Source of the DNA: Akkermansia sp.
Lineage (GTDB): Bacteria; Verrucomicrobiota; Verrucomicrobiia; Verrucomicrobiales; Akkermansiaceae
Reading direction: 5' to 3'
NCBI RefSeq assembly: GCF_020860705.1
Contig: NZ_JAJBTT010000009.1
Location: 1 to 64,000 of the forward strand
Length of the DNA: 64,000 bases
This document shows positions 1 through 64,000 of this stretch, piece after piece (position 1 is the first letter of the stretch; each line of letters starts with the position of its first letter). A program made the position numbers and the translations under genes. Under the pieces are notes generated by a model, which saw nothing but the letters and a program-made list of their open reading frames with translations, was not told the origin of the DNA and did not search any database.

Positions 1-2
1 CG

Positions 3-113
3 GATTCCAAATCCGTCTTCCATCCGGTGGATTTAGGAGAGTTTATTAAGTTGTCCCAAGAAAAATTCTTTAACGAAGAGAGGTTGGAAATAATTCCTTC
101 CAAGCCGGCATGA
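3..113 (+). CDS. 3' end of a truncated gene, product unknown
   Basis: An open frame enters from the left edge and stops with TGA at 111-113, giving 36 residues that end in ...EIIPSKPA. The residue mix (charged, with FIKLSQEKFFNEE) looks like a normal protein C-terminus rather than random translation. The fragment is too short to assign a family. The sequence after the stop turns strongly AT-rich, as expected of an intergenic region. Moderate-to-low confidence that this is a real gene tail. Confidence 0.45.
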   Translation, partial: DSKSVFHPVDLGEFIKLSQEKFFNEERLEIIPSKPA

Positions 114-1050
114 GCGATTTTTGCAACCTTGAAACAAACGGAAATAACGGCAAGTTTTTCAGCAACCTGACCATTATTCATTTATTTTATGCATGTTTTA
201 TCAATTTTTAAAACTATCTCATTTTAGTTATACACTTATTATTCACATTCTATTGACATTATTTTTTCTCTTCTACCCGAACCAACACTTATTTCCCCCT
301 ATGGCAAACCATGAATGAAAATAGAACAAGCATCCGGAAACGGTACAGAAAGGATACACTTTCACCACCTTAAATGGGGAGACTTTCAACTTGCCGGGAA
401 AAACGATGGAACGTGGAATAGGAACCTTGTTTTTCCGGCGCCATCCGCTCTTTTCCGTCCTGGAACACCCTTTCAAAGGACTGGGAACTCTTGGAAGAGC
501 TTGCTTCCTGAACCACTCCCCATGACGACCCGCTATCGCCATGCGTGCTACCAGCCAGTAGCCAGAAGCTCCCGGCCAAGGAAAGACAGCCTCCCTCAGC
601 ACCCTTGTTTCCGGGCTTGGCAAGCTTCCTCACCACGGAGTTTCCCCGGGCTTTCCCCGTTTTCCGGGCAATTCAAACAATTCCGCTAACGGATATGGAG
701 AGGAAAGAGTTTCTCCCATCACTCGGGAATAGTCCAAGAGAACCGGGTTTACGCACCGTAACGGAGCATTCCCGGAGTACCCTTGAACAGGTGTTTCCGT
801 GTGTTCTGTGACGAGGAAAGGAAAGGCAACACCCTCGTGCCGTTCCTTTTCCGTATCTCCACAGCCACCTCTCCAGTATACGCCTCTCCTTCTCCTTGAA
901 CATGGATTTTCCATTCCTTTCTGAAGAACAGGATGAGAGTAACCAGAGAGATTTCAAAAATGCATGCCTGTGAATGGCTGTTGCCGGAGGGAGCGTGACG
1001 CCAATTGTCCTTGTTCCAAACACGAACGAACGGTAGATTTTCCGCGCCGT
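114..1050. other. Long non-coding stretch upstream of metH
   Basis: About 940 bases without a convincing gene. The first ~200 bases are AT-rich with T-runs and a TTGACA at 253-258, but no good -10 element at the right distance. The rest has neighbour-like GC content, but its short open frames on both strands have no protein-like composition and no ribosome binding sites. I looked for cobalamin, SAM and T-box riboswitch signatures because metH follows, and recognised none. It could hold a long 5' leader or decayed sequence. Confidence 0.5.
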
Positions 1051-4812
<3,762 letters not shown>

Positions 4813-4842
4813 CAACCTCTCCCTTATTCCGCTTTTCCCTCT

Positions 4843-5619
4843 ATGCAGCACACCGATCAAATACAGGCCCTGTCAGAGTTCCTGCTGGAATACGCCACCA
4901 CGCTCATGGGGGCGGGAGTGCATACCAACCGCGCCGTGCGCAACATTTCCCGCATCGCCGCCGCATACGGGTACAGCGCGGATATGACCATCTTCCAGCG
5001 CAACATCACCATGAGCCTGATCTGCAAGGATGACGAGACGCTGCGCCGCACCTCCGTCCGGAAGCTGAAACCGCTGGCGTTCAACCTGAACCTGATCCAG
5101 CAGCTCAGCGAATTGAGCTGGCTTCCGGTGGATAACAACGTCAGCATCACTGAGATGGAACAGGCGTTCCATTCCATCGTGCGCACCAAGAGGTTTTCCC
5201 GCTGGACGGACCTGATTCTGGTCAGCATAGGCAACGCCGCCTTCTGCCGCCTGTTCAACGGGGACCTGTGGGCCATGCTCACCGTGTTCGCCGCCACCAT
5301 GCTGGGCTTTCTGGTCAAACAACAGCTCTCCCGGATGAAATACAATCCGCTGGGCGTGATTATTATTTCCGCCTTCACCGCTTCCATGGCGGCCGCGTGC
5401 GCCGTCATTTTCCAGCTCGGCTCCACGCCGCAGATCGCCCTGGCCACCAGCGTGCTGTTCCTGGTTCCCGGCGTCCAGATGATCAACTCCATCATGGACC
5501 TGATGCACGGCCACATCCTGATGGGCATTTCCCGCGGCGTCCATTCCATCATGATGATTTCCTGCATCACCATCGGACTTTCCGCAACCATGCTTATCGT
5601 AGGAGTAAACAGCTTATGA
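4843..5619 (+). CDS. Threonine/serine exporter, ThrE N-terminal type (DUF1212)
   Basis: A 258-aa membrane protein. The N-terminal ~125 residues are soluble and match the ThrE/DUF1212 soluble domain (HTNRAVRNISRIAAAYGYSA, then an FQRNITMSLI strand). They are followed by about five hydrophobic segments from residue ~125 (NAAFCRLFNGDLWAML..., VLFLVPGVQMINSIMDLM). ThrE-like carriers export threonine and serine, often as two half-proteins. Here the gene overlaps its partner by four bases (ATGA at 5616-5619), so translational coupling and heteromer formation are likely. It starts 31 bases after metH and may share its transcript. Family known, substrate inferred. Confidence 0.85.
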   Translation: MQHTDQIQALSEFLLEYATTLMGAGVHTNRAVRNISRIAAAYGYSADMTIFQRNITMSLICKDDETLRRTSVRKLKPLAFNLNLIQQLSELSWLPVDNNVSITEMEQAFHSIVRTKRFSRWTDLILVSIGNAAFCRLFNGDLWAMLTVFAATMLGFLVKQQLSRMKYNPLGVIIISAFTASMAAACAVIFQLGSTPQIALATSVLFLVPGVQMINSIMDLMHGHILMGISRGVHSIMMISCITIGLSATMLIVGVNSL

Positions 5620-6134
5620 GTCCGGATTTCCTTTCCTCCATCCTCCTGGACGGCCTGATGGCCGCCATCGCCGCCACGGGGTTTGCCGTCATTTCCAATC
5701 CGCCCAAGCGCGCCATTGCCGTCTCCGCCCTGCTGGCGGCCATCGGCCACGCCTTCCGCTTTTACATGCTCCATTCCTGGTCCATTGACATTTCCAGCGC
5801 TACGTTCATCGCCGCCTTCACCATAGGCATGCTGGGCGTCATGACGGCTAAACTCGTAAAATGCCCGGCGGAAATTTTCGCCTTCCCCTCCCTGCTGCCG
5901 ATGATTCCGGGCGTATATGCCTACAAGACCATCCTGGCCCTGATGCAGTTCATGCAGGAGAACCAGGACACGGCCACCATGAACCGGCTGATCATAGACA
6001 TCTGCAAGAACGGCATCACCGCCTTCTTCATCATCTTCTCCCTGGTGATCGGAGTTGCCATTCCCATGCTGATGTTCAAACGGTTGAGCTATACCCGCAT
6101 CATCAAGCCGGAACATTGCCCCCCAAACCCCTGA
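5616..6134 (+). CDS. Threonine/serine exporter, ThrE C-terminal small subunit (DUF3815)
   Basis: A 172-aa, almost wholly hydrophobic protein with about five membrane spans. It has the conserved FPSLLPMIPGVYAYK segment typical of the short ThrE_2/DUF3815 half of the exporter. ATG 5616 overlaps the stop of the upstream half, so the two halves are translated together. The frame is open much further upstream (to 5268), but that part is the out-of-frame shadow of the first half. It presumably completes the pore with the 258-aa protein. The export substrate is inferred only from the family. Confidence 0.85.
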   Translation: MSPDFLSSILLDGLMAAIAATGFAVISNPPKRAIAVSALLAAIGHAFRFYMLHSWSIDISSATFIAAFTIGMLGVMTAKLVKCPAEIFAFPSLLPMIPGVYAYKTILALMQFMQENQDTATMNRLIIDICKNGITAFFIIFSLVIGVAIPMLMFKRLSYTRIIKPEHCPPNP

Positions 6135-6213
6135 ATCAGGGCATTTTTCTCTTGCCAGACCACGCCCCGTGTGGTTTACTACGCCCCGCAACGGCAGCAA
6201 TGCCAGTGCAGAC

Positions 6214-6288
6214 AGCCCCATAGTGTAATTGGTAACACACCTGATTTTGGTTCAGTATTTCTAGGTTCGAGTCCTGGTGGGGCTGCCA
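6214..6288 (+). tRNA. tRNA-Gln (anticodon TTG)
   Basis: A cloverleaf can be drawn. The acceptor stem AGCCCCA (6214-6220) pairs perfectly with TGGGGCT (6278-6284), followed by discriminator G and an encoded CCA. The D-arm is GTG...CAC. The anticodon loop TTTTGGT holds TTG, decoding CAA. The T-arm has the loop TTCGAGT. The anticodon stem has an apparent C/T mismatch at its top pair (27-43), leaving four good pairs. A terminator follows at once. Confidence 0.95.
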
Positions 6289-6290
6289 AT

Positions 6291-6316
6291 CCTCCTTCTT
6301 TTCAAGGAGGTTTTTT
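6291..6316 (+). terminator. Intrinsic terminator after tRNA-Gln
   Basis: CCTCCTT (6291-6297) pairs with AAGGAGG (6304-6310) and is followed by six T residues. It begins three bases after the tRNA CCA end, as expected for a monocistronic tRNA unit. Confidence 0.9.
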
Positions 6317-6393
6317 AATGGCCTTTTGTCCCCGGAACCGGGCCGTTCCCTATTTGCTTGAGTTCAGGAGGCATACCGCGGTAATTTGTTTGC

Positions 6394-6717
6394 ATGTATA
6401 TCAGTACCCTTGAAACCACTCCGGGCCATTCCATTGAACGGGTCCTGGGCTATGCCACCGGAAACGCCGTAAAGGCGCGCCATGTAGGTTCCGATGTAAT
6501 GGCAAGCTTAAAGAGCATTGTAGGAGGAGAGATCAAACAATACTCCGACCTTATGAATGATACGCGTTCCCTGGCCGTCGAACGGCTGAAGGAAAACGCC
6601 CTGAAGATGGGAGCCAACGCCGTCATTGGCCTCCGCTTTGCCAGCAGCGAGATTTCCCCCGGACTCAGTGAACTGCTGGCTTACGGTACGGCAGTTGTTC
6701 TGGCGAACCCTTCATGA
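6394..6717 (+). CDS. YbjQ/UPF0145 family protein
   Basis: A 107-aa soluble protein matching the YbjQ (UPF0145) family, which forms small oligomeric alpha/beta assemblies sometimes described as heavy-metal-binding. Family hallmarks are the opening ISTLETTPGHSIERVLGYATGN, the central R/K-rich turn, and ALKMGANAVIGLRF followed by a GTAVVL strand. Full length, with no membrane segment. The next upstream in-frame codons include a stop, so the start is fixed, although the AGGAGG at 6367-6372 is unusually far from it. It stands alone between tRNA-Gln and a hairpin repeat. Physiological role unknown. Confidence 0.88.
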   Translation: MYISTLETTPGHSIERVLGYATGNAVKARHVGSDVMASLKSIVGGEIKQYSDLMNDTRSLAVERLKENALKMGANAVIGLRFASSEISPGLSELLAYGTAVVLANPS

Positions 6718-6779
6718 ATCTGCGGGGACTGAATTTCCCGGGTTCCTGACTATCCAATCGCAAGGAGAGCCGCACCGCC

Positions 6780-6807
6780 GGGAATAAGGGGTTCCCGCCC
6801 CTTATAA
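6780..6807 (+). repeat. Dispersed hairpin repeat, copy 1
   Basis: Core GGGAATAAGGGGTTCCCGCC... with stem ATAAGGGG (6784-6791) paired to CCCCTTAT (6798-6805). It lies 62 bases after the YbjQ stop on the same strand. It belongs to the family seen at 9831, 30423, 30811, 31739, 48355, 56968 and 57962. No T-run follows, so it is not a standard intrinsic terminator. Confidence 0.85.
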
Positions 6808-6872
6808 AACCACGGCCAGCCCATAAAAAAGAGAAACTTCCCTTCCCCTGCGCTTCGGAAAGGGTTTCTGCC

Positions 6873-6976
6873 TGAAGGCCGGTAAACCGGACAAGCCCGG
6901 TTGGATGGCAAGCGTAGCGTGAAACCCGCAGGGTGAGTGAATCCACAGGATGAACGAATCAAACCTTCGTTCCCAG
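6873..6976 (+). repeat. 104 bp dispersed repeat, copy 1
   Basis: Begins TGAAGGCCGG and ends CGTTCCCAG. It is matched, by eye at roughly 80 percent identity and with the same 104-base length, by the reverse complement of 58056-58159. It contains an AACCGG...CCGGTT inverted repeat. Both copies lie beside a hairpin repeat, but in opposite relative order. Confidence 0.8.
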
Positions 6977-7114
6977 GTGACGGCGGTCAGGTCATCTCCG
7001 GGCATCAATGCTTCTCCCTTGTTTCCACATCCTCCGGACGGCGGCCATGCAACATTCCGGGACGGTAAAAGCTCTTGCGTTACAGGGATTTTTTTGCATA
7101 ATCGCCCCGCAGGA

Positions 7115-8443
7115 ATGACGGAAAAACCTATACAACTTGGGCTTGCAGGACTGGGAACGGTCGGTTCCGGCGTGTATGAAACGCTGTGCCGCAATCATGC
7201 CCTTCTGGAAGCCCGGAGCAAGATTCCTTTCAGGATCAAGCGCATTGCCGTCCGCAACGTGGAAAAACCCAGGGAGACCGCCGTTCCACGGGAATTGCTG
7301 ACGGACGACTGGCATGACCTGGTGAATGATCCGGAAATAGACATCGTCATTGAACTGATCGGCGGCACGCGCCAGGCTTACGACCTGGTGACGCTGGCCC
7401 TCCACGCCGGGAAACCCGTCGTCACGGGAAACAAGGCGCTTCTGGCCGAATATGGGGCGGAGATTTTCAAGCTTTCCGCGGAAATGGGGACGCCCATTTA
7501 TTTTGAAGCCTCCGCCGGAGGCGGCATCCCCATCATCCAGAGCTTGCAGAATTCCCTCATCTGCAACCATATCAACTCTATTGTAGGCATCATCAACGGA
7601 ACGTCCAATTACATCCTTTCCGCCATGGGGGAACACGGAGCCGATTATGAGGACGCCCTGGTCCAGGCCCAGAAGCTGGGCTTTGCGGAAGAAGACCCTT
7701 CCCTGGACGTCAACGGCTGGGACGCCGCCCACAAGGCCCTCATCCTGGCAATGCTGGCGTATGGAACCACCATTTCCCCGGACAAGATCTACGTCAGCGG
7801 CATTGAAAACATCACCAGCAGGGATTTCGAGTTCGCCAAGAAGCTGGGATACACCATCAAGCTTCTCGTCGTCATCCGCTACCACGAAGGGCAGGAAGAC
7901 GCCCTGGAACTGCGCGTCCAGCCCTGCTTTGTCCATGACTGGCACATCCTGGCCTCCGTCAATGGCGTGTTCAACGCCATCTCCGTCAATGGAGACATTG
8001 TAGGGGAAACGCTGTTCTACGGACGCGGGGCGGGCAAGAATCCAACGGCCTCCGCCGTCATCAGCGACGTCATCACCGCCATGCGCGAAAGCCGCTACCC
8101 GGAATACCACACGGGGTTCAATCCGTACGCCAAGTCCTGCGGAGTCATGCACATCAATGATACGGTCACTCCGTATTACGTCCGCTTCCAGGTGGCGGAC
8201 CGGCCCGGCGTCATTGCGGAAATAGCCCGCATCCTCGCCACCTTCGGGATCGGCATTTCCGCTACTTCTTCCGCTCCCAGCCACATTGCTGAAGACGGAG
8301 CCCCCTGGAACGACCTCGTTTTCATCCTCCATTCCTGCCCGTGGGGCCAGCTCCAGAAGGCCCTGGAGGAAATTGCCCGGATTTCCTGCGTGGCGGCGGA
8401 TCCCCGCGTACTCCGCATTGAACACCTTCTTCCTCAATCCTAA
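7115..8443 (+). CDS. hom: Homoserine dehydrogenase
   Basis: Reduces aspartate semialdehyde to homoserine, the branch point to threonine and methionine. The 442-aa protein has an N-terminal Rossmann fold (LGLAGLGTVGSGVYETL), the family segment SAGGGIPIIQSLQNSL with GIINGTSNYIL and EDPSLDVNGWDAAHK, and a C-terminal ACT domain (VADRPGVIAEIARILATFGI), which suggests feedback control by threonine. The frame is open to 6950, but ATG 7115 directly precedes the family start (MTEKPIQLGLAGLG). The adjacent AGGA sits almost on the start codon, so the leader may be very short. It is followed after 18 bases by aspartate kinase, forming a biosynthetic pair. Confidence 0.96.
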   Translation: MTEKPIQLGLAGLGTVGSGVYETLCRNHALLEARSKIPFRIKRIAVRNVEKPRETAVPRELLTDDWHDLVNDPEIDIVIELIGGTRQAYDLVTLALHAGKPVVTGNKALLAEYGAEIFKLSAEMGTPIYFEASAGGGIPIIQSLQNSLICNHINSIVGIINGTSNYILSAMGEHGADYEDALVQAQKLGFAEEDPSLDVNGWDAAHKALILAMLAYGTTISPDKIYVSGIENITSRDFEFAKKLGYTIKLLVVIRYHEGQEDALELRVQPCFVHDWHILASVNGVFNAISVNGDIVGETLFYGRGAGKNPTASAVISDVITAMRESRYPEYHTGFNPYAKSCGVMHINDTVTPYYVRFQVADRPGVIAEIARILATFGIGISATSSAPSHIAEDGAPWNDLVFILHSCPWGQLQKALEEIARISCVAADPRVLRIEHLLPQS

Positions 8444-8461
8444 CCCACATCATCCTGTTAC

Positions 8462-9679
8462 ATGGCTCTTATCGTCCAAAAATTCGGGGGCAGCTCCGTC
8501 GGCACCATTGACCGCATCCGCAATGTGGCACGCCGCATCCATGATACTGCCAGGGACGGCAACCAGGTGGTAGCCGTCGTTTCCGCCATGAGCGGCGTGA
8601 CGGACAAGCTGATCGGCCTGGCCAAAGAACTGTCCGAAACCCCTTGCGAACGTGAACTGGACGTGCTGATGGCCACCGGCGAACAGCAGTCCATCGCCCT
8701 GCTCTGCATGGCCCTTCACGAGCTGGGGGAAAAAGCCATGTCCTTCACGGGGGCACAGGCGGGCATTACCACCTTCGGCTCCCATACGCGCGGCCGCATC
8801 CACAGCATTGCCCCCACGCTGATGAACAAGTACCTGATGGAAGGCAACATCCTCATCTGCGCCGGGTTCCAGGGGGCCACGGAAGAAGGAATGGTCCAGA
8901 CGCTGGGCCGGGGGGGATCCGACCTTTCCGCCATCGCCATCGCGGCCGCGCTGAAAGCGGACGTGTGCCAGATTTTTACAGATGTGGACGGCGTATACAC
9001 CTGCGATCCCCGCGTGGTGAAAGACGCCAAAAAAATACAAACCCTTTCATATGACGAGATGCTTGAAATGGCATCCAACGGTTCCAAGGTGATGCAGTCG
9101 CGCTCCGTGGAATTCGCCAAAAAATTCGGCGTCGTCTTTGAAGTTCGCAACTCCATGAACAACAACCCCGGTACAATCGTGCAAGAAGAAACTCCCTCCA
9201 TGGAAGCCGTCGTCATCCGCGGCATTTCCATTGACCGCAACCAGGCCCGCGTCACCATCACCGGCATTCCGGACCAGATCGGCTACACGGCCCAGGTCCT
9301 GGGCGCCCTGGCTGAAGCGGAAATCAATCTGGACATGATTCTGGCCAATACGGCGCATGACGGCTACGTTCGCCAGTCCTTCACCATGCCCTCCAATGAA
9401 CTGGGCCGCGCCCAGGCCGCCCTCAAGCCGGTCATGGCCGCCCTCGGCTCCACCGTGAAGGTGGAAACGGAAGCGGGCCTTGCCAAGCTTTCCCTGGTGG
9501 GCATCGGCATGCGTTCCCACTCCGGCGTAGGAGCTACCGCATTCAAGGCCCTGGCGGATGCCAACATCAAGACGGGCATGATTTCCACTTCGGAAATCAA
9601 GATTGCCGTGATGGTGGACGAGTCAGACATTGAGGAAGCGGCCCGGGTGGTGCATAAGGCATTTAACCTGGGGGCATAA
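8462..9679 (+). CDS. lysC: Aspartate kinase
   Basis: Phosphorylates aspartate at the head of the lysine/threonine/methionine pathway. The 405-aa protein is monofunctional. It starts with the nucleotide-binding signature VQKFGGSSVG, has FQGATEEGMVQTLGRGGSD and FTDVDGVYTCDPR, and ends with two ACT domains (ITGIPDQIGYTAQVLGALAE and LVGIGMRSHSGVGATAFKAL) that would sense lysine and/or threonine. It sits 18 bases after hom on the same strand and is closed by a strong terminator, so the two probably form an operon. Confidence 0.96.
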   Translation: MALIVQKFGGSSVGTIDRIRNVARRIHDTARDGNQVVAVVSAMSGVTDKLIGLAKELSETPCERELDVLMATGEQQSIALLCMALHELGEKAMSFTGAQAGITTFGSHTRGRIHSIAPTLMNKYLMEGNILICAGFQGATEEGMVQTLGRGGSDLSAIAIAAALKADVCQIFTDVDGVYTCDPRVVKDAKKIQTLSYDEMLEMASNGSKVMQSRSVEFAKKFGVVFEVRNSMNNNPGTIVQEETPSMEAVVIRGISIDRNQARVTITGIPDQIGYTAQVLGALAEAEINLDMILANTAHDGYVRQSFTMPSNELGRAQAALKPVMAALGSTVKVETEAGLAKLSLVGIGMRSHSGVGATAFKALADANIKTGMISTSEIKIAVMVDESDIEEAARVVHKAFNLGA

Positions 9680-9713
9680 TTCCACCGCCCTACCTCCAGC
9701 CCTTTTTCAAAAC

Positions 9714-9743
9714 CGGTTCACGTTTTCGTGGACCGTTTTTTTT
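9714..9743 (+). terminator. Intrinsic terminator of hom-lysC
   Basis: CGGTTCACG (9714-9722), loop TTTT, CGTGGACCG (9727-9735), then eight T residues. The stem has nine pairs including one wobble. Confidence 0.92.
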
Positions 9744-9830
9744 AACGTGTTTTCCTGCGTCCGAACCAAACCGGGAAAAAGACGGAACAAAAGAAACCGG
9801 GGAATATCATCTCCCGCCATGCCCGTTCTT

Positions 9831-9882
9831 TTACAAGGGGCGGGCCCCCTTATTCCCTGCGTATGGATTCAAGCCGGATACG
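9831..9882 (-). repeat. Dispersed hairpin repeat, copy 2
   Basis: Read on the minus strand, a first hairpin CGTAT...ATACG (9882-9860) is followed by the core GGGAATAAGGGGGCCCGCCC (ending at 9831). The outer stem contains a T-G wobble where other copies have T-A or C-G. It lies 30 bases after the stop of the minus-strand gene ending at 9912. Confidence 0.8.
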
Positions 9883-9911
9883 GAATCACCATTTTACCGC
9901 TGTCATAAGAA

Positions 9912-11264
9912 TCAGGAGTGAGGGGGAACCGGATTAGGCACCTTGATGGGGGAGGAAGTGTACATGCCATGTCCCGGTGTTCCAACAGCGCCGGAGGTGG
10001 AAAACGTAGCCTTCACAAATACATGGGAATCACGGGAATAAATACGCCAGTCCGGACAGGAATACTTGATAAGAGCCGCCGTGCTTTCCCCCGGTTCCAG
10101 CGTCTCCTCAGGGAGGAAATCATCCCCGGCAGCAGACAAGTCCCAGGCAGAGGCAAAAGGTTCAAGGTGCACTTCACACAAGTTGTTGCATGTGAAACGG
10201 CCGTCACTGGAGAACCGGAGAATGACATTGCCCCATCCCTGTTCCAGCCTCACCGGTTTGCCGCTTGCGTTTTTCAGTGTTAAAATAAACTCCATATCTC
10301 CCGGAGCGGGACTTCCAAGGCTTTCCAGAGTAACGGATACGGCAGCCGTGGAATCTTCCCACGGTTCCGGATAAAGAAGAACGGCATTGTCTCCGCGGCT
10401 GAGCCATGCTTTTCCCTCCACGATGATGATGTCTTCCCCAAAACGCGTCCAGATCTGCCGGACCGTTTCACCTCCCAAAGAATTCACCACCTCAAAAGAT
10501 GAGCACAATCTCATGGATTCTTTTTTCCCCACCTTGCCCGAATCTACCTGAACAAGATTTTCAAAGGAGCAGGCAGAGTCATAGCCCATGGGAACAGAAG
10601 AACTTTTTCCCGTCATAGGATCAAGTATCATCCAAACTCTTTTCCGTTCATCATCCCTGGTTACTCCCCGGAATTCCAGCAAGCCCTGATGATCCGGGAA
10701 AGGAGTCACTGACTCCAGCTTGTACCTGTCTTCCCCGTCCCAGGAAATGCGCTTCGCCTTTTCCTTCTTGTCCGGAAAGAAATAAATGCGTCCTTCCGCC
10801 TGCACCATTCCCAGAATTCTGTCAAACCGTCCCCAATAGGGAGTATAGGAGTCATTTCTAAGGGGAAGATACCGTTCCGAATCATTGGCCAGCATTCCAT
10901 TTTTCATTCCATGCCCGGAAGGAAATGTCTTCATGACATCAAGAATTTTCTGCGGAGGCAGAAGGCGCACCAGGGAAAACGGATGCACGGGGTCTTTTTC
11001 CCGCTTGTACGCAAAAAAACCTTTTATAAACTGTTCACAGTAAGTGTCGTTATCATCTTGGCTGTGCAGGATGGAGTAAGCCACGTAATCGGGAGATTCC
11101 GGCGTCCATGCCCTGCTTTTCAGCAAAGCTCCGGTTTCTTCATCCACGGAATAAACGGCAATTTCCTTCCACGGGGGGGATTCCCGGACATCCGGGCACG
11201 GAAACGCATCACTGGCGGCCATAAAAGACGCCACGGCAAAAGGCAGAAAAAACAGGGCTTTCAT
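9912..11264 (-). CDS. Secreted protein of unknown function with a BsuPI-like C-terminal domain
   Basis: A 450-aa protein with a signal peptide (MKALFFLPFAVASFMAASDA, cleavage near residue 20). The first ~320 residues are not recognised. They hold several FP-, W- and D-rich strands and could be a beta-propeller-like or other all-beta fold. The last ~110 residues (VSVTLESLGSPAPGDMEFIL, then TLKNASGKPVRL and LEPGES) resemble the intracellular proteinase inhibitor (BsuPI) Ig-like domain seen in many secreted bacterial proteins. It is followed on its own strand by hairpin repeat copy 2. Its neighbour at 11320-11829 is also exported. Function unknown. Confidence 0.7.
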   Translation of the reverse strand: MKALFFLPFAVASFMAASDAFPCPDVRESPPWKEIAVYSVDEETGALLKSRAWTPESPDYVAYSILHSQDDNDTYCEQFIKGFFAYKREKDPVHPFSLVRLLPPQKILDVMKTFPSGHGMKNGMLANDSERYLPLRNDSYTPYWGRFDRILGMVQAEGRIYFFPDKKEKAKRISWDGEDRYKLESVTPFPDHQGLLEFRGVTRDDERKRVWMILDPMTGKSSSVPMGYDSACSFENLVQVDSGKVGKKESMRLCSSFEVVNSLGGETVRQIWTRFGEDIIIVEGKAWLSRGDNAVLLYPEPWEDSTAAVSVTLESLGSPAPGDMEFILTLKNASGKPVRLEQGWGNVILRFSSDGRFTCNNLCEVHLEPFASAWDLSAAGDDFLPEETLEPGESTAALIKYSCPDWRIYSRDSHVFVKATFSTSGAVGTPGHGMYTSSPIKVPNPVPPHS

Positions 11265-11319
11265 ACAGGGAGAGGGTTGTCTCTCCTATATCATGCCAAG
11301 GCGCTCCCGGACAATCCTT

Positions 11320-11829
11320 TTATTGCACCCGTATTGTCTGCTCAATCAGTTCGTTGAGGCGGGGAGCGGCAACGCCGCCAACCATTTCCTTCAACTTCAT
11401 GCCTTCCAGGTACAGGACCGTTAGAGGAACGGCTTCCAGATGGTACTTGCGCGCTACATCCGGATAGGAGTCTGCATCAATCAACACGGCAAACGCCTTG
11501 CCGTCCTGCTTCTCGGCATAGGATTTAACCGCCTCAACGTAATCCATGGCCGGCCGGCTCCAGGGAGCGTAAAAGACAATCAGCACGTTGCGGCCGGAAA
11601 GCTCCGTCAGCTGCCGCATGTCCTCCCCCTTGTAATCCATCCACGCAGGAGCTTTCTTTTTAGGTTCTGCCGAAGGAAGGATTTTTTTTGGCGGATCAAA
11701 CGTCCTTTCCAAAGGCCGCGGAGCGGGCTTCTTCTCCGCATAGCGGGCGCGGCGTTCGCCGGAATCGTCGCATCCGGTCAAACCGGCCATCAGCAAACCG
11801 CTGACCAAGATGAACAAGCCCTGTTTCAT
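11320..11829 (-). CDS. Thioredoxin-fold lipoprotein lacking the CxxC active site
   Basis: A 169-aa protein with a lipoprotein signal (MKQGLFILVSGLLMAGLTGC, lipid-attachment Cys20). A Lys/Pro-rich linker (~25-65) leads into a thioredoxin-like domain (NVLIVFYAPWSRPAMDYVEA, DADSYPDVARKYHLEAVPLT, VGGVAAPRLNELIEQ). The cis-Pro loop (VPLT) is kept, but the redox motif WCxxC is replaced by WSRPA, so thiol-disulfide exchange is unlikely. A binding or chaperone role at the outer or inner membrane is an inference. It lies 55 bases upstream of the gene ending at 9912 and is probably co-transcribed with it. Confidence 0.8.
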   Translation of the reverse strand: MKQGLFILVSGLLMAGLTGCDDSGERRARYAEKKPAPRPLERTFDPPKKILPSAEPKKKAPAWMDYKGEDMRQLTELSGRNVLIVFYAPWSRPAMDYVEAVKSYAEKQDGKAFAVLIDADSYPDVARKYHLEAVPLTVLYLEGMKLKEMVGGVAAPRLNELIEQTIRVQ

Positions 11830-11919
11830 TCCACGGGCAAGTATGCCCGGAGAAGGCGAATTTGCAAGACTGAAACCCGTCCCTGCTTTTCACGTTGCCC
11901 CATCCCCACTTTCTCTGTT

Positions 11920-12654
11920 ATGATGACCTTTAACATGAATGGCGTCCCTCCACTGGAATTTGCAGGGGTTTCCCACTGGGCGGCTTTGGCCGTTCTCCTG
12001 GCGGCGGGAATGTGCATCGTGGAACTGGGCCAGTCCTACAAGAAAACCGTCAGGAACCGCACTACGTTCTGGCTCGGCATCGCCTGCCTGTTCACCCTGG
12101 TTCCGGACCTGGCCGCCATGATGGCGGATGAACCGGAGAAGAGCTGGACATGGATGCTTCCCCTGCATTTCTGCTCCGTCATGCAGGTGCTCTGCGCCCT
12201 GAGCCTGTGGATTCCATCCCGCCTGCTGCGGTCCGTGGTATATTACTGCGTGCTGTGCGCCACCCTCCAGGGGCTGATAACCCCTTCCGTAGCCCATGAC
12301 TTCCCGTCCTGGACGTATTTTGCCTTTTTCCTGTCCCACGGCGTGACCGTCATCACGGCCCTTTACCTGCCGCTGGCGCTGGAATGGAAGCCGGCGCGCT
12401 GGGATTTCCTGTGGGCTCTTCTGCTGGCCAACGTGTATCTGGCCGTCATTTACCCCGTCAACAAGCTCCTGGAAACCAATTACGGGTTTACCATGTCCAC
12501 GCCCGAGGGCGGTTCCGTACTGGACCTGCTCGGGCCATGGCCATGGTACCTGCTGTGGATGCAAATTCCGGCGCTCGTGCTGATGTACCTGCTCACGCTT
12601 CCTTTCCGCCATTATCCCAGGGGCCGCGCAGGCAGCTCCCTGTTCCGTCATTGA
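11920..12654 (+). CDS. TIGR02206/YwaF-family integral membrane protein
   Basis: A 244-aa protein with about six to seven membrane spans. The pattern fits the YwaF/TIGR02206 family: ...FWLGIACLFTLVPDLAAMM, a LPLHFCSVMQVLCALSLW helix with the conserved LPLH..C, FLSHGVTVITALYLPL, and a last helix before a basic tail (RHYPRGRAGS). ATG 11920 (MMTFNMNG) is chosen, and ATG 11935 is also possible. The long upstream open frame to 11440 is a shadow of the minus-strand lipoprotein gene. It diverges from that gene. Function unknown. Confidence 0.75.
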   Translation: MMTFNMNGVPPLEFAGVSHWAALAVLLAAGMCIVELGQSYKKTVRNRTTFWLGIACLFTLVPDLAAMMADEPEKSWTWMLPLHFCSVMQVLCALSLWIPSRLLRSVVYYCVLCATLQGLITPSVAHDFPSWTYFAFFLSHGVTVITALYLPLALEWKPARWDFLWALLLANVYLAVIYPVNKLLETNYGFTMSTPEGGSVLDLLGPWPWYLLWMQIPALVLMYLLTLPFRHYPRGRAGSSLFRH

Positions 12655-12757
12655 GAAACCGTGCTTTCCGCAGCGGGCCGTTCCACCGGAACGGCAGTGG
12701 AAAACGAAAGGCGCAAACCTTCCCGTTCCGGTAAGGAAAACAGCCAGGCGTAACCTC

Positions 12758-14167
12758 CTATTTAACAACCGGCTTGAGAATGCCCAGGTAGGTGTCCGCC
12801 GTTCCGGTTCCGGGATAAATGGAATCTATCCTGATCTTGATGGTGCGGACAGGCTGCCTGTAGTACGGAGGCACGACGATCTGGGGCGTCCAGTCATCCC
12901 GCAGCGTGGCGTCAAAGGTATAATCCCCGTTCAACGTCACCTGGATGCCTTTGGGACGGCCGAACATGGAATAGGCAATGTTCGGGTGGCGCCGCGCTTC
13001 CGTATCCCTTTCCGGGTTGGTCACCGGAGAAATGCCGGTTTCCAGCATGATGCCCAGCAGCCGTCCCGGATTTTTAAGATTGATCTCCAGCGTTTCCCCC
13101 TGGCCGTCTCCGGAAACGCCTTCCGCCCAATATCCGGCCCCGTTCTTCAGGTTGTCCGGGGAACATGGGGCGCCATAAGGATCCTTGTCCAGGGTGGAAC
13201 TGGCCTTGATATCGTATTGGTCCGTCAAGGTTCCCTTTTCACCGCGGATGGTCACCCGGCCGTCCTTGTCCAGCACCCAGCCGGGTCCGGGCGTCAGCAC
13301 CACGGAAGGAGCATAGGGTCTGCCGTCCGCCCCCAGCAGGGACCAAGTATAAACGCCCTTGGGAGTAGTCACAATGGATTTGGCATCCGCAGAAGGGTCC
13401 AGCTTGACGGACTGGTTGGTCATTTCAGAGCTGTACACGTTCACCATGGCCTTGGGTGTGCCTCCCGTCCAGGTCATCACCGGAGACGTGAGAAGCGTCA
13501 GACGGGGTTCCCCCATCCTGACTTTCGGTTCGGGGGTGATGACCACGTCCTGTGTATAAGGAACGGCAAACTGGAAGGAAAGCACGTGGGTTCCCGCCTT
13601 GTTCGGCACCTGGGCTACCAGCCAGTGGGTGATTCCGGCAACGGAGGCCATGGTGGGGGCATCCGCCTGAAGGTGCCGCCCTTCCACCAGGGAAAAATCA
13701 CACTTCAAATCGTCCACGGACGTCACCACGTCCTGCACCGCCTTCGTGAAGGGAAGGTTGCGAATGGGTTCCGTCCTGGCGGCATTGGCCTGTTCATCCG
13801 GAGGATCATACTGGAACGGCACGCCCACGGAGATCGTCTTGCCCTTCACGCCCTTGGGTATGTCCAGAGCGCAGGTGTAAATCAGAAAGGCCTGGTGCTG
13901 CTTCAGGGAAACGGTAACGTCCAGGGCGTCCAGACGGATTCCATCCGCCTGCGTTAAATCCATGGGCACCGGCAAGCCGGGCACCGGGGCAATGCATTGA
14001 AGAGAGACGTCGCGCGGCTGGGTCTGCTGCGCCTTTTCCGTCGTGGTCTGTTTATTATTCCCGGGGTCCACGGCCATGCCCGGCATGCAGCACACGGCTC
14101 CGGTCAGCCAGATCAGGGTAGCCAATCTCATGGCCGTTAAAATAACGCTTCGCCTTCCGTTCATCAA
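12758..14167 (-). CDS. Secreted protein, possible C-terminal glycan-binding (NADase-type) domain
   Basis: A 469-aa protein whose N-terminal hydrophobic segment (ILTAMRLATLIWLTGAVCC) is followed by a low-complexity Q/T-rich stretch, consistent with export. The middle (~60-300) is beta-rich and unrecognised. The C-terminal ~150 residues (EGVSGDGQGETLEINLKNPG, GRPKGIQVTLNGDYTFDATL, VRTIKIRIDSIYPGTGTADT) look like the discoidin/'NADase-type glycan-binding' beta-sandwich, in which a surface loop binds sugar or extracellular matrix. That domain call rests on pattern recognition only. Flanking genes on the same strand are also exported, but with gaps of ~200 bases or more. Confidence 0.65.
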   Translation of the reverse strand: MMNGRRSVILTAMRLATLIWLTGAVCCMPGMAVDPGNNKQTTTEKAQQTQPRDVSLQCIAPVPGLPVPMDLTQADGIRLDALDVTVSLKQHQAFLIYTCALDIPKGVKGKTISVGVPFQYDPPDEQANAARTEPIRNLPFTKAVQDVVTSVDDLKCDFSLVEGRHLQADAPTMASVAGITHWLVAQVPNKAGTHVLSFQFAVPYTQDVVITPEPKVRMGEPRLTLLTSPVMTWTGGTPKAMVNVYSSEMTNQSVKLDPSADAKSIVTTPKGVYTWSLLGADGRPYAPSVVLTPGPGWVLDKDGRVTIRGEKGTLTDQYDIKASSTLDKDPYGAPCSPDNLKNGAGYWAEGVSGDGQGETLEINLKNPGRLLGIMLETGISPVTNPERDTEARRHPNIAYSMFGRPKGIQVTLNGDYTFDATLRDDWTPQIVVPPYYRQPVRTIKIRIDSIYPGTGTADTYLGILKPVVK

Positions 14168-14360
14168 GGCTCATTTGAAGCACCGGGAAAAGGCCTCCCC
14201 TCCCTTCCGCCTCCCTGCTTGGAAAATAAAAAAGAGCCGCCTGATCCCACCGTCATAATCAGAAATTTCCCGGTCTTCCCTCCAGGAACGGCCGTTCATC
14301 CCTGGCAGGAAATTCATTTCTCCATTAGAACCTTTGCCGCATTTTTTGGAAAGTCCCCGT

Positions 14361-15083
14361 TCAATGCATGGCCCGGTAGCGCGATTTCAGCTTCCCTTCC
14401 GCAAAAAAGGAAACAGGCACCTGGAAGCCTTCCACGAATACGACAGGCTTTTCCGGCCGTAATTCCGTGCCGATCACCTCTTCCATGGTATAAAACCTTG
14501 TTTCTTCCCTCATTTCTTTCCGTACCGGGGCCTGTTCGCTATCACTGCAATCGGGAGAGAAGAGCACATACCTGATGAACAGGAATCCTATGTTTCTCCC
14601 GACTTCATCAAGGGAATGGAACGTTTTTCCACGGTAGTGGAAATTGTACATGGGCACTGATCCCTCCGGACAAACCGTTTTTACCATGACAAGCGTGTCT
14701 CCCAGGGCTTCCTCCAATCCGGAACGATCCACCGGGACCTTTCCCCGTCCGGAAAAGCAGGAAAAACCGCCATCAAGCATGCAGGGCACGCGCATCAAGC
14801 GTCCGGCTTCATACTTCCATTGATACAGGCTGTTTTCCTGAAACGGAGGCTGAAGCCACAGCTCATTACCCTGAACCTTCTCTTTTCCTTCCAGACAGAT
14901 GCGGGGCATGGAAAAATCGTTCCAGATTCCGGGGAGACGGGTTCTGACCTCATCAGGATAAATTGGTTGAAGGTCCGGGTTGCCAGAAACATGGCGGCAG
15001 TCTGCCGCTTCATGCCGGGGAGAGCCGGAAAGGCCGGGGCCAACCAGGCAGAAAATCAGAAAGGGCAGTAGAGGGAGTTTCAT
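14361..15083 (-). CDS. Secreted protein of unknown function
   Basis: A 240-aa protein starting MKLPLLPFLIFCLVGPGLSG, a clear signal peptide. The frame allows a start four codons earlier at 15095. The mature part has several cysteines (ADCRH, PRICLEG, VPCMLDGGFSCFSG, VKTVCPEG, SPDCSDS), consistent with disulfides outside the cytoplasm, and ends in a YRAMH tail. No family recognised. Ribonucleotide reductase is on the opposite strand, so this gene diverges from it across a ~420 base spacer. Confidence 0.6.
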   Translation of the reverse strand: MKLPLLPFLIFCLVGPGLSGSPRHEAADCRHVSGNPDLQPIYPDEVRTRLPGIWNDFSMPRICLEGKEKVQGNELWLQPPFQENSLYQWKYEAGRLMRVPCMLDGGFSCFSGRGKVPVDRSGLEEALGDTLVMVKTVCPEGSVPMYNFHYRGKTFHSLDEVGRNIGFLFIRYVLFSPDCSDSEQAPVRKEMREETRFYTMEEVIGTELRPEKPVVFVEGFQVPVSFFAEGKLKSRYRAMH

Positions 15084-15351
15084 GGCAGCTATCAATGTAG
15101 ATCATTCATTTACAGAAATCAATAGGCATTTCCCATTACCGGAAGTATTCCCTGAAATATCCGCCATGTTCCGTTCTTCGGTCCCGTCAACTCCCTTTTG
15201 TTACCGGGAGTTTTCCACGAAAGAAATACTTCCAGGAGGGCCGCTGAACGTCCTGCAGGCAGAGGTGCGTCAAGTAAAAAAAAGGGGCCTCAAAACAGAC
15301 AAAAAAAATTCACGCAAGACAGGAGCAAAATTTCTCGGAAACAAGCCCAAA

Positions 15352-15398
15352 ACACAACATGTGGTATACATAAAAAAAGACTGTACAATATTTCCTTT
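15352..15398 (+). promoter_or_regulatory. Two candidate NrdR boxes upstream of nrdJ
   Basis: Box 1 ACACAACATGTGGTAT (15352-15367) and box 2 GTACAATATTTCCTTT (15383-15398) match the NrdR-box pattern acaCwAtATaTwGtgt at about 12 and 11 of 16 positions by eye. Their start-to-start distance is 31 bp, about three helical turns, as in characterised NrdR operators. Box 1 overlaps TATACAT, a possible -10 element. NrdR is the usual repressor of ribonucleotide reductase genes in bacteria. Its gene is not in this window. Confidence 0.5.
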
Positions 15399-15507
15399 TC
15401 ATCTCGATTATTTTTCAGTAGATAATGCAAACGCTATGCGCCGCTCACCACTGCGGCGAAGCACCACTTCACGGGAGGCATCCCCAACGATTTCTATTTC
15501 GCAAGCC

Positions 15508-18500
15508 ATGACTACTGACAACTCGCAAACTACTCTCAAACTACGCACCGGACAGGAAATCATCCTCCCCCAGAGGAAAGACCTGCTGGGCGGTTTGAAA
15601 TTCACCAGAAGATTTTCCCACAATGAAGTCCATCCCTATGATGAAGTGGACTGGACGCGCCGCGACGTCCGCATCATGGATTGGAAAACCGGCAAGACCA
15701 TTTATGAGCGCCTGGGTCTGGAAGCTCCCGCCCACTGGGATGACAACGCCGTCAAAATCACGGCGGACAAGTACCTCTTCGGCAGTGAACCGGGTTCCCT
15801 GGAATATGAAGACAGCTTCCGCAACATTTACGACCGCATTTCCAACACCTACACCGTATGGGGATGGGAGGAAGGCTACTTCGCCACGCTGGAGGACGCG
15901 GAGATTTTCAACGAGGAAATCAAGGCCATGCTCGTGCAGCAGATCTGGGCGCCGAATTCCCCCGTCTGGTTCAACATCGGCCACTGGGAACAGTGGCGCT
16001 GGGGCCGCCCGGACCTGCGGGAAAATTATACCGGCCACGGCAACAAGGCCTACCACACCAAGGGGACCAAGAACAACCTGAAAACCTTCACGGTCCAGTC
16101 CACTTATGAATATCCCCAGTGCTCCGCCTGTTTCCTGACGGAAGTGGGGGACAGCATGGAAGACATCCTGGACCACCTCACCACGGAAGGCCGCATCTTC
16201 GCGTCCGGTTCCGGCGTGGGCATCAACCTGTCCACCCTCCGGTCATCCCGGGAGCCCATCAGCGGCAAGGGCCGCTCCTCCGGCCCCATTTCCTTTGACC
16301 GCGGCTGGGACCGCATGGCCGGGGCCATCAAGTCCGGCGGCAAGACGCGCCGCGCCGCGCGCATGGTGCTGATGTTCAGCGACCACCCGGACATTTTTGA
16401 ATTCATCAGCACGAAGAACCGCCAGGAAGACATCGCCAAGGTGATCCTGCGCGAACACAACGTGCATGTGGAACTCAAGCAGATTGCGGAAACCAAACTG
16501 GTGGCCGGAACCCCGGCGGAAAAAGCCGCCGCGCGCCTCATTCTTTCCCTGCCCCTGGCTACCCGGAACAGCTTTGACCCCCACATGGACGCCCTCCTGT
16601 ACGGGGAAACGCTCTCCCACCAGAACGCGAACCATTCCGTCTCCCTGAAGGGGGATTTCTGGCAGGCGCTCGCCAACAACGGCAATACCTACACGCGCTG
16701 GGTCACGAACCCCGCCCACATTGAACAGACCTTCCGCGCCCAGGAACTGCTGGAAGCCATGGCAAAGTCCATCTGGGACAACGGGGAACCCGGCGTGCAC
16801 AACAATGACGTGATCAACCTGTGGAACCCCGTCAAGTCCATCGGTTCCATCACCACGTCCAACCCCTGCTCCGAATACGTCTTTCTGAACAACACGAGCT
16901 GCAACCTTTCCTCCTTCAACGCCTACCGCTTCCTGACGGAGGGCGAAGACGGCAAGCCCGTCTTCGATGCGGACGCCCTGACCCACGCCGCCCGCCTGGC
17001 GATGGTCTGCGCAGACCTGAACGTGGAACGCGGCGGCTTCCCGATTGAAGAGATTGCGGAAGGCACCTACAAGTACCGCACCACCGGCATCGGCTTCGCC
17101 AACGTAGGCGGTTCCCTGATGGCCCTGGGCGTTCCGTACGATTCCGACGAAGGCCGCTGGATTGCCTCCCAGCTTTGCAGCGCCCTGACGGCGGCCTGCT
17201 GGACGGCTTCCGCGGAAATGGGAGCGGAACTGGGTTCCTACGTGGAATACCCCGCCAGCAAGAAAGACCTGCTGGCCGTGCTGCGCCTGCACCATGCAGC
17301 CCAGAAACTGGCTACCGCGCTGCCTGTCCAGAAAGACGCCAAAAGCCTGGACGACCTGATTGAAAATATCATTGCCAACGCCGGAGGAATACTGCCGGAA
17401 GCGCAGGGGCTGACCGCCTCCTACGCCCTGCACGCCTACCTGAAGAGCTTCAAAGCCCCCACCATGATGAACAAGGAGCGCATCGCCCCCGCCGCCAAGC
17501 TGGCGGAAGCCGCTTCCGGCATGTGGGCCAAGGTAGCCAAGGCCACCGCCCACCGCAACGCCTTTGTTTCCGTGATGGCCCCCACAGGCACCATTTCCGC
17601 CCCCCTGGGCTGCTACGATGAAGGCACCACCTCCATTGAACCGGACTATACGCTGGTGAAATGGAAGCAGCTTGCGGGCGGCGGCTCCCTGAAAATGTTC
17701 AACCGCCTGGCTCTGGAAGGACTCCGTTCCCTGGGCTATCCGGAAGACTTCGTCAATGAAGCAGCTCTGGAAGTGGCAGGCCTGGACGGCCTGATTTCCG
17801 CCTTCCAGGGGAACATGGATTCCGTGGTGAACCAGCTCATCGTGGATCCCTGCAATGACCAGGCCGGCCCCGTGCGCCTCGCGTGGCGCCGCCTGCTCTC
17901 CGGCACGGAGTCCCGCAGTGAAATTCAGGAAAAGGTGGCCTACATCAGCAATCCGGCCAACATGTCCGTGCTGACGGCGGACGAACTCACCGTCATCAAC
18001 GGCGCCGCTCACATTGAATCCATTCCGTGGCTGGACAAGAAAGACCTGCCGGTCTTTGACTGCGCCGCCACCAACGGCAACGGCATCCGGGCCATCTCTC
18101 CCGCCGGCCACGTGCTGATGCTGGGCGCTCTGCAGCCCTTCATTTCCGGCGCGTGCTCCAAGACGGTGAACATGCCCGTCTCCGCCAGCGTGCAGGAAAT
18201 CTACGACTCCCTGATCATGTCCCACGACCTGGGCGTGAAGTGCATCGCCATCTTCCGCGCCGGTTCCAAGGCGAACGCCGTTTACGTGGTGGACACGCCG
18301 GAAACCCGCATGTTCAAGGCCAACCACGTGTGGGAACAGCTGGTGAACGCCGGGTCGGACGCCATTGACGAGATCATTGCGGAAGCGTCCAAGCCGCGCC
18401 AGCGCAAGCTGCCCGGCCGCCGCCTGGGCCAGACCGTGAAATTCTCCGTGGGAGGCCAGCTGACGGGTTACCTGACGGTGGGCGTCTATGCGGACGGCAC

Positions 18501-19050
18501 TTGCGGGGAAGTCTTCGGACGCCTGGGCCAGGTGGGTTCCTTCGCCTCCGGCATGTTTGAGGCGTACTGCAAGCTGCTTTCCACGGCCCTTCAGTTCGGC
18601 GTGCCGCTCAAGGAAGTGGTCAAGGGCTTCCGTAATTACTCCTTTGAACCCTCCGGCTTCTGCCGCGTGGGGGACGATACGGAGGCGGATACCTGCACGG
18701 AAATCCGCTCCTGCGCCTCCGTGGTGGACCTGATCGCCAAGATTCTGGCGTGGCTCTTCCCGGAAAGCAACGGCTACCGCCTGCGGGACGTGTTCTCCAT
18801 TCCGAGCGTCAGCCTGCCCGGACAGGCGCCGGACACTACGGTGAGCGTGCTGCCGCCCCGCATCATCACTACTCCGGTCCAAGTGGAAACTCCCGCTCTG
18901 CCGGAAGTTCCCGCCGGGAAGGTTCCGGAAGGGACTATGCTTAACGGAGCCTCCCTCTGCCCCCAGTGCCATTCCCTGGCCTACGTCCAGGACGGCAAGT
19001 GCAAATCCTGCCGCTCCTGCGGCTATAAGGACGGCGGCTGCGGGGAATAA
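15508..19050 (+). CDS. nrdJ: Vitamin B12-dependent (class II) ribonucleoside-diphosphate reductase
   Basis: Reduces ribonucleotides to deoxyribonucleotides using adenosylcobalamin, with no R2 subunit and no need for oxygen. From ATG 15508 the protein is 1180 aa. It shows the redox cysteine segment PQCSACFLTEVGDSMEDI, the active-site segment NPCSEYVFLNNTSCNLSSFN, and MAPTGTISAPLGCYDEGTTS. A TSCPES-type C-terminal domain (GQTVKFSVGGQLTGYLTVGV) follows, then a terminal Cys-rich tail (CPQCHSLAYVQDGKCKSCRSCGYKDGG) that presumably reduces the active site. The frame is open to 14980, but upstream translation is Lys/Arg-rich and shadows another gene. ATG 15436 is an alternative start. Candidate NrdR boxes lie ~110-155 bases upstream of the start. 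Confidence 0.96.
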   Translation: MTTDNSQTTLKLRTGQEIILPQRKDLLGGLKFTRRFSHNEVHPYDEVDWTRRDVRIMDWKTGKTIYERLGLEAPAHWDDNAVKITADKYLFGSEPGSLEYEDSFRNIYDRISNTYTVWGWEEGYFATLEDAEIFNEEIKAMLVQQIWAPNSPVWFNIGHWEQWRWGRPDLRENYTGHGNKAYHTKGTKNNLKTFTVQSTYEYPQCSACFLTEVGDSMEDILDHLTTEGRIFASGSGVGINLSTLRSSREPISGKGRSSGPISFDRGWDRMAGAIKSGGKTRRAARMVLMFSDHPDIFEFISTKNRQEDIAKVILREHNVHVELKQIAETKLVAGTPAEKAAARLILSLPLATRNSFDPHMDALLYGETLSHQNANHSVSLKGDFWQALANNGNTYTRWVTNPAHIEQTFRAQELLEAMAKSIWDNGEPGVHNNDVINLWNPVKSIGSITTSNPCSEYVFLNNTSCNLSSFNAYRFLTEGEDGKPVFDADALTHAARLAMVCADLNVERGGFPIEEIAEGTYKYRTTGIGFANVGGSLMALGVPYDSDEGRWIASQLCSALTAACWTASAEMGAELGSYVEYPASKKDLLAVLRLHHAAQKLATALPVQKDAKSLDDLIENIIANAGGILPEAQGLTASYALHAYLKSFKAPTMMNKERIAPAAKLAEAASGMWAKVAKATAHRNAFVSVMAPTGTISAPLGCYDEGTTSIEPDYTLVKWKQLAGGGSLKMFNRLALEGLRSLGYPEDFVNEAALEVAGLDGLISAFQGNMDSVVNQLIVDPCNDQAGPVRLAWRRLLSGTESRSEIQEKVAYISNPANMSVLTADELTVINGAAHIESIPWLDKKDLPVFDCAATNGNGIRAISPAGHVLMLGALQPFISGACSKTVNMPVSASVQEIYDSLIMSHDLGVKCIAIFRAGSKANAVYVVDTPETRMFKANHVWEQLVNAGSDAIDEIIAEASKPRQRKLPGRRLGQTVKFSVGGQLTGYLTVGVYADGTCGEVFGRLGQVGSFASGMFEAYCKLLSTALQFGVPLKEVVKGFRNYSFEPSGFCRVGDDTEADTCTEIRSCASVVDLIAKILAWLFPESNGYRLRDVFSIPSVSLPGQAPDTTVSVLPPRIITTPVQVETPALPEVPAGKVPEGTMLNGASLCPQCHSLAYVQDGKCKSCRSCGYKDGGCGE

Positions 19051-19085
19051 ACGCTAAACGGATATTCCCGTACCCACTCTTTCCA

Positions 19086-19121
19086 GGCGGCACCCGGCCA
19101 GCTCCCGGGTGCCGCCTTGTT
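19086..19121 (+). terminator. Terminator after nrdJ
   Basis: GGCGGCACCCGG (19086-19097) pairs perfectly with CCGGGTGCCGCC (19105-19116), with a seven-base loop. The following T-run is weak (TTGTT). The 12-pair stem 36 bases after the stop makes termination likely. Confidence 0.7.
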
Positions 19122-19248
19122 GATTAACGGAGAACCGCATTTCCCCGGTTACGGGAAAGTCTGGGGTAGCACTGCATGGCCGCTTTCCCGGCAGGCACCA
19201 GTCATTTTCCGCCCGCGGCGGCACCTCCAACTCATCAGAAACAATCAA

Positions 19249-19956
19249 ATGGCAATGTGGAACCCATGGCGCGGATGCCACCGGTACAGCGACGGATGCA
19301 AATTCTGTTATATTCACCAAGCCGACAGACGGCGGGGAATGGATACGGACGAGATCGTGAAAACGGACACGTTCTACGCCCCCATTTTAAAGAATAAAAA
19401 GGGAGACTACAGAATGAAATCCGGCCAGACCGTGTATCTGGGATTCTCCACGGATTTCCTCATCCGGGAGGCGGACCCGTGGCGCGGCGAATGCTGGGGC
19501 ATGATCAGAGAACGCCCGGACCTGAACTTTATTTTCCTGACCAAAAGAATCGAACGGTTCATGGAATGCATCCCCGGCGATTGGGAGGACGGCTACGACA
19601 ACGTCATCGTAGGCTGTACGGTGGAAAACCAGGACAGGGCGGATTTCAGGCTGCCCATCTTCAACAGGCTTCCCATCAAGCATAAAAATATCATTTGCCA
19701 GCCGCTTCTTGAGCAGGTGGACCTGACTCCGTATCTGCAGCAGGTCGAACTGGTCGTCGCAGGAGGAGAATCCAACAGATATGCCAGGCCCCTGAATTAC
19801 GAATGGGTCTTATCCATCCGGGAGCAATGCATCCGGAGCAGGGTCCGTTTCCAATTCAGGCAATGCGGAACAAACTTCATCAAAGACGGAAAAATGTACC
19901 GTCTTCACGTCAGGCAGCTATGCAGCCAGGCGAAGAAGGCCGGCATCGACTGCTAA
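19249..19956 (+). CDS. Phage Gp37/Gp68-like protein (DUF5131), radical-SAM-like
   Basis: A 235-aa protein with the DUF5131 signature. It opens MWNPWRGCHRYSDGCKFCYI, a Cys-x6-Cys-x2-Cys cluster that could bind an Fe-S centre as in radical-SAM relatives. It is followed by YLGFSTDFLIREADPWR, FIFLTKRIERF, VIVGCTVENQDRADFRLPIF, VVAGGESNRYARPLNYEWV and FRQCGTNFIKDGK. Family members are found in phages and bacterial chromosomes, and the reaction is unknown. The start is taken at ATG 19249, immediately before the family start, although the frame is open to 19117. No other phage gene is nearby. It stands alone between nrdJ and aroE. Confidence 0.88.
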   Translation: MAMWNPWRGCHRYSDGCKFCYIHQADRRRGMDTDEIVKTDTFYAPILKNKKGDYRMKSGQTVYLGFSTDFLIREADPWRGECWGMIRERPDLNFIFLTKRIERFMECIPGDWEDGYDNVIVGCTVENQDRADFRLPIFNRLPIKHKNIICQPLLEQVDLTPYLQQVELVVAGGESNRYARPLNYEWVLSIREQCIRSRVRFQFRQCGTNFIKDGKMYRLHVRQLCSQAKKAGIDC

Positions 19957-20120
19957 TCCCCCTTCCGGAGTGCGGCAAAAAAACAGCACAGCCCTCCCGC
20001 ATTCCGGACCACGGGGCAAAAAACGCCCGCAAGAAGGAATGATAGGTGTTTGCCTTGAAATCCGGCGGAATTTCATTCATAGTACACCGTGAACGCCTGA
20101 GACTGTTCCTCTATCTTTCC

Positions 20121-21053
20121 ATGAAACCCTACTATACCCTGGCCGATCTTCTGGATGAAGAACATCCGTTTGATGCCGGGGAGTCCGTTCCCGCCAGACT
20201 GGCCGTGATCGGCTTCCCCATCGCCCATTCCAAATCCCCCGCCATGCAGCAGGCTGCGCTGGACGCTGCGGGCATCCGTGCGCGCTACATCCGCATCCAG
20301 GCTTCTCCGGAAGAGTTCGCAGACGTGGTGCGCGTCATCCGCGAAAAGGGATTCCTGGGCGCCAACGTTACCGTTCCCCACAAGCAGGCGGCCTGTTCCC
20401 TGTGCAACGATACGGACGCCCTTTCCCGCGCTACCGGGTCCGTCAATACGCTCGTCTTTCAGCAAGACGGCTCCATTTCCGGCTTCAATACGGACGGCCC
20501 GGGCTTTACACGCGCCATCCGGGAGGAATTTTCCGTGGATCTGCGCGATTTGAAAGTGATGCTTCTGGGCGCCTGCGGAGGAGCCGGGCTGGCCCTGGCC
20601 TACACCTGCGCCATGCAACACTGCGAACGGCTGACGCTGGCCGGAAGATCGGAAGAAAAGCTTCAGGACCTCAAGAGCAGACTCAGTTCCTTTTTCATTG
20701 ACGAACACAGGCTGGAAGGTTCTTCCGACCGCCTGGGGGCGCATCTGAACAACACGCCGCGCTTTAATGAAGCTCTGGCGGAGGCAGACCTGATTGTCAA
20801 TGCCACTTCTCTGGGACTGAAGCCCACGGACCCTTCCCCCGTGCCGTCCGTCCTGCTTTCCGCCCACCACCTGGTGTACGATTTACAGACGCATGACGAC
20901 GCTTTCCAGATGGAAGCCCGCTTCCAGGGCGCCCGGGTCGCCAACGGCCTCTCCATGCTGCTTCACCAGGGGGCTCTTTCCTTTGAACGCTGGTTCGGCA
21001 TGAAACCGGACATTTCCGCCATGCGCCAAGCCCTTGAACAAAAGCATGCCTGA
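20121..21053 (+). CDS. aroE: Shikimate dehydrogenase (NADP+)
   Basis: Reduces 3-dehydroshikimate to shikimate in the aromatic amino acid pathway. The 310-aa protein has the substrate site (IGFPIAHSKSPAMQQAAL), the catalytic Lys in GANVTVPHKQAA, the SVNTLVF and GFNTDGPGF motifs, a Rossmann loop (LLGACGGAGLALAY), and the C-terminal NGLSMLLHQGALSFERWFG. ATG 20121 gives a short N-terminal extension; a longer reading from 20046 looks non-protein. It overlaps the mutY start by eight bases, so aroE, mutY and aat are probably one transcript. Confidence 0.95.
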   Translation: MKPYYTLADLLDEEHPFDAGESVPARLAVIGFPIAHSKSPAMQQAALDAAGIRARYIRIQASPEEFADVVRVIREKGFLGANVTVPHKQAACSLCNDTDALSRATGSVNTLVFQQDGSISGFNTDGPGFTRAIREEFSVDLRDLKVMLLGACGGAGLALAYTCAMQHCERLTLAGRSEEKLQDLKSRLSSFFIDEHRLEGSSDRLGAHLNNTPRFNEALAEADLIVNATSLGLKPTDPSPVPSVLLSAHHLVYDLQTHDDAFQMEARFQGARVANGLSMLLHQGALSFERWFGMKPDISAMRQALEQKHA

Positions 21054-22071
21054 CACCGCACCCGATTTTGACATCCAGGCGTTCCGGACCGCGCTGGTGG
21101 AGTGGTTCAGGCGCGAGGGAAAGGATTACCCCTGGCGCCGGACAACAAACCCGTGGCATATCCTGGTTTCCGAGCTGATGCTGCAGCAGACCACCATTCC
21201 CACCGTTCTGGGTAGGTATGAACGGTGGATGCGCCAGTTTCCCACTCCGGGACATCTGGCTTCCGCGGACGAGCAGACGGCCCTGCGCTCCTGGGAAGGG
21301 CTGGGTTATTACCGCCGCGTACGCTCCCTTCAGGCTATCGCCAGGGAAATCGTCCATGAATTCGGCGGACAGTTCCCGGACAATCCGGAAGGACTGAAAC
21401 GCCTGCCGGGCATCGGCCCCTATACGTCGGGCGCACTCCTCTCCTTTGCCTTCAACAAGGCGGCCCCCATTGTGGACGCCAACGTGGCCCGCGTGCTGGC
21501 CCGCATTGACAATTATTCCGTGCCCGTGGATTCCACGGAAGGCCTGAAATACCTGTGGACCCGCGCGGAAAACCTGGTAGACCCGGACCATGCCCGCGAA
21601 TTCAATTCCGCCATCATGGAGCTGGGACAAACCTATTGCAGGATCAGCGCACCGGACTGCCTTCTCTGCCCGGTCCGCCCCTTCTGTTCCGCGGAGCAGC
21701 CGGAAAGGCTTCCTGTCAAAAATCCAAAACCGGAGATCACCCGGGTGGAGCACCACGACATTCTCTACATCCGCAGCAAATCCATCCTGCTGGCCAAGTG
21801 CTCGGAAGGGAAACGCCATGCCGGCATGTACCGCTTCCCCCAGCGGGAGGATGACCACACCCTTTCCTTGCCCCATGTCCTGAAACAGACCTACAGCGTC
21901 ACCCGCTACAAGGTAACCCGTTACATCCACCATGTGACGGAGCCTCCGGTCTTCCGGGAGGGAGAGGAACTGGTGCCGCTGGACAAGGTTCACGAGCTGC
22001 CCATGGCTTCCCCGGACCGCAAGGCCCTGAACTCCCCCGTTCTCGGCAAACTGCTGGACCAGATCAGATGA
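21046..22071 (+). CDS. mutY: A/G-specific adenine DNA glycosylase
   Basis: Removes adenine mispaired with 8-oxoguanine. The 341-aa protein begins MPDTAPDFD, inside the end of aroE. It contains ELMLQQTTIPTVL, the helix-hairpin-helix LPGIGPYTSGALLSFAF, the catalytic Asp in VDANVARVLARI, a [4Fe-4S] cluster motif Cys-x6-Cys-x2-Cys-x5-Cys (CRISAPDCLLCPVRPFC), and a C-terminal NUDIX-like domain for 8-oxoG recognition that looks slightly short. It ends in a four-base ATGA overlap with the aat start. The methionine four codons earlier (21034) is also possible. Confidence 0.95.
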   Translation: MPDTAPDFDIQAFRTALVEWFRREGKDYPWRRTTNPWHILVSELMLQQTTIPTVLGRYERWMRQFPTPGHLASADEQTALRSWEGLGYYRRVRSLQAIAREIVHEFGGQFPDNPEGLKRLPGIGPYTSGALLSFAFNKAAPIVDANVARVLARIDNYSVPVDSTEGLKYLWTRAENLVDPDHAREFNSAIMELGQTYCRISAPDCLLCPVRPFCSAEQPERLPVKNPKPEITRVEHHDILYIRSKSILLAKCSEGKRHAGMYRFPQREDDHTLSLPHVLKQTYSVTRYKVTRYIHHVTEPPVFREGEELVPLDKVHELPMASPDRKALNSPVLGKLLDQIR

Positions 22072-22646
22072 ATCCCGGACTGGCACCTGAACTGGTTCTT
22101 TCCGCCTACTGCCAGGGGTGTTTCCCCATGGCGGACCCGGAAACGGGGGAAATCTCCTTTTATGAACCGGACCCCCGCGCCCTGATTCCGCTGGACAACC
22201 GCTTTCACATTCCTCACGGCCTCAAGCGGGTTCTGAATAAAAAACCTTTTGAAATCCGGATGGACACCGCTTTTCCGGAAGTAGTTCATGCCTGCGCCCG
22301 GACAGACCAGCCGGAGGAACAATGGATAGACGTCCAGATTGAGGCGGTCTACGGCAGGCTTCACGACATGGGGTTCGCCCATAGCGTGGAGTGCTGGGAC
22401 GAAGAAGGATTGCAGGGTGGCCTGTACGGGGTTTCCCTGGGAAAGGCCTTCTTCGGGGAAAGCATGTTCCACCGGAAAACGGACGCCAGCAAGATTGCGC
22501 TGGTGGCTCTGGTACAGTACCTGAGGGCGCACCAGTTCCTTTTTCTGGATACCCAGTGGACTACGCCGCATTTGTTGAAATTTGGCACGTATGAGGTGCC
22601 GGCCCGGGAATACCGGAGGCTGTTGAAAAGAGCGCTGGAGGGGTGA
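22068..22646 (+). CDS. aat: Leucyl/phenylalanyl-tRNA--protein transferase
   Basis: Adds Leu or Phe from aminoacyl-tRNA to N-terminal Arg/Lys of proteins, marking them for ClpAP (N-degron pathway). The 192-aa protein shows the family hallmarks: CQGCFPMADPETGEISFYEP, the HSVECW segment, GGLYGVSLGKAFFGESMFHR, and LFLDTQWTTPHLLKFGTYEV. It is on the short side of the family (often 200-240 aa), mainly at the N-terminus. The overlapping start with mutY implies coupled translation. Confidence 0.93.
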   Translation: MNPGLAPELVLSAYCQGCFPMADPETGEISFYEPDPRALIPLDNRFHIPHGLKRVLNKKPFEIRMDTAFPEVVHACARTDQPEEQWIDVQIEAVYGRLHDMGFAHSVECWDEEGLQGGLYGVSLGKAFFGESMFHRKTDASKIALVALVQYLRAHQFLFLDTQWTTPHLLKFGTYEVPAREYRRLLKRALEG

Positions 22647-22671
22647 GAATGGGTTCAGGTTTTTGTTTTTT

Positions 22672-22725
22672 AATGGACAAAATAGGGATAAATAGACAAA
22701 ATAAACTTCATGGACAGAATGGACC
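22672..22725 (+). repeat. TGGAC-rich flank, left of the four-helix-bundle gene
   Basis: AATGGAC at 22672-22678, AATAGAC at 22690-22697, then ATGGACAGAATGGAC (22710-22724), which overlaps the start codon of the gene. The opposite-strand counterpart lies just beyond the gene at 23303-23338, so the gene is framed by imperfect inverted repeats. Confidence 0.6.
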
Positions 22726-23282
22726 ATGGATTTATTCCCAGGTACGGAGGTTACAGAAATCTGGTAGTGTACCGGATTGCGGAGATTATTTATGATTTTA
22801 CCTTCCGGTTCTGCAACAAGTATGTGAAGAAACAGGGAAGAACGCATGACCAGATGGTCCAGGCGGCCCGCTCCGGCATGCAGAATATCGCGGAAGGGAG
22901 CGTGGATTCAGACGTCAGCAAGGCGTCTGAATTGAAACTGACGGGAATCGCCAAGGGAAGCCTTCAGGAATTAAAGGAGGACTACCTTTCCTACCTGCGC
23001 CAGCGGGGATTGGAACAGTGGGAAAACAACAGCCCGTATGCACAGGAGCTGATTGAAGCCAGGTTTCCTTCCGCACAGGAGGTCATCCGGTGGGTAGGAA
23101 GGTACAAGGATTTCCAGCCGGACCATTTTGGCGCCAATGCGGCGATTATCCTCATTAACGTGGCTCTTGGACTTCTCACGAGGCTGATCCAAGCTCAGGA
23201 ACGGGATTTCATGCAAAACGGCGGCATCCGTGAACGCATGACCCGAGCACGCCTGGAAAGGCGAAAATACCGGGACAAATAA
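22710..23282 (+). CDS. Four-helix-bundle suffix-domain protein (S23/IVS family)
   Basis: A 190-aa protein related to the 23S rRNA intervening-sequence (S23) four-helix-bundle family with an extra C-terminal segment. Motifs: YRNLVVYRIAEIIYDFT, DQMVQAARSGMQNIAEGSVD, SELKLTGIAKGSLQELKEDY, then IILINVALGLLTRLIQAQER and a basic tail (RMTRARLERRKYRDK). Charged helices predominate and there is no signal peptide. Such proteins are common in Verrucomicrobiota and Bacteroidota, and their role is unknown. The ATG lies inside a TGGAC repeat, with a similar inverted repeat after the stop. Confidence 0.88.
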   Translation: MDRMDHGFIPRYGGYRNLVVYRIAEIIYDFTFRFCNKYVKKQGRTHDQMVQAARSGMQNIAEGSVDSDVSKASELKLTGIAKGSLQELKEDYLSYLRQRGLEQWENNSPYAQELIEARFPSAQEVIRWVGRYKDFQPDHFGANAAIILINVALGLLTRLIQAQERDFMQNGGIRERMTRARLERRKYRDK

Positions 23283-23302
23283 TCCTGTTGTTTAAAAATT
23301 TC

Positions 23303-23338
23303 GTCCATCCAGTCCGCTCTGTCCATTTAGTCCATTTT
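23303..23338 (-). repeat. TGGAC-rich flank, right of the four-helix-bundle gene
   Basis: On the plus strand this reads GTCCATCCAGTCCG, then GTCCATTTAGTCCATTTTCC, the reverse complement of repeated ATGGACT/ATGGAC units like those at 22672-22725. It lies ~20 bases after the stop of the enclosed gene. Confidence 0.6.
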
Positions 23339-23354
23339 CCTCCCTCCTCTCTAC

Positions 23355-23388
23355 AAAAAAAGCCCGTGGCTCCGAAGAACCACGGGCT
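23355..23388 (-). terminator. Terminator of ppdK
   Basis: On the minus strand AGCCCGTGG pairs with CCACGGGCT (plus coordinates 23388-23380 and 23369-23361) and is followed by a run of T (A-run at 23355-23361). It lies 25 bases after the ppdK stop. Confidence 0.9.
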
Positions 23389-23412
23389 GTCTATTAACCC
23401 TTAACAAAGAGG

Positions 23413-26157
<2,745 letters not shown>

Positions 26158-26660
26158 ATCGATTATTGTAGTCGAATTAATGATTCTGCCCAAACATCAA
26201 CCACAGGAGCCAACAAAAGACCCGATAGCGAGTTAGGGTCGAGTAAAGATGCCTTTGGCCTACTGCTTTGTCAACTCGAAATTGTACGGAAAACGAAAAT
26301 GTTTTTCAATGTTTTTGGGAAAAAGAACGTATTCCAAAAACCTCTTTTCAAGGCCTGAATTATTCCCCGTTCCGATCATCCCGCTTTCCGTTGTCCCACA
26401 TGGTCGGGAACTCCCTCCGGCAAAAGCCATCCGCTTCATGATGGAGAAGATTCACCGGGTACACACAGCCGGCGCCTTCTGGCCGGCAAAGCCGCAGAAC
26501 CGGGATACCGGGAAGTTCATCCAGCCCCTCCTTGCCATGGAAATGGTGTTCCCTCTACTGACCGGCTTTTCATCTTTCAACAAGAAAAAGTCTATCAAAA
26601 GGAGAGCGGACGCCTATCAGTCAGATAAGCGTCCGCCGGAAATAATAGGGCTTTACTCTT
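26158..26660. other. Intergenic region between pgi and ppdK
   Basis: About 500 bases. A plus-strand open frame (26249-26713) runs through it but is not protein-like, and it ends inside pgi. The part next to ppdK is AT-rich and presumably carries its promoter, but no clear hexamers can be named. The pgi terminator lies at 26598-26636. Confidence 0.5.
26598..26636 (-). terminator. Probable terminator of pgi
   Basis: GCGGACGC (26606-26613) pairs with GCGTCCGC (26629-26636). On the minus strand the stem is followed by CTCCTTTTG, a weak T-rich tail. It lies 25 bases beyond the pgi stop. Confidence 0.65.
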
Positions 26661-28199
26661 TTACGCCTTGCAGAAGGTGTCTTCATCCGCACAACAGGCC
26701 TGAACCCACTTGACGGAAGAATCACTGGAGGCGATGTGGACCAGGCAGTGGTACACGGCTTCCTGGTCCGCATCCAGCCGGGCAGCCACCTGGGCGGCGG
26801 TTTCCGGAGAGGTACCCAGAGCGGCCCTCACCTTGCCCAGCAGGGCCAGGAAGGTGCCCGCCGCCTTTTTGCCGGCTTCCACGCCGGGCTGGTGGTAGGC
26901 GTTGATGTTCACCAGGGACGCATAGAAGGAGACGGCGCGCTCAAACAAGGCGATCAGCATGCCGAGCGTTTTGGCGTTCACTTCCGGAATGGAAATGGTA
27001 ATGGAGGAACGGCCGGATTCCGCCAGCGCCTGACGGGTGCCGCGCAGGAAGCCCTGGAGGAAGTCTCCGCAGGTGGCACCCGCTTCCACTTCCACCGCAT
27101 CCGCGGAGCATTCGCGCACTTCAATGAAAGTGGCAAAGAAGTTGTTCACCCCGTCACGGAGCTGCTGCACATAGGCGTGCTGGTCCGTGGAACCCTTGTT
27201 GCCGTACACGGAAATGCCCTGGCAGACTTCATTGCCGTCCAGGTCCAGCCTCTTGCCGAGGGACTCCATGATGAGCTGCTGAAGGTATTTGGAGAAGAGC
27301 ACCAGGGCGTCCTTGTAAGGAAGAACCACCATGTCCTTTTCCCCCTTGCCGTTGGTGGCCTTGTACCAGGCCAGCGCCAGCTTCATGGAGGCATTGCACT
27401 TCACGCAATCCCGGCGGGTCTTTTCATCCATCAGCCGGGCGCCTTCCAGCAGTTCGTCCACGTCCACTCCCTGAAGCACGGCGGGAACGAGGCCCACCAC
27501 GGACATGACGGACGTGCGACCGCCCACCCAGTCTTCCATCGGGAAGCGTTTGAGCCAGCCTTCCGCTTCAGCCGTTTTGTCCAGTTTGGAGCCCACGCCC
27601 GTGACGGCCACCGCCTGGGGAGCGAATTCCAGCCCGTTCTTTTTAAAGAAGTCCTGCGCCACCATCATGCCATTGCGGGTTTCCGGCGTACCACCGGATT
27701 TGGAGATGACGACGACGAGCGTTTCTTCCAGAGGAAGGGATTCCAGCACCCTGTACATGCCGTCCGGGTCCGTGTTGTCCAGGAAGAACATGTCCAGCCC
27801 TGCCGCCGGGATGGCGTCCGCCACCAGTTCCGGACCAAGGGCGGACCCGCCGATGCCGATGACGAGGGCGGCGGAATACTGTTCCGCGCGGGGAGGCGTG
27901 ATTTTACCTTCCAGAACGTTCTGGCCAAAGGCCTTGACGTCCGCCAGAGGCCCGTCAATGGCGGCTTTCAGCTCCAGCGTGGGAGCCAGGGAGGAGTTGC
28001 GCAGCCAGTAGTGGCCCACCATGCGGTTTTCATCCGGATTGGCGATGGCGCCGGATTCCAGCGCCTTCATGTCGGCAAACGCCTTGTCTACCCGGCCTTG
28101 CATGGAAGACAGGAAAGCGTCGTCCAGCGGGAGTTTGGAAAAGTCAAGGGAGATGCCCAGTTCAGGGTAGCGAACGAGTTGTTGTGCGTATAGGCTCAT
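26661..28199 (-). CDS. pgi: Glucose-6-phosphate isomerase
   Basis: Interconverts glucose-6-phosphate and fructose-6-phosphate. The 512-aa protein belongs to the classical PGI family. It shows [36 protein letters not shown], the phosphate-binding [17 protein letters not shown], the [17 protein letters not shown] segment and the closing [17 protein letters not shown]. Length is normal. The gene downstream of ppdK's promoter region and the methyltransferase and Sel1 genes lie on the same strand, but a terminator separates pgi from ppdK. Confidence 0.97.
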
Positions 28200-28223
28200 G
28201 ATAGTAATGAATTGGAAAAAGAG

Positions 28224-29312
28224 TTACTGGAGTTTTTTCAGGATGCTTTTGGCCTGCACGTCATCCTGGTCCGCCGCTTTCTGGAACCACTCCCGGGCCT
28301 TGGCAAGATCCTTGGGAACGCCAAACCCCGTCTGGTACATCACGCCCAGGTTGTATTGTTCCGAGGCATAGCCTTCCGCCGCCGCCCGCTGGCGCATGCG
28401 GAATTGTTCCCGGGCTTCCGCGGCAGACAAACCCAGGGCCTGCGCCGCTTCCGGCCATGTGGCGCCGAATTTGGAGGCGGAGGGGGCATATCCGGCCGAG
28501 CCAGCCTTGCGGTGCATTTCCTCCGCTTTTTTCTTGTCCCGCTTTACTCCATACTTGCCCAGATCGTACAGGAATGCCATGCCCCAGTAGCCGCGTGGAC
28601 TGCCCAATTCCGCCGCCTGCTGGAAGCATTCAAAGGCGTCCTCATATTTTTTGGAGCCCATGGAGCGCACGGCATCGGAAATGTGAAGCTCAGCTTCCTT
28701 CAATCCCGGAAATTCCGGAATGGCCGCCCATTCCCTTTTCAGTTCCTCCCTGTCCCTTTTGGATGCGGGAGGCATGCCGGACGGTCCGGAAAAGCGGAAG
28801 AGGGGGAAGTATCCTTCCATGGCCCCCATGTTGCCCAGGCCGGACATCAGGAAGACGCCGGGGGCTACCTTCCACATGTGCATGTACAGGATGCGTCCTT
28901 CCTGAAGGGATTCCTTGGCCACCCATTCCGGCATGTTCGCCGGTTCCCCGAATTTTTCCGTCAGGCCCACCAGAAGCGCCTTGTAGGCGGATTTCAGTTT
29001 GGTTTCATACTCGGAACTGCGGCATTTGTTCCGGGAGTAGAAGACCACGGCCCGCAGGCCGCCGGAACGGTCATAGTCAAAGTTCAGGGAAAAGGTCTGG
29101 CCGCCTATGGGCCGCCGGGTTTTAAAAACGCCATTGAGTCCGGTACGTGAAAGAAGGGCATCCGTGGGCGGTCCTTCCAGCTGCTTGCTCTGCCTCAGGG
29201 TTTTCAGAACCTGGTCCTTATCCATTCCCACCTCCAGGTTTTCATAGAGAGCGGCGAGCAAAGGGGTGCACGTAAGTGCAAAGAACCCCGCAACATAAGC
29301 TAGTTTTTTCAT
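28224..29312 (-). CDS. Secreted Sel1-like repeat protein
   Basis: A 362-aa protein with a signal peptide (MKKLAYVAGFFALTCTPLLA). The N-terminal part (25-~190) is a small unassigned domain (GMDKDQVLKTLRQSKQLEGP...). The C-terminal half holds helical Sel1/TPR-like repeats: KYEDAFECFQQAAELGSPRG with YWGMAFLYDLGKYGVKRDKK, then EQYNLGVMYQTGFGVPKDLA with KAREWFQKAADQDDVQAKS. Such proteins act as periplasmic scaffolds, and the partner here is unknown. It lies 24 bases upstream of pgi on the same strand, close enough for a shared transcript. Confidence 0.8.
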   Translation of the reverse strand: MKKLAYVAGFFALTCTPLLAALYENLEVGMDKDQVLKTLRQSKQLEGPPTDALLSRTGLNGVFKTRRPIGGQTFSLNFDYDRSGGLRAVVFYSRNKCRSSEYETKLKSAYKALLVGLTEKFGEPANMPEWVAKESLQEGRILYMHMWKVAPGVFLMSGLGNMGAMEGYFPLFRFSGPSGMPPASKRDREELKREWAAIPEFPGLKEAELHISDAVRSMGSKKYEDAFECFQQAAELGSPRGYWGMAFLYDLGKYGVKRDKKKAEEMHRKAGSAGYAPSASKFGATWPEAAQALGLSAAEAREQFRMRQRAAAEGYASEQYNLGVMYQTGFGVPKDLAKAREWFQKAADQDDVQAKSILKKLQ

Positions 29313-29406
29313 GAAAAAGTAATTGGGCGGTTTCCTATCAGACGGAGAAGGTTTTCAAAAGGATAAAATGCGTCAGCGACGGTGAGGAAATTTTTTCATA
29401 AAATAT

Positions 29407-30300
29407 TCATTTCCAATCTATCCACAATCTTTTCAAATAATCCTCTCCGGTGAAATCCGGAGGCATGGGATCATGGGTCAGCCGGAAGCCGGGAACGGCC
29501 TCCGCCACCATCCTGCGAAAGTCCTCATGGCTCAGCTTGCGGCAGTTGCTGGTGCACAGCATCCAGCCGCCCGGTTCCAGGCATTCGCGCGCCTGGGCCA
29601 CCAGTTCCCCGTAATGGGATTCCACACGGAACACCCGCCCCCGGTCATCCCGGGAAAACGTGGGAGGATCCAAGATAATGCCGTGGAAGGTCCGGCCCTG
29701 CCGGGCGAAACGTTCCAGCCAGTGCCGCACGTCGCCCTTGCAGAAATACTGGGTGGAAGGATCGATTCCGTTCAGATTGAGATTTTCCCTGGCCCAGTCC
29801 AGGCACGGCTGCGCCAGGTCCAGCGTAGTCGTCTGAGCCCCTCCCAGCGCGGCATAAACGGAAAAAGCCCCCGTATAGGCAAAGGTGTTCAGCACCCTCA
29901 TGCCGGAACCGCTCCGTTCCCTGACCTGGCGGCGGTGGTCGCGCTGGTCCAGAAAGATTCCCTGAGAATAACCGGTGGACATGTCTATTTTGAAACGCAC
30001 GCCCTGCTCCGTTACCGTAAATTGCAGGGGGAGTTCCGGTCCGGAGATTTGTACGGGAGCCTCTTTCTGGTTCTGTTCCAGCCTTTTGTGGAAGACGGGC
30101 ACATCCATTTCCCGAAGTTCACGCTCCAAGTCCGCAGGGATGGGGCAATCGCGCGTGGAGACCAGAATGCGGTCTCCCATCTGGTCTGCAAATACGTCCG
30201 GGCGGCCATCCCCTGCCCCGTCAATTACCCGGAAGATATCCGTATCAGGGGGAATCAATCCCTTCTTGAAATCCAGGCAATGACGGTAGGTGCGGCTCAC
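29407..30300 (-). CDS. Class I SAM-dependent methyltransferase, RlmI/RlmK-like
   Basis: A 297-aa protein with the RlmI/RlmK-type catalytic core. SAM-binding motif I is RVLNTFAYTGAFSVYAALGG, followed by TTLDLAQPCLDWARENLNLN, the catalytic DPPTFSR and YGELVAQARECLEPGG with TSNCRKLSHEDF. Enzymes of this type methylate 23S rRNA (C5 of cytosine or N7 of guanosine). The DPPTFS wording leans towards the RlmK-like group. The N-terminal PUA domain of RlmI is missing, and instead there is a ~100-residue RlmK-like beta region. Exact target uncertain. Confidence 0.85.
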   Translation of the reverse strand: MSRTYRHCLDFKKGLIPPDTDIFRVIDGAGDGRPDVFADQMGDRILVSTRDCPIPADLERELREMDVPVFHKRLEQNQKEAPVQISGPELPLQFTVTEQGVRFKIDMSTGYSQGIFLDQRDHRRQVRERSGSGMRVLNTFAYTGAFSVYAALGGAQTTTLDLAQPCLDWARENLNLNGIDPSTQYFCKGDVRHWLERFARQGRTFHGIILDPPTFSRDDRGRVFRVESHYGELVAQARECLEPGGWMLCTSNCRKLSHEDFRRMVAEAVPGFRLTHDPMPPDFTGEDYLKRLWIDWK

Positions 30301-30422
30301 GGCGGGACGAGACTACGGAATTTGACCGCCAGGGGCAAGCAAAAGCAATAAAAGCGGAGCCGGGATAAAGCCGGAAGGATCCCCGCAGTCCGCTGCGGCA
30401 ACCCGTCCCATTAATCCCTCTT

Positions 30423-30499
30423 CCGTGTTTTTCTTCATGGCCGCTCTACTGGGAACAAGGGGCTCCCGCCCCTTGTAAACGCTGAATGGAAAACAGGAA
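30423..30499 (+). repeat. Dispersed hairpin repeat, copy 3
   Basis: First hairpin CCGTG (30423-30427) with CATGG (30436-30440). Then core GGGAACAAGGGGCTCCCGCC (30451-30478) with stem ACAAGGGGC/GCCCCTTGT, then a conserved tail GGAAAACAGGAA (30488-30499). It is inverted relative to copy 4 about 330 bases on. Confidence 0.85.
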
Positions 30500-30810
30500 G
30501 AGAAATATTTCCCCTTCGTTACATTTGGGAACAGATTTATCTATGAAGGTCAGGGAAACCGGAAATACCCGGTTGAACGGAAAAGAAAGCTTGAAATCCG
30601 AAGTCTTGAAGAATGGGAAAACAGAGAAAATCAAACCTCTGCTTCCAGTCACAAGCAATGGAGCTGCGTCACCACATCGCGGATGACTGATTTCCGGGGA
30701 ATTAGTTCCCATGACCAAGGGAGTGCCGCAGGCCACTGCAGCAGCTGAATGACCGGATGGCCCACAAGACATTTTTTCTCTTTAAAGCGTGTTTTCTAGG
30801 GTTTGCCTTG

Positions 30811-30884
30811 TTCCTGTTTTATTAGGAGATTACAAAGGGCGGGAGCCCCTTGTTCCCAGTAGAACGACCGTGAAAAAAACACGG
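30811..30884 (-). repeat. Dispersed hairpin repeat, copy 4
   Basis: On the minus strand: first hairpin CCGTG...CACGG (30884-30868), core GGGAACAAGGGGCTCCCGCC (30857-30830), then tail AAAACAGGAA (30820-30811). Together with copy 3 it forms a long inverted repeat. Confidence 0.85.
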
Positions 30885-31145
30885 AAGAAGGATAACGGGA
30901 GTGCTATATTCAAATACTCTGTTGACGACTGATGGCATGGGGCAACACCGCAAGCCCGGACGGCAACCAGAAACAACTTGAGCGGCAATCAAAATACTTT
31001 AAAAAAGAGGATGTTCCGGAAACATTGGCGGTTCAGTTGCCTCAACATTGGAGAGGCCTCAACAAGTCTGCCTGAAAAAGAGATTTTCTCTTGCAACACC
31101 GACGGAGTCATGAGATGAAGAAAGGTAACCCATTCTTATCCTGAT

Positions 31146-31658
31146 ATGAAAACATTATTATTGGCCGCTGCCCTGCTGGCCCCCTGCTCGTTCCCTTTTT
31201 CCCTGGCCGCAGAAGGTGATTTTACTGAACAGGGAGTGACCGTTTCCGAGAACCGGGAGACAAAAGCCTGGAAAGTGTCAGACGGAACCCGGTCATATGA
31301 ATTCCAGATGCCGGTCAAGGGAAAGGTCTGCGCCGCGGTGGACGTTCCGGAATGGAATACCATCTTCATCGGCGTGCAGACAAGCCCTACCCGCTTCGAT
31401 ATTCTGGCCGTCTCCAAAAAGGACGGGAAAGTTTCCCTGGTAGAATTGGACCAGCATTATTATGCGGACGGCCACGCTTTTCCACTTTCCCCCGGAGATA
31501 CCATTACACTGAAATCCCTGAAGATGGAAACAACACCAAACGGCAGGGCTCTTTTTACATACCCTGTCATCAAGTACAAGGGAGAGTATGAATCAGAAAC
31601 AGGCCTGAGCATTAAACCTCTGGAAGATGGAACCTTTCAGGGCTGGGTCAACCGGTAA
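31146..31658 (+). CDS. Small secreted protein of unknown function
   Basis: A 170-aa protein with a clear signal peptide (MKTLLLAAALLAPCSFPFSLAA, cleavage near residue 22). The mature part is beta-rich with alternating hydrophobic strands (YEFQMPVKGKVCAAVDV, TIFIGVQTSPTRFDILAVSK, VSLVELDQHYYADG, FPLSPGDTITLKSL) and ends GTFQGWVNR. This suggests a small beta-sandwich or barrel. Only one cysteine remains in the mature form. No family recognised. The gene is isolated, with repeat-bearing spacers on both sides, a setting typical of accessory genes. Confidence 0.7.
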   Translation: MKTLLLAAALLAPCSFPFSLAAEGDFTEQGVTVSENRETKAWKVSDGTRSYEFQMPVKGKVCAAVDVPEWNTIFIGVQTSPTRFDILAVSKKDGKVSLVELDQHYYADGHAFPLSPGDTITLKSLKMETTPNGRALFTYPVIKYKGEYESETGLSIKPLEDGTFQGWVNR

Positions 31659-31738
31659 AGGACAAGAGTCCATTCCACAGTTGAGCCGGAATTAGGGCCT
31701 CCGGCCTCTGCGGTATCCCGTGCCATTGATCCTTTTTA

Positions 31739-31826
31739 CGCGTTTTTTCATAGATGGCTTTTTATGAACGCGCTGCTGGGAGTAAGGGCCGCCCGGCCCT
31801 TATCAACTCCACACGGAAAACAGGAA
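31739..31826 (+). repeat. Dispersed hairpin repeat, copy 5
   Basis: First hairpin CGCGTT...AACGCG (31739-31772). Core GGGAGTAAGGGCCGCCCGG (31778-31806) has stem TAAGGGCC/GGCCCTTA, a compensated variant of the usual stem. The tail is CACGGAAAACAGGAA. It starts ~80 bases after the stop of the upstream secreted-protein gene on the same strand. Confidence 0.8.
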
Positions 31827-31862
31827 CAAAGCAAGCGCTGAAGACCACGTTTGAAAAAGAAA

Positions 31863-31911
31863 GGATGTCCTGCGACATCCGGTGATCCAGTCACCGCCAG
31901 GGCTTGCGGTG
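31863..31911. repeat. Three consecutive short hairpins
   Basis: GGATGTC/GACATCC (31863-31880), GGTGA/TCACC (31881-31895) and CACCGC/GCGGTG (31892-31911) follow one another, the last two overlapping. A relative of the last segment lies inverted near 30941-30960. Confidence 0.65.
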
Positions 31912-31965
31912 CTCCATAGGGAAAAGAACATCCGTTCAGAGAGCCCGGCTGAAACGGAGTTTACT

Positions 31966-31998
31966 AAAAAGGAGCCGGATCACATGATCCGGCTCCTT
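31966..31998 (-). terminator. Terminator of the methylmalonyl-CoA mutase genes
   Basis: AAGGAGCCGGATCA (31969-31982) is the exact inverse of TGATCCGGCTCCTT (31985-31998). On the minus strand the stem runs into five T residues. It lies 31 bases beyond the mutase stop. Confidence 0.9.
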
Positions 31999-32029
31999 GA
32001 CGATCGAGGATATTTTCCCAACGAAGGCC

Positions 32030-34174
32030 TTAGTCGGCGTACTGTTCGTTGAGGGCTTCCATGATTTCCTTGGAGGCTTCCGGAATGTTGGTGCCGGGGC
32101 CGAAGATGGCTACCGCGCCGTGTTCCTTCAGGAAGTCATAGTCCTGGGCGGGAATGACGCCGCCGCAGAAGACCAGGATGTCAGGACGGCCCTGCTTCTT
32201 GAGTTCTTCCACAAGGGTGGGCAGAAGCACCTTGTGGCCTGCGGCCAGGGAGCTCATGCCGATCATGTGCACGTCGTTTTCAATCGCCATCTTGGCGGTT
32301 TCCTCCGGCGTCTGGAAGAGCGGGCCTACGTCCACGTCAAAGCCGAGGTCGGCATAGGCGGAGGAGACCACCTTGGCGCCGCGGTCGTGGCCGTCCTGGC
32401 CCATCTTGGCGACGAGGATGCGGGGACGACGTCCCGTGCGTTCGGCGAAGTCGTCCGTCATCTTGCGGACTTCCTCCACCAGCGGATCTTGACCATAGGA
32501 TTGAGCGTACACGCCGGTAATGAGTTTGATTGGTGCTTTATGGCGCCCGAAGTGTTTTTCCAGGGCGGAGGAAATTTCACCCAGGGAGGCGCGGGCCTTG
32601 GCCGCCTTGATGGCGAGGTCAAGGAGGTTGCCTTCACCCGTGCGGGCGCATTCGGACAGGGCTTCCAGAGCAGCTTCGCACGCGGCGGAGTCACGTTCCG
32701 CACGCAGCTTTTGCAGGCGGGCGATCTGGGCGTCCCGGACGGTGGTGTTGTCCACTTCCAGAATGTCGATCTTGGCTTCCTGTTCCAAACGGTACTTGTT
32801 GACGCCGATGATCGGCTCCTTGCCGGAGTCAATGGCAGCCTGGCGGCGTGCCGCGGCTTCTTCAATGCGCATCTTGGGCAGTCCTGTTTCAATGGCCTTT
32901 GCCATGCCGCCCAGTTTTTCCACTTCCTGAAGGTGGGCCCAGCCCTTGCGGATGAGCTCGTTGGTCAGGTATTCCACGTAGTAGGAACCGCCCCACGGGT
33001 CGATCACTTTACAAATGGTGGTTTCATCCTGCAGATGGAGCTGGGTGTTGCGGGCGATGCGGGCGGAGAAGTCCGTCGGCAGCGCGATCGCTTCGTCCAG
33101 GGAGTTCGTGTGTAGGGACTGCGTGTGGCCGCAGGCGGCGGCCAGGGCTTCAATGCAGGTGCGGGTCACGTTGTTGAACGGGTCCTGCTCCGTGAGGGAC
33201 CAGCCGGAAGTCTGGGAGTGCGTGCGCAGGGCCAGGGACTTCGGGTTCTTGGGGTTGAACTGCTTGATGAGCTTGGCCCACAGCACGCGTGCGGCGCGCA
33301 TCTTGGCCACTTCCATGAAGTAGTTCTTGCCCTGGGCCCAGAAGAAGGAAAGGCGCGGAGCGAAGGCGTCAATGTCAATGCCGGCCTTGATCCCGGTGCG
33401 CACATATTCCAGGCCGTCCGCAAGCGTGTACGCCATTTCCAGGTCCGCCGTGGCGCCGGCTTCCTGCATGTGGTAGCCGGAGATGGAAATGGAGTTGAAC
33501 TTGGGCATGTACTTGGAGGTGAACTCAAAGATGTCCGCAATGATCTTCATGGAAGGATCCGGCGGATAAATGTAGGTGTTGCGCACCATGTATTCCTTGA
33601 GGATGTCATTCTGGATCGTGCCGGAGAGCTGGTCCAGCGTGCAGCCCTGTTCCTGGGCCGCCACGATGTAGAAGGCCAGCACGGGAAGCACGGCGCCGTT
33701 CATGGTCATGGAGACGGACATCTTGTCCAGCGGAATACCCTTGAAGAGGATTTCCATGTCCAGGATGGAGTCTACGGCCACGCCGGCCTTGCCCACGTCA
33801 CCCACCACGCGGGGGTGGTCGGAGTCATAGCCGCGGTGCGTCGCCAGGTCAAAGGCGATGGAAAGCCCCTTCTGCCCGGCCGCCAGGTTGCGGCGGTAGA
33901 AGGCGTTGGATTCTTCCGCCGTGGAGAAGCCCGCGTACTGGCGCACCGTCCAGGGACGTGCGACGTACATGGTGGCGTACGGTCCGCGGAGGTTGGGGGC
34001 CACACCGGCCGTAAAGTCCAGGTGCAGGCAGTCGTCGTACACGTTTTCCGAGTAGGTGGGCGGTACGGGAATCTGTTCATTGGTCATCCAGGTTTCCGTT
34101 TCGGAAGCCGTGGTCTGGGCACCAGCCTTGATTTCAGGATAGGAGGCGGATGCAAAATCAGGAATATTGCTCAT
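32030..34174 (-). CDS. mutB: Methylmalonyl-CoA mutase, large (catalytic) subunit
   Basis: Adenosylcobalamin-dependent rearrangement of succinyl-CoA and (R)-methylmalonyl-CoA. It is central to propionate formation in this type of organism. The 714-aa protein has the substrate barrel with the N-terminal arm ([20 protein letters not shown]), [40 protein letters not shown], and [22 protein letters not shown]-terminal cobalamin domain has DxHxxG ([10 protein letters not shown], near residue 593). All catalytic landmarks are present. The gene lies 23 bases downstream of the small subunit. Confidence 0.97.
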
Positions 34175-34197
34175 TGAATGAAATAGGTTGGTGGTTT

Positions 34198-36252
34198 TTA
34201 GAGGCCGATCTTGTTCTGGATAGCTTCAACGGTGTTGTAGCAGTTGGCCTTGACATGGATGAAGATATCCACGCCGGCTTCCTTGAACGCTTCCACATGG
34301 TCGGCCGGATAACCGGCGAGGGCCACCATCATGTCCGGTTTGATTTCGTTGAGCGCCTTGCAGAAGGCGGGAACGATTTCCGGATAGGTGTCGTCCGTGG
34401 AGCAGATTACGCACACGGCGCAGCCGCTTTCCGCGGCGCCTCTGGCCGCATCTTCCGGAGTCTGGAAGCCGGACGGGTAAACCACGTCCAGACCGCCGGC
34501 CCGCAGGAAGTCGCGGGAGAAGTCCGCACGGGCCTTGTGCTGGCGCAGCGGTCCCATGTTCGCAAAGAACACCATCGGGCGGGAGCCTTTTTCCTGCACC
34601 CAGGCGTCAGCCTTGGCAAGCAGGGATTCAAAGCGTTCCGCCAGGCGGCGCTTCGGCAGGGCTTCGATTTCCAGCGGCGCACCGCACTTGCAGTCGGCGC
34701 CGGCCACCAGGGCCTTGTTAATCAGACAGGTGGAGAAGCCTTCCCCGGCAGCCTTGCAGGCGGAATCCACGCTCATTTCCACGTTCGGAAGCTGTACGTC
34801 CGCATTCTTGCAGCAACCGTGCCCCTTGGAGGCGGAGCATCCGGCGCCTTCCGGCGTTTCCAGCTTTTTCTCCGTCAGGTTGACGTACTGGTTGACGCCC
34901 ACGATGGACTGGCGGCGCTGGTCGGCCAGTTCATACCGCTTGGCGGCGGTGGCGTTCACGCTCTTCTGAATGGTACCGGCCTGGAGGGCCTTGATAACGC
35001 CGCCTTCCTTTTCAATACCCTGGAAGACGTTCCAGATGTTGCGGGAGGCTTCGTCCGTCAGGTTTTCCAGGTACCAGGAACCGCCGGCGGGGTCCACCAC
35101 CTTGTCCAGGTTGCATTCGCCCAGCAGTATCAGCGGGCAGTTGCGGGCGATGCGGCGGGAGAATTCGTCCGGCATGCGCACGGCCGCGTCAAAGGGCAGC
35201 ACGTCAATGCTGTCCACGCCGCCCATGATGGCGGAGAAGGCCTGGGCGGAACCGCGCAGAAGGTTGACCCAGGGATCCACCTTGGAAAGGGTCCAGAAGG
35301 AGGTGCGGGCATGAAGCTTGATTTTCGCGGCTTCTTCACTGCCGCCGCATTCCTTCACGATGATGGCCCAGAGTTCGCGCAGAGCGCGGATCTTGGCGAT
35401 TTCCAGGAACAGGTTGGCGCCGACGGAAACCGTAAAGCGCATGTGCGCGGCGGTTTCATCCACGGAGATGCCGCGTTCCTCCATGGCGCGAAGGTAGGCC
35501 ACGGCGGTCGCCAGCATGGCGCCCACTTCTTCAAAGGCGGAAGCGCCGGAGTCTGCGTAGGGCAGCCCGCTGACGCCGATGGTCTGGAAGGAGGGGGCAT
35601 TGGCGATGGCCCACTTGGTCATCACGGCCATCTGGTCATAGTAGGCGCAGATGCCCTTCCCTCCGCAGAGGGAACCCTTCATCACGGCTTTCCCCACCGG
35701 GTCGTACAGAACGCCGCCCTTGAGGTCCGCCGTATTGAAGCCGGCGGCCTTGTACGTGTTCAGGAACATGGAGAGCGTACCCAAACCGCAGGAGCCGGGC
35801 GTGATATACACGGGCTGCTTGTCCAGCTGGACGCCCTTGAGGGCGGTATCCCAGTCAGCCTGCTTGCGCAGCTTCAGGCCGCACTTGCAGTTGAGCTGGA
35901 CGTTCACGGCGGTCAGGCCGCGGTCCAGGTCATGCAGGAGCTTGCTGTTGAAATCTTCCGGAGTGGAGGCGGGAATGCTCTGGGCAATTTCGCAGGGCTT
36001 TTCCACATAGCCCAGGGCGCGCGTTCCGCGGCGGTACGGGAACTGCCCGGCAGGCATTACCGGAGCGTGTTCATCCCACTTGTTATAGATGGGATGCAGA
36101 GTGATTCCTTCCACAAGCTTGGTAAAAAGCTTCTTGTCAAAATCAGCCCCTTTCAAGGCAGCGACGGCTGCCTCACGCCATTCGGCGTAGGTGGCTGGTG
36201 CGAATTCTCCGAAGTCAACCTCCGGAGCCGTTGTTTTGTTTCCCTGTTGCAT
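34198..36252 (-). CDS. mutA: Methylmalonyl-CoA mutase, small subunit, with Cys-rich insert
   Basis: Non-catalytic partner of the large subunit, 684 aa against a usual ~620-640. It keeps the barrel architecture ([79 protein letters not shown]). The C-terminal B12-like domain lacks the DxHxxG loop, as expected. The extra length is a ~60-residue insert at ~465-527 that is rich in cysteine ([29 protein letters not shown]) with seven Cys, unlike textbook MutA. It could bind a metal or be a lineage-specific linker. It starts the two-gene operon. Confidence 0.94.
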
Positions 36253-36456
36253 GGCGAAGTCAATGGGTAAGGCCTATATGTTGGTTTTTAGTCATGCGCA
36301 AATCAGGCCAGATTTTAAAGCGCGGCGTTATTTTAGGAAATCAAACTATAAAGTCCAGCGATAAAAACACTTCAGACCCAATGCAGGAGAATTTGCCCCA
36401 TCACGCGCGGCAAGCTTGCAAAAACGATGTAAATGGCGTAGATACCGGGATTAAGC

Positions 36457-39075
36457 ATGCCCCCGTCAACTACCGTCAAACTCCCTGTCCAGCTGGTCAG
36501 GCAGCTTCACTCCTTCCGCCGCCGCCTCAGAACGGTCAAGATGCTGGAAGCCGCATGTCTTGCAGGCATTGCCGTGATTCTTTCCTACGTCCTCCTGTTC
36601 CTCTCCGACAGATTGTGGGAAACGCCTTCCGCCGTGGGCTGGATTCTTTTCTTCACCGCCGTGGCCGGCGTGGCGTTTTTCATCCCGTGGTGGAGTTTCC
36701 GGTGGGTGTGGCAACGGCGCACGGAAGCCCAGCTGGCGCGCCTGATTTCCCGGACGGATGCGGCCCTGGGAGACCGTCTCCTGGGCGTCATTGAACTGGA
36801 TTCTGAAAAACACGCATCCCATTACAGTTCTGAAAAGTTGAAGGTGGCCGCCATGGAACAGGTGGCCCGAGAGGTTTCCGCACGCGACCTGACGGTCAAC
36901 ATCCCCCGGCCCAGCCACAAGAAGTTGTTCATCCTGCTGGCCATCCTGGCTTTCTGCACCGCCGGCGTATGCCTGGTCACCCCGGAAGCGGCCGGGAACG
37001 CTCTGAAGCGCTGGCTCCGCCCGTTCAATCCTCCGGAACGCTATACGTTCACCCAGCTGGACCCCACGCCGGATTCCCTGGTCATCCCCCTGGGGGAAAG
37101 CTATCTGTATGAACTCAAACTGGCGGAGGCTACCAAGTCCCGCCCGGAAACCGGGGAATACTTCTTCCATAACAGGGTGCGCCAGCAGGCCCCCCTGACG
37201 GACGGCGCCTATAAAATCCATATTCCTCCCATGCAGCAGGCGGACAAGCTGGAGTTTTCTGCGGGAGACGTCGTGCGCCGCCTGAAAATCATTCCGAAGG
37301 CCCGCCCCTCCTTGCTGGGAGCTACGGCCACCGTGGCCTATCCCTCCTATATGGCACGTCCCGAAGGCCACGAAGCCATGCGCGCCGGCGTCATTTCATC
37401 CCCGGAAGGGTCCACGCTCACGCTGAAAGTAACCGCTTCCCAGCATTTGGCATCCGCATCCACCACGAAGGGCAAGCCGCTGCAAGTGGAAGGGAGCAGC
37501 GTCATCATTCCGGACATCCACCTGGAAAAGGACCCGGAGGAGATAGAGCTGACCTGGACGGACCGTGACGGGCTGGCGGCATCCCAGCCCGTCCGGATCC
37601 GCCTGGAACCCATTGAGGACAAGCAGCCGTCCATTTACCTGAGAGGCGGGGAGAATGACCGCCACGTCCTGGAAGACACCAGCATTGAACTGGAAGTGGA
37701 GGCGGCGGACGATTTCGGACTCCGGGAAATGGGGGTGGAATGGCAGGGGGAAAAATCCTTTTACGATGACGAACAGGACGGAGGAACGGCTCCGGACCCG
37801 GTCAAGGCGGAAAAACCCGTTCCCGGCCTGCGCGGGGAAAAGGTTCTGGCAAACGGCCATCCCACGCAGACCAGCTTGAAAGGGACGTACCTGTTCCAGG
37901 CCAGGGCGCTGAAACTCTCCCCCCAGCGCGTGGTCGTGCGCGGCTTCACGCAGGATTACAAGCCCGGAGGTAAGCGCGTTTATTCGGAACCCATGATCAT
38001 TTTCGTCCTCTCCAAATCAGAGCACGCCCAGATGATCCGCAATGAACTGGAACGCATCACCAGCGAGCTGGAAGGCATGATCCGCCGCATGGACGCCATG
38101 GCGGACGAGGCGAAGCGCCTGAAAGGGATGGAAAACAACGAACTGAAAAATTCGCAGGTTCAGGAACGCCTGCACGCCCTGGCTGACGAAGAGCAGACCA
38201 ACAGGCGAGAATTGAGCGAATTGCTCAACCGCTCGGAAAACCTGTTCAAGGAGGCCTCCCGCAATTCCCAGATCGACCCGGCCGGCATGAAGGAATTCAT
38301 GAAGGGCATCTCCATGCTGAAACCCATCCCCAACGGTCCCATGAAGAAGGCGCAGACGCAGTTCCGGAATTCCGCCTCTGAAAACCGCTCTGCACAGGAA
38401 AGCCGGAAAGACCTGGATGACGGGGAGAATTCCCACTCCAACGCCACCCAGGCCCTGAAAGACGCCATGAACCAGCTTGCCAAATCCGCGCAGGACATGG
38501 AAGCCAGCACCTTTGTGGCGCGCCTCAAGCAGGCCGCGGCCAAGGAGGATTCCATCGCGAACGCCTTGGCTGGACAGATCAATATCATTGTGGGCATGAC
38601 CATGGATGAACTGGACCCCTCCACCAAGCGGGAGATGGAAACCATCGCCACCCTTCAAAACGCCTCCACGCAGGACATCGGCTGGATTCTGGAAGATCTC
38701 AGTTATTACAAGTCCCGTACGGGAGAACGCATTTACAGCGACCTGTACAACCAGATGAACGCCTTTTCCCTCCGGGAGAAACTGGACCTGGTGCACGGCA
38801 ACATCCTGAACGCGATCACGGCCCGCTCCATTGACGAATCCCGCCTGTATGCCTCCACCCTCCTCCACTGGGCCAAGCTGATAGACGACTACAAGAAGAG
38901 CCGTAATGACGGTGGCGGAGGTGATGGCGGCGGCGACCAAGGCTCCATTTCCGACGCCGAGTTCGAATTCATGCTGAAGATCATCCGCATGATCCAGCAG
39001 GAACAGGACATCCGCATGCGCACCCGCGCCGCCGAACAGGAACACCGCAAAACCCTTACTCCACCCGCCCCATGA
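36457..39075 (+). CDS. Large membrane protein with coiled-coil region, DUF4175-like
   Basis: 872 aa. The N-terminal region has three membrane spans: ~30-55 (MLEAACLAGIAVILSYVLLF), ~60-80 (VGWILFFTAVAGVAFFIPWW) and ~150-170 (KLFILLAILAFCTAGVCLVT). A conserved block between them (ARLISRTDAALGDRLLGVIE) is typical of DUF4175-type proteins. The middle (~200-520) is beta-rich. Residues ~525-830 are highly charged helices with coiled-coil character, and a GGGGDGGGD linker precedes the end. It heads a compact five-gene operon and overlaps the next gene by four bases. Function unknown; a scaffold in the envelope is an inference. Confidence 0.75.
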   Translation: MPPSTTVKLPVQLVRQLHSFRRRLRTVKMLEAACLAGIAVILSYVLLFLSDRLWETPSAVGWILFFTAVAGVAFFIPWWSFRWVWQRRTEAQLARLISRTDAALGDRLLGVIELDSEKHASHYSSEKLKVAAMEQVAREVSARDLTVNIPRPSHKKLFILLAILAFCTAGVCLVTPEAAGNALKRWLRPFNPPERYTFTQLDPTPDSLVIPLGESYLYELKLAEATKSRPETGEYFFHNRVRQQAPLTDGAYKIHIPPMQQADKLEFSAGDVVRRLKIIPKARPSLLGATATVAYPSYMARPEGHEAMRAGVISSPEGSTLTLKVTASQHLASASTTKGKPLQVEGSSVIIPDIHLEKDPEEIELTWTDRDGLAASQPVRIRLEPIEDKQPSIYLRGGENDRHVLEDTSIELEVEAADDFGLREMGVEWQGEKSFYDDEQDGGTAPDPVKAEKPVPGLRGEKVLANGHPTQTSLKGTYLFQARALKLSPQRVVVRGFTQDYKPGGKRVYSEPMIIFVLSKSEHAQMIRNELERITSELEGMIRRMDAMADEAKRLKGMENNELKNSQVQERLHALADEEQTNRRELSELLNRSENLFKEASRNSQIDPAGMKEFMKGISMLKPIPNGPMKKAQTQFRNSASENRSAQESRKDLDDGENSHSNATQALKDAMNQLAKSAQDMEASTFVARLKQAAAKEDSIANALAGQINIIVGMTMDELDPSTKREMETIATLQNASTQDIGWILEDLSYYKSRTGERIYSDLYNQMNAFSLREKLDLVHGNILNAITARSIDESRLYASTLLHWAKLIDDYKKSRNDGGGGDGGGDQGSISDAEFEFMLKIIRMIQQEQDIRMRTRAAEQEHRKTLTPPAP

Positions 39076-39731
39076 ACGCCGTTACCCTGCCAGCCGTCAT
39101 CCTGGCGCTTTCCCTGCCTTGCTCCGCCGCTCCGGGATCCGCTCCGGAATATTCCGCCAAACACAAGGAGACGGCCTCCAAGCTGGCCGGACAGCAGGAT
39201 GAACTCCAGGCGGACACCTCCGACCTCATCATGGGAGAAACCAACGAGGAAGTGGTGGAACTGTTGAAAAAATGCCGCCATGCCATGAATGACGCCGTAG
39301 ACCTGCTGGAAGTTTACAACACCGGAGGCCAGACGCTGGCGGCCCAGACGGACGTGATTGAACTGATCTACCAGGCCGCCAAGGCCAAAATGACGGGAGC
39401 GGGAGGCGAACCCAAGCCGGGAGGCCAGGCCCTGATGGACATGCTACGCCAGCTTCTGGGCATGGACGGCGATTCCCAGGCCATGGAACAGCAGGAAGGG
39501 GATGGGAATGGAGAAGGACAGAGCGGTTCCCAGAAAGGCCAGGGAAGCAATCCCGGACACGGCCCTAACGGAAAATCCAACATGGCTTCCATCCAGGAAA
39601 AGGGCGTTTCCAATCCGGACATGGCTACGGAAACACGCTCCGTCCCCAAATCCACCGGCATGTCTACGGACGACATGCCGTCCGAATTCCGCAAGGCGTT
39701 GGACGCCTATAATAAAACCCTTCAGAAATAA
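39072..39731 (+). CDS. Secreted Gly/Gln-rich protein of unknown function
   Basis: 219 aa with a signal peptide (MNAVTLPAVILALSLPCSAA). A helical segment follows (KETASKLAGQQDELQADTSD... VVELLKKCRHAMNDAVDLLE), then a low-complexity linker (EGDGNGEGQSGSQKGQGSNP) and a short C-terminal helix (PSEFRKALDAYNKTLQK). The start codon overlaps the stop of the upstream membrane-protein gene (ATGA). The helical and disordered layout suggests an interaction partner of the coiled-coil protein. No family recognised. Confidence 0.7.
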   Translation: MNAVTLPAVILALSLPCSAAPGSAPEYSAKHKETASKLAGQQDELQADTSDLIMGETNEEVVELLKKCRHAMNDAVDLLEVYNTGGQTLAAQTDVIELIYQAAKAKMTGAGGEPKPGGQALMDMLRQLLGMDGDSQAMEQQEGDGNGEGQSGSQKGQGSNPGHGPNGKSNMASIQEKGVSNPDMATETRSVPKSTGMSTDDMPSEFRKALDAYNKTLQK

Positions 39732-39789
39732 CATACGTCCCTCGCCGGACGGCTTCTATCCATGAATGAACACTAACCCCGCTTCACCC

Positions 39790-40794
39790 ATGAAAAAGAT
39801 CATCAGCCTGCTTACCTTTCTGCTCGCCTTCTGCACGGCCGCCGCTCCTCAGAACGCCGCAGCCCAATCCTCCTCCCCCAGGAACTCCTCTCCCGTGCCT
39901 CCCCAAGTGGAGCTGATGTACGTGAAAGGGCTCAGGTACCTCCAGAACGCCCAGAAAGCGGACGGCACTTATGAAGGAACCTACGGGCAGGAGCCCGGCA
40001 TCATCGGCTTCTGCCTCATGTCCGTTCTAGCCCACGGGGACGACCCAAACACGGGTCCGTACGCCACCATGGTCCGCCGCTGCGTGAATTACATCCTGTC
40101 CAAGCAAAACAGGGGCTCCGGCTACATCGGTGATTCCATGTACACGCACGGATTCGCCACCCTGGCGCTGGCGGAGGCCTACGGCATGGTGCGGGACGAC
40201 CGCATAGGCCCGGCCCTCCGGAAAGCCGTAACCCTGACGCTGACCGCCCAGAAGAGGAACAAGACGGGAGGCTGGCGTTATTCCCCGGAGTCCACGGACG
40301 CGGACAGCACGGTAACCGGCTGCCAGATCGTCTCCCTGTTCGCGGCGCGCAACGCGGGCATTCCCGTTCCGGACGAGGCCTTTGAACGCGGCCTCAAGTA
40401 CATGGCCTCCTGCCGTGACAAGAAAGGCGCCTACGGTTATACCGGGCCGTCCGGCCCCCGCGTCACCCTCACGGCCATCGGCTCCCTGACCCTGTCCCTG
40501 GCGCGCCTCAAGACGGACCCGTCCTTCAAGGATTCCCTGGCCTTTCTGAAAAAGAACCTGAATTACCGGGATTCCTCCTATCCGTTCTATTTCGAATATT
40601 ACATGTCCCAGGCCCTGTTCCATGCGGACCAGGAGGTCTGGAAGGAATGGAATTACAAAAACATGCGCTACCTGGGGGCTTCCCAGGCCCCCAACGGTTC
40701 CTGGCTCTCTGAAAACTCCGCCGCATATTCCACCTCCGCGGCCCTGCTCTCCCTGGCTCTCAACTACAGATTTTTACCCATCTATGAACAATAG
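39790..40794 (+). CDS. Secreted alpha/alpha-toroid (prenyltransferase/squalene cyclase-like repeat) protein
   Basis: 334 aa with a signal peptide (MKKIISLLTFLLAFCTAAAP). The mature part is a series of helical hairpins with QW-like motifs: LRYLQNAQKADGTYEGTYGQ, LTAQKRNKTGGWRYSPES, MRYLGASQAPNGSWLSENSA. These place it in the prenyltransferase/squalene-oxidase repeat superfamily. The catalytic DxDD of squalene-hopene cyclases is not intact (TDADSTVTG occupies the similar position), and the protein is exported, so binding rather than terpene cyclisation is more likely. An alternative start is at 39766. It overlaps the next gene by 11 bases. Confidence 0.82.
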   Translation: MKKIISLLTFLLAFCTAAAPQNAAAQSSSPRNSSPVPPQVELMYVKGLRYLQNAQKADGTYEGTYGQEPGIIGFCLMSVLAHGDDPNTGPYATMVRRCVNYILSKQNRGSGYIGDSMYTHGFATLALAEAYGMVRDDRIGPALRKAVTLTLTAQKRNKTGGWRYSPESTDADSTVTGCQIVSLFAARNAGIPVPDEAFERGLKYMASCRDKKGAYGYTGPSGPRVTLTAIGSLTLSLARLKTDPSFKDSLAFLKKNLNYRDSSYPFYFEYYMSQALFHADQEVWKEWNYKNMRYLGASQAPNGSWLSENSAAYSTSAALLSLALNYRFLPIYEQ

Positions 40795-42229
40795 AATACG
40801 CCTTTCCCTCCTGCTGGCTCCGGCCTGCCTGCTGACCGCCTGGGCCAATTCCGTGGTAGACGTGGTCACGGACGACAACTACCGCCTCCGCGGAGAGATC
40901 GTCTCCTACGGCAAGCAGGGCATCGTCATCAAGCATCCATCCATGCGCCAGAATGCGGTCATCCTCCCGTCGGAAATCCGTGCGCTTTATTTTACCGGAA
41001 CTTCCACACCGGACCTGCACGCCAGGGACAAGATTTTCATGGCTACCGGGCACCGGGACATCATCCCCTGCAATATCATCTCCATCACGCCGGACAAGGT
41101 GCAGTACCGGGACATGCTGGGCAATGAACGCTCCATTCCCCGCAGCCAGGTAGCCGGTTTCCGCCTGAATACGCTTCAGGAAAAGGGTTTCTGGCAGGAA
41201 CCGCTGGTTTTTGACAACAGCTGGGTGTATTCCGGCAGCAAGGGGGAGAACGATTACCGCTCCAAATCCGGGAAAAAACTGATCATTGCCCTGAAGCCTA
41301 AAATCCAGGGTGACAAGTACCAGTACAGGCTGGGCAACAGCGACTATCCCACCTGGACGCCCCTGTACAAGAATATCGGGCTGGATCCCACCTCCTTCAC
41401 GTTCCGCACCACCATGACGATGGACGGCAATAATGACCGCACCGGCATTGTCTTCTGCTTCGGAGGGAACGAGAATACCGCCTTCCGGTCCAATTCCGGC
41501 AGCAGCCTCAACAGGCTCATGCTGAGCATCTCCCCAAGCAAATGCACTCTTCTCAGGGAACAGAAGTCCGGCATCATCGTCCTGGGGGAAGTGGATATCC
41601 CCGCCCCCACCCTGACGGAAGGAGTGGACATCAGGCTGACAGCCTCCCGGCAGGGAGAGCATGAACAGGTTTACGAGTTGCTGGTGGGCGACCTGCCTCC
41701 CAGGCTGATGACGGACCCCAGCCCCCCGGAACAGCCCCTGGAAGGGGATGCCTTCGGCCTTCAGATGGAAGGGCACGTCTCCCTTACCATCAGCAAGCTT
41801 GCGCTTTCTTCCATCACACTGAGCGCTAAATCCGTAACTAAAAACGGAAGCGTTGATACGGATCTCGTCCTGACCAAGGAGGAGGACGCCATTCCCGGCT
41901 CCGTCAGCGGCTACAACAGCAAAAACAAGACGCTGACCCTCTCCACAGACAAGGAGTATCCGGGCATTCCCCGTGAGCTTTCCATCCCCGCCAAGTATCT
42001 GGACACGGTCTTTTTTGCAGAACAGAACAAGAAAGGGGACTCTCCCGCTTCCGCCTGCCACAGCATCCTGATGAAAGACGGCTCCCGCCTGCATGGTGAT
42101 ATCCTGAGCATGGATTCCGTCAAAATTGTCCTGCGGCATCCGCAGCTTGGGCAGCTTTCCCTGCCCCTGAAAAATATCACCCGCGTGGAATTCCAGAATT
42201 CCGCTCAGCCCTCCCGCTCCACTCCCTGA
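40784..42229 (+). CDS. Secreted protein with repeated ~45-residue beta motif and LamG-like core
   Basis: 481 aa with a signal peptide (IRLSLLLAPACLLTAWA). A repeated pattern, in which strands with 'DG/D.hxG' precede 'G.h.hP...h..h.F', appears at ~23-70, ~82-127, ~375-415 and ~430-472 (for example KDGSRLHGDILSMDSVKIVL ending LPLKNITRVEF). The centre (~195-340) resembles a LamG/concanavalin-like jelly roll (SFTFRTTMTMDGNNDRTGIV). It starts inside the end of the toroid-protein gene. The neighbour at 42241 has the same layout, which suggests an ancient duplication. Function unknown; surface polysaccharide or envelope binding is an inference. Confidence 0.7.
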   Translation: MNNRIRLSLLLAPACLLTAWANSVVDVVTDDNYRLRGEIVSYGKQGIVIKHPSMRQNAVILPSEIRALYFTGTSTPDLHARDKIFMATGHRDIIPCNIISITPDKVQYRDMLGNERSIPRSQVAGFRLNTLQEKGFWQEPLVFDNSWVYSGSKGENDYRSKSGKKLIIALKPKIQGDKYQYRLGNSDYPTWTPLYKNIGLDPTSFTFRTTMTMDGNNDRTGIVFCFGGNENTAFRSNSGSSLNRLMLSISPSKCTLLREQKSGIIVLGEVDIPAPTLTEGVDIRLTASRQGEHEQVYELLVGDLPPRLMTDPSPPEQPLEGDAFGLQMEGHVSLTISKLALSSITLSAKSVTKNGSVDTDLVLTKEEDAIPGSVSGYNSKNKTLTLSTDKEYPGIPRELSIPAKYLDTVFFAEQNKKGDSPASACHSILMKDGSRLHGDILSMDSVKIVLRHPQLGQLSLPLKNITRVEFQNSAQPSRSTP

Positions 42230-42240
42230 TGCCTCCTGCC

Positions 42241-43665
42241 ATGAAACAAGTAAAAACGCTTTTCCTGGGTTCCTGCGTTCTCCTGGCCGCCGTTCATCTT
42301 CCCGGCGCACAGGCGGATGGAGTCATTACGCTTAAATCCGGGGAAAAAATGCCGGGCAGCCTGGACACGATGGAAAGCCCGTACCTGAAAATCCGGTCCA
42401 GCATTCTTTCCAAGCCCGTGGACATCAAGATCGAGGAACTTGACGAGCTGGTCTCCTCCCGCCCGCTGGACATTCCGGAGCAGTTTTCCGTCATTAAGCT
42501 TGCCAATGGCGATGAACTTTACGGCACACTGAAAGCGCTGGATACGGAAAGCCTTCAACTTCAAACCGCCTGGGGCGGCCTTCTTTCCGTCAATAGAAAG
42601 TATGTGCGGCACATCGGCTTTGATTCACAGAAGGCCTACCTGCGCAACGCGACGGAATCCCTCCAGGGCTGGAAGTCCTCCGCCAACAGGATGCTGCCGG
42701 AATGCCGCAACGGATACTGGATCATGCGCGGCTCCAATAATACGGACCTGCAAACCTCCTTTCCCATGCCGCCCAGGCTCCATGTGCAATTCTCCCTTTA
42801 TCATACCAATACGTTCCGCATCAATCTTTCCCTCTGGCAGGATTCCAACTCCGGAAACAGCATTGACCTGAACATCTCCATGGACAAGGCGGAACTCGCC
42901 AAGTCCAGTTCCTCCCAGTACCGGATGCTCGGCAGAGTCAAGAGGAAAACAGACCAGAACTGGTATTCCGACAAGAGCATCAAGCGCTCCGACGTTCATT
43001 TTTACGCCGACCCGGAAAAAGGCAATTACTATCTGTATATCAACGGCAAACAGATCGCCCGGTGGGAAAACGTCAAGGAAATGGACGACGTCTTCGAGAA
43101 CGAAAACGAAGAGGACGAAGAAGAACCGGCTCCTCCTGAAAAGCATGAATTCAAACCGGGCAATACTCTTGCCGTGAGCGGTTATGACGGCTTGAACATG
43201 GCTATGTTCAACCTGAACGTGTTTGACTGGAACGGGGCCATCCCTCGTCTGGAGGAAGAACAGGACATCATTTCCAGATACGACCCGGACAGCCCTGCGG
43301 ACAAAGCCCTGCTGGTCAACGGAGACGTGCTCAGAGGCGCCATTTCCCTTCAGGAAAACGGCTCCATCCGCATCAAGTCGAACCATTATGACGTCACCAT
43401 TCCCACCGCCAAGGTGCGCTCCCTGGACCAGAAAAGTCCGGAGGAAAGGAAACTGCCGGAGGACGGTTCAGACACCCGCGTTTTCCTGACGGACCAGAGC
43501 GTCCTTTCCCTGACGCTGGAAGCCCTCCGGAACGGCTTCATGGAAGGGCATTCCGCGGCGGCCGGGAAAGTCAGAATTCCTTTGAAATCCATCAGGAAAG
43601 TCCAGTTCAACCTCCAAAATCGGGAACTCCTGAAGCAGAGGAAAACGCCGTTCCTGGGCAAATAA
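42241..43665 (+). CDS. Secreted protein with repeated beta motif and LamG-like core (paralogue)
   Basis: 474 aa from ATG 42241 (MKQVKTLFLGSCVLLAAVHL, signal peptide); ATG 42229 is an alternative start. Beta repeats include LKSGEKMPGSLDTMESPYLK, LANGDELYGTLKALDTESLQ, LVNGDVLRGAISLQENGSIR and the last, ending IPLKSIRKVQF. A jelly-roll-like centre has the tell-tale YYLYINGKQIARWENVK. An acidic loop ENENEEDEEEPAPPE interrupts it. It closes the five-gene operon begun at 36457 and faces proC tail to tail. No enzyme signature seen. Confidence 0.7.
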   Translation: MKQVKTLFLGSCVLLAAVHLPGAQADGVITLKSGEKMPGSLDTMESPYLKIRSSILSKPVDIKIEELDELVSSRPLDIPEQFSVIKLANGDELYGTLKALDTESLQLQTAWGGLLSVNRKYVRHIGFDSQKAYLRNATESLQGWKSSANRMLPECRNGYWIMRGSNNTDLQTSFPMPPRLHVQFSLYHTNTFRINLSLWQDSNSGNSIDLNISMDKAELAKSSSSQYRMLGRVKRKTDQNWYSDKSIKRSDVHFYADPEKGNYYLYINGKQIARWENVKEMDDVFENENEEDEEEPAPPEKHEFKPGNTLAVSGYDGLNMAMFNLNVFDWNGAIPRLEEEQDIISRYDPDSPADKALLVNGDVLRGAISLQENGSIRIKSNHYDVTIPTAKVRSLDQKSPEERKLPEDGSDTRVFLTDQSVLSLTLEALRNGFMEGHSAAAGKVRIPLKSIRKVQFNLQNRELLKQRKTPFLGK

Positions 43666-43730
43666 AGGCAGGTTCCACGTTCCTTTTTTCCGGCACGGAG
43701 TACCGCCGGGAATGTTTGGGGCATAGGAGG

Positions 43731-44537
43731 CTAATGCTCCTCCATCTTTTCCGCACGGCGCACGGCGCTTTTCACGGCCTGGATCCATGCGTTGCGGAAT
43801 CCGCATTCATCCAGCGTATTCAGGGCGGCGATCGTCGTCCCGCCCGGGGAGGTTACCTCATCACGCAAGGCCATGGGATGCTTCCCGGTCTGCTCCATCA
43901 TGAGGGCGGCCCCCCGCATGGTCCCCACGGCCAGCTCCAGAGCGGTTTTCCTGGGTAGTCCCATGGCTACCCCCGCATCTGAAAGCGCGTCCAGCGCCGT
44001 AAACATGTAAGCCGGACCGCAACCGGAAATGGCGGAGACGGCATTCATTTTGGATTCCTCCACCTTGTAAACGGAACCGCAGCCGGAGAGCAGCCGGCGG
44101 GCAGCCTCCTCATCTTCATCCGTCACGGAGGAACCCGTGCTGTAGGCGATGACACCGGCCAGCACCATGCACGGGGTATTGGGCATCGCGCGCACAATGC
44201 GTGTTCCATCGCTGGCGCAGTCTTCCATGTCTTCCAGGGAAACGGCGGCGGCCACGGAAATTAAAAGTGGAAGATCGGCTCCCTGCTCGGAAAGCGAGGA
44301 AATGAGCGGCAGAATGCCGTGCGGCTTCACGGCCAGGATCAGGACCTCCACAGCGTCCGCCGCGGCAGCCTCCGCAGGCGCCTCATGCACGCCGGGGTAT
44401 TCCTCCTGAAGGGCCTGTACGTTTTCATGGTGATGGTCGTACACCCAGACTTCATCCGGAGCCACCGCTCCGGCCTTCAGCATGCCCCGCAGCAGGGCGC
44501 CTCCCATTTTTCCCAGTCCAATGATACCCGTTTTCAT
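43731..44537 (-). CDS. proC: Pyrroline-5-carboxylate reductase
   Basis: Last step of proline synthesis. The 268-aa protein begins with the NAD(P) motif MKTGIIGLGKMGGALLRGML. It contains VLILAVKPHGILPLI, RAMPNTPCMVLAGVIAYSTG, and the family signature ISGCGPAYMFTALDALSDAG followed by DEVTSPGGTTIAALNTLDEC. The open frame continues upstream to 45056 inside the permease gene, but ATG 44537 is the family start. It lies 20 bases downstream of the ABC permease gene on the same strand. Confidence 0.96.
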   Translation of the reverse strand: MKTGIIGLGKMGGALLRGMLKAGAVAPDEVWVYDHHHENVQALQEEYPGVHEAPAEAAAADAVEVLILAVKPHGILPLISSLSEQGADLPLLISVAAAVSLEDMEDCASDGTRIVRAMPNTPCMVLAGVIAYSTGSSVTDEDEEAARRLLSGCGSVYKVEESKMNAVSAISGCGPAYMFTALDALSDAGVAMGLPRKTALELAVGTMRGAALMMEQTGKHPMALRDEVTSPGGTTIAALNTLDECGFRNAWIQAVKSAVRRAEKMEEH

Positions 44538-44557
44538 GGTTGATGATCTTTTCGCGG

Positions 44558-45484
44558 TTAAAATTCCTTTTTCCTGAACAGCCATGCGGCCAATGTCATG
44601 TGAAAGATAAAATACCCCAGCGTTATCAACGCCAGGCTGCCGAACAGGGAAAGGGGAATCAACTGCCCGTTCAGGGCGGAATCCGTCACGGAATAAATCT
44701 GGAAATTCGGAAAGAGCAGGGAGAAGAGCCTGCTGCCCGCCACCTCCCACCAGGAAAGGCCGCCCGTGCCGGAACCCACCCACAGGGAAAGGGCCTGCGT
44801 CTGGAACAGCCCCGCCAGGTAAACCATGAACGTCAGCAAGGCGCTGATGATGGTTCCGTTCGTGATGCAGGACATCAGCAGGGTGAGGGAGGAAAGAACC
44901 ACGAATTCGCACATCATCACTCCCAGCCCCGTCTGCACGTTCCAGGTAGCGCCCTGAAGGCGGATCCGGTCCAGGTACGGCTGCATTTCCTCCACCGTAT
45001 AACGGCCTTTCAGGGAGGCGATCTGCTCCGCCACCACCGTATCCGTCCGCAGCCACAGCACCAGCGTCATCACGGCGTCCATCAGCAGTACGGCGATCAG
45101 GGTGAGGGCCAGCACCCCCAGCACCTTCCCCATCAGGTAGTCAATGCGCGGCACCGGCTTGCACAGGATGGTGTACAGAATGCGGTCCTCCGCATCCTTG
45201 GGAATAATCAGGGCCGTAGCCGCCACGCAGAAAAACAGGCCAAACACCCGCATGGCGCCGTAAGCGGAGTTTTTCAGCAGCACCAGTTCATTGATCCCCC
45301 CCGTCTCCGGCCCCAGTACCGCGCTCAGGCGGAAGGAGCTCAAGGCCAGCAGAGCCACGGCAAAAAGGCCCAGAAAGAGAAACACCTTCATGCGCACCAG
45401 CTGCGTGAAGGTGGTACCGGCGATTACGGCCATGCGCCTGGGCGAAGGTATATAACCGGAGGTAATCCATGCCATGCGGACCAT
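44558..45484 (-). CDS. ABC-2 type transporter permease
   Basis: 308 aa with six membrane spans: a first span near the N-terminus (FLFLGLFAVALLALSSF), AMRVFGLFFCVAATALII, VLGVLALTLIAVLLMDAVMT, MCEFVVLSSLTLLMSCITNG, TIISALLTFMVYLAGLFQT and LFGSLALITLGYFIFHMTLA. The ALIIPKDAEDRILYTILCKP segment and topology match ABC-2 membrane subunits, which usually need a separate ATPase not found next to it. ATG 45433 (MAVIAGTT) may be the true start, since the first 17 residues look atypical. It probably shares a transcript with proC. Confidence 0.82.
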   Translation of the reverse strand: MVRMAWITSGYIPSPRRMAVIAGTTFTQLVRMKVFLFLGLFAVALLALSSFRLSAVLGPETGGINELVLLKNSAYGAMRVFGLFFCVAATALIIPKDAEDRILYTILCKPVPRIDYLMGKVLGVLALTLIAVLLMDAVMTLVLWLRTDTVVAEQIASLKGRYTVEEMQPYLDRIRLQGATWNVQTGLGVMMCEFVVLSSLTLLMSCITNGTIISALLTFMVYLAGLFQTQALSLWVGSGTGGLSWWEVAGSRLFSLLFPNFQIYSVTDSALNGQLIPLSLFGSLALITLGYFIFHMTLAAWLFRKKEF

Positions 45485-45583
45485 CTTGCCGTATTCCGGA
45501 ACAAATAAAAGAGCTTTTTATTTCATGTGCTGAACTCCTTCCGCCTTGAAGAACCTTCCGTCCCGTGGTCTCATGGGAGGCAT

Positions 45584-46531
45584 ATGAGCTTACGATCCCA
45601 GCTGGAAGAACTGCTTCCGGAACTTCTGCCTTCCGACCCGTCCCAGGCCATCAAGGGGACCGAACTCATCCGCCTGGTGCGCCTCAGGCTGGGAGAGGAG
45701 TATTCCGACGCCTCCCTGCGCTACCATTTTTCCTTCATGGCCTCTGAACCGGATTCGGAAATTGCCAAGGTGGAGCGAGGCCAGGGTTACTACAAACGCG
45801 TGCGGGACCGGGACGGCAAACCGGCAGCCAGGGGCCTGCTGCCCCTGTTCCTGGGGGAAAACGAACCGGACGCCCTGAACTGCCGCGCCAAGGCCCTGGC
45901 CCTGGCGGTGCGCCAGTACGATACCACGGGGAGGGGAGTCTTTGTGTTCAGCACCAGTGAAACGGGAACCTCCTGGGTGAAGCCGGACCTGGCCGTCGTG
46001 GAATGGCCGGAGGGGGAATGGGAAGGCAATGCGCTGGTGTTCGACAAAAGCGCACTGCAACGCCGCCGCATGATCGGAGCGCCCATGATGGGCATCCGCG
46101 GCGTCTGCGTGGCCCGCATGCCCGGAGGGGAAGACGGCAGGAGGGAATTTTTCAGGACCCTGGCCACCTCCCGCTGGGCGCAGTGCGGAGAACTCGTCAT
46201 CGTAGGGGAACTCCCGGATGATTCCGAATGCGCGGCTCTGCGCGGTCTGGCCGCCGAATTCGGCATCGGGGTCATTTGCCTGGAAATTGCGGAGGAGCGG
46301 CTGTGCGAACTGCCGGGAGCGGAGGAGATTTTCAAGGCCGGGGACGAGGAATGCGCCGCCCTGCTGGCGGAACTCACGCCCGTGCGCCTGGCCTCCGGCC
46401 GCCTGAAAACGCTGGAGGCGGATACAGGGGAAACCCTGGGCGGGGAATTCGGCGCCCTGTTTGACTGGCTGGCCGCCTGCCTGGAACGCGGGAGCGTGGA
46501 GGAATACGAATTCCGTGTTTCCTGCTATTGA
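45584..46531 (+). CDS. Conserved hypothetical protein, N-terminal winged-helix-like region
   Basis: 315 aa from ATG 45584 (MSLRSQLEELL), preceded by a good GGGAGG. The frame continues to 45527 without protein character. The first ~70 residues (SQAIKGTELIRLVRLRLGEE, SDASLRYHFSFMASEPDSEI, GQGYYKR) look like a helical DNA-binding wing. The following part (ALALAVRQYDTTGRGVFVFS, SWVKPDLAVVEWPEGEWEG) vaguely recalls PD-(D/E)xK nuclease cores but lacks a convincing full motif. The C-terminus is acidic and helical. No family assigned. A kinase and a glycosylase-like gene follow on the same strand. Confidence 0.65.
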   Translation: MSLRSQLEELLPELLPSDPSQAIKGTELIRLVRLRLGEEYSDASLRYHFSFMASEPDSEIAKVERGQGYYKRVRDRDGKPAARGLLPLFLGENEPDALNCRAKALALAVRQYDTTGRGVFVFSTSETGTSWVKPDLAVVEWPEGEWEGNALVFDKSALQRRRMIGAPMMGIRGVCVARMPGGEDGRREFFRTLATSRWAQCGELVIVGELPDDSECAALRGLAAEFGIGVICLEIAEERLCELPGAEEIFKAGDEECAALLAELTPVRLASGRLKTLEADTGETLGGEFGALFDWLAACLERGSVEEYEFRVSCY

Positions 46532-46548
46532 TCCCGGTTGAGAGATTC

Positions 46549-46577
46549 TTGACAGAACTTGCGTATTGAATTAAAGA
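46549..46577 (+). promoter_or_regulatory. Candidate sigma-70-type promoter of the kinase gene
   Basis: TTGACA (46549-46554), 17 bases, TAAAGA (46572-46577), then ~33 bases to the kinase ATG. A consensus -35 box with a fair -10 at ideal spacing in an AT-richer gap. Confidence 0.45.
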
Positions 46578-46610
46578 TTTCCCCGCCCCCAACCCATCTC
46601 CTACCCTGAC

Positions 46611-47660
46611 ATGGAACAAGAAACCCTGGTTTATCCGCTTGCAAACAATACTGTTCTGCAAGACAAGTATACGATATTGAATGTCCTGAACGCCGGAGGC
46701 TTCGGCATCACCTACCTGGCGCTGGACAATCCCAATTCCCGGTACGTCGTCATCAAGGAATGCATGCCTGACGCCTACGCCTACCGGGACCTGGAAACGG
46801 GCTTCGTCCACCCGCGGGACGAACAAACGGCCATCAACTTCGCCCAGAGCATTTCCAACTCCCGGCAGGAGGCCTCCGTCCTGTCCCAGCTCAGCCATCC
46901 CGGCATCGTGCAGGTGTTCGACATGTTTGACGCCAACGGCACCTGTTATTACGTCATGGAAAACATTCAGGGCCAAACCCTGTTTGACCTGATGACCACC
47001 ATGCAGGCCACCGGACAGATCATGGAGCCGGCCCGTGCCACGGACCTTCTGTTCCGCCTGCTGGACATCCTGCATTACCTTCATGCGATGGGGGTGTACC
47101 ATTGCGACATCAAGCCGGGCAACATCTTCATCCAGCCGGACGGCACGCCCAAGCTGATCGACTTCGGCGCCGTACGCACCAAGACCCTCCAGCACCAGGG
47201 GCTCGTCCAGATCACACCCGGCTATACCCCGCCGGAATTCTATCCCGGCCGCCGCAGTGAAATAGGCCCCTGGTGCGACATGTACGAACTGGGAGCCACC
47301 TTCTACGAACTGCTCACGGGACAGGTGCCACACCCCGCCGACCAGCGCTCCGTGGTGGACCGCAACCCCAAGGTGACCAACTATGCGGCTCTGCGGAAAA
47401 CCTATCCCATGAACTTCCTTTCCGGAATTGACAAGGCCCTGTCTCCGGATGAACGCAACCGCTTCCATTCCGCCAAGGCGTGGAACGACTACATCAACGC
47501 CATGGCGGCCGCAGGCACCCTGCAGGCAGGCGGCGTGACACGGAAGGCCCTCCCCCAGGCCAGAAAAAAATCTTCCGCAGGCACCGCCTTCTTCATCATC
47601 CTGCTCATCGCGGCGGCAGCCGTCTGGATATGCTGGAAGCAGGGCCTGATCAATTTCTGA
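46611..47660 (+). CDS. Serine/threonine protein kinase with C-terminal membrane anchor
   Basis: 349 aa. The Hanks-type kinase domain spans ~20-285. It has the glycine loop NAGGFGITYLA, the ATP-binding Lys49 in VVIKE, the catalytic loop HCDIKPGN (near residue 165) and the magnesium loop DFGA (near residue 184). The activation segment is TPGYTPPEFY. After a basic linker (ARKKSSAG) one membrane span closes the protein (TAFFIILLIAAAAVWICW), placing the kinase in the cytoplasm with a short outside tail and no sensor domain. Targets unknown. It is followed after 16 bases by the glycosylase-like gene. Confidence 0.93.
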   Translation: MEQETLVYPLANNTVLQDKYTILNVLNAGGFGITYLALDNPNSRYVVIKECMPDAYAYRDLETGFVHPRDEQTAINFAQSISNSRQEASVLSQLSHPGIVQVFDMFDANGTCYYVMENIQGQTLFDLMTTMQATGQIMEPARATDLLFRLLDILHYLHAMGVYHCDIKPGNIFIQPDGTPKLIDFGAVRTKTLQHQGLVQITPGYTPPEFYPGRRSEIGPWCDMYELGATFYELLTGQVPHPADQRSVVDRNPKVTNYAALRKTYPMNFLSGIDKALSPDERNRFHSAKAWNDYINAMAAAGTLQAGGVTRKALPQARKKSSAGTAFFIILLIAAAAVWICWKQGLINF

Positions 47661-47676
47661 TCCCCGCCTTCCATCC

Positions 47677-48273
47677 ATGACCGACCTGGCGGAAGAACTG
47701 AAGTCCATCGCCGCGGAGGGAATGCAGCTTCCCCGCCTGTGCACGGATCCCGCGGCCATCCTGGCCGTGATGATCAATGAAGTGGTTCCGGAACGTCCGG
47801 AGGATGATTTTTACGGCAGCGCGCCCGAGCCGATGTATCTGACCACCGCCCTGCCCCTGTTCCGCCGGGCGGGACTTCCGGTTTCTTCCATCCGGGACGT
47901 GACGGACACCGGCATTTACATCACCAACGCCGTCAAGATCCCCAAAAAGCAAACTACGGTTCCGCAGGAGATGATTGAAGAAAGCCTTCCCGTTCTGGAA
48001 CGGGAGCTGGTCCTTTTTCCCAATCTCCGCGCCGTGATGCTGATGGGGGACATAGCCAAAAAGGCATTCAACATGATCACCCGCAGAAAAACGGGGAAAA
48101 ACGCCATTCCCTCCGGCTCCACTTACAAGCTCCGCAGCACGCCCTTTCACGCCATGGGCCTCCGCATCTTCCCCTCCTACATCATGACGGGCCGCAACAT
48201 CCTGATTGAAAAATCAAAAACGGCCATGGCCTCGGAGGACATCCGGGCCATGCTTGAGTTCATCCGCAGCTAG
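47677..48273 (+). CDS. Uracil-DNA glycosylase superfamily protein
   Basis: 198 aa. The pattern fits the uracil-DNA glycosylase fold: an early loop VMINEVVPERPEDDFYGS, VTDTGIYITNAVKIPKKQT (the 'TNAV' strand), VMLMGDIAKKAFN (the central 'lmG..A..a' strand), and a final PSYIMTGRN segment where family 4/5 enzymes carry HPS. The canonical catalytic GEAPG-type motif is replaced by NEVVPERPEDD, so activity on uracil is uncertain. The gene is 16 bases after the kinase gene, suggesting co-transcription. Repair, base sensing or an unrelated hydrolase role are all possible. Confidence 0.75.
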   Translation: MTDLAEELKSIAAEGMQLPRLCTDPAAILAVMINEVVPERPEDDFYGSAPEPMYLTTALPLFRRAGLPVSSIRDVTDTGIYITNAVKIPKKQTTVPQEMIEESLPVLERELVLFPNLRAVMLMGDIAKKAFNMITRRKTGKNAIPSGSTYKLRSTPFHAMGLRIFPSYIMTGRNILIEKSKTAMASEDIRAMLEFIRS

Positions 48274-48354
48274 GGCCGCAGAGACACGCGACGCTTCCTG
48301 GGAAGTCCTGCCAGCCAGGGAATTGGCAGAAGGCATGCCGGGGTGTCCTTCCTA

Positions 48355-48407
48355 CGTTATTTCTAACGGTAACGCCACTGGGAATAAGGGGCTCCCGCCC
48401 CTTATAA
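48355..48407 (+). repeat. Dispersed hairpin repeat, copy 6
   Basis: First hairpin CGTTA (48355-48359) with TAACG (48364-48368). Core GGGAATAAGGGGCTCCCGCC (48380-48407) with stem ATAAGGGGC/GCCCCTTAT. It begins ~80 bases after the stop of the glycosylase-like gene on the same strand. Confidence 0.85.
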
Positions 48408-48588
48408 ACTCCCAACAGAACACGTGAAGGGCGAAAATTACCCTCACTGCATTAAAAAAGAGTCCCCTTCCATTCCTTACAGTCTGGCTGCCGCATAAAC
48501 ATACGGCGCTCCATCACGCTTCATCACGACAAGAGCTGAACCAAAATGGCTCAGCCCTTGTCCATGGAGTTCGGAAAGAAAACCGCGC

Positions 48589-50052
48589 TTAAAGGCTTTC
48601 GCCGAAGTCCTGGCGGTACTTCGCGGCCAGTTTTTCAGGCCAGTCGCTCTTGGCGCGGAGCTTGCCCATGAAGAAGCGCAGGACGGGAGGTTCCTCCACA
48701 AATTCCAGACCGCCGATCAAGTCACGGTTGTCGTAGAGCCACTTCATGCGGTCCGCCACGTACTTAACCTGGGACAGCGTGAAAACCCGGCGGGGGAAGG
48801 CCAGGCGGAGCAGTTCCACATCCGCCAGAATGTCCTTGCCGTTTTCATCGCGAACGCTGGACAGGGTGCCGCGTTCCATGCCCCGGACGCCGGAGGCGAT
48901 GAAGAAGGCCGCCGCCAGAGCGCCCGCGGGATAGTCTTCCTGCGGAATATGGGGAAGGAAACGGCCGGCGTCAATGTGGGCGCCCAGGCCGCCGGCAGGC
49001 GTGACGCAGGGGATGCCCATGTCCACCATCTGGCCGATGAAGTATTCAATGAAGGAAGGGCTCTGGGAAATCACGGTCAGATCCGTGGTTTCATACAGAC
49101 CCACGGCCATGGCCTCAATCTCACGCACGGAAATGCCGCCGTAAGTGAGGAAACCCTCAAAGAGGGGGACGAGGTGCTCCATCTTCTTGGCGATGGAACG
49201 GTCATTCGTGCAGATGCCTCCGCCGCGGGAGGAAGAGACCTTGCGGGCGGAGAAGTACACCAGGTCCGCCAGGCCGCACATGGTTTTCAGAATTTCCGCG
49301 CAGGTGGAGTCCTTGAACTCGTCTTCCCGCATCTTGATGAAATAGGCGTTTTCCCCGATCAGGGAAGCGTCCAGCACCATCATGATGCCGTGTTCGTCAC
49401 AGATGCTGCGGATTTCCCGCATGTTGGCAATGGAGAAGGGCTGGCCGCCGATCAGGTTGGTGGAGGCCTCCATGCGGACGAAGGGAATCTTGTCCGCTCC
49501 ATGCCGGGCGATGCAGTCGCGGAGCTTGGCCGGGTCCAGATTTCCCTTGAACGGGTTGGAACTGACCGGGTTGACGGCTTCATCCGCCACCAGTTCCTCA
49601 ATCTTGCCGCCATTCAGGTCAATGTGGGCGTGGGTGGTCGTGAAATGGTAATTCATGGGCACCACGTCGCCGGGCTTCACAAAGGTGCGGGCGATGATAT
49701 TTTCACAGGCGCGGCCCTGGTGGGCCGGAAGCAGGTATTCCTTGCCGAAGACGTCCCACACGGCCTGTTTCAGGCGGTCAAAGCTCTGGGAACCGGCATA
49801 GGCGTCGTCCGCGCGGAACATGGCGGCAATCTGGTTATCGCTCATGGCGTTGACGCCGGAATCCGTCAGCATGTCCAGATAAACGTCATTCGTGCTCAGC
49901 TGGAAGGTATTGAATCCGGCTTCCTGCGCGGCTTCCAGGCGGCGTTCCACGGGAACAAGGTGCAGCTTCTGCACCACGCGGACTTTGTGCAGCTCCAGGG
50001 GAATCTGCTCCCCATTGTAAAATTTGACAACGTTGGATGGTTCTGAATTCAT
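48589..50052 (-). CDS. Tryptophanase/tyrosine phenol-lyase family PLP-dependent beta-eliminating lyase
   Basis: 487 aa, the usual length for the TnaA/TPL family. Seen: STNDVYLDMLTDSGVNAMSD, the PLP-phosphate segment LLPAHQGRACENI, FTTTHAHIDLNGG, FVRMEASTNLIGGQPFS and LDASLIGENAYFI. The Schiff-base Lys is placed at residue 271 in SARKVSSSRGG, matching the lysine position of E. coli TnaA. The local wording differs from the SGKKDxLVNIGG of tyrosine phenol-lyase and from enterobacterial TnaA, so this is a divergent clade and the substrate (tryptophan, tyrosine or other) is not settled. Start at ATG 50052 (MNSEPS). No transporter or tnaC-like leader is adjacent. Confidence 0.85.
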   Translation of the reverse strand: MNSEPSNVVKFYNGEQIPLELHKVRVVQKLHLVPVERRLEAAQEAGFNTFQLSTNDVYLDMLTDSGVNAMSDNQIAAMFRADDAYAGSQSFDRLKQAVWDVFGKEYLLPAHQGRACENIIARTFVKPGDVVPMNYHFTTTHAHIDLNGGKIEELVADEAVNPVSSNPFKGNLDPAKLRDCIARHGADKIPFVRMEASTNLIGGQPFSIANMREIRSICDEHGIMMVLDASLIGENAYFIKMREDEFKDSTCAEILKTMCGLADLVYFSARKVSSSRGGGICTNDRSIAKKMEHLVPLFEGFLTYGGISVREIEAMAVGLYETTDLTVISQSPSFIEYFIGQMVDMGIPCVTPAGGLGAHIDAGRFLPHIPQEDYPAGALAAAFFIASGVRGMERGTLSSVRDENGKDILADVELLRLAFPRRVFTLSQVKYVADRMKWLYDNRDLIGGLEFVEEPPVLRFFMGKLRAKSDWPEKLAAKYRQDFGESL

Positions 50053-50205
50053 AAAATAAAAGATGGATAAAAGTGTAGCAGAATGAATCTTTTCCGCAAC
50101 ATAAAAGGACAAATCTCTTCTTTTTGCCCTCATTCGGAAAGGCAGGTATGCCTCTGGAAGGAAAATGGTGGAACTTTCAGGCAAAAGCTTTTAGCGTGGC
50201 CTCCT

Positions 50206-50799
50206 ATGAAAGAATACTGGAAACTGATACAGCAACATCTGGGACTGAATGCAGACGGCATCCCCGGCCCCCAGACGGCGCAAGCCCTGATGGAAAAGCT
50301 GGACATCCGGAAACCGGAACATTCCTGGCCCAGCCAGGGGGAAGTGCGCTCCGGAACGTCCATCTTCGGGCGCGCGGGGGATGAAAGCAACCTGACCAGC
50401 ATCAGGCTGCCCTACGTCATGAGGCTCGCGTGGGAGAAAAACACTACCGTCTCCACCATGCGCTGCCACAAGCTGGTAGCGGAACCGCTCACCCGCATTT
50501 TCCAGGCCACCCTGGACCATTACGGCATGGAAAAGATCAGGGAACTGGGACTGGACCTGTACGGCGGCTGCTTCAACAACCGCTCCATCATCGGAGGAAA
50601 AGCCACATCCATGCATGCCTGGGGCATTGCCGTGGACATGGACCCGGACAGAAACGGCCTGAACATTCCCGCACCTAAAGCAGTACTGTCCGGGCCGGAG
50701 TACACCCCCTTCTGGCAGTTCGTGGAGGCGGAGGGCGCCGTATCCCTGGGACGTGCACGGGATTACGACTGGATGCATTTCCAGTTCGCTACCCTTTAA
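50206..50799 (+). CDS. M15-like (D-Ala-D-Ala carboxypeptidase type) peptidase with peptidoglycan-binding domain
   Basis: 197 aa from ATG 50206 (MKEYWKLIQQHLGL). The N-terminal ~35 residues form a PG_binding_1-like three-helix motif (LGLNADGIPGPQTAQALMEK). The rest carries M15/VanY-type signatures: YGGCFNNRSIIGGKATSMH, HAWGIAVDMDPDRN with zinc-ligand pattern H...D, and YDWMHFQF with the last His. No signal peptide was seen from this start; an earlier in-frame ATG at 50083 adds 41 residues without a clear signal. It may act as an endolysin-like cell-wall hydrolase. It overlaps the convergent DUF4105 gene by 11 bases. Confidence 0.85.
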   Translation: MKEYWKLIQQHLGLNADGIPGPQTAQALMEKLDIRKPEHSWPSQGEVRSGTSIFGRAGDESNLTSIRLPYVMRLAWEKNTTVSTMRCHKLVAEPLTRIFQATLDHYGMEKIRELGLDLYGGCFNNRSIIGGKATSMHAWGIAVDMDPDRNGLNIPAPKAVLSGPEYTPFWQFVEAEGAVSLGRARDYDWMHFQFATL

Positions 50800-51811
50800 C
50801 CGGAACGGCCTGTTCCGTGCGCCAGCTCTCCGCCCAGCGGCGGCGGAGGGCTGCCCAGTCCTCTCCTTCCCCTCCATGCCCCAGGAAGGAGCGTTTTTTC
50901 AGTTCCGGGAAGGTTTCTCCGGGAAGGTGGAGAAGTTCCCCGCGGTCATACGCGTCCTGGTCGCACATGCCGTTGAACAGGGGCATCCACTGCCAGCGGC
51001 GCACGCCCAGGTAGTTCTTGAACGTATCCACCAGTTCCGTCGTGCAATTGGCGGTGACGGTATTGTAATAACGCGGCCGCTCATGAAGGCTGTTGATTTT
51101 TTCGGCAAAGCCCAGGAAGGCCTTTTTCAGGTTTTCCCGGTCAATGTTGATGCGGTACAGGTACATGTCCTCCTTCCGGTAATTGGTGCGCAGCGCAAAC
51201 AAATCCTCCTCGTCCGCCAGAATGTAAATCACGTTGAATTGCTTGTACAGGCCCGGGATGGTCCCCTGCTCCACCCCCGCCGGCAGGCGCGTTTCCACGG
51301 AGAGGGCGAGCTGCCTTCCATCCTCAAAGCCGAAGGAGAGCATGGTGTGGGCCACAAATTCCATTCCGTCCCAGTGGCTCACGGCAAAATCCAGCGTGGC
51401 CAGCTTGTCCAGGTCAAAACGGCGTGTGACGTAACGCACGTCAAAGTCCTGTTCCGTCTGGTAGATGAAGCTGCGCACGTCCTTCACCACGACTTCATTC
51501 CCGTTGATTTCCACAGTGGGAAGGCGGCTCCAGGAAGACTGCCATGCCTTGTCGTTCGTCGCGGGAATGCACCAATAATAAATCAAAAGCAGGGCGAGAA
51601 GCCCCCAGGAGGCGCGCCAGAATACGGGACGCTTCTTCCGGAAGACAAAGGCGCAAGCCATGGCCGCCAGATAAAGCCACACCAGCACGGCTCCGCCCCA
51701 TACATCGTAAAACACCACCCCCTCCGCCCAGACGGACAAAGCGAACCATGCCGCAAACATCAGAACGCGGGCGGCAGTCAGGCCCGCATGGCGCAGGGAA
51801 GGCAGATGCAT
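50789..51811 (-). CDS. DUF4105 domain membrane protein
   Basis: 340 aa. Three membrane spans near the N-terminus (ARVLMFAAWFALSVWAEGVV, VLVWLYLAAMACAFVF, WRASWGLLALLLIYYW) are followed by a soluble domain of the DUF4105 family: VRSFIYQTEQDFDVRYV, DFAVSHWDGMEFVAHTMLSF, ETRLPAGVEQGTIPGLYKQF, and the conserved YNTVTANCTTELVDTFKNY with a Cys and Thr pair recalling the NlpC-like core proposed for the family. Function unknown. Its 3' end overlaps the M15-like gene by 11 bases. Confidence 0.88.
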   Translation of the reverse strand: MHLPSLRHAGLTAARVLMFAAWFALSVWAEGVVFYDVWGGAVLVWLYLAAMACAFVFRKKRPVFWRASWGLLALLLIYYWCIPATNDKAWQSSWSRLPTVEINGNEVVVKDVRSFIYQTEQDFDVRYVTRRFDLDKLATLDFAVSHWDGMEFVAHTMLSFGFEDGRQLALSVETRLPAGVEQGTIPGLYKQFNVIYILADEEDLFALRTNYRKEDMYLYRINIDRENLKKAFLGFAEKINSLHERPRYYNTVTANCTTELVDTFKNYLGVRRWQWMPLFNGMCDQDAYDRGELLHLPGETFPELKKRSFLGHGGEGEDWAALRRRWAESWRTEQAVPVKG

Positions 51812-51870
51812 GGAGAATGAAAAGAGGCCGCGCGCTCCGGTTCATGAAACGCGCGGCCCGTTGACGGGGA

Positions 51871-54390
51871 TTACCTGAAGGAAAGGCCTTTTACCTTGTC
51901 CGTCAGTGCTTTCAGCACGCGCTGGTGTGCGGCGTCCACTTCCGCGGCAGTGAGGGTCTTGCCCGGGTCCCTGTACAGGAACGTGTAGGCAATGGATTTG
52001 CGGTCCGCCGGGAGCTTTTCACCGGAGGGATCCGTGAACACGTCAAAGCAGGAGTAGCTGACGAGCAGTTTTTCCCGGGCGGATTCAATGGCCTTTACAA
52101 TATCCGCATTGGGCGTGGAAAGGGGCAGTTCCATGGCAGCGTCACGGGAAGAGCCGGGGAACTGGGGCAGTTCCGCGGCCTTCACGGGCGCGGTGAGGAT
52201 TTCCTGCATTTTGCGCAGGTCCAGTTCCGCCACGTACACAGGCTGGTCCAGGCCCAGCTCACGGCAGCGCGCCAGGGACAGGCGGGCAAAGTAGCCGCAG
52301 GCCTTCCCGTCCAGCTGCACGTCCGCCCCCAGGGCGGCCTGTTCGCGGGGCTTGGCGGGCGTCAGCGTAAAGCGGTGCCCCGGGGCCAGCGCTTCCATGA
52401 CCGCCAGCAGGTCTTCAAAGGAAGCCTGTTCCGGGCGTGGGTCCGCCCAGGAACGCGCCGTCCTGTCACCCGCCATCAGGATGCCCAGAGTGTCCGTTTC
52501 AATATCCCTGCCCTTGCCGCCGCCCGTATTGCGGAAAACGCGGCCAAGTTCAAAGAAGCGCAGGCCGGAAACACCCTGGTTGCTGTTGCGCACGGCAGCG
52601 GCAATCAGGCCGGGCGTATGCGCGGGGCGCAGTACGGAATGATCCTCGCTGAGAGGAAGGGCCACGCGGATAAGGTCGCCGTCCTGCAGGGGGCGCAGGG
52701 GCATGGCATCTTTCACCTGGGCGATCGTGCCGTCCGCGGATTCGGAAGCGATGAGCTTGATGGTCTGAGTCTCATAGAATCCCAGGGCCGCCAGCTTGCG
52801 CCGCAGGCCCATCTGGAAGTTGTAGGCGATGTCCACCGGGGATTCCGTGACGAAGGGACCGGAGAAGCGGGACGGAATGCCGTCCAGCCCGAAGACGCGG
52901 ACGATTTCCTCCTGCAAATCACAGGCGCGGGTCAGGTCCAGGCGGTGCGGCGGAATGAGCCAGCATTCCGGAGCGTCCGGAACTTGACTCAGCCCCAGGG
53001 CCGTCAGGATGCGGGCGCCTTCCTCATGAGAGATGGAACCTCCGGAAATCTGGTCCAGGGCCTTCCAGGGAAGCTTCACGAATCCCAGTTCATTGGTTAC
53101 CGTGGCGCCCTTCCCCTGCTTCAGAGAGGCAAACACGGAAACGGCGCCGTCCGGCTCTCCGCAGTAAGGCAGAACGTCATGAGCCGGATTGGGAACGGGA
53201 GCCCCGGCCACATACGTTTGGGAGGCCGTTCCGCCCGCCAGCTGGAGAATCAGCTCCACGGCGCGCACGGAACCGCGCAGCACGTTCCATGCAGAAGTGC
53301 CGCGTTCAAAACGGTAGGAAGAGTCGGAAGACAGGGCCAGCCTGCGGGACGTGGCACGTACGGAAGAGGGACGGAACCAGGCGGACTCCAGAATGATGTC
53401 CGTGGTGGCGTCCGTCACGCCGCTTTCCTCCCCGCCCATCACGCCGCCGATGGCGAGCGCCTTTCCGGACTGGTCCGCCACGACCAGGTCCGTGCAGTTG
53501 AGCGTGTATTCCTGGCCATCCAGGGCGTGGAAGGTTTCCCCTTCATAGGCGGTCCGGGTAACGAGGCCGCCGTGCACCTTCGCCGCGTCAAAGGCATGGA
53601 GGGGGGTGCCCAGTTCATGCAGGACGTAGTTCGTAACGTCCACGATGTTGTTGATGGGGCGCAGGCCGATGGCGACGAGGCGTTCCTTCAACCATTCCGG
53701 GCTTTCCTGCACCTTCACTCCGCTGATTTTCACGGCGGTGTAGTACGGGTTCAGCTCCGGCTGGTCCAGGCGCACAAAATCCCCTGCGGGCTCCAGCTCC
53801 ACGTTCACGTCGTCCACCGGGACGGGCTTATAGGCGCGGCCGGAAATAGCGGCCAGTTCATACGCCAGGCCATTGTGGGAAAGCAGATCCGGACGGTTGG
53901 GCGTCACTTCCACCTCTACGATGGTATCCGCCTTCACGACCTGGGCGATCGGCGTGCCGATTTCCAGCTCCTGCGGGAGAATCCAGAGGCCGTGTTCCTT
54001 GTCCGGCAACCCCAGCTCGGAAGCGGAACAGAGCATGCCGCGGGACTCCACGCCGCGCAGCTTGCCCACCTTGATTTCAAAATTGCCGGGAAGCACCGCT
54101 CCCGGCAGGGCGCAGGGGACCTTGTCCCCCACCTTGTAATTCTGGGCGCCGCACACGATCTGGTGCAGCGTGCCGTCGCCCACGTCCACCTGGCAGATCT
54201 TCAGACGGTCCGCCTGGGGATGCTGTTCCGCGGCAGCCACGCGGGCCACCACCACATACGGGGAATCCACGCCCTGCTGCCGGATGTCTTCCACTTCAAT
54301 GCCGGCAAAGGTCAGCATGTCAGACATTTCGCCCACGCCCAGACCGGCCAGGTCAATGTACTGGGAAAGCCAATTAAGGGAAATTTTCAT
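51871..54390 (-). CDS. pheT: Phenylalanine--tRNA ligase, beta subunit
   Basis: 839 aa, slightly longer than the usual ~800. The N-terminal catalytic-platform start MKISLNWLSQYIDL is followed by an OB-fold tRNA-binding domain (VVVARVAAAEQHPQADRLKI), the B3/B4 editing domain (DVTNYVLHELGTPLHAFDAA and MGGEESGVTD), the B5 domain (IVRVFGLDGIPSRF), and a C-terminal anticodon-binding FDX-ACB domain (YSCFDVFTDPSGEK, SIAYTFLYRDPGKT). It partners PheS, whose gene ends 18 bases upstream, forming the pheST operon on the minus strand. Confidence 0.97.
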   Translation of the reverse strand: MKISLNWLSQYIDLAGLGVGEMSDMLTFAGIEVEDIRQQGVDSPYVVVARVAAAEQHPQADRLKICQVDVGDGTLHQIVCGAQNYKVGDKVPCALPGAVLPGNFEIKVGKLRGVESRGMLCSASELGLPDKEHGLWILPQELEIGTPIAQVVKADTIVEVEVTPNRPDLLSHNGLAYELAAISGRAYKPVPVDDVNVELEPAGDFVRLDQPELNPYYTAVKISGVKVQESPEWLKERLVAIGLRPINNIVDVTNYVLHELGTPLHAFDAAKVHGGLVTRTAYEGETFHALDGQEYTLNCTDLVVADQSGKALAIGGVMGGEESGVTDATTDIILESAWFRPSSVRATSRRLALSSDSSYRFERGTSAWNVLRGSVRAVELILQLAGGTASQTYVAGAPVPNPAHDVLPYCGEPDGAVSVFASLKQGKGATVTNELGFVKLPWKALDQISGGSISHEEGARILTALGLSQVPDAPECWLIPPHRLDLTRACDLQEEIVRVFGLDGIPSRFSGPFVTESPVDIAYNFQMGLRRKLAALGFYETQTIKLIASESADGTIAQVKDAMPLRPLQDGDLIRVALPLSEDHSVLRPAHTPGLIAAAVRNSNQGVSGLRFFELGRVFRNTGGGKGRDIETDTLGILMAGDRTARSWADPRPEQASFEDLLAVMEALAPGHRFTLTPAKPREQAALGADVQLDGKACGYFARLSLARCRELGLDQPVYVAELDLRKMQEILTAPVKAAELPQFPGSSRDAAMELPLSTPNADIVKAIESAREKLLVSYSCFDVFTDPSGEKLPADRKSIAYTFLYRDPGKTLTAAEVDAAHQRVLKALTDKVKGLSFR

Positions 54391-54408
54391 GTCAGAATAA
54401 GGTAAAAA

Positions 54409-55434
54409 TTATTGGAATTGGGCAAGGAAGCGCACGTCATTCTCAATCAGGGCGCGGATGTCGCGGATGCCCCAGCGGATCATCGCCAGGCGGTCCAGGC
54501 CGATGCCGAAGGCAAACCCGGTCAGTCCCGCATAACGGGCCTGCACGCCGGGTTCCAGCCCCAGCTCACGGTCCACCGCTTCAAAGACGTTGGGGTCCAC
54601 CATGCCGCAGCCGGCGATCTCCACCCAGCGGGGTTCCTGCCCGGCCGCCTTCAGCTTCACGTCAATTTCAAAGCTGGGTTCCGTAAACGGGAAGAAGTGG
54701 GGGCGGAAGCGCACTTCCGTATCGGCCCCGAAGAGGGCGCGCAGGAAGTATTCCAGCGTCCCCTTGAGGTCGCCCACGGAAACGTCCGTATCCACGTACA
54801 GGCCTTCCAGCTGGTTGAAGGCGGAAAGGTGGGTGGCGTCAATTTCATCCCGGCGGTAGGCGGAACCTGGGGAAATCACGCGCACAGGGGGCGTCTGTTT
54901 TTCCATGGAGCGGATCTGCACGGTGGAGGTGTGCGTCCGCAGCAGTTTGCCGGAATCAAAGTAAAACGTATCCTTCTCATTGCGGGCCGGGTGGTCCTGC
55001 GGCGTATTCAGCGCGTCAAAGCAATGGAACTCATCCTCAATCTCCGGACCGTCCGCCAGGGAAAAGCCCATGTGGCGCAGAATGCCGATGGCCTCATCCC
55101 GCACAATCGTGAGGGGGTGCAGGCCGCCCAGCGGCAGGGAGCGGGCCGGAAGCGTCAGGTCTACGCCGGCCACGGCGGCTTTGTCCGCCAGGGCCTGCAC
55201 TTCCTCCAGCTTGGCGTCCAGGGCTTCCGTAATAGCCTTGCGGGCTTCGTTGAGCAGCTGGCCGACGGCAGGCTTTTCCTCTTTGGGAACGTCCTTCATG
55301 CCCGTCTGGGCCATGGTCAGCTCCCCTTTTTTGCCGAGGATGGCGACGCGCGCGTCTTCCACGCCGCGCCTGTCAGACACCTGGGCGATGCGCGCCAGGG
55401 CGTCCCGTTGGATACGTACAATCTCTTCCTTCAT
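54409..55434 (-). CDS. pheS: Phenylalanine--tRNA ligase, alpha subunit
   Basis: 341 aa. It has the N-terminal coiled-coil arm and class II synthetase motifs: HPLTIVRDEAIGILRHMGFS, PARNEKDTFYFDSGKLLRTH, VISPGSAYRRDEIDATHLSA and the closing GIGLDRLAMIRWGIRDIR. Motif 2 Arg and motif 3 Arg are present. It charges tRNA-Phe in an alpha2-beta2 complex with PheT. No Phe leader peptide or attenuator was recognised in the ~130 bases before the start. Confidence 0.97.
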   Translation of the reverse strand: MKEEIVRIQRDALARIAQVSDRRGVEDARVAILGKKGELTMAQTGMKDVPKEEKPAVGQLLNEARKAITEALDAKLEEVQALADKAAVAGVDLTLPARSLPLGGLHPLTIVRDEAIGILRHMGFSLADGPEIEDEFHCFDALNTPQDHPARNEKDTFYFDSGKLLRTHTSTVQIRSMEKQTPPVRVISPGSAYRRDEIDATHLSAFNQLEGLYVDTDVSVGDLKGTLEYFLRALFGADTEVRFRPHFFPFTEPSFEIDVKLKAAGQEPRWVEIAGCGMVDPNVFEAVDRELGLEPGVQARYAGLTGFAFGIGLDRLAMIRWGIRDIRALIENDVRFLAQFQ

Positions 55435-55579
55435 AAAATTTAACGGGCAGGAGCTTACCCGCCCCCTCCGCCAGCGTCAAGCCCTTCGGGTTGGGGAGAA
55501 GATGGAAGAATAAGGAGCTTCTGCCTGAAAATCAGAGTTAATAGTTAACAGTTAATAGTTAAAATCACCACTCACTATA

Positions 55580-56764
55580 TCATACGTACCCAGGCTGGGC
55601 GGACAGGCGGCCGGAAATGATGCCGAGCACGCAGAAAAACGTATAAACCAGGCAGAACGGCAGGAAGGAACCGCTCTGATGGAGGAAGGAAGTGAACAGC
55701 AAACTCAGCACCGCTCCCATGGTGAAGCCGATGCCCTGGGACATGCCGGAAAGCCGGATCGCCTCGGACGGGGTTCTGGCCCGTTCCACCATCAGCGCCA
55801 TCCCGCGGCTGAAAACCGTGCCCGTCGCCAGGCCGAACAGAATGGCCATCCAGACTGCCCAGTCCAGGGGAAGATACAGGATGCCCCAGCAGGAGAGGGC
55901 CGCCAAAGCCATGGCCATCACGATGAGGAGGCCCCGGCCTCCCGTGGCTTTTTCCAGGGCGTGCGCGGAGAGCGTGGCGGGAAGCTGGGCAAACATGGCT
56001 ACGGAGAGGATGAAGCCGGCGTCTACATAGCTCATTCCCCGCTCTCTCAGGAAAATCGGAATCCAGGTGTAAAAGAAGTAGGCGGCCCCCACCCGGCTCA
56101 AATAAAAGATAGTGACCTGCCATGCCTTGCTGCTGCGCAGCAGGTTGCGCCCTGAGGCAGACGGATCGCCCTGGAGCACCCCGACCGGATGCTTCAGGAA
56201 GTAGGCGCCCCACACCAGCATGCCCAGCAGGATGGGAATGATCCAAATCCCCAGGCCAAAGCGCCAGCCGCCCAGCATGTTGGAGATGGGAACGGACAAG
56301 CCGGAGGCCACGGCGCTCCCCACCCCGATCATGGCGCTGTAAATGCCCATCATGGCGGAGGCATGGTCTGGAAACTGGTGCTTGATCAGTCCGGGAATGG
56401 CCGCTCCGGCAATCCCCATGCCCAGCCCCATCAGAATCATGCCCCCGTACAAGCCTGTCACCCCGTCCCAGCTGCGCCAGAAAATGCCGGCCACGGCCAG
56501 GAGCTGGAACCAGAAAATGATTTTCCACGGTGTCATCCAGCGCGCCACACGCGGGGAAATGGGCGCGGCCACGCCCAGCACAAACACAGGCAACAGAGCG
56601 AACAGTCCTGAATTTTCAAGGGAAAGGCCCATGTCCTTCTCAATGGTCCCCAACAGCGGATCCGGAGAGTCAAACCCGGTGCGCAAGTTGAAACAAATGA
56701 TCAAAAAGGCCACAAACAGCAGCATTTTTCCCTTCATGCTTCCGGAATTTCCCGCCTTATCCAT
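55580..56764 (-). CDS. MFS transporter, CynX/NimT-like
   Basis: 394 aa with about 12 membrane spans. The opening FLIICFNLRTGFDSPDPLLG with LLPVFVLGVAAPISPRVARW matches the CynX/NimT (cyanate/nitroimidazole) branch of the major facilitator superfamily, where N-R-x-x-x-x-x-x-P is conserved. Other spans: MILMGLGMGIAGAAIPGLI and MSQGIGFTMGAVLSLLFTSF. Substrate unknown. A long internal open frame in another phase is a shadow. The spacer to pheS (55435-55579) holds a short AT-rich direct repeat (agttaacagttaatagttaa) and no gene. Confidence 0.85.
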   Translation of the reverse strand: MDKAGNSGSMKGKMLLFVAFLIICFNLRTGFDSPDPLLGTIEKDMGLSLENSGLFALLPVFVLGVAAPISPRVARWMTPWKIIFWFQLLAVAGIFWRSWDGVTGLYGGMILMGLGMGIAGAAIPGLIKHQFPDHASAMMGIYSAMIGVGSAVASGLSVPISNMLGGWRFGLGIWIIPILLGMLVWGAYFLKHPVGVLQGDPSASGRNLLRSSKAWQVTIFYLSRVGAAYFFYTWIPIFLRERGMSYVDAGFILSVAMFAQLPATLSAHALEKATGGRGLLIVMAMALAALSCWGILYLPLDWAVWMAILFGLATGTVFSRGMALMVERARTPSEAIRLSGMSQGIGFTMGAVLSLLFTSFLHQSGSFLPFCLVYTFFCVLGIISGRLSAQPGYV

Positions 56765-56967
56765 CTCATGTTATACAGCCAAGTCGCCGGGCCCGTTCAA
56801 AAGTAAACGACTTTTCCAGCTCCCTGCGGCACGGTTGGACGGAATGAGAAGCATGGACCCCGCAGAGTAAGGGAAGTTGAAAGATGAACAAGTCACCTCT
56901 CTAGTCCCGGACTTCAGGAAAGGCAGAGGAAGACATGTTCCCGCAACTTGAACGAAACAAGGCGCCT

Positions 56968-56991
56968 GGGAATGAAGGCCTCCCGGCCTTC
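56968..56991 (+). repeat. Dispersed hairpin repeat, copy 8 (short variant)
   Basis: GGGAATGAAGGCCTCCCGGC continuing to 56991, with stem GAAGGCC (56974-56980), loop TCCC and GGCCTTC (56985-56991). Same layout and loop as the main family, but a different paired stem, and no first hairpin was seen. Confidence 0.7.
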
Positions 56992-57128
56992 AGGAATCAT
57001 CCGGGAGCGCCGCAAGCCAAGATCTGGAAACGCAGCCATTCACATCTCTCCTTTTCCGTTTTTTGCACTCACATCTAAAAAACACCATTAGATTAAAAAA
57101 GAACGTCTTACGGCTTGCCTGATTTCTA

Positions 57129-57144
57129 TATTCCTATAGGAATA
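57129..57144. promoter_or_regulatory. Palindrome, candidate operator upstream of the DUF417 gene
   Basis: TATTCCTATAGGAATA is a perfect 16-base palindrome, 57 bases before the DUF417 start, in an AT-rich promoter-like stretch. Size and symmetry suit a dimeric regulator. Which regulator is not known. Confidence 0.5.
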
Positions 57145-57200
57145 AATGGAATTAAACCAAATTCCCTTGACGCTGAATCATTTCAATATTACAAGCGGAT

Positions 57201-57827
57201 ATGTTTACTGCATGCTCATCCCCAGAAAAATGCCTTCGGTACGCTGATCAAGTCCAACGATTCGGCATTAATTTTTTGAGAGTAGCCATCTTCATCGTCT
57301 TCGCGTGGATTGGCGGCCTGAAGGCCTTCCAGTATGAAGCGGACGGCATCGTTCCCTTCGTGGCCAACAGCCCCATGATGAGTTTTTTTTACAATAAGAA
57401 GGCTCCGGAATACAAATTGCACATGAACAAGGAAGGAGACGTGGTGCCAGCCAACATTGCCTGGCATCGGGAAAATAACACCTACGGCTTTTCCTACGGA
57501 CTGGGGACCATGATTGTCTCCATCGGGACGCTCGTGCTGCTGGGCCTCTTTTTTCCGAAGGTGGGCATCATCGGAGACGGTCTGCTCATCATCATGACTG
57601 TGGGCACCCTTTCCTTCCTGATTACCACTCCGGAAACATGGGTGCCGAATCTGGGCGGCCCCAACCACGGCTTTCCCTACCTGTCCGGAGCGGGACGCCT
57701 TGTCATCAAGGATATTGCCATGTTGGCGGGAGGCTTTATCCTGCTGGGCACGGACTTCAAGCGCATCCTGAAAGCGCGTCTTAGGCATGTAAAGGCTGAG
57801 GACTCCTGTTGCTGCAACAATAACTAA
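57201..57827 (+). CDS. DUF417 (RclC/YkgB-type) inner-membrane protein
   Basis: 208 aa with four membrane spans: NFLRVAIFIVFAWIGGLKAF, TMIVSIGTLVLLGLFFPKVG, DGLLIIMTVGTLSFLITTPE and DIAMLAGGFILLGTDFKRIL. The signature YEADGIVPFVANSPMMSFFY is that of DUF417 proteins, which include RclC of the E. coli reactive-chlorine response. A loop of ~25 residues between spans 1 and 2 (NKKAPEYKLHMNKEGDVVPA) is longer than usual, and the tail ends in a CCC cluster (DSCCCNNN). A role in oxidant defence is inferred. It is monocistronic with its own terminator. Confidence 0.88.
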   Translation: MFTACSSPEKCLRYADQVQRFGINFLRVAIFIVFAWIGGLKAFQYEADGIVPFVANSPMMSFFYNKKAPEYKLHMNKEGDVVPANIAWHRENNTYGFSYGLGTMIVSIGTLVLLGLFFPKVGIIGDGLLIIMTVGTLSFLITTPETWVPNLGGPNHGFPYLSGAGRLVIKDIAMLAGGFILLGTDFKRILKARLRHVKAEDSCCCNNN

Positions 57828-57853
57828 TCTTTCCGCTGCAACCTCGTCGTTCA

Positions 57854-57885
57854 CCGCCCCTGCTGTTCAGCAGGGGCGGTTTTTT
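57854..57885 (+). terminator. Terminator of the DUF417 gene
   Basis: CCGCCCCTGCT (57854-57864), loop GTTC, AGCAGGGGCGG (57869-57879), then six T residues. Eleven perfect pairs. Confidence 0.94.
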
Positions 57886-57961
57886 ATGCAGGCACCCCCC
57901 TGAATGCAAGATTCCGAGACGCCGCGAAGTGAATTTTTCTCCTTTCGTTTTCCGTTCAGAG

Positions 57962-58015
57962 TTACAAGGGGCGGGAGCCCCTTGTTCCCAGCAGGCTGGC
58001 CATTAAAGAACACGG
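57962..58015 (-). repeat. Dispersed hairpin repeat, copy 7
   Basis: On the minus strand: CCGTG...AATGG (58015-58000; first hairpin with four good pairs), then core GGGAACAAGGGGCTCCCGCC (57989-57962) with stem ACAAGGGGC/GCCCCTTGT. It lies ~330 bases after the stop of the M60-like gene, beyond that gene's own terminator. Confidence 0.83.
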
Positions 58016-58055
58016 TGGAAGAGAATATCCCCATGGTTTGAACGCGAAAGATCAT

Positions 58056-58159
58056 CTGGGAATGAAGGTTTGATTTGTTCCTCTTTCAGATTCACTCACC
58101 CTGCGGGCTTCAGGCTTGCGCTTTCCGTCCAACCGGGCAAGCCCGGTTTCCGGCCTTCA
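58056..58159 (-). repeat. 104 bp dispersed repeat, copy 2
   Basis: Reverse-complement match to 6873-6976, same length. It contains the perfect inverted repeat AACCGGGC TT GCCCGGTT and the shared block CCCGCAGGGTGAGTGAATC. It neighbours hairpin copy 7. Confidence 0.8.
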
Positions 58160-58285
58160 TGATTGAATTTCTTCCGTAGGGTAAGCGGAGGGGAATCTTT
58201 ATTTCCCATCCTGTCACAGGCGACAGAAAACCACACGGTGTAAGGGTAACGCTCCATCCGGTTCAAGAAAATCAACCCTCCCATG

Positions 58286-58318
58286 AAAAAGCGCCGCCGT
58301 TCCGGAGAACGGCGGCGC
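58286..58318 (-). terminator. Terminator of the M60-like peptidase gene
   Basis: GCGCCGCCGTTC (58291-58302), loop CGGA, GAACGGCGGCGC (58307-58318). On the minus strand the 12-pair stem is followed by five T residues. It lies 25 bases beyond the stop. Confidence 0.93.
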
Positions 58319-58343
58319 CCGAACACGCTAACCTCTTAAGCTT

Positions 58344-60215
58344 TTATTTGGCGGGACGCTTGCCGTACACCAGCGTACGCTTGCCATCCCAGGAAACAGC
58401 TTCAATCCTGGTGGACCCTTCCGGGTAGGGAACTGTGGTGGAGGAATTGTCCTTGGAATCCGTCCCCACCATGGTGATGCGGACCAGTTCCTTGTCGTTG
58501 TAGGTTTCAAAAACGGCGGCGTTTTTCCATACGTTATGGGAAATGATACGCCGGTTGCCCTGCTCCGTAATGCCCTGGTTGTAGGAGCCCCGGACGGGAA
58601 GGCGGTTCTTGTATGCCTCCACGCTGTTGACGGAGATGTAGTAAATAACAGGGCTTTCCGGCTTTTTGTATTTCTTGGCGTAGGAAACCAGGTTCTTGCA
58701 GTCGGACTCCGTAATGGTCATGCGGGCGCAGGTGTAGTCGTCCAATTCCTGGTCAATGGGCTTGAGCATTCCGGTCTTCTGGAAGAAGTCCGTCAGGTCC
58801 TGCTTGGAGACGTCGCAGGCGTTCTTCATGAATGCGAGCTGAAGCTCGCCGTCCTTCTTGCCCTTGGTGTCCATCTTGATGGCCTTGTTGAAAATGTCCG
58901 GATAAAAGTCGGGATTGCCCTTCCCGGCCACCTTGAAGTACAGCTCCAGCTGCCACAGGGGGGCCAGCTTGACAAAGTGGTCATGCACCATCGGGCGGTT
59001 ATCCCCGCCGGAGCGCTTGTCCGGTCCGGCCTGGATGAGCCAGTTTTCCCCCTTCATGATGCCGTTGTTCAGGTAGGCGTTGAAGCGGCCGCCGATCATG
59101 TTGCCGTCCCCTCCGTTGATGCGTTCATGTTCCAGGCGCATGCTGGAAGGATTCAGCATGTAGTTCACATAGGCGGAATAAATATTGTTGGTCACTTCCC
59201 CGGTGGACACCCATTTCATGGCGGGCCGCACCTGGTTCACGTGGCCGAATTCGTGGGCAATGCCCCAGGCGCTGCCGGGAATCTTGTCCGGATTGCCCAC
59301 TTCCCCCATCGTGCCGTTGTGGAAGGCGGCGCCCGTGCCGTCCGCATGCATGAAGCCATTCCATATTACACGGCCGAACATCCGGTTCTTGGGCAGCATC
59401 TTGTATTTGTACAGCCCCATGATCTGCTGTTCCATGCCGATGATCTTGTCATACAGGGCGATCAGTTCCTCCCCCTTGTCCGGGCAGAATTTTTTAAGTT
59501 CCTCCACCGGATATACCAGGTGGACGCGGCTGCCCACGATGTCCACGACTTCCGTGGGAGAATTTTCCAGCATCTTTTTCCAGTCGCTGTTCTTGCTCAC
59601 GCCGCCTACGAATACACCGTTTACCTTGCCCGAAGGAATGGAAAGGCGCACGTTGGGGGCTTTCTTGTAGTTGGGCGTGAAGTATTCAATATAGCCCAGC
59701 CCCTTGTTCTTCGCCTTGATGATGTTGATTCCTTCCTTGAGGGGGTAGGAACTGCGGCCTCCGTCGCGCCCGAAGTTGTGGATGACCAGGTTCAGCTTTT
59801 CCCCCTTGGGGTCTTCCATGATCACCAGCACATCCTCCCCTTCCTCAAAAAAGATGCCGGTGGGGTTTTCAAACTTGCTGTACTGACTGGTGCGCAGGCG
59901 GTCCGCCAGGTCCTTGACCGGTTCATACGGTTCCGCCGTGATGGCGCGCGCCTTGCGGTCATACTTCTTCTCCGCCATCTGCCGGGCGAGTCCGCGGACG
60001 AAGGGATCCTTGATTTTCGCGATGCGGTCGCGCGTGACGTTGGGCTTCAGCGCCAGCATGAATTCATTGGTGAAGACATTGGAATCCAGAGCCTTCAGCC
60101 CCGCTTCCGTAATCGGCGCGGGCTGGGACTCCTGGGCGGAAAGCATGCCGGTGCCCAGCATGCCGCAGAGAGCCAGTAAAAGAGCTCCCTTTTTCAAGAA
60201 TGGTAAGAAGATCAT
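58344..60215 (-). CDS. Secreted M60-like zinc metallopeptidase (putative mucin-degrading)
   Basis: 623 aa from ATG 60215 with a signal peptide (MIFLPFLKKGALLLALCG..., cleavage near SAQ-ES, residue ~27). The zinc-binding HEFGH is at residues 321-325, followed by GEVTNNIYSAYVNY, which provides the third ligand Glu as in the M60/enhancin-like gluzincins. The preceding beta region (GIFFEEGEDVLVIMEDP, YIEYFTPNYKKAP) matches the accessory domain usual before the M60 core. M60-like enzymes of mucosal bacteria cut O-glycosylated mucin, which fits a mucus-dwelling organism. ATG 60248 is an alternative start. Open reading continues far upstream, opposite htpG, but is a shadow. Confidence 0.92.
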   Translation of the reverse strand: MIFLPFLKKGALLLALCGMLGTGMLSAQESQPAPITEAGLKALDSNVFTNEFMLALKPNVTRDRIAKIKDPFVRGLARQMAEKKYDRKARAITAEPYEPVKDLADRLRTSQYSKFENPTGIFFEEGEDVLVIMEDPKGEKLNLVIHNFGRDGGRSSYPLKEGINIIKAKNKGLGYIEYFTPNYKKAPNVRLSIPSGKVNGVFVGGVSKNSDWKKMLENSPTEVVDIVGSRVHLVYPVEELKKFCPDKGEELIALYDKIIGMEQQIMGLYKYKMLPKNRMFGRVIWNGFMHADGTGAAFHNGTMGEVGNPDKIPGSAWGIAHEFGHVNQVRPAMKWVSTGEVTNNIYSAYVNYMLNPSSMRLEHERINGGDGNMIGGRFNAYLNNGIMKGENWLIQAGPDKRSGGDNRPMVHDHFVKLAPLWQLELYFKVAGKGNPDFYPDIFNKAIKMDTKGKKDGELQLAFMKNACDVSKQDLTDFFQKTGMLKPIDQELDDYTCARMTITESDCKNLVSYAKKYKKPESPVIYYISVNSVEAYKNRLPVRGSYNQGITEQGNRRIISHNVWKNAAVFETYNDKELVRITMVGTDSKDNSSTTVPYPEGSTRIEAVSWDGKRTLVYGKRPAK

Positions 60216-60389
60216 ATTTGTAAAATAATACTGATCAGTTTCCGGCATTGTTTCAAGGAAAATTGCCCGGGACGCCCCATGCCCGGGAAAAAGGCCTTTT
60301 GTGTGACATGCGAGGCCCCGCCCGTGCCGTAAAACTGTCCATCCTCTTGACGAGGGCCGTATAATGGCGACCGCAACACATTTTCCCAT

Positions 60390-62231
60390 ATGAATACAGA
60401 AACGCATCAATTTCAGGCGGAAGTCCGCCAACTGCTGGATATTGTCATCAACGCCCTTTACAGCGACCGTGAAATCTTTGTCCGGGAGCTCGTTTCCAAC
60501 GCCTCCGACGCCCTGGAAAAACTGCGCTTGAAACAGCTCACGACTCCCGGCATCTACCAGCCGGACACCCCCCTGGAAATCACCATCACCACGGACAAGG
60601 ACAACAAGACCATCACCATCGCGGATACCGGCATCGGGATGACGGAGGCGGACCTGGTGGAGAACCTGGGAACCATCGCCCATTCCGGCACCAAGAAGTT
60701 CATGGAAGCCCTCAAGCAGAAGCAGGAAGGCGGCGCAGACCTGATCGGCCAGTTCGGCGTGGGGTTCTACAGCTCTTTCATGGTGGCGGACCAGGTGGAA
60801 GTGTTTACCCATTCCTGGGAGCCGGAGGCGGCCTCCCTGCGCTGGACCTCCAACGGACGGGAAGGCTACAGCATTGAAACGCTGGACGAGCCGCTGGACC
60901 GCGGCACCCGCATCGTCATCCACCTGAAGGATGAATACGAGGAGTTTTCCCAGGAATACCGCGTGAAGGAGCTTCTGCGCCGCTATTCCAATTTTGTGGG
61001 CTTCCCGATCAACTTCAACGGGGAGCACATCAACACCGTCCAGGCCATCTGGTCCAAGTCCAAATCCGACGTCAAGCCGGAGGAATACGACGAGTTCTAC
61101 CAGTTCATTTCCCACACGGATGAGAAGCCCCTTTCCTACATGCATTTCAGCGCGGATGCGCCCATCATGCTGAATTCCCTGCTTTTCATCCCCAAGAGAA
61201 ATCCGGAGATGTTCGGCTTCGGCCGCGTGGACGCCAACGTGGCCCTGTACTGCAAGCGCGTGCTGATTGACGCCAAACCGGAAGGCCTGCTGCCGGAATG
61301 GCTGCGCTTCCTGAACGGCGTGGTGGACAGCGAGGACCTGCCCCTGAACATTTCCCGGGAAATGCTCCAGGACAACTCCCTGGTGCGCAAGATCAGCGAC
61401 ATTATTACCAAGCGCTTCATCAAGCACCTGGAAAAACTTTCCAGGGACGAGAAGGAAACCTACCAGGAATTTTACGGACAGTTCTCCCGCTACCTGAAGG
61501 AGGGCGTGGTCACCTCCTGGCCGAACAAGGAATCCCTGGGCAAGCTGCTCCGCTTTGAATCCACCTCCACGGCTCCGGGAGAAACGACCTCCTTTGAAGA
61601 ATACGTCACCCGCATGAAGGAAGGGCAGACAGCCATTTACGCGCTCACCGGCCCTTCCCGCTCCCATCTGGAAAACAGCCCGTACCTGGAAGCCTTCAAG
61701 GCCCGCGGTTATGAAGTGGCCTTCTTCACAGACCATGGAGACGAGTTCGTGCTGGATTCCCTGTCCAGCGTGGACGGCAAGCCCGTCACGATGATCGACC
61801 GCGCCGACGTGGAGCTTCCCGAGCTGGAGGAGGAGCAGAAAGACGCCCTGCCCCAGGAGGAAGCCACCGCCCTGGAGGAATGGCTGAAGGAACTGTACCC
61901 GGACAAATTCTCCAAGGTTACCCTGGGCAAGCGCCTGGTCAGCGGCGCCGCCGTGGCCCTGCAAAGCGGCAATGACATGGGACCGGAAATGAGGGCGTAC
62001 ATGAAGGCCATGGGGCAGGAAATCCCTAAAAGCCATCCCCAGCTGGAATTGAACCCCTCCAATCCGCTGGTGAAGAAGCTTTCCTCCCTGCGGACGGAAA
62101 ACCCGGAACTGGCGCAGATGGTCGCGGACCAGATTGCGAACACCGCTCTGCTCCGCGCCGGCATGCTGGACGATCCCGCCGTACTGGCCCAGTCCTCCCA
62201 GGCCCTGATGGAGCAGCTTCTGCTGAAGTAG
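60390..62231 (+). CDS. htpG: Molecular chaperone HtpG (Hsp90)
   Basis: 613 aa, the usual bacterial Hsp90 length. N-terminal GHKL ATPase: QLLDIVINALYSDREIFVRE, LVSNASDALEKLRL, IADTGIGMTEADLVENLGTI, IGQFGVGFYSSFMVAD. The middle domain has GRVDANVALYCKRVLI, GVVDSEDLPLNISREMLQ and the catalytic Arg region. The dimerisation domain is at the end. No CIRCE element was found upstream; a TATAAT lies at 60360-60365 without a good -35. It diverges from the M60-like gene. Confidence 0.97.
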   Translation: MNTETHQFQAEVRQLLDIVINALYSDREIFVRELVSNASDALEKLRLKQLTTPGIYQPDTPLEITITTDKDNKTITIADTGIGMTEADLVENLGTIAHSGTKKFMEALKQKQEGGADLIGQFGVGFYSSFMVADQVEVFTHSWEPEAASLRWTSNGREGYSIETLDEPLDRGTRIVIHLKDEYEEFSQEYRVKELLRRYSNFVGFPINFNGEHINTVQAIWSKSKSDVKPEEYDEFYQFISHTDEKPLSYMHFSADAPIMLNSLLFIPKRNPEMFGFGRVDANVALYCKRVLIDAKPEGLLPEWLRFLNGVVDSEDLPLNISREMLQDNSLVRKISDIITKRFIKHLEKLSRDEKETYQEFYGQFSRYLKEGVVTSWPNKESLGKLLRFESTSTAPGETTSFEEYVTRMKEGQTAIYALTGPSRSHLENSPYLEAFKARGYEVAFFTDHGDEFVLDSLSSVDGKPVTMIDRADVELPELEEEQKDALPQEEATALEEWLKELYPDKFSKVTLGKRLVSGAAVALQSGNDMGPEMRAYMKAMGQEIPKSHPQLELNPSNPLVKKLSSLRTENPELAQMVADQIANTALLRAGMLDDPAVLAQSSQALMEQLLLK

Positions 62232-62260
62232 GGCTCCGGCGAAAACGGCCTCTTTTTTAC

Positions 62261-62286
62261 AAGCCGCTCCCTGCCGGGGGCGGCTT
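62261..62286 (+). terminator. Hairpin after htpG
   Basis: AAGCCGCTCCC (62261-62271) pairs with GGGGGCGGCTT (62276-62286), one wobble, loop TGCC. The tail TCTCATTTT is only weakly T-rich, so termination may be partial and allow read-through to the channel gene 20 bases on. Confidence 0.6.
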
Positions 62287-62305
62287 TCTCATTTTACACC
62301 CCGTC

Positions 62306-63133
62306 ATGAACGCCTTCCACCACCTGCCCCGGCATTTCCTTTTTCTGAAACTGGCCTATGAAACGGGCATGTGCCTGCTGGCTTTGACCGCCGTTGCGCT
62401 GGCGGCCATTGACCTGACTTCCGAGACCGCGGAATGGGAAGTCACGACGGACAGGGTTATTTACTGGATATTCGTTCTGGACTACGCCGTCCGCTTTTCC
62501 TTCAGCCCGCGCAAATGGATCTTTGTGAAGGAACACGTCTGGGACCTGCTGGCCATCATTCCGTTTGACGTCCTGTTCCGGCTGTTCCGCTTCGCGCGGC
62601 TGGCCGATATTCTCCGTCTTGCCAGATACCTGAACCTGTTCTCCTATGCCATGAGGTTCGCCACGCTCATCAGAAGGTTTTTCAATACGAACGGTTTTAA
62701 ATACATCTGCATTGCCGCGCTGACCATCATCCTGCTGGGAGCCGTGGGCATTCATCTGGCAGAGGGGATGAGCGTGCCCAACGGCATCTGGTGGTCCTTC
62801 GTCACGGCCACCACCGTGGGCTATGGAGACACCTACCCGGTCACCACTCCAGGAAAATTCCTGGCTGTCTTCCTGATGCTCACGGGAATAGGCTTCGTAG
62901 GAACCCTCACCAGCACGATCACCTCCTTTTTCCTGCACGGTCACGACGGGGAACCCATGACCTACCGCGAAGAAGTGCTGGACGGCATCAAGAAGAAGCT
63001 GGACAGCCTGTCTTCCATGACGGATGAAGACATCGACGCCATGGCTACCCTGCTGAAAACGCTCCGGAACGTTTCACACGCAACTCCCTTCACAGAACAA
63101 AAAATCCCCGCAGGCAATCAAGGAGAAGATTGA
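62306..63133 (+). CDS. Voltage-gated-type potassium channel
   Basis: 275 aa with the six-span layout of the ion-transport family: S1 (GMCLLALTAVALAAIDL), S2 (IYWIFVLDYAVRFSFS), S3 (VWDLLAIIPFDVLF), an Arg-rich S4 (RLFRFARLADILRLARYLNL), S5 (YICIAALTIILLGAVGIHLA), a pore with selectivity filter TTVGYGDTYP near residue 170, and S6 (FLAVFLMLTGIGFVGTLTST). The cytoplasmic tail is short and helical. It conducts K+ by family knowledge. Gating and role unknown. It may be partly co-transcribed with htpG. Confidence 0.93.
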   Translation: MNAFHHLPRHFLFLKLAYETGMCLLALTAVALAAIDLTSETAEWEVTTDRVIYWIFVLDYAVRFSFSPRKWIFVKEHVWDLLAIIPFDVLFRLFRFARLADILRLARYLNLFSYAMRFATLIRRFFNTNGFKYICIAALTIILLGAVGIHLAEGMSVPNGIWWSFVTATTVGYGDTYPVTTPGKFLAVFLMLTGIGFVGTLTSTITSFFLHGHDGEPMTYREEVLDGIKKKLDSLSSMTDEDIDAMATLLKTLRNVSHATPFTEQKIPAGNQGED

Positions 63134-63329
63134 CAAAAACCCTCCGGGACATTCCACACGCCTTTTTAAACCAATCATTCTAACTTGAATCCAAAATCAG
63201 GCATGATATAAACGGATGATGGCAATCTGGTGAAAATCGTGCCGTGTTTCCAGCGCGGCATATCCAGCTGAATGCTGTAACGCCTGGGAAGACAGGCATT
63301 ACGCTAAAAAATAATGGAAGGATGAGATC

Positions 63330-64000
63330 ATGGAACAAGTAAAAATTCAAATGAATATGGCGGATAAATTGAAACGGCATGCAATCATACCTTTATTAGC
63401 AATGGGGGTTTTATGGGGCGGTTTGTCGTCTTATACGCAGGCGGATGAACTGGATGCACAACAAGTCGAACAAATGCTTAAAGTAAAAGTTATTGGAAAA
63501 TTGTCTCAAGCCGATAAAGAAGAGGCTTTAAAAGCGTTTAAAGAAAATGCAAACAACGCAAAATTTCCTAAAGAAATCATAGATCTTGTCACGATTAACA
63601 CGATATCAGATTATGAGTTGTACAAAAATTATCGTTTAATGTATTATAAAGACGGAATGTGCATAACACAGCTTAAAAAAAATAATAAGCTGACTAGTTT
63701 TCCAGCGATTAACCGCTATGATATTACATCTCAAGATATCGCTGAACCGTTGCCTCCATTATCAAATGGGATTAACACAGTCACGAAAAAACCATACTTC
63801 ACTATTCCTAAAACATTAGCCACCAACGTATCTGATAAAGAATATTTTAAAACGCTCTTAAAAGTGATGAATACAAATTTCGGCACCTTAATGCAAATGT
63901 ACACCTTAGATGAAAAGAAAGTCGCCAAAAACGGGTATGCCGGCAAAATGGCAGATAAGGCGGTTCTTTATTTTGGGGAAAATCCCATTCTAGAAGAAGG
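63330..64000 (+). CDS. AT-rich gene for a secreted protein, truncated by the window end
   Basis: Open from ATG 63330 to the last base (223 codons so far). GGAAGG 6 to 13 bases before the start is a good ribosome binding site. The N-terminus has a basic patch then a hydrophobic stretch (HAIIPLLAMGVLWGGLSSYT) ending near QADE, i.e. a signal peptide with a long n-region. The mature part is Lys/Asn/Tyr-rich and helical (QADKEEALKAFKENANNAKF, SDKEYFKTLLKVMNTNFGTL). Base and codon use (AAA, ATT, TTA) differ sharply from every other gene here, suggesting recent transfer. No family recognised. Confidence 0.8.
   Translation, partial: MEQVKIQMNMADKLKRHAIIPLLAMGVLWGGLSSYTQADELDAQQVEQMLKVKVIGKLSQADKEEALKAFKENANNAKFPKEIIDLVTINTISDYELYKNYRLMYYKDGMCITQLKKNNKLTSFPAINRYDITSQDIAEPLPPLSNGINTVTKKPYFTIPKTLATNVSDKEYFKTLLKVMNTNFGTLMQMYTLDEKKVAKNGYAGKMADKAVLYFGENPILEE

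Follow-up and report, generated by a model that had tools for sequence, protein, structure and literature searches.

The products of the five genes A to E of an Akkermansia sp. genome of 3.07 Mb are probably the extracytoplasmic arm of a machine of the MoxR/DUF58/BatA type that resembles the Bat and Cmd systems. The genes of this machine would have formed one ancestral operon and are now distributed over three Akkermansia loci. The partnership of A-E with the MoxR and VWA proteins is well supported by comparative sequence evidence, and analogy with related systems suggests what the client and the phenotype of the machine may be. MoxR-DUF58-VWA operons are widespread and mostly have no agreed function. 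The system described here is an extended and dispersed form of the MoxR/DUF58/BatA systems. A literature search of incomplete coverage found no paper joining these Akkermansia loci, none naming Amuc_1985-1990 (a guessed range of locus tags), and no mutant data for the system; one Akkermansia paper mentioned MoxR a single time.

Genes A to E and their predicted products

The window, the whole stretch of 64,000 nucleotides that was analysed, carries five tightly packed ORFs on the same strand at 36457-43665 (+). A (36457..39075) encodes an inner-membrane protein of 872 aa, B (39072..39731) an exported Gly/Gln-rich protein of 219 aa, and C (39790..40794) an exported alpha/alpha toroid of 334 aa with squalene-cyclase-like repeats. 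D (40784..42229) and E (42241..43665) encode exported proteins of the same family, of 481 and 474 aa, the latter combining beta-barrels with a ConA-like jelly roll. A sequence-only reading of the window had proposed a five-gene operon, and the spacings that it gave were exact: a 4-base overlap of A and B, a 58-base gap between B and C, an 11-base overlap of C and D, and an 11-base gap between D and E. These values hold with the starts that put a signal peptide at the N-terminus (Met at 39790 for C, 40784 for D, and 42241 for E). Export of all products except A, also proposed there, agreed with the N-terminal hydrophobic stretches of B, C, and D and with a shorter, signal-like one in E, which fell below the hydrophobicity threshold used but has the sequence MKQVKTLFLGSCVLLAAVHLPGAQA-DG. 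Scanning for promoters and terminators yielded a number of sites not above that of shuffles, and Pfam and NCBIfam searches with A, B, D, and E returned nothing usable. A few genes downstream of E, at 46611-47660 of the window, lies a protein kinase-like gene (GGFGITYLAL...HCDIKPGN...DFGAV) with a C-terminal hydrophobic segment.

Protein A has three TM segments (24-42, 58-76, and 157-175, the last spanning 154-175 in the domain layout), arranged as two TM segments, a cytoplasmic loop (~86-153), the third TM segment, three Ig-like domains (~207-518), and a coiled-coil bundle (520-867). Its AlphaFold model (pLDDT 83.8, pTM 0.54) contained the TM helices, the three Ig-like domains, and the coiled-coil bundle. 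Conservation was highest in the cytoplasmic loop and the stretch just after TM3 (mean 0.55-0.59 versus 0.34-0.48 elsewhere). The fold search with A returned generic Ig arrays only (complement, A2M; TM about 0.1). The description of A as DUF4175-like was borne out only weakly. DUF4175 proteins (PF13779) share with A a membrane N-terminus followed by a coiled coil, and 3 of 25 relatives match the profile (best E 6e-5), but A of the window, unlike those three, has no match, and a PF13779 profile search of its own genome found none. That A is only distantly DUF4175-like counts against reading A-E as the arm of a MoxR/BatA machine.

B had been taken for a separate partner, a view that the profile matches to fused A proteins overturned. 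The B profile matched the C-terminal region of the long A of G256 (residues 825-1030, E 1e-56), as well as 16 further long A proteins (weakest E 6e-9); searched with the same profile, short A proteins having a separate B gene were not matched. Judging by these matches, B is a detached C-terminal domain of A produced by a gene split. Because B carries an export signal, the C-terminus of A should lie outside the cytoplasm, in agreement with the positive-inside reading of A that places loop 86-153 in the cytoplasm. A and B are fused in G093 (L037 7803-10634, -) and G256 (L081 6959-10054, +), and since nearly all other members of the family are split, this implies either refusion or two splits. 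In G024:C1:2336751-2339380 (L061), A is seemingly broken near its start, with the first 58 residues in another frame.

The exported alpha/alpha toroid proposed for C was borne out by a match to Pfam SQHop_cyclase_C (PF13243; 33.4 bits versus a cut-off of 26.1). C forms a single toroid with invariant polar and aromatic residues (MY.H, WRY.P, DAD, Y..YY, and NYR.LPIYE) that suggest a binding or catalytic site; among them are W162, R163, Y164, D170, D172, Y267, Y270, and Y271. A sequence search of solved structures gave weak cyclase matches only, with the match restricted to residues 467-592 of squalene-hopene cyclase. C therefore shares the toroid repeats of that enzyme, but not its two-domain architecture of ~630 aa with a DxDD acid, which we take to lie at 374-377. 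In other genomes, C is present in two full tandem copies at G251:C1:2922482-2924471, and a 77 aa C-terminal fragment of C precedes C at L035 13747-13980 (G021).

The model of E (pLDDT 80.7) consisted of two small beta-barrels, a ConA-like jelly roll, and two further small beta-barrels. Single-domain fold matches of E included CBM66 (TM 0.63 on target), glucanases, and galectins, with TM on target of 0.57-0.63. The label 'LamG-like' given to E accordingly stood for the fold, as its model is a ConA-like jelly roll, but not for the sequence profile, which E did not match; among relatives of E, 1 of 37 matched the LamG profile (E 0.0085). The top fold matches of E, receptor-binding domains of clostridial neurotoxins, were discarded (TM 0.27, rmsd >20 A) as a generic combination of jelly roll and beta domain. 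The carbohydrate-binding-module-like jelly roll modelled for E is the sole hint of a possible action on surface glycans.

The longer operon and its dispersal in Akkermansia

Of 195 genomes sampled from the phylum, 43 contained a match to A, in many cases at 25-34% identity along almost the entire protein. The order A-B-C-D/E is kept across Akkermansiaceae at 30-92% identity, so the operon is not a chance arrangement; the neighbourhood, on whose conservation outside this strain the earlier proposal depended, extends far beyond it. Among the nearest 80 C loci listed (one genome per species), nearly all belonged to Akkermansiaceae or to other Verrucomicrobia. The most frequent arrangements were A B C D/E D/E D/E (28) and its variant with two B calls (20); the copy number of D/E varies from 1 to 3.

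Inspection of 20 kb regions revealed a longer, widespread order: MoxR, DUF58, VWA (BatA), a membrane protein of ~730 aa that is VWA/GATase-like, A (with or without B), C, and one to three D/E genes. Twelve Verrucomicrobiota loci of other families carry MoxR-DUF58-VWA-VWA/GATase-A-C, nearly all with D/E, a count that leaves out L040, L044, and parts of L051 and L079 with their high-GC antisense calls. This set occurs without complications in L038, L039, L041, L042, L043, L046, L048, L049, and L052 and with irregularities (small insertions, split calls) in L045 and L089, which have extra genes between, and L047, which has no called D/E gene. L050 has all but one called gene. Since the same long order recurs in other families, the operon in the window is the downstream half of a larger operon.

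The remaining parts lie elsewhere in this genome (G000). A MoxR-DUF58 pair is located at G000:C17:9503-11447, with the same pair in G111, G256, and G093, and the VWA gene with the 730 aa VWA/GATase-like gene at G000:C53:71641-75815. MoxR (AAA_3, 211.7 bits), the DUF58 protein (157.4 bits), and the BatA N-terminal double-TM domain of the VWA protein (71.3 bits; TIGR02226, 72.6 bits) scored well over the Pfam cut-offs. The 730 aa protein matched GATase1_like at 24.4 bits, under the cut-off of 27. MIDAS-type DxSxS motifs are found in DUF58 (D86LSGS), the VWA protein (D97RSAS), and the second VWA (730 aa) protein. In a tree of 28 MoxR proteins, the C17 MoxR nested within the operonic clade (support 99/99), and the two other MoxR proteins of the genome, one of them from a Bat-type operon at C24, fell outside it on long branches. 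By this placement, the C17 MoxR is orthologous to the operonic MoxR.

Gene order and orthology thus indicate that an ancestral single operon is now in three pieces in this genome, at C17, at C53, and as A-E in the window. This overturns the view of A-E as a self-contained five-gene machine: the five genes are a fragment of a MoxR-DUF58-BatA/VWA operon whose ATP-driven half is encoded elsewhere in the genome. MoxR-DUF58-BatA systems form contiguous operons, as in the other families, but not here, where three loci are involved; we took contiguity as usual rather than defining because the parts are orthologous and co-retained. From the layouts compared, dispersal looks stepwise. The system is complete and whole in G066 and G196. 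MoxR through VWA lie together, and A-E elsewhere, in G176, G262, and G198; in G200, too, C lies elsewhere. In G000, G111, G093, and G256, MoxR-DUF58 is away from VWA, and both are away from A-E. The first break, separating the 730 aa protein from A, is seen in the other Akkermansiaceae genera and family f56, and the break between DUF58 and VWA then follows in Akkermansia.

The separated genes are also present or absent together. Among 74 genomes of the order outside Akkermansia, MoxR, VWA, and C were all present in 45, all absent in 24, and mixed in 5. Presence was scored from best E-values (<=1e-138 for MoxR, 1e-65 for VWA, and 1e-65 for C), with cut-offs that were chosen after seeing the values but lie within wide gaps (1e-121 to 1e-140, 1e-18 to 1e-88, and 1e-53 to 1e-67, respectively). 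Assembly accounts for four of the five mixed genomes: three lack MoxR and have a VWA gene that begins 1.0-1.4 kb from the contig start, and in G263 C is in two pieces on two contigs. The fifth, G242, is unexplained. Inside genera g4, g111, and g116, MoxR, VWA, and C always varied in concert, which provides several independent contrasts. Within Akkermansia, A, MoxR, DUF58, and the 730 aa protein were found in the same 15 of 76 genomes. These carriers form one clade in a pheT tree of 30 of the Akkermansia genomes, so their distribution reflects a single gain or loss event and counts once in support. With the system missing from the other 61 of the 76 genomes searched, it does not serve a housekeeping function of the genus; one clade of this genus of gut bacteria has it, and other species do not.

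A proposed trans-envelope machine and its alternatives

We propose that MoxR forms a hexamer in the cytoplasm, where soluble DUF58 would serve as its adaptor, and that this hexamer would use ATP to act on two targets, the VWA proteins of the inner membrane and the conserved cytoplasmic loop of A. The MIDAS domains of the VWA proteins would lie in the periplasm, as suggested here by the basic loop that separates TM1 from TM2; a periplasmic location has been demonstrated for the VWA domain of Borrelia BB0173 (PMC5700661). Movement could then be relayed through the Ig/coiled-coil strut of A to its periplasmic partners, namely B, the toroid C, and the jelly-roll proteins D and E. A membrane-anchored scaffold with exported partners had been suggested before, and topology, models, and the conserved neighbourhood all support it.

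The least certain step is the task of the machine, which by analogy with Rhizobium cmd and the Bat operons may be to assemble or maintain the cell envelope or a surface layer. In Rhizobium leguminosarum, cmdA-cmdD (RL3499-RL3502) mutants have envelope and morphology defects, and a MoxR ATPase, DUF58, and membrane proteins are encoded in one conserved operon, as in the system described here (as described in PMC5700661). Toroid and jelly-roll genes are not described for that operon, and the Akkermansia genes, in contrast, are spread over three loci. The Bat operons of Bacteroides, Leptospira, and Borrelia share the MoxR, DUF58, and BatA-type VWA core, but add BatB-E, TPR, and SH3 proteins. NorQ/NorD and RavA/ViaA likewise pair a MoxR-class AAA+ protein with a MIDAS-type VWA partner, but have known respiratory clients and no trans-envelope strut. 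Against a role in envelope upkeep, most MoxR-VWA systems whose clients are known serve to mature a metalloenzyme. We put forward only tentatively, and consider rather doubtful, the bolder proposal of a distinct class of trans-envelope machine in Verrucomicrobiota, in which a cytoplasmic MoxR motor and three MIDAS proteins would drive toroid and jelly-roll proteins through strut A and so construct or remodel a surface glycan or outer-membrane layer.

Linking three loci that annotation would leave unconnected defines which genes belong together: those for MoxR, DUF58, two VWA proteins, and A-E. The verrucomicrobial operon includes likely periplasmic effectors and so identifies the expected targets of the motor.

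The main rival to this arm of a MoxR/BatA-type machine is a chaperone that inserts a cofactor into a periplasmic client, for which the mxaRSACKL genes, serving periplasmic methanol dehydrogenase, provide a model. Here the machine would insert metal into, or remodel, one exported client enzyme, and C, D, and E would be clients or client-holding factors. MoxR with several MIDAS-type VWA proteins is the toolkit of metal-insertion systems, and the invariant residue set of C would suit such a role, but we judge this reading unlikely: the operon has no conserved candidate metalloenzyme, D/E copy numbers of 1 to 3 are easier to reconcile with a binding layer than with a single client, and the large strut of A has no NorQD counterpart. 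NorQD is likewise described as a cofactor-insertion system (PMC9976466, PMC13036017).

It is less probable still that A-E constitute an independent surface complex that binds or processes glycans, with MoxR and VWA as merely historical neighbours. A-E do remain an operon after parting from MoxR and VWA in two families, and E does resemble CBM66 and glucanase jelly rolls, but the separated loci are co-retained across the order and are all missing together in the other Akkermansia clade. Finally, C is very improbable as a working secreted terpene cyclase-like enzyme for an envelope lipid, with the operon serving C, for despite the squalene cyclase profile matches and an invariant DAD(S/T)T-like segment, this protein is a short single toroid whose match does not cover the DxDD, is exported and so apart from isoprenoid metabolism, and has no isoprenoid genes seen nearby.

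Additional MoxR-DUF58-VWA loci

The Bat-type operon of this genome (L058, G000:C24, 6912-15361), which exists alongside the dispersed system, comprises MoxR, DUF58, VWA genes, and a large BatD-like exported protein, and its MoxR is of a different clade from the C17 MoxR. A second, distant MoxR-DUF58-VWA-730aa-A operon is contiguous in G194 (L056, G194:C75, 6761-15477). Relatives of its A occur in 13 Akkermansia genomes, where the 730 aa protein adjoins nearly always; other genomes with this second system are G287, G277, G295, G307, G308, G283, G273, G268, G267, G021, G251, and G300. Both systems are present in G021, G251, and G300.
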